Source: an uncultured Clostridia bacterium (lineage in GTDB: Bacteria; Bacillota; Clostridia; Oscillospirales; Ruminococcaceae). Taken from it: DNA of 14,051 bases. Shown one piece after another: positions 1-14,051 of this stretch (positions are counted from its first letter, which is position 1; each line of letters starts with the position of its first letter). The notes under the pieces were generated by a model, which was given only the letters and a program-made list of their open reading frames with translations, searched no databases and was not told the DNA's origin. The translations under genes were made by a program, and so were the position numbers. Where the stretch lies: assembly GCA_946056455.1 (NCBI GenBank), contig CAMGJS010000009.1:1-14051 (forward strand), written 5' to 3'.

Positions 1-132
1 ATAACAAATGATACAGAAATTAATTTTAATTTATTGCAAACAAACATATTTTGCAGAAAAAGTTTTGTTAAAAGTATAAAATACTACTGCGAATACTCTG
101 ATAAATTTATGTAAGCTTATTATTCGCATTAT
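1..132 (-). other. AT-rich region after cas2, probable CRISPR leader
   Basis: There is no gene here. The stretch follows the cas2 stop directly and is very AT-rich. In type I-C loci the array usually lies just after cas2, with the leader between them, so this is probably part or all of the leader, read on the minus strand. A TATACT -10-like hexamer is visible on the minus strand at 73-78, without a clear -35. An inverted repeat GCGAATA (89-95) / TATTCGC (121-127) frames 25 bases. No CRISPR repeat is visible before the left edge, so the array itself is inferred, not seen. Confidence 0.45.
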
Positions 133-423
133 CTAGAATACCAGCGGTCCTTCGACCTGTATAGTATTTTTTGCACCTATATGCTCAATCCTGCTTTTAT
201 ACTTGTCACCAAGAAAATAGAATCTGAGGCTGTCTTTATCCTTATCTATTATTTCAGACAGTTCCTGTTTGACTTCACGGAATTTTGCAGGGTCAATTAC
301 ACATTCAAAAACGGAATTCTGAACACGGACTCCGTAATTGACGCACTTTTTTGCGACTCTGTTCAGCCGTCTGCGTCCTTCTTTTGTTTCGGTATTGACA
401 TCGTATGTAATCAGCACCATCAT
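133..423 (-). CDS. cas2: CRISPR-associated endonuclease Cas2, type I-C
   Basis: Cas2 is the small dimeric partner of Cas1 in the spacer-integration complex. The protein starts MMVLITYDVNTET, a ferredoxin-like first strand carrying the conserved Asp of the family (ITYDV). It then has an RRLNRVAKKCVNYG helix, VQNSVFEC in the second strand, and a DSLRFYFLG strand. The start is placed at the ATG at 423, giving 96 aa, the usual size. GGAAG at the very end of cas1 lies 7 bases upstream. The longer open frame reaching back to 459 would run into cas1 and lacks family resemblance. The ATG at 420 is a one-residue alternative. It is the last gene of the cas operon, 4 bases after cas1. Confidence 0.96.
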   Translation of the reverse strand: MMVLITYDVNTETKEGRRRLNRVAKKCVNYGVRVQNSVFECVIDPAKFREVKQELSEIIDKDKDSLRFYFLGDKYKSRIEHIGAKNTIQVEGPLVF

Positions 424-427
424 AATA

Positions 428-1459
428 TCACTTCCACATAAAAACGGGATAACCGTCAAGTTCTCCCCTTATATATCTTGCAAGCAAAAGCGCCTGAACA
501 TAGGGGAGCAAGCCTCTTTCGACCTTTTCATTCAAAAAAGGATGTCTGATTTCTTCATATTTATAATTTTGCCACATAGAAAGAAAATTCCTTCTTGCAT
601 TTTCTGTGAGAAATACCGCTCCGTCCTCACGCTTTTCAAAATCTGAAGGCGATACACACTTTTTATTGATAAGCGTCAATACAAATCTGTCGCAGATGAC
701 GGCTCTGAATTCCTCAACCATATCGAGAGCAAGAGAGCGTCTTCCCGGGCGTTCAGTATGCATAAACCCTACATAAGGGTCAAGCCCTACGGATTCCAGC
801 GCGTCTGTGCACATACCTGTCATAAGCGAATATGCAAACGACAACAGAGCGTTGACATTATCAAGCGGAGGGCGTTTATTTCTTGAATTGAAATAAAAAT
901 CTTCCTTCTGTTGAAGTATCATATCGTCAAAAACAGAAAAATAAACAGACGCCGCTTCTCCTTCAATTCCTCTTAATTCGTCAATACTATCCGCATTTAA
1001 AGCACTTTTTGCAGCAGAACGCAGAAAATCCGATTTTCGCTTGAATTTTTCAGTATCTATCCTCATTCCGTGATCTCTTAGAGTACGCTCGATGGAATAA
1101 CGGCTGTTGGATATTTTTCCTGCAATAATATTTGAGGCTATTTTAAGACTCTCTGATTTATCGTCCGCAAGTCTGAACTGCTGACGGCGGAGAATAACAT
1201 TTCCGCAGACATTTCCTTCAACACGGCAAAGAAAATGACCTGTTCTGCCCATAAATGACAAAGAAATCCCGTTCTCAACGCACTTTCCCATAAGAGCGGG
1301 ACTTGCACCGAGAGCCCCGAACGCAATTATGCCGTTAAGATTATGAAGCGGAACTCTCCCGATCTCCTTGGATTTTTCGCTTATCACCACATTTTCTCCG
1401 TCAAGAGAAAGATATCTGTCGGGAATTGCGATATAAAGAGTATTCAATAGCTTTTTCAT
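428..1459 (-). CDS. cas1: CRISPR-associated endonuclease/integrase Cas1, type I-C
   Basis: Cas1 is the metal-dependent integrase that inserts new spacers at the leader end of the array, in complex with Cas2. The N-terminal beta domain (KKLLNTLYIAIPDRYLSLDG) is typical of I-C Cas1. The catalytic helical domain shows the metal ligands: Glu166 in RGIEGEAA, His234 in GFMHTERPG, and Asp246/Glu249 in ALDMVEEFR. The start is the ATG at 1459, which gives 343 aa. GGAGG ends 10 bases upstream of it. A TTG at 1468 that overlaps the cas4 stop is only one base from that GGAGG, too close to be used. The gene is translationally coupled to cas4. No frameshift or missing catalytic residue is seen. Confidence 0.97.
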   Translation of the reverse strand: MKKLLNTLYIAIPDRYLSLDGENVVISEKSKEIGRVPLHNLNGIIAFGALGASPALMGKCVENGISLSFMGRTGHFLCRVEGNVCGNVILRRQQFRLADDKSESLKIASNIIAGKISNSRYSIERTLRDHGMRIDTEKFKRKSDFLRSAAKSALNADSIDELRGIEGEAASVYFSVFDDMILQQKEDFYFNSRNKRPPLDNVNALLSFAYSLMTGMCTDALESVGLDPYVGFMHTERPGRRSLALDMVEEFRAVICDRFVLTLINKKCVSPSDFEKREDGAVFLTENARRNFLSMWQNYKYEEIRHPFLNEKVERGLLPYVQALLLARYIRGELDGYPVFMWK

Positions 1460-1464
1460 TTTGT

Positions 1465-2118
1465 TCAAGCCTCCAGCATATCCGACAAATATTCGGAAAC
1501 CGTTTTAACGGAAGGAAGAGACGGCAGACAAATATCCTTCAAAGAACAGGCATTGCAATTTTTTGAGCGTTTTACAACGGGGGTTTTTCCAATGTGAAAC
1601 TGCTTATGCATTTCTTCTATTGTCGCTTTTGTTTTCTGCCGTATCTCTTCATTGAATTCCACTTTTGTTCTTCTGCGTGTTTCGCCGTAAAACAGATACC
1701 CGAACGGTATATCGCAGCAAAGCATAAATTCAAGACACATTGCCTGAGCTACAAGCTGCATAATGTCCGAATCGTTCTCTTTGGGCTCGCCGCGCTTGTA
1801 TTCAATGGGCGTAACGGTATATTTTCCGTCCCTGCCAAAAATTTCTGTACCATCCTGCGAACGCCTGAATTCAACGACATCACATTCGCCGCTGACGCCA
1901 AGCTCTGCTGACGAAACCGCCATTCCCCTTACGATAACAAGGTCGTTCCTCTTTTCGTTAAAATCTTTGTCGTGGACATTTCTGTGCATTATCCTGCCGT
2001 CAGCGGTACGGTAATTTTCGCACCATTGCTGTTCAATATGTATCAGAGCCCATTGCCGACGGCAGAATACAAAATGCTGAATTCCCGAAATAAGCAGATA
2101 TTCATCCTCGTTATACAT
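1465..2118 (-). CDS. cas4: CRISPR-associated exonuclease Cas4, type I-C
   Basis: Cas4 is a RecB-like nuclease with an iron-sulfur cluster that trims prespacers and selects those with the right PAM before Cas1-Cas2 integration. Visible features in the 217-aa protein are a first cluster cysteine, Cys19 (FVFCRRQWAL), and three C-terminal cysteines, Cys188, Cys191 and Cys197 (CNACSLKDIC). The nuclease core has Asp80 (GECDVVEF), Glu106-Lys108 (PIEYKRG) and a Gln-rich helix near 121-125. The ATG lies one base after the cas7 stop. No strong ribosome binding site is seen, so coupling to cas7 translation is likely. All expected catalytic and cluster residues are present. Confidence 0.96.
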   Translation of the reverse strand: MYNEDEYLLISGIQHFVFCRRQWALIHIEQQWCENYRTADGRIMHRNVHDKDFNEKRNDLVIVRGMAVSSAELGVSGECDVVEFRRSQDGTEIFGRDGKYTVTPIEYKRGEPKENDSDIMQLVAQAMCLEFMLCCDIPFGYLFYGETRRRTKVEFNEEIRQKTKATIEEMHKQFHIGKTPVVKRSKNCNACSLKDICLPSLPSVKTVSEYLSDMLEA

Positions 2119-2119
2119 A

Positions 2120-2980
2120 TTACATCAGGTCGTATATCTCGGGAGTGACTCCATCAAGCTTGTCAAGTGTGATGGTATAGCTGTTAAAATCAACAGGCTT
2201 CTTTACTCCGTCTTTAAGTTCGATATGAAGTGAACGGCGCACCTTTGCCGAGGAATTTTTCGGCGTCTTGCAATCGTGCTTCCACCAGTAAAGACGACAT
2301 ACTTCCATACTTCCTTCGGGGCGTGCAGAAGATGAATCGTTATCAAACAAGGTCATAAGAGCCTGCTTTATCTTTTCGGCGTCCTCGTCCGTAAATCCTG
2401 TTTTTTCAGCAAGCTGACAGTTTATGCTTCCGTGAACGACATACATAGCAAAGTCAACGCGATGCTTCATTCCCATTGTATCGGAAGCTTTGCCCTCTTT
2501 TCCGCTTTCGCTGTTGACGCTTTTTGTTATCTGCATACTTACTATATCAACGGGAGAAACGCTCACCGCCTGACATACTGAAACGGGACCTCTTACTCCT
2601 ACCGATACGGGATCGTTCTTGAACGCAAACACCTGTCCGAAGCTTCTTACATCTATCCATTCGGCGCAAGCGGTTTTTTCAAACAATTCACGGTCTGTAT
2701 TTTTACCGTTCTTTATTGCTTTGAGTGCGGCGTTGTTTTCCGCTCTTGTTCTCAGGCTGTCGCACCCATCATCGCATCTGTCGTCCGACTGGACAAATAT
2801 CTTCTCGCCCATATCCTGCAAGCGATTTCTTATTTTTCTTTTAATACATACATCGGATATTTCGCCGAAGCCGTCAAAGCTTATTCTTGGGCGGTTTCCA
2901 TCAAGAGGGTCGCCGTTGGGGTTTGCTCCTGTTGCTGTAATTATAAGCGAAAAATCAATTTTGTTCTGTAATGTACTCAT
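2120..2980 (-). CDS. cas7: Cas7 backbone subunit of type I-C Cascade (Csd2)
   Basis: Cas7 (Csd2, 286 aa) polymerises along the crRNA to form the Cascade backbone. The N-terminus has the family hallmark ANPNGDPLDGNRPR (residues 19-32), followed by a basic CIKRKIRNRLQD helix that fits RNA binding. The central part has VGVRGPVSVCQAVSVSPVDI and the SDTMGMKHRVDFAMYVVHG strand seen in Csd2 proteins. The length is normal. The start ATG has an excellent GGAGG 8 bases upstream, overlapping the end of cas8c, so this stoichiometrically abundant subunit has the strongest ribosome binding site in the operon. It sits two bases after cas8c/cas11c and one base before cas4. Confidence 0.96.
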   Translation of the reverse strand: MSTLQNKIDFSLIITATGANPNGDPLDGNRPRISFDGFGEISDVCIKRKIRNRLQDMGEKIFVQSDDRCDDGCDSLRTRAENNAALKAIKNGKNTDRELFEKTACAEWIDVRSFGQVFAFKNDPVSVGVRGPVSVCQAVSVSPVDIVSMQITKSVNSESGKEGKASDTMGMKHRVDFAMYVVHGSINCQLAEKTGFTDEDAEKIKQALMTLFDNDSSSARPEGSMEVCRLYWWKHDCKTPKNSSAKVRRSLHIELKDGVKKPVDFNSYTITLDKLDGVTPEIYDLM

Positions 2981-2982
2981 TT

Positions 2983-3363
2983 TTATTCCTCCTCGTTTTC
3001 GTTTGTTGTTGATTTGTAAATTTCTGCAGTAAAGTGTGAATAACCTAAAAGATATGCAGGTTCAAGCGGCGAATCATCATTAAATGTTTCAAGCGACATC
3101 TTCCCCATTATATCCTGTTTGAGTCTGTCATAATACACCTTTTTTGCTCCCGCCAGTTTGTTCATATAAGGCAAAAGGCGCTCTTCAATCACCTTCCATG
3201 TCCTGCAAGGGTGATTTGAAAATGAATTCCAGTAGCGTTTTGCATTAGTTAATCTTTTTCCCTTATCCTCTTTTTCATAAGCGGAATTTTCTGCCGCGTC
3301 CGCTATTGCAAGCAGACAGCCGTAAAGATAGCTTCTGTCGGTTTCATTTGGGTCATAGCTCAT
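2983..3363 (-). CDS. cas11c: Cas11c small subunit, internal start within cas8c
   Basis: Type I-C Cascade contains a small helical subunit, Cas11, made from an internal start in the 3' end of cas8c. Here an in-frame ATG at 3363 begins MSYDPNETDRSYLYGCLLAI, a sequence typical of the small-subunit N-terminus. GGAGG at 3374-3378 lies 10 bases upstream, although it is inside the cas8c reading frame. The product would be 126 aa, close to the roughly 120 aa known for Cas11c, mostly helical, ending at the shared cas8c stop. The gene is nested in and in frame with cas8c. The ribosome binding site and homology-like start are seen; separate translation is inferred from the family. Confidence 0.8.
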   Translation of the reverse strand: MSYDPNETDRSYLYGCLLAIADAAENSAYEKEDKGKRLTNAKRYWNSFSNHPCRTWKVIEERLLPYMNKLAGAKKVYYDRLKQDIMGKMSLETFNDDSPLEPAYLLGYSHFTAEIYKSTTNENEEE

Positions 3364-4824
3364 AGTTGTTATACCTCCGTTTTCTGAATTGTATTTTCTT
3401 ATCATACCGCACGCCGTTTCAAGGACAATGCGGTGATTATACGATTTTTCATATGCAAGCGGATTCGACGCTTTTCTGCAAAGCGCCCTGACAATATCAA
3501 CAGGAAAGCTTCTTCCTTCTGTCACGCAGGGAATAAGCCTTACGACAGTTTCTCTGAGCAGTTCTTTTTTACACTCTATTCTGTCGCCCTGCTCTGTTCC
3601 GAAAGCACAGCCTGCAATTTCATAAATACTGAAATCGTTAAAGACAGAACGGTTGTTCTTTCCGTCAAAGCGTCTCCATGCGGTATTTTCATGCCAGCTT
3701 TTTATGTTATTGAAAAAATCCGAGCTTTCCATCTCTGAATACATCGAAACCGAAAGTCTTCCCGTTGTTGCAGCGTCAACGCCCATTATCATCACTTTGC
3801 TGTTATGGGTATATTCTTTCTGATACCCGAAAATCATCTTTTCAACAAGTTCAGCGTGTTTTGATTCCGTATCCGCAACAAATTCATCGTCGGGGAACTC
3901 GTCCATATAGCAGGCTGATAAATCAGACATTATTTTCGGCACAGGCTGCATTGCGCTTGCCCAGACCGCAACGGAAAGAGAATCGATTGAAAAGCCCTGC
4001 TTTGTAATCAGCCATTTAAGCGCATTGTGCATTTTCTGAGAAAATTCATAGCTTATCGCAAAAGCTTCTTCTTTATTGCTGAATTTTCCTCTGTATGTAA
4101 ATCCGCTTTCATCATTTGCCGAGATAAGCTTTGCTTTATCGCCTGAATTTCTTATCTTTGACGGATGCTTATATGTTGTCGGAAGAATTTTTCCCGTTGC
4201 ATAGCAAAGTTGTTCGTTACCCATTATGCTTGTATTGAATTGCAAAAAGCTGTCATATAGACTTTTGTCCTTCCAGGTTCTGTTTTCGTGTTCAAGGTCA
4301 GAATAATTTACACGAAATCTGACAAAAGAGTCTGCTTGCGCAATTCCCGCTATTTTGTAATCTTCCGTTAGCTTGCCTGTTGATTCATCGCATTTTAACA
4401 CGCCGCAGGATACAAGGTCTTTGATAATACAGTCCTTTTCAACATAATTATAAACCGCTTTTACCGCAGGGTGAGTAAATTTGCTGTCCTTCCATTGTTC
4501 AAGCTGAGAAATATATGCCTTGAAATATTCGGAATTATCCGAGCGCTTTCCTACTGCATAATCTTTGTAGTCGCCTGCTATATATATCAACTTGTCGGCA
4601 AAAGGCATAGGAGAAATTCCGCTTGACCTTGAACCTGAATTTTCTGTTACGGGAATAACGGTGACAGCGTCTGATTTATCTATAGCTTTTGCCGAATCAA
4701 ATGCGCCGTTTTCATCTATCGTGATTTCAATCTGAGCGTTAGCGGTCGAATGTGATACAGGCAATAATTCACCGCCGTTACAATTATTTTCATACACCCT
4801 GTAAAGTTCATCAGCCCAGCTCAT
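2983..4824 (-). CDS. cas8c: Cas8c large subunit of type I-C Cascade (Csd1)
   Basis: Cas8c (Csd1) is the Cascade large subunit that recognises the PAM and helps recruit Cas3. The protein begins MSWADELYRVYENN, as is typical for Csd1. It then has a beta-rich N-terminal part with FADKLIYIAGDYKDY, and a central region with FTYRGKFSNKEEAFAISYEFSQKMHNALKWL (given here in outline: residues roughly 240-275). The C-terminal helical region doubles as Cas11c. The start is the ATG at 4824 (613 aa). GGAGG lies 8 bases upstream inside the end of cas5c, and the genes overlap by 14 bases. An upstream ATG at 4851 would add nine residues not seen in the family and lacks a site. Confidence 0.95.
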   Translation of the reverse strand: MSWADELYRVYENNCNGGELLPVSHSTANAQIEITIDENGAFDSAKAIDKSDAVTVIPVTENSGSRSSGISPMPFADKLIYIAGDYKDYAVGKRSDNSEYFKAYISQLEQWKDSKFTHPAVKAVYNYVEKDCIIKDLVSCGVLKCDESTGKLTEDYKIAGIAQADSFVRFRVNYSDLEHENRTWKDKSLYDSFLQFNTSIMGNEQLCYATGKILPTTYKHPSKIRNSGDKAKLISANDESGFTYRGKFSNKEEAFAISYEFSQKMHNALKWLITKQGFSIDSLSVAVWASAMQPVPKIMSDLSACYMDEFPDDEFVADTESKHAELVEKMIFGYQKEYTHNSKVMIMGVDAATTGRLSVSMYSEMESSDFFNNIKSWHENTAWRRFDGKNNRSVFNDFSIYEIAGCAFGTEQGDRIECKKELLRETVVRLIPCVTEGRSFPVDIVRALCRKASNPLAYEKSYNHRIVLETACGMIRKYNSENGGITTMSYDPNETDRSYLYGCLLAIADAAENSAYEKEDKGKRLTNAKRYWNSFSNHPCRTWKVIEERLLPYMNKLAGAKKVYYDRLKQDIMGKMSLETFNDDSPLEPAYLLGYSHFTAEIYKSTTNENEEE

Positions 4825-5560
4825 CAAAATCACCTCCGCCGAATTCTTCAAGTCCCGAAAAATTATTATATTCCTTGCCGAAAGGCTTTATCGGCATATC
4901 CTTTATATGTCGTTTTATGGTGCAATCCTTTGGCGCAGTAAAATCAATAACTCCGTTTTTCATAACGGGCTCAAAGAATGTTATCGTCATCTTGCCCTTG
5001 TCGTCGGGTTCTGTTGCCTCATCGGCATAAATTGTTCCGCAATACATCAGATTGTAGGGTATCTCTCCGCTATTGTCATAGTACCCTTCACCCTCACCGA
5101 AAACGCAAGGCTCAACAAGGCATTGACATTCTCTTGTTCCGAGATAACAATCCCGTCTGCCTCCGCGTTCTATCATTCTTTTTGCGATGGAGCTGTGCTT
5201 GTTCAGATTTCTGTCTCCTGCAAGCTCGGGGCGGTTATAGTTCCAGTCAAAATGCGCCCTGACCTGATAATGAACATCGGCAAGATAAGTGTAATACGCA
5301 AGGTCGTTTCCTCCGCTGTAGGATATAGGGCGCATACCCTTGCGGACTGTTCTTATCCTGTTCATTATCCTTACGCTGTCGATGGTCCAGATAAGAGTTG
5401 GTTTAAAATAAACGCTTTGTAAAATTCCTTTGAGAGCCTCGTATGTTGGAATCATATAACTGCATTTTTCTCCGCCCGCTCTTGTTAAAACATCGGAAAA
5501 AAGCGCATAGTCGCCCTTGACTGAAAACTCGACATAGTTTTTTTCAGGTTGTCCACTCAT
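4811..5560 (-). CDS. cas5c: Cas5c crRNA-processing endoribonuclease, type I-C
   Basis: Cas5c (Cas5d) replaces Cas6 in type I-C. It cuts pre-crRNA at the base of the repeat hairpin and stays bound to the 5' handle in Cascade. From the preferred ATG at 5560 the protein is 249 aa. Candidate catalytic residues are Tyr40 (PTYEALKGI) and Lys121-His122 (NLNKHSSIAKR), matching the Tyr/Lys/His set known for the family. The fold begins with NYVEFSVKGDYALFSD. The ATG at 5560 has AAAGGA about 9 bases upstream; an ATG at 5569 is too close to it. It is the first gene of the cas5-8-7-4-1-2 operon. If the RNA gene at 5689 is real, this enzyme would also process it. Confidence 0.95.
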   Translation of the reverse strand: MSGQPEKNYVEFSVKGDYALFSDVLTRAGGEKCSYMIPTYEALKGILQSVYFKPTLIWTIDSVRIMNRIRTVRKGMRPISYSGGNDLAYYTYLADVHYQVRAHFDWNYNRPELAGDRNLNKHSSIAKRMIERGGRRDCYLGTRECQCLVEPCVFGEGEGYYDNSGEIPYNLMYCGTIYADEATEPDDKGKMTITFFEPVMKNGVIDFTAPKDCTIKRHIKDMPIKPFGKEYNNFSGLEEFGGGDFDELG

Positions 5561-5585
5561 TTTTTTCATTCCTTTCTGTTTTAGT

Positions 5586-5605
5586 TTCTAGTGTGATTTT
5601 ATAAT
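5586..5605 (+). promoter_or_regulatory. Candidate self-target: TTC PAM plus 17-nt protospacer over the cas -10 box
   Basis: On the plus strand TTC (5586-5588), the canonical type I-C PAM, is followed by TAGTGTGATTTTATAAT (5589-5605). The same 17 bases occur at 5719-5735, directly after the solitary repeat. The PAM is on the correct 5' side of the protospacer for type I. The site covers the -10 and start site of the cas operon promoter. A full 34-base footprint would also reach the -35. The identity and PAM are seen; Cascade binding here is inferred. Confidence 0.8.
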
Positions 5606-5624
5606 AGTCTTTTGCAAATGTCAA
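5589..5624 (-). promoter_or_regulatory. Promoter of the cas5c-cas2 operon
   Basis: On the minus strand a perfect -35 TTGACA (5619-5624) is followed after exactly 17 bases by -10 TAAAAT (5596-5601), with TATAAA two bases upstream as an alternative. The start site should fall near 5589. The 5' leader to the cas5c ATG would be about 30 bases. The promoter is strong by consensus, which makes repression a reasonable need. Its -10 and start site are exactly the part copied into the guide position of the RNA gene at 5689. Confidence 0.8.
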
Positions 5625-5638
5625 GCGATTTTTAAAAT

Positions 5639-5656
5639 GTTCACAAAAAGTTCACA
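5639..5656. repeat. Tandem GTTCACA motif between divergent promoters
   Basis: GTTCACA occurs at 5639-5645 and again at 5650-5656, an 11-base period that puts both copies on one face of the helix. The pair lies between the cas operon -35 (5619-5624) and the -10 of the opposite RNA promoter (5677-5682). It may be a binding site for a regulator of one or both promoters. The second TTCACA is 20 bases from that -10, too far for an ordinary -35. Confidence 0.45.
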
Positions 5657-5664
5657 TTCGCAAA

Positions 5665-5682
5665 TATATCAAATGATATACT
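5665..5682 (+). promoter_or_regulatory. Extended -10 promoter of the crRNA-like gene, inside a 16-bp palindrome
   Basis: The plus strand has TGaTATACT (5674-5682), a full extended -10 element, which makes a good -35 unnecessary. The start site would fall at about 5688-5690, exactly the first base of the solitary repeat. The -10 overlaps a perfect inverted repeat TATATCA (5665-5671) / TGATATA (5674-5680), which could be an operator. The -10 motif is clear; the operator role is speculative. Confidence 0.6.
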
Positions 5683-5688
5683 ATAAAT

Positions 5689-5718
5689 GTCGTCTGCTTA
5701 GCAGGCGTGGATTGAAAT
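5689..5718 (+). CRISPR. Solitary type I-C CRISPR repeat (psi-repeat)
   Basis: The 30-base unit begins GTCGTCTGC, has a TTA loop, then GCAGGCG, and ends TGGATTGAAAT. CGTCTGC/GCAGGCG form a 7-bp stem with one G-U wobble. The last 11 bases match the 5' handle that Cas5c leaves on I-C crRNAs (ends GTGGATTGAAAC or -AAAT in the family). Common I-C repeats are about 32-33 bases with a longer loop, so this one seems slightly shortened. Only one copy occurs, so it is not an ordinary array. Confidence 0.88.
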
Positions 5719-5735
5719 TAGTGTGATTTTATAAT
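5719..5735 (+). repeat. 17-base direct repeat of the cas promoter in guide position
   Basis: TAGTGTGATTTTATAAT here repeats 5589-5605 exactly, 130 bases apart in the same orientation. It starts at the first base after the CRISPR repeat, the seed end of a type I guide. Identity does not extend on either side. On the minus strand this copy resembles a -10 box, but no -35 lies 17 bases away, so it is not a second cas promoter. Confidence 0.85.
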
Positions 5736-5746
5736 TGCACAATCCT

Positions 5747-5782
5747 GCCGCATGGATTTATTCTATGCGGCGCTTTTTTTTT
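5747..5782 (+). terminator. Intrinsic terminator of the crRNA-like RNA
   Basis: A perfect 7-bp stem GCCGCAT (5747-5753) / ATGCGGC (5765-5771) with an 11-base loop is followed after two bases by nine T residues (5774-5782). The T run is only on the plus-strand side, so the terminator serves plus-strand transcription. No plus-strand protein gene lies upstream, which supports the RNA gene. The T run reaches the last two bases of the cas3 stop codon. Confidence 0.88.
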
Positions 5783-8132
5783 AAAAAATAATAGCTTCCG
5801 GCGGTGTTCCTTTAAGAGTTACTCCAAGCTCGTTGTCATAAAATCTTTCAGATAGAACGATTGCGCCGTTTTCAAGCTGATAAACCGCCCCTTCATTTAA
5901 AAGCTTTTTCAACATTCCGTCATAAACATTAACTGTATACGATTGGAGCTTTCTCATTGCTTCTTCAAAATCCGACAAAGAAATATTTGAGCCGATTTTC
6001 TTTATCATTCTTTTTGCCTCGTCATCATAAGGGACAATCACACCGACGGTATTATTATCAATAACATTAAATATACTTCCTGCCGTCTTAAATGCCTGAG
6101 AGGTATATGTACGCTCTTTGATTTGTCTGATGTTCCATCGGTTTATGTCAAGCGACAGCAAATTCATCAGATTATCTTTTCCGTCGGGAGTATTGTAATC
6201 AAGCTCTTTTCCTGCTTCTCGATACAGTTTTTTGAAATACATTTCCATAGGTTCGGGCATAAGCAGGTCGTCATATTTTTTGCTGTTTATCAGAAGCCTT
6301 GAATTGCTTTGTGACATTTCGATTTCTTTCAGCCTGCCAAGCCGTTCATCTCTTACATATAGTATATATACGGGACAAATTTCATCTCTTTCTCCATTTC
6401 TGTTGCATCTTCCTGCCGCCTGGGCCGCATTGTCAAGCCCAGCCAGCGAACGCACAACGCACCCGAAGGAAATATCCACGCCTGCTTCTATAAGCTGAGT
6501 TGTGACACATATCACTCTTTTGCCTTCGGCGATAAGACTTTTTGCCTTTTCGATAATGCTCTTTCTGTGCTTCGGGCACATATTTGTGCTGATATGAAGC
6601 ATAGTCGCTTTGTCTTTATTACCGGCATTGTCGTTTATCTTTTTCATAATACCGAATATTTCGGATGCCGAGGATTTGGTGTTTAAAACAACAAGAAGAC
6701 TTTTATGTTCAAGATATTTTTTATAGCAGAACTCTGCCGCTTCGTCAAAGCTATACCCCTCTTTTGTAACTTCAGGCACAAGCCTTGTCCTTTTGAATAT
6801 TTCAAAATCCTTGAGGTAATCTCCTGTAATATCCCTTTCTTTATCATATATTACGGGGAATTCAGTATCGTCAAAGACAGGCTGGGTTGCCGAGCAAAGC
6901 ACAACCGTACTGCCGCAGATATGGGTGAGGAAATTAATCGCCATATTGAAAAGGTTGACGCATTTTGTCGGAACAGACTGTACTTCATCAATGATTATGA
7001 CAGACCTGCAAAGCCTGTGCATTCTCCTTACCGCTGAGCTTTTTCCGTCAAACAAAGCGTTTAAGAACTGAACAAGAGTCGTTGCAATTACGGGTATATC
7101 CCACTTTTCTGTGCGGAGCTGATATTCTTCGTATTCTTCTTCAGAATCCATTTCATTGAGGATATTTGAATGATGTTCGAGAAAATTGCCTTCACCGCAT
7201 AATTCTTTGATAACCGCGCTGTTCTGTTCGAGTATCGACATAAACGGAGCTATGTAAAAAATTCTGTCCATATCAAAGCGTTTGCAGTATTCAACAGCAT
7301 ATCTTAAGGATGAAAGCGTTTTTCCGCCTCCTGTGGGGACGATAAGACGGCATACTCCTGCCTTATGGCCTGCAAATCTTGCGCAACGGTCAGAAATGCT
7401 TTGTCTTTGCAATGATATTTTATCAACATTCCCCGAAAAACCTTTTAACTTTTCTTCAAGACTTTTTTGAATATCTTCCCAGAGTTTTTTTGTATCATAT
7501 TCCTTCTCTGTGTGACAATCAAACATAAAGTCGGCGGTGTCTGTACGGTCGGCGTCGATAAGTACAGATTCCATCAGTCGTTCAAACATTCCAAGATAAA
7601 ATGCAAGGTCCTTTTTTGTTCTGCTGATTTTTTTCAGCTTTTCTCTTGCCTTTGAATACTCTTCTTCACAAAGCGGAAAAAGCGTTTTAATCTCCTCTCC
7701 GAATTCTTTATCAAATTCGGAATAAGCCTCGTCATATCCTTCGTTTTTTGATATTCTCTCGGCAAGATAATCTTTTCCGTCTTCTTTCAGCCAGTCATGC
7801 AGACCATGATGTGATATTACGATATGCGCTAATAGTGAAGCGGTCTCATAGGCGGCAGGCTCGTTTATCTTCCTTGCATATTCGCATATTATTCTTGCGC
7901 CCGTATAGCTGTGGTCTATATCTCCCCTTTTTTTATTGCCGATACCGTGAATATAATCATTGAATCCGTTTGTCATTTTTCCTGCGTCATGGATAAGTCC
8001 CCCAAGCCTTGCAAGATTATTAAGACCTGTCTTTTCGGCATAGCCCTCTGCTAATCGTGCAGTTTCACAAAGATGTGAAATAACCGATTGCTCCGCTTTG
8101 TCTGCGTCTCTTATATGCGCAGTATATCCCAT
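5781..8132 (-). CDS. cas3: Cas3 helicase-nuclease, type I-C
   Basis: Cas3 is recruited to target-bound Cascade, where it unwinds and degrades DNA. From the preferred ATG at 8132 the protein is 783 aa. The N-terminal HD nuclease shows His20, His48-Asp49 (LIHDAGK), His74 and His108/109 (ISHHG). The SF2 helicase has PTGGGKT (266-272), IDEVQSVP with a DEVQ box (382-385), SATQP (414-418) and the C-terminal motif QAAGRCNRNG. AAGGGGTG lies 6 bases before this ATG. An ATG at 8165 would add 11 residues, has no ribosome site and coincides with the predicted transcription start. The gene precedes cas5c by 220 bases. No terminator on its own strand is seen, so read-through into the cas5 operon is possible and would be antisense to the RNA gene. 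Confidence 0.96.
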   Translation of the reverse strand: MGYTAHIRDADKAEQSVISHLCETARLAEGYAEKTGLNNLARLGGLIHDAGKMTNGFNDYIHGIGNKKRGDIDHSYTGARIICEYARKINEPAAYETASLLAHIVISHHGLHDWLKEDGKDYLAERISKNEGYDEAYSEFDKEFGEEIKTLFPLCEEEYSKAREKLKKISRTKKDLAFYLGMFERLMESVLIDADRTDTADFMFDCHTEKEYDTKKLWEDIQKSLEEKLKGFSGNVDKISLQRQSISDRCARFAGHKAGVCRLIVPTGGGKTLSSLRYAVEYCKRFDMDRIFYIAPFMSILEQNSAVIKELCGEGNFLEHHSNILNEMDSEEEYEEYQLRTEKWDIPVIATTLVQFLNALFDGKSSAVRRMHRLCRSVIIIDEVQSVPTKCVNLFNMAINFLTHICGSTVVLCSATQPVFDDTEFPVIYDKERDITGDYLKDFEIFKRTRLVPEVTKEGYSFDEAAEFCYKKYLEHKSLLVVLNTKSSASEIFGIMKKINDNAGNKDKATMLHISTNMCPKHRKSIIEKAKSLIAEGKRVICVTTQLIEAGVDISFGCVVRSLAGLDNAAQAAGRCNRNGERDEICPVYILYVRDERLGRLKEIEMSQSNSRLLINSKKYDDLLMPEPMEMYFKKLYREAGKELDYNTPDGKDNLMNLLSLDINRWNIRQIKERTYTSQAFKTAGSIFNVIDNNTVGVIVPYDDEAKRMIKKIGSNISLSDFEEAMRKLQSYTVNVYDGMLKKLLNEGAVYQLENGAIVLSERFYDNELGVTLKGTPPEAIIF

Positions 8133-8171
8133 TAAATTCACCCCTTTTGACAAAATATTGTTCATGTAATA

Positions 8172-8177
8172 ATTATA
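8172..8177 (-). promoter_or_regulatory. Probable cas3 promoter -10
   Basis: The minus strand has a perfect TATAAT at 8172-8177. No good -35 is seen; the best-spaced hexamer is T-rich. The start site would be near 8165, leaving a 33-base leader to the ATG at 8132 with its AAGGGGTG site. cas3 therefore has its own promoter, separate from the cas5 operon. No match to the 17-base guide seed is seen here. Confidence 0.5.
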
Positions 8178-8287
8178 ACATTTTTTCTGTCTTAAAAAAC
8201 GAACAGTAAAAAGATCGGATTAAAAAATATATGCCGAAATTTATATATTTATACCAAGTTTTTGTCGATATATGTCGTAAATATATC
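8178..8287. other. AT-rich spacer between cas3 promoter and broken cotJC
   Basis: No gene is seen. The stretch is very AT-rich, with an imperfect palindromic run around AAATTTATATATTT (8239-8252) and TGTCG repeated around ATATA near 8264-8278. It contains the junction where homology to cotJC ends. No insertion-sequence ends or integrase remains are recognisable. Confidence 0.5.
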
Positions 8288-8395
8288 CTATATACCGTCC
8301 GGACCTCCTAACTGGCTTATGATAATTTTAGCCATAGCGGGATTAGGGTTCTTGATTTTTACGGGGTACTGCAACTTTTTCTCATAATTCCACAT
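8288..8395 (-). pseudogene. cotJC: Truncated cotJC (spore coat manganese-catalase-like protein), N-terminal 35 codons
   Basis: CotJC is a spore coat protein related to manganese catalases, normally about 190 aa. Here MWNYEKKLQYPVKIKNPNP and then AMAKIIISQLGGPDG match its N-terminus, but the frame ends one codon later (ATA, then TAG at 8288-8290). In intact proteins GGPDG continues with EL..LRYL.QRY and the metal-binding glutamates, all missing here. The start is sound: ATG three bases after cotJB with GGAGG 8 bases upstream. The gene was therefore intact once and was cut by a rearrangement at the border of the cas locus. The remaining 3' part is not in the window. The short peptide is unlikely to be functional. 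Confidence 0.85.
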
Positions 8396-8398
8396 AAC

Positions 8399-8659
8399 TC
8401 AGTCCTCCTTTTCCCAGGGCCATTTGCCGTCGGTCCAGTCCCAGCTTTTTTCCGCCCTGGACTGTCTGTAATTCAAAGGGCCGTACTCTTCAACATATTT
8501 CTTTACCGCTTCGTTATAAAGGTCGCGGTATTTTCTGAAATAGGCAAGCCCCTCGGTGCAGGTCTTGTGCGTGTCAAGATAAAGTGCTATTTCATCAATG
8601 ACAAAGCTGTACATCATAATCGTCTTTAAAAGGCATTCCTGCTTAGCGTCTGTTTTCAT
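8399..8659 (-). CDS. cotJB: Spore coat protein CotJB
   Basis: This 86-aa protein has the CotJB pattern: a helical first half with FVIDEIALYLDTH, then YFRKYRDLYNEAVKKYVEEYGPLN, and a Trp-rich tail SWDWTDGKWPWEKED. CotJB belongs to the mother-cell cotJ operon and is needed with CotJA and CotJC for that coat sublayer. The ATG at 8659 lies inside the end of cotJA (17-base overlap), with GAGG 9 bases upstream. cotJC follows three bases later but is truncated, so the CotJ assembly is probably incomplete unless another cotJC copy exists. Confidence 0.93.
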   Translation of the reverse strand: MKTDAKQECLLKTIMMYSFVIDEIALYLDTHKTCTEGLAYFRKYRDLYNEAVKKYVEEYGPLNYRQSRAEKSWDWTDGKWPWEKED

Positions 8660-8840
8660 CTGGTACCGCCTCCTCGCCTATAAATGGAAAATCAAGAGAT
8701 TGAAAAATCGTTCCCCTTGAAAAAGCTATGTTTTCGGCATAGGGTTTTTCCCAGTACTGAAAGGGAACATATGCCATTGCAAGCGACAGCTTATCGGGCA
8801 ATGCGCTTTCGGGCATTCTTAATGCGTTTGTATTATTCAT
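8643..8840 (-). CDS. cotJA: Spore coat associated protein CotJA
   Basis: This 65-aa protein has the CotJA core LSLAMAYVPFQYW (residues 19-31) followed by FSRGTIFQSLDFPFIGE. CotJA is the first product of the cotJABC operon, made in the mother cell and built into the spore coat. The ATG at 8840 is preceded by AGAGGA with a 9-base gap. The gene overlaps cotJB by 17 bases, so their translation is probably coupled. Confidence 0.93.
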   Translation of the reverse strand: MNNTNALRMPESALPDKLSLAMAYVPFQYWEKPYAENIAFSRGTIFQSLDFPFIGEEAVPDENRR

Positions 8841-8887
8841 AAGGATTTATCCTCTCTTCTGTTTTGTTTTGTCCGTTGGACACTACT

Positions 8888-8916
8888 ATACTATGCGTCT
8901 TTCGACAAAATGTGAT
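8888..8916 (-). promoter_or_regulatory. Possible sigma-E-type promoter of cotJAB
   Basis: On the minus strand CATAGTAT (8888-8895) matches six of eight bases of the sigma-E -10 consensus CATACAAT. ATCACATT lies 13 bases upstream (8909-8916) as a weak -35. The start site would be close to 8881, about 40 bases before cotJA. CotJ genes are under sigma-E in Bacillus, which is why this was considered; the match is only partial. A GTCC-GTT-GGAC dyad lies at 8871-8881. Confidence 0.3.
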
Positions 8917-8921
8917 AAATG

Positions 8922-8949
8922 AAAAGGGTATCGGAATTTTCCGATACCC
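8922..8949 (-). terminator. Terminator after the DUF5662 gene
   Basis: A perfect 11-bp stem GGGTATCGGAA (8926-8936) / TTCCGATACCC (8939-8949) with a two-base apex is followed on the minus strand by TTTT (8925-8922). It lies 15 bases after the stop of the gene at 8965 and separates it from cotJA. The T tract is short, but the stem is strong. Confidence 0.75.
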
Positions 8950-8964
8950 TCTAAGTAATTGTAT

Positions 8965-9501
8965 TTATTTTTGCGGATACTCTTTAAGCTCCCTTATATA
9001 TGCAAAGGTCTCTTTTTCTCCCTTTTCCGAAAGCATAACAAGCAGGCTTTCGATAAGGTCCGATGTATCCTTGTCGACATTTCTTCTTGCCTTGCCGCGC
9101 ATAAAATATTCAAGTGCCGCGCCATCGTGATATTTGTCCTTCATATATATTTTACTTGCCGCAACCCTGTCGCAGAACATTTCCTTTACATACTTCACGG
9201 GCATTTTAACGGGAAAAATCTGCTTTGTCTTGTAGTTATAGTCGGTCCAGTATTCAAAGTGGTGCTTGTTTCTGCCCTTGTGGTGCATCCAGGCGGCAGA
9301 ATAGCCTATGGTTTCACGCTCCGCCTCGTGAGGAGAACGGTTGCCCTGAAAATATTTTACACCGTTTAAGAATTCCTCAAAGCTGTATTTTGAAAGGTCG
9401 TGCAAAAGTCCCTGAAAGGGTATTCCCGCCTTGAAGCAATGCTTCATAACAGCGTTGCGGTGCTTTGTTACAGTTATAAAATGCTTTAATGCCTTGCCCA
9501 C
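8965..9501 (-). CDS. DUF5662 family protein
   Basis: The function is unknown. The 178-aa protein matches the DUF5662 pattern common in Firmicutes: HRNAVMKHCFKAGI, then QGLLHDLSKYSFEEF (from residue 30), and YSAAWMHHKGRNKHHFEYW (from residue 67). The HDLSK motif at 34-38 and the paired histidines at 73-74 and 80-81 suggest metal binding and recall HD-domain hydrolases, but that is inference. The start is a GTG at 9501, with AAAGGAG 8 bases upstream. An ATG at 9549 lies upstream of the predicted transcription start and lacks a site. It has its own promoter and terminator. No link to CRISPR is seen. Confidence 0.85.
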   Translation of the reverse strand: MGKALKHFITVTKHRNAVMKHCFKAGIPFQGLLHDLSKYSFEEFLNGVKYFQGNRSPHEAERETIGYSAAWMHHKGRNKHHFEYWTDYNYKTKQIFPVKMPVKYVKEMFCDRVAASKIYMKDKYHDGAALEYFMRGKARRNVDKDTSDLIESLLVMLSEKGEKETFAYIRELKEYPQK

Positions 9502-9511
9502 ATAAAACGCT

Positions 9512-9566
9512 CCTTTGTGCCGACTTACTATGCCAATAATATAGCACAAAGGGGCATTTTTGTCAA
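9512..9566 (-). promoter_or_regulatory. Promoter of the DUF5662 gene with a 9-bp dyad
   Basis: The minus strand has TTGACA (9561-9566), a 17-base spacer, and TATATT (9538-9543), close to the sigma-A consensus. A perfect 9-bp inverted repeat flanks the start region: GCACAAAGG at 9544-9552, filling the spacer next to the -10, and CCTTTGTGC at 9512-9520, overlapping the ribosome binding site. One arm lies upstream of the start site (about 9531), so the dyad cannot be a hairpin of the main mRNA and looks like a repressor operator. Confidence 0.65.
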
Positions 9567-9567
9567 T

Positions 9568-10098
9568 TTATCCGAATATCGTTTTGGTGATACTCAGCAC
9601 AAAGAGCGTTCCTGCGCTGAGGTATCTTAAAAATTTGCATTTGTCACCGAATTTCTCACCGATTTTTCTGCCGACAATCATAAAGGTCAGCCCCATTATA
9701 AAGGCGAGAATTGTGGACTCTAAAACATAATCCGAGCCAAAACAGAACCCCGTTGTCAATGCGTCGACCGAGAGTACAAAGCTGAGACCTATTGACTCCT
9801 TGAACGAAATAACGCCCGATTTGTCTTTATCGGCTGAAATGTCCCTTTTTTCTCCGAAAGCGCACCATAAAGACATCGCAAACAGTGTTACTCCGCCGAA
9901 AACGCGAAAAGCTATGGGAGGGATAACTCCCTTTGCGGCGCTGTAAAGCATAAGCGAAAGCAACAAAAACATAGAACCCACAAAGCTTATCACCGTTGAA
10001 GAAATCAGCGGAATTTTAATCTTTTTTACTCCCAAAGAGACCGCCGCCGCAAAAATGTCGATGCAGACGGCAAAAACCAGAAATGCAGAAGAAAGCAT
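9568..10098 (-). CDS. ytaF: YtaF-type sporulation membrane protein (MntP-like fold)
   Basis: This 176-aa integral membrane protein has about six hydrophobic segments in two related halves, each starting with an acidic motif: CIDIFAAAVSLGVKKIKIP (from residue 12) and SVDALTTGFCFG (from residue 110). The LGVKKIKIP segment after the first motif is typical of YtaF rather than of the related manganese exporter MntP. YtaF is associated with sporulation in Bacillus; a transported ion is likely but unknown. The start is the ATG at 10098, with GAGGTG 5 bases upstream. An ATG at 10128 has no site. A charged loop (residues 82-100) separates the halves. Confidence 0.8.
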   Translation of the reverse strand: MLSSAFLVFAVCIDIFAAAVSLGVKKIKIPLISSTVISFVGSMFLLLSLMLYSAAKGVIPPIAFRVFGGVTLFAMSLWCAFGEKRDISADKDKSGVISFKESIGLSFVLSVDALTTGFCFGSDYVLESTILAFIMGLTFMIVGRKIGEKFGDKCKFLRYLSAGTLFVLSITKTIFG

Positions 10099-10116
10099 AT
10101 TAACACCTCGTTTTAT

Positions 10117-10146
10117 GATATATTGCATTTTATGCCGTTATTGCAA
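10117..10146 (-). promoter_or_regulatory. Possible ytaF promoter sharing a palindromic -35
   Basis: On the minus strand TTGCAA (10141-10146) is followed after 18 bases by TATATC (10117-10122). Because TTGCAA is its own reverse complement, the same six bases also serve as the -35 of the recG promoter on the other strand. The -10 matches the consensus in only four positions. Confidence 0.4.
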
Positions 10147-10169
10147 ATAGGTGACTTTTGTGATATACT
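10141..10169 (+). promoter_or_regulatory. recG promoter with extended -10
   Basis: TTGCAA (10141-10146), a 17-base spacer and TATACT (10164-10169) form a good sigma-A promoter, strengthened by the TGa extension at 10161-10163. The start site should be near 10176. That leaves a leader of about 30 bases with an AAAGGGGTGA ribosome site at 10193-10202. Confidence 0.65.
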
Positions 10170-10208
10170 TTTCTAAGATACATTCTGTTGACAAAGGGGT
10201 GAGGCGGT

Positions 10209-12236
10209 ACGGACTTTTTCTCGGCAATAAACGAGCTTTCGGGTGTGGGCAAAAAGCGCGCGGAGCTTTATAAAAAAATCGGGATAAATAAAGTCAAGGA
10301 CTTACTTTGTCACTACCCCACAAGATACACCGACTACACCTCGCCCACAGAGATTGAAAACGCTGTCACCGAAGAAAACAATGTCATAAAGGCGATAGTC
10401 ACAAAAAAGCTGCCCGAACAGAGAATAAGAAAGGGTATGACCGTTTATAAGCTGGTGATAACCGATTTTTCGGGCGATATGATTGTCACATTTTTTAATA
10501 ATGTCTATGCGTGGAACGGCGTCAAAGAGGGCGAAGAATACCTCTTTTACGGCAAAGTTACAGGCAATTTCATAAGAAAAGAGCTTAACTCGCCCACAAT
10601 AATACGGGTTGACAGCGACGAAATGATAATGCCCCATTATCATCTCACCGAGGGACTTACCTCAAAGATGATACAGACAAATGTGAAAGAGGCTTTAACC
10701 CTTTTTGATAATTTTCCTCACGAATATATGCCCAAAGAGGTCTTAGCCGAAAACAAGCTCTGCTCCCTTTCCTATGCGTTGAAGAATATTCACTTCCCGA
10801 AGGACAACACCGCTCTTGAAATCGCAAAAAAGCGACTTGCCTTTGACGAGCTTTTTCTTCTGCAATCGGGACTATTATTTCTTAAAGGACGAAACAAAAG
10901 TCTTACGGGTTGTAAGATGAAAAATACCGATATATCGGAATTTTACCATAGTCTACCCTTTGAGCTGACAAACGCGCAGAAAAATGCCGTCAAGGATATA
11001 ACAAAGGATATGTGCGAAGATATTCCGATGAACAGACTTTTACAGGGCGATGTAGGCTCGGGCAAGACGGCTGTTGCGGCGGCGGCTTGTTATTTTTCAA
11101 AGAAAAACGGCTGTCAGTCGGCTCTTATGGCTCCCACGGAAATTCTCGCCTTTCAGCACTATGAAACCCTTAATGGATTTTTGCAAGGGTTGGAAGTTAC
11201 TGTAGCACTTCTTACAGGCTCAATGACGGCAAAGCAGAAAGCTCTTTTAAAAGAGAGAATAAAATCGGGCGAAATAGATGTCGTTGTGGGGACACACGCA
11301 CTTATCACGCAATCAACGGAGTTTAAGAGGTTAGGTCTTGTCATCACCGACGAACAGCACCGCTTTGGCGTAAATCAGCGGGCAACCCTTGCCGAAAAGG
11401 GAGAAAATCCCCACAAGCTGGTAATGTCGGCAACGCCTATTCCGAGGACGATGGGGCTTGTGGTTTACGGCGACCTTGACATATCCATACTCAACGAGCT
11501 ACCCAAGGGCAGAGAGCCTGTTGAAACCTATGCCATAAAGGGTGCAAATTTAAGGGCGAGAGCGTTTTCGTTCGTCAAAAAACAGATTGACGAGGGCAGA
11601 CAAGGGTATATCGTATGCCCGATGATAGACGACAGCGACAGCGGACTTATGGCGGTGAATTCCTATGCAAAAAAGATAAGCGACAGCTATTTTTCGGGCT
11701 ACACGGTGGGAGTTCTTCACGGCAAAATGAGTGCGACGGAAAAGGACAGCATAATGTCGCGCTTTAAGTCGGGGGAGGTACAGCTTCTTGTTTCGACAAC
11801 CGTTGTCGAAGTAGGAGTAGATGTTCCCAACGCGACGGTTATGCTCATTGAAAACGCAGACCGCTTCGGGCTCTCTCAACTTCATCAGCTAAGGGGCAGA
11901 GTGGGCAGAGGAAAACACAAGAGCTACTGCGTTCTTTTGACCGAAAATTTAAGCGACGATTGCCGAAAGCGCCTTGAAATAATGACATCAACGACAGACG
12001 GCTTTAAAATCTCCGAAGAGGATATGCTTCTGCGTGGGTGTGGAGATTTCTTCGGTGAAAGTCAGCACGGTCTTCCGCCCTTGAAGCTTGCAACATTCGA
12101 CAGCGAAACGCTTGAAATAACGCAGAAGGCGGCAAAGAAAACCATAGCAAAGGACGAAAGCCTAGAAAGTATGCCACAACTGAAAAAGGCGGTAAATTCG
12201 CTGTTTTTCAAAGAAAGCGAAAATATTTTGAATTAA
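10209..12236 (+). CDS. recG: ATP-dependent DNA helicase RecG
   Basis: RecG remodels stalled replication forks and Holliday junctions. Counted from the GTG at 10245, the protein shows an N-terminal wedge/OB region (about 45-120), Walker A GDVGSGKT (268-275), the DEQH box (369-372), SATPIPRT near 395-402, and LRGRVGRG near 550. The family's N-terminal pattern (FF..I.ELSGVGKKRAEL) continues in frame upstream of that GTG for 12 codons to an ACG at 10209. No ATG, GTG or TTG is available in between, and a TGA closes the frame at 10200-10202. AAAGGGGTGA ends 6 bases before the ACG, so initiation there is likely (675 aa). GTG 10245 is the conservative alternative (663 aa), but it cuts into the conserved GVG motif and has no good site. 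The helicase domains are intact. Confidence 0.93.
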   Translation, partial: TDFFSAINELSGVGKKRAELYKKIGINKVKDLLCHYPTRYTDYTSPTEIENAVTEENNVIKAIVTKKLPEQRIRKGMTVYKLVITDFSGDMIVTFFNNVYAWNGVKEGEEYLFYGKVTGNFIRKELNSPTIIRVDSDEMIMPHYHLTEGLTSKMIQTNVKEALTLFDNFPHEYMPKEVLAENKLCSLSYALKNIHFPKDNTALEIAKKRLAFDELFLLQSGLLFLKGRNKSLTGCKMKNTDISEFYHSLPFELTNAQKNAVKDITKDMCEDIPMNRLLQGDVGSGKTAVAAAACYFSKKNGCQSALMAPTEILAFQHYETLNGFLQGLEVTVALLTGSMTAKQKALLKERIKSGEIDVVVGTHALITQSTEFKRLGLVITDEQHRFGVNQRATLAEKGENPHKLVMSATPIPRTMGLVVYGDLDISILNELPKGREPVETYAIKGANLRARAFSFVKKQIDEGRQGYIVCPMIDDSDSGLMAVNSYAKKISDSYFSGYTVGVLHGKMSATEKDSIMSRFKSGEVQLLVSTTVVEVGVDVPNATVMLIENADRFGLSQLHQLRGRVGRGKHKSYCVLLTENLSDDCRKRLEIMTSTTDGFKISEEDMLLRGCGDFFGESQHGLPPLKLATFDSETLEITQKAAKKTIAKDESLESMPQLKKAVNSLFFKESENILN

Positions 12237-12251
12237 GGCTAAACTTTTTTG

Positions 12252-12343
12252 GTGACCGACCGATATATAACTTGGAAGGTCACTCAGTGCTTCCGCAAAC
12301 GGCTCCCGGAATGCGCATCCGGGAGCCGACAGTTCCCTTTTTT
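12252..12343 (+). terminator. Hairpins after recG, possible terminator
   Basis: After recG there is a GGAAG/CTTCC hairpin (12274-12278 with 12290-12294) and a very strong 11-bp perfect stem, CGGCTCCCGGA (12300-12310) / TCCGGGAGCCG (12318-12328), with a 7-base loop. A run of six T follows at 12338-12343, nine bases from the stem. That gap is unusual for an intrinsic terminator, so termination is plausible but not certain. GTGACC (12252-12257) and GGTCAC (12278-12283) form another dyad. Confidence 0.5.
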
Positions 12344-12391
12344 AAGCAAAGCCTTGTTCCACAGGTTCGGGTTGTTGCAGAATATGAAAAT

Positions 12392-12428
12392 AAGGACGCC
12401 AAGGGGAGCCCCCTGAGGTGTCCTTTTT
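12392..12428 (+). terminator. Strong nested hairpin terminator
   Basis: An outer 9-bp stem AAGGACGCC (12392-12400) / GGTGTCCTT (12417-12425, with one G-U pair) encloses an inner AGGGG (12402-12406) / CCCCT (12410-12414) stem. It runs directly into T residues (to 12428). It is oriented to stop plus-strand transcription from recG. Its outer arms are shared with the next hairpin in inverted form. Confidence 0.65.
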
Positions 12429-12448
12429 GCTTTTATCTCAATGACATA

Positions 12449-12480
12449 AAAAGGACACCCTCTGGGCGTCCTTTTATTTT
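12449..12480. terminator. Bidirectional terminator between recG and the permease gene
   Basis: AAAAGGACACCC (12449-12460) and GGGCGTCCTTTT (12464-12475) form a 12-bp stem with one mismatch and a TCT loop. T-rich tracts follow on both strands: TTTTATTTT on plus, and TTTTT on minus. It sits 50 bases after the permease stop and beyond recG, as expected for convergent genes. Confidence 0.85.
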
Positions 12481-12524
12481 GTCTTAGATTTTTCAATCCG
12501 TTCTGCGAAAAAGATTTGAAGAAA

Positions 12525-13964
12525 TTACATAGTAACAAAGATAAATCTTATTGCGAAAAGTACTGCAATGATTGTTACTGTAATGTCCTTCTTTGTGTAC
12601 TTGCCTGTGCAGAGAGTGATGAGTGTGTATGCTATTGCTCCGATACCGATACCGTTTGAGATTGAGTAGGTAAGAGGCATCATAACGAGTGTGAGGAACG
12701 CTGGAACTGCTGAGCGGAGGTCTTCCATATCAACCTTGGCAAAGTTCTTTACCATAAGAACGCCGACATAGATGAGCGCAGGAGCTGTTGCCGCCGAGGG
12801 AATAATGCTTGCAAGAGGGCTGAAGAAAAGGCATACGATAAAGCATACCGCTGTTGAAAGAGCTGTAAGTCCCGTTCTTCCTCCTGCCGCAACGCCAGAA
12901 GCGGACTCAACGAAGGTTGTGCAGGTCGATGTTCCGAAGAGCGAGCCTGCAACTGTTGCGATGGAGTCTGACATCATAGCCTTGCCTACTCTTATGGGGT
13001 CGCCGTTTTCGTCAAGCATATCAGCCTCAGACGCTGTACCGTAGAGTGTTCCGAGTGTGTCGAACATATCAACAAGGCAGAATGTGATGATAAGCATAAT
13101 AGCATTGAAAATTCCGCCGATGTGAGGTCCCGAGAAAGCGTTTGCCCAGGCGTCACCATTGAAAAGTCCCATAAAGCCTACCTTGCCGAAATCTGCAAAG
13201 GACTGTCCTATTGCCGAAAGGTCAAGTGAGGGGAGCTGCCAGGTTGCAAGATAATAAATAACTGTTGAGGCAAGGATACCGATGATAACATTACCCTTGA
13301 CTTTGAGCTTGCCGAGAACTGCGATGATGATAAAGCCCAAAAGTGCAACGAGCGCAGGGGTAACAGCCGAGAAATCTCCCGAAAGTCTTGCGCCGTTTAT
13401 ATCAACAAACTGGGTGAGTGTGTAAGGGTTGTCCTGAATAATGCCGACATTCTGGAAGCCGATGAAGGCAATGAAAAGTCCGATACCTGCAGGTATTGAC
13501 TTTTTAAGGCAGTCGGGCATAGCCTTTGCGATATATTCACGAAGTCCCGTAACAGAAAGAATAAGGAAGATTACTCCCGAAAGGAAGATGATAACAAGTC
13601 CCGAATGATAACCTGTTATAAGGTCTGTTCCCGCAAAATATGCGCCTGAAATGAATGTTGTGCAGAAGAATGCGTTAAGTCCCATTCCGCAGGCCTGCGC
13701 AAAGGGGAGCTTTGCAAAGAATGCATAAAGGAGCGTTCCGATAATAGCGGAAAGAACCGAGCCGATGAATACTGCGTTCCAGATTTGTCCGAGAGTAGCA
13801 GAATCCGCGCCGAGACCAGCAAGCCAGCCGTTTGCTCCACCTGCCGCAACCTGATTTGGGTTTACAAATACGATGTAAGCCATTGCAAAGAAGGTTGTTA
13901 TACCGGCGAGTATTTCTGTTCTGACAGTTGTGTTGTTTTCTTTAAGCTTGAAAAACTTGTCCAA
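12525..13964 (-). CDS. NCS2 family purine permease (COG2252, hypoxanthine/guanine/adenine type)
   Basis: This is a proton-coupled nucleobase importer of the plasma membrane. From the chosen start it is 479 aa with a dozen or so hydrophobic segments. AzgA/PbuG-type signatures are present: TTFFAMAYIVFVNP (23-36), GMGLNAFF (93-100), VDMFDTLGTL (298-307) and GTSTCTTFVESASGVAAGG (344-362). These place it in the COG2252 branch, which takes purines, rather than the uracil or xanthine branch; the exact substrate is not evident. The TTG start at 13964 gives the family-typical DKFFKLKENNTTVRTE N-terminus and has CGGGG 7 bases upstream. An ATG at 14009 would add 15 residues, but it sits at the predicted transcription start without a ribosome site. 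Confidence 0.93.
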   Translation of the reverse strand: MDKFFKLKENNTTVRTEILAGITTFFAMAYIVFVNPNQVAAGGANGWLAGLGADSATLGQIWNAVFIGSVLSAIIGTLLYAFFAKLPFAQACGMGLNAFFCTTFISGAYFAGTDLITGYHSGLVIIFLSGVIFLILSVTGLREYIAKAMPDCLKKSIPAGIGLFIAFIGFQNVGIIQDNPYTLTQFVDINGARLSGDFSAVTPALVALLGFIIIAVLGKLKVKGNVIIGILASTVIYYLATWQLPSLDLSAIGQSFADFGKVGFMGLFNGDAWANAFSGPHIGGIFNAIMLIITFCLVDMFDTLGTLYGTASEADMLDENGDPIRVGKAMMSDSIATVAGSLFGTSTCTTFVESASGVAAGGRTGLTALSTAVCFIVCLFFSPLASIIPSAATAPALIYVGVLMVKNFAKVDMEDLRSAVPAFLTLVMMPLTYSISNGIGIGAIAYTLITLCTGKYTKKDITVTIIAVLFAIRFIFVTM

Positions 13965-14014
13965 AAGAATAACCCCGTTTCTTAAAATATTTAGAGCTTG
14001 ACGCTCCATATAGA

Positions 14015-14043
14015 ATTTTACAACAATTTGCCGAAAAATGCAA
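14015..14043 (-). promoter_or_regulatory. Promoter of the purine permease gene
   Basis: The minus strand has TTGCAT (14038-14043), a 17-base spacer and TAAAAT (14015-14020). The start site would be near 14008, leaving a leader of about 44 bases to the TTG start, with a small GAGC/GCTC hairpin at its 5' end. There is no room for a purine riboswitch within this transcript. An additional promoter further upstream, outside the window, cannot be excluded. Confidence 0.65.
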
Positions 14044-14051
14044 TATAAAAA

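Follow-up and report, generated by a model that had tools for sequence, protein, structure and literature searches.

A lone CRISPR repeat with a guide matching its own cas promoter: a probable CreR-like control element of type I-C loci

A lone repeat between cas3 and cas5

The window, by which we mean the whole stretch of 14,051 nucleotides analyzed, carries type I-C cas genes on its minus strand, with cas3 (8165-5781) followed by a 211-base gap and then by cas5c-cas8c-cas7c-cas4-cas1c-cas2 (5569-133). All seven Cas proteins of the window (7/7) matched curated models of type I-C or general Cas families, and the system was assigned to subtype I-C by its Cas8c/Csd1, Cas7/Csd2, Cas5c, and Cas1c matches. 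No open reading frame of at least 60 amino acids was found within 5570-5780, and Rfam at gathering thresholds returned no match anywhere in the window. Near the cas locus, CotJA and CotJB spore coat genes occupy 8399-8840, so that the host is perhaps a spore former, and 8965-9549 encodes a DUF5662 protein. The features on which the analysis rests are as follows.

133-459, minus strand: cas2 (TIGR01573, 72 bits)
428-1468, minus strand: cas1c (TIGR03640, 465 bits)
1465-2118, minus strand: cas4 (TIGR00372, 116 bits)
2120-2980, minus strand: cas7c (Csd2; TIGR02589, 325 bits)
2983-4851, minus strand: cas8c (Csd1; TIGR01863, 326 bits)
4811-5569, minus strand: cas5c (Cas5d; TIGR01876, 222 bits), first gene of the predicted target operon
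5586-5588, plus strand: TTC, the PAM of the target, read from the sequence
5589-5605, plus strand: protospacer-like target of the guide, assigned by sequence identity with the guide
5596-5624, minus strand: predicted promoter of cas5-8-7-4-1-2 (TTGACA at 5624-5619, 17 nt, TAAAAT at 5601-5596)
5674-5682, plus strand: predicted extended -10 of the guide RNA, TGATATACT, from the sequence, with transcription expected to begin near 5689, where the repeat starts
5689-5718, plus strand: lone, degenerate type I-C CRISPR repeat, GTCGTCTGCTTAGCAGGCGTGGATTGAAAT, from the sequence, with a hairpin at about 5691-5707 and then the handle TGGATTGAAAT at 5708-5718
5719-5745, plus strand: spacer-like guide part, of which the leading 17 nt (5719-5735) match the predicted cas promoter exactly
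5746-5782, plus strand: predicted intrinsic terminator, with an 11-pair stem at 5746-5772 (also present in the fold) and a run of nine T at 5774-5782
5781-8165, minus strand: cas3 (TIGR01587 and TIGR01596), upstream of the lone-repeat element

The element at 5689-5782, between cas3 and cas5, holds one repeat at this place rather than the two or more of an ordinary array, and the T-run of its predicted terminator is overlapped by the cas3 stop codon. Within the window's own genome, which is 74% complete, no CRISPR array was found, and three further occurrences of GTGGATTGAAA resembled coding DNA as judged by eye, untranslated. The repeat hairpin folded at -9.3 kcal/mol, a value equaled by 8 of 200 shuffles. 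Because the extended -10 stops six bases short of the repeat, transcription would start at the repeat itself. In the fold of the free RNA, an 8-pair hairpin lies over the guide (5719-5740) and covers the seed; it may delay loading or have no meaning.

The first-pass annotation had described a 17-mer placed right after the repeat and copied beside TTC over the cas -10, with identity stopping sharply after 17 bases, and each part of this description held in the window. TAGTGTGATTTTATAAT at 5719-5735 begins at the first base after the lone repeat and is identical to 5589-5605; these are the only two copies of the 17-mer in the window (both on the plus strand), even when 3 mismatches are allowed, whereas dinucleotide shuffles gave a mean of 0.08 matches and two copies in 0 of 200. 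In 5000 draws of a Markov control on the AT-rich region, a 17-base match appeared once and one of at least 15 bases three times, and the window match on its own is unlikely to have arisen by chance, though this is possible. TTC is present at 5586-5588. Identity between guide and target ends at base 18: 21 of 35 bases match, 17 of them being the first 17, with only 4 further matches from base 18 on. A consensus scan of 5400-5900 found a single sigma-70-like site on the cas strand, TTGACA-17-TAAAAT, with 11 of 12 consensus positions; its placement at 5624-5596 puts the predicted -10 (5596-5601) inside the target. The target spans this -10, reaches the expected start, and lies 19-36 nt upstream of cas5. 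When the own genome was searched, the PAM plus the 15 paired positions (defined below) matched without mismatch at the cas promoter only; with 3 mismatches allowed, two unrelated places and the guide's own locus were added, the latter bearing AAT where the PAM TTC would stand.

Self-matching guides across type I-C loci

Relatives were gathered through Cas5c from three sets of genomes. Of 394 in the order, 88 gave any match and 41 strong places were kept; of 391 in the class, 61 matched and every place was kept; of 398 in the phylum, 110 matched, with 103 over the cut-off. After removal of duplicates, the Cas5 set comprised 195 loci, 192 of them with at least 300 bases upstream and a few genomes contributing two; order-search hits under about 55 bits unless present in the class search, hits below the cut-off in the phylum search, G1005 (truncated), and repeat entries of one genome were left out. 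A first handle search placed L040, L041, and L042 beside cas5. A pattern scan of contigs, which asked for a repeat closely preceded by a -10 and then an A/T run, yielded 32 further loci, of which 11 adjoin a cas5 hit and 9 of these (seven distinct guides) have a good site; the other 21 had no cas5 hit in the examined stretch. A search for repeats of at least 12 bases in the 700 bases upstream of cas5 returned the window pair and otherwise short or unrelated ones, missing the relatives because their guides mismatch at positions 6 and 12. No relative emerged from a Cas5 scan of viral contigs.

Targets were called by a rule that treated all 17 positions equally and required TTC or TTT and at least 12 matches, applied to the 30 repeat ends found in 203 cas5 upstream regions. 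This gave 23 guides with a site and seven without one of at least 12 matches (L041 second strand, L092, L102, L177, L178, L185, and L196). Two of the 23 rows were noisy and were dropped from the carriers: L041 from the first handle search, whose best site (TTT) mismatches at positions 2, 4, and 5, and the second handle of L073 (12/17, TTT). Also not counted were the two other scan loci beside a cas5 hit, L092 (best 11/17, TTT) and L102, which has no TTC or TTT site with 12/17 and reaches 13/15 adjoining GTC, and L136, which has a variant handle and 13/15.

In total, 21 loci including the window have a lone repeat and a guide fitting their own cas upstream region, namely 15 of the 195 Cas5c loci and 6 more from the pattern scan. 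They include Massilioclostridium coli (L042/L097), Aquibacillus salsiterrae (L079), Gastranaerophilales (L073/L091, L099), Oscillospiraceae (L085, L088, L101), and other genomes of the window's phylum; the element is absent in the close relatives L003-L005. The Cas8c model was matched in 10 of the 10 carriers tested, and Cas8c of L115, L117, and L121 stayed under the curated score, their proteins being cut off by the end of the stretch. Arrays of normal repeat occur in all six carrier genomes examined (6/6), and these array repeats have the GTGGATTGAAA end in common with the lone repeat and a different stem. On a quickly built Cas5 tree with 200 rows, the distribution of the 21 carriers required 13 state changes versus 20.3 when shuffled, at least 7 of the 13 on well-supported branches; the carrier trait is clustered yet scattered on this tree. 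In 14 of 23 candidates (9 of the 15 Cas5-anchored carriers), the 48 nt preceding the handle contained TGNTANNNT, compared with 378 of 6400 stretches of that length drawn at random; the candidates include scan loci chosen partly for their -10.

The space before cas5 also differed. Among non-carriers, the gap to the previous same-strand frame had a median of 14 bases (n=175; five more not measurable), whereas carriers had at least 173 bases in 14 of 14 measured (L117 not measurable), and a gap of at least 120 bases was seen in 14/14 carriers versus 7/175 others (Fisher 2e-16). Protein matches identify the preceding frame as cas3 in the window, in L101, L115, L116, and L073, and beside the scan loci. 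One of the seven wide-gap non-carriers, L136, perhaps holds a diverged form of the element: its handle is the variant GTGGATTGTAAC, and its guide fits a site beside TTC at 13/15.

The PAM was TTC in 20 of 21 carriers and TTT in one (L042), under a search that accepted TTC and TTT only. The target letters stand on the strand opposite cas in 19 of 21 carriers and on the same strand in 2. The best-scoring -10 was overlapped by at least 3 bases in 8 of 22 target sites and the expected start was contained in 8 of 22 (noisy rows included in both counts), so that the -10 overlap claimed at first stands for the window and fails as a rule. At several loci the target sits up to about 20 bases past the expected start, a placement from which Cascade would obstruct elongation at an early stage.

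Some lone repeats fell outside this set. At L102 (about 6597-6650) and L250 (Brucepastera parasyntrophica), a lone repeat lies upstream of a Cas5-like gene (67 bits, below the cut-off), with a guide that fits a site toward that gene at 13/15, beside GTC instead of TTC; this unit may be the self-guide of a different type I subtype. In L075 (Gammaproteobacteria), L076 (Spirochaetaceae), and L089 (Lachnospiraceae), a lone repeat directly follows a -10-like box, with no type I-C cas protein hit and no good target in the examined stretch. A search for Cas5c found none in the L075 and L076 genomes, and in the L089 genome it lies on a different stretch.

Co-variation of guide and target and competing explanations

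The letters of guide and target differ between loci and agree within each locus. Across the 23 guides, mismatches at positions 1 to 17 numbered 0, 2, 1, 1, 1, 15, 0, 2, 1, 1, 0, 15, 0, 1, 1, 3, and 6. Positions 6 and 12 mismatch at 65% over these sites and are therefore nearly free, and positions 18-30 mismatch at 74%, as expected of random bases. Positions 6 and 12 hold 30 of the 50 mismatches (binomial P 5.5e-16) or, in the 21 guides without the two noisy rows, 30 of 42 (P 3e-19), both values ignoring relatedness. With 6 and 12 free and pairing ending at 17 in the 21 loci, pairing covers three five-base segments (1-5, 7-11, and 13-17). Since the window guide is paired at 6 and 12 as well, its relatives are the source of the phase signal. 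The mismatch pattern and the end at 17 correspond to the footprint of a type I Cascade R-loop.

Guides fit their own loci far better than those of others: at least 14 of 17 matches were reached by 20 of 23 own guides versus 7 of 4646 swapped trials. Over the paired positions, 13 own guides reached at least 13 of 15, a level seen in 0 of 1059 swaps, with 12 seen in 2. Among the 21 carriers, 19 have at least 14 matches and 15 at least 15; L117 has only 12/17. Reversed guides (n=25) gave one match of 15/17 in its own locus, one of 13, and one of 12, and one of 1000 shuffled guides reached 14. In L085, the nearest Cas5 relative of the window (78% identical), 8 of the 15 paired positions have changed on both sides and none is broken; compensated changes relative to the window number 4 in L101 and 10 in L088, and the farther pair L046-L049 shows 3 compensated changes and 2 broken positions. 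Co-variation in related genomes was one of the checks proposed by the first-pass annotation for its prediction that Cascade represses its own synthesis: guide and promoter match within loci, independent divergence was not seen, and mismatches sit at positions that type I Cascade does not read, with pairing ending at 17. Comparative evidence from 20 further type I-C loci supports the predicted autorepression.

Four other explanations were weighed against these data. The unit could be what is left of an array, now functionless, with a spacer originally acquired from the cas promoter; the single repeat, the partial match, and the lack of a detected array in the own genome (74% complete) agree with such decay, but acquisition would leave a full-length match decaying at random places, whereas the 21 loci end at about 17 with mismatches at 6 and 12. 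Promoter-like and terminator-like signals flanking the window unit and the compensated changes in sister loci also speak against decay, which we consider improbable, although it ranks highest of the four. Still less credit is due to a shared operator, in which the 17 bases would be the site of a protein regulator in both promoters. One intergenic region does hold both copies, but the second lies inside the predicted guide and starts exactly at the repeat end, and a protein site would conserve letters that here vary between loci, agree within them, and are nearly free at 6 and 12.

On a par with the operator in its low probability is an antisense RNA that would pair with the cas mRNA leader and block translation or destabilize the message without Cascade. 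The cas mRNA is read from the minus strand, to which this RNA is complementary, and the target lies downstream of the best -10 in L046, L049, and L042; against this, antisense pairing would need neither the flanking TTC nor freedom at positions 6 and 12, and the L079 target is on the other strand. In the window, the target takes in the -10 and stops at the expected start, which would leave the cas mRNA with almost none of it. Chance similarity in AT-rich DNA, which yielded a 17-base match once in 5000 draws, 14/17 in 7 of 4646 swapped guides, and 15 in one of 25 reversed guides, is barely credible given that the guide begins where the repeat ends, that its target has a PAM, and that such pairs recur in 20 other loci whose mismatches keep one phase.

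Predicted autorepression and known systems

Very probably, to judge from the sequence comparisons, 5689-5782 encodes a CreR-like crRNA that parks Cascade without cutting on the cas5-8-7-4-1-2 promoter and thereby represses Cascade synthesis, and the lone repeat with its self-guide is likely a recurrent, RNA-guided control element of type I-C loci. The RNA would start at the repeat from the extended -10, end at the terminator, and load Cascade; Cas5c, which processes crRNA in type I-C, would cut it to an 11-nt handle. Segments 1-5, 7-11, and 13-17 would form fifteen base pairs beside TTC and hold Cascade on the promoter, in an R-loop too small to call in Cas3. Free Cascade would thus be sensed, more of it leading to less new Cascade, and ordinary or foreign crRNAs or anti-CRISPRs that remove Cascade would bring cas expression up again. 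With AAT in the PAM place, the gene of the guide would itself escape. In the available passages of PMC10551041, guides of 11 to 26 nt repress in a type I-B system, and lengths of 26 nt or below no longer support cutting; the presence of an intact-looking Cas3 in the window without self-destruction agrees with this.

A broader proposal, for which we see the case as evenly balanced, is that type I-C loci have repeatedly been split by a self-guide between cas3 and cas5, separating Cascade and the adaptation genes from cas3 and placing them alone under Cascade control, with selection keeping the match at three Cas7 segments. If true, the three-segment match would be a natural reading of the R-loop that type I-C Cascade can open without calling in Cas3. 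The predicted autorepression itself would add type I-C, which serves in genome editing, to the subtypes whose CRISPR effectors repress themselves through an RNA guide, and would mark a natural boundary between binding and cutting at 17 nt in three segments; unusually wide cas3-cas5 gaps are suggested as a place to look for such regulators.

CreR, a cas-regulating RNA, was reportedly described by Liu et al. in Cell Host Microbe in 2023 (10.1016/j.chom.2023.08.005). As summarized in the consulted passages of three reviews (PMC13131331, PMC12737573, and PMC12948488), CreR is a crRNA-like RNA of a mini-CRISPR, partly complementary to a cas promoter, that autorepresses Cas proteins. These passages name subtypes I-B, I-E, and V-A (PMC13131331, in which two I-C passages concern anti-CRISPRs) and call CreR widespread in type I (PMC12737573). 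A description of a type I-C CreR was not found in the portions of the literature searched, and Liu et al. (2023) may contain a reported or predicted case. By every sequence feature tested, the window element qualifies as a CreR, with I-B, I-E, and V-A taken as examples rather than a defining limit. The likeness includes a repeat-like unit with a guide beside cas genes and outside an array, limited complementarity to a cas promoter adjoining a PAM, co-evolving guide and promoter, and presumed autorepression of Cas proteins; the difference is its subtype, I-C, outside those three. Its single repeat with a terminator, its three paired segments, and its place in a gap separating cas3 from the Cascade operon may be further differences.

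According to the accessible parts of PMC8501985, positions 1-5 and 7-11 of H. hubeiense CreA pair beside TTC while 6 and 12 may be mutated, H. hispanica creA has one repeat and a T-rich terminator, and one-repeat forms of haloarchaeal creA gave much less RNA than two-repeat forms. As far as these parts describe it, CreA (of CreTA) resembles our element in its degenerate repeat, TTC PAM, 1-5/7-11 pairing, and free positions 6 and 12, and, in H. hispanica, in its one repeat and T-rich terminator. The type I register with 6 and 12 free, reported for CreA, was found over both the 23 and the 21 sites, while the window itself matches at both positions. On the same partial account, CreA differs in that it represses a toxin RNA and pairs to 11 (two segments), whereas the window target is the cas5 promoter and pairing runs to 17 (three segments). 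The window target is not a neighboring toxin promoter, as CreTA would have it, and about 20 nt from the expected start to the cas5 start codon leave little room for a toxin RNA.

In type II-A systems, tracr-L directs Cas9 to silence its own promoter with a natural, partially matching guide. Silencing of an effector's own promoter through such a guide is the feature shared with the predicted window element, and the difference lies in form, Cas9 with a tracrRNA versus Cascade with a repeat-derived guide. Racr, described in the available passages of PMC10651486 as a phage RNA anti-CRISPR of viral genomes that inhibits CRISPR-Cas, is likewise a solitary repeat unit; the window unit differs from Racr so described in that it sits in a cas locus and its guide is matched to the cas promoter.
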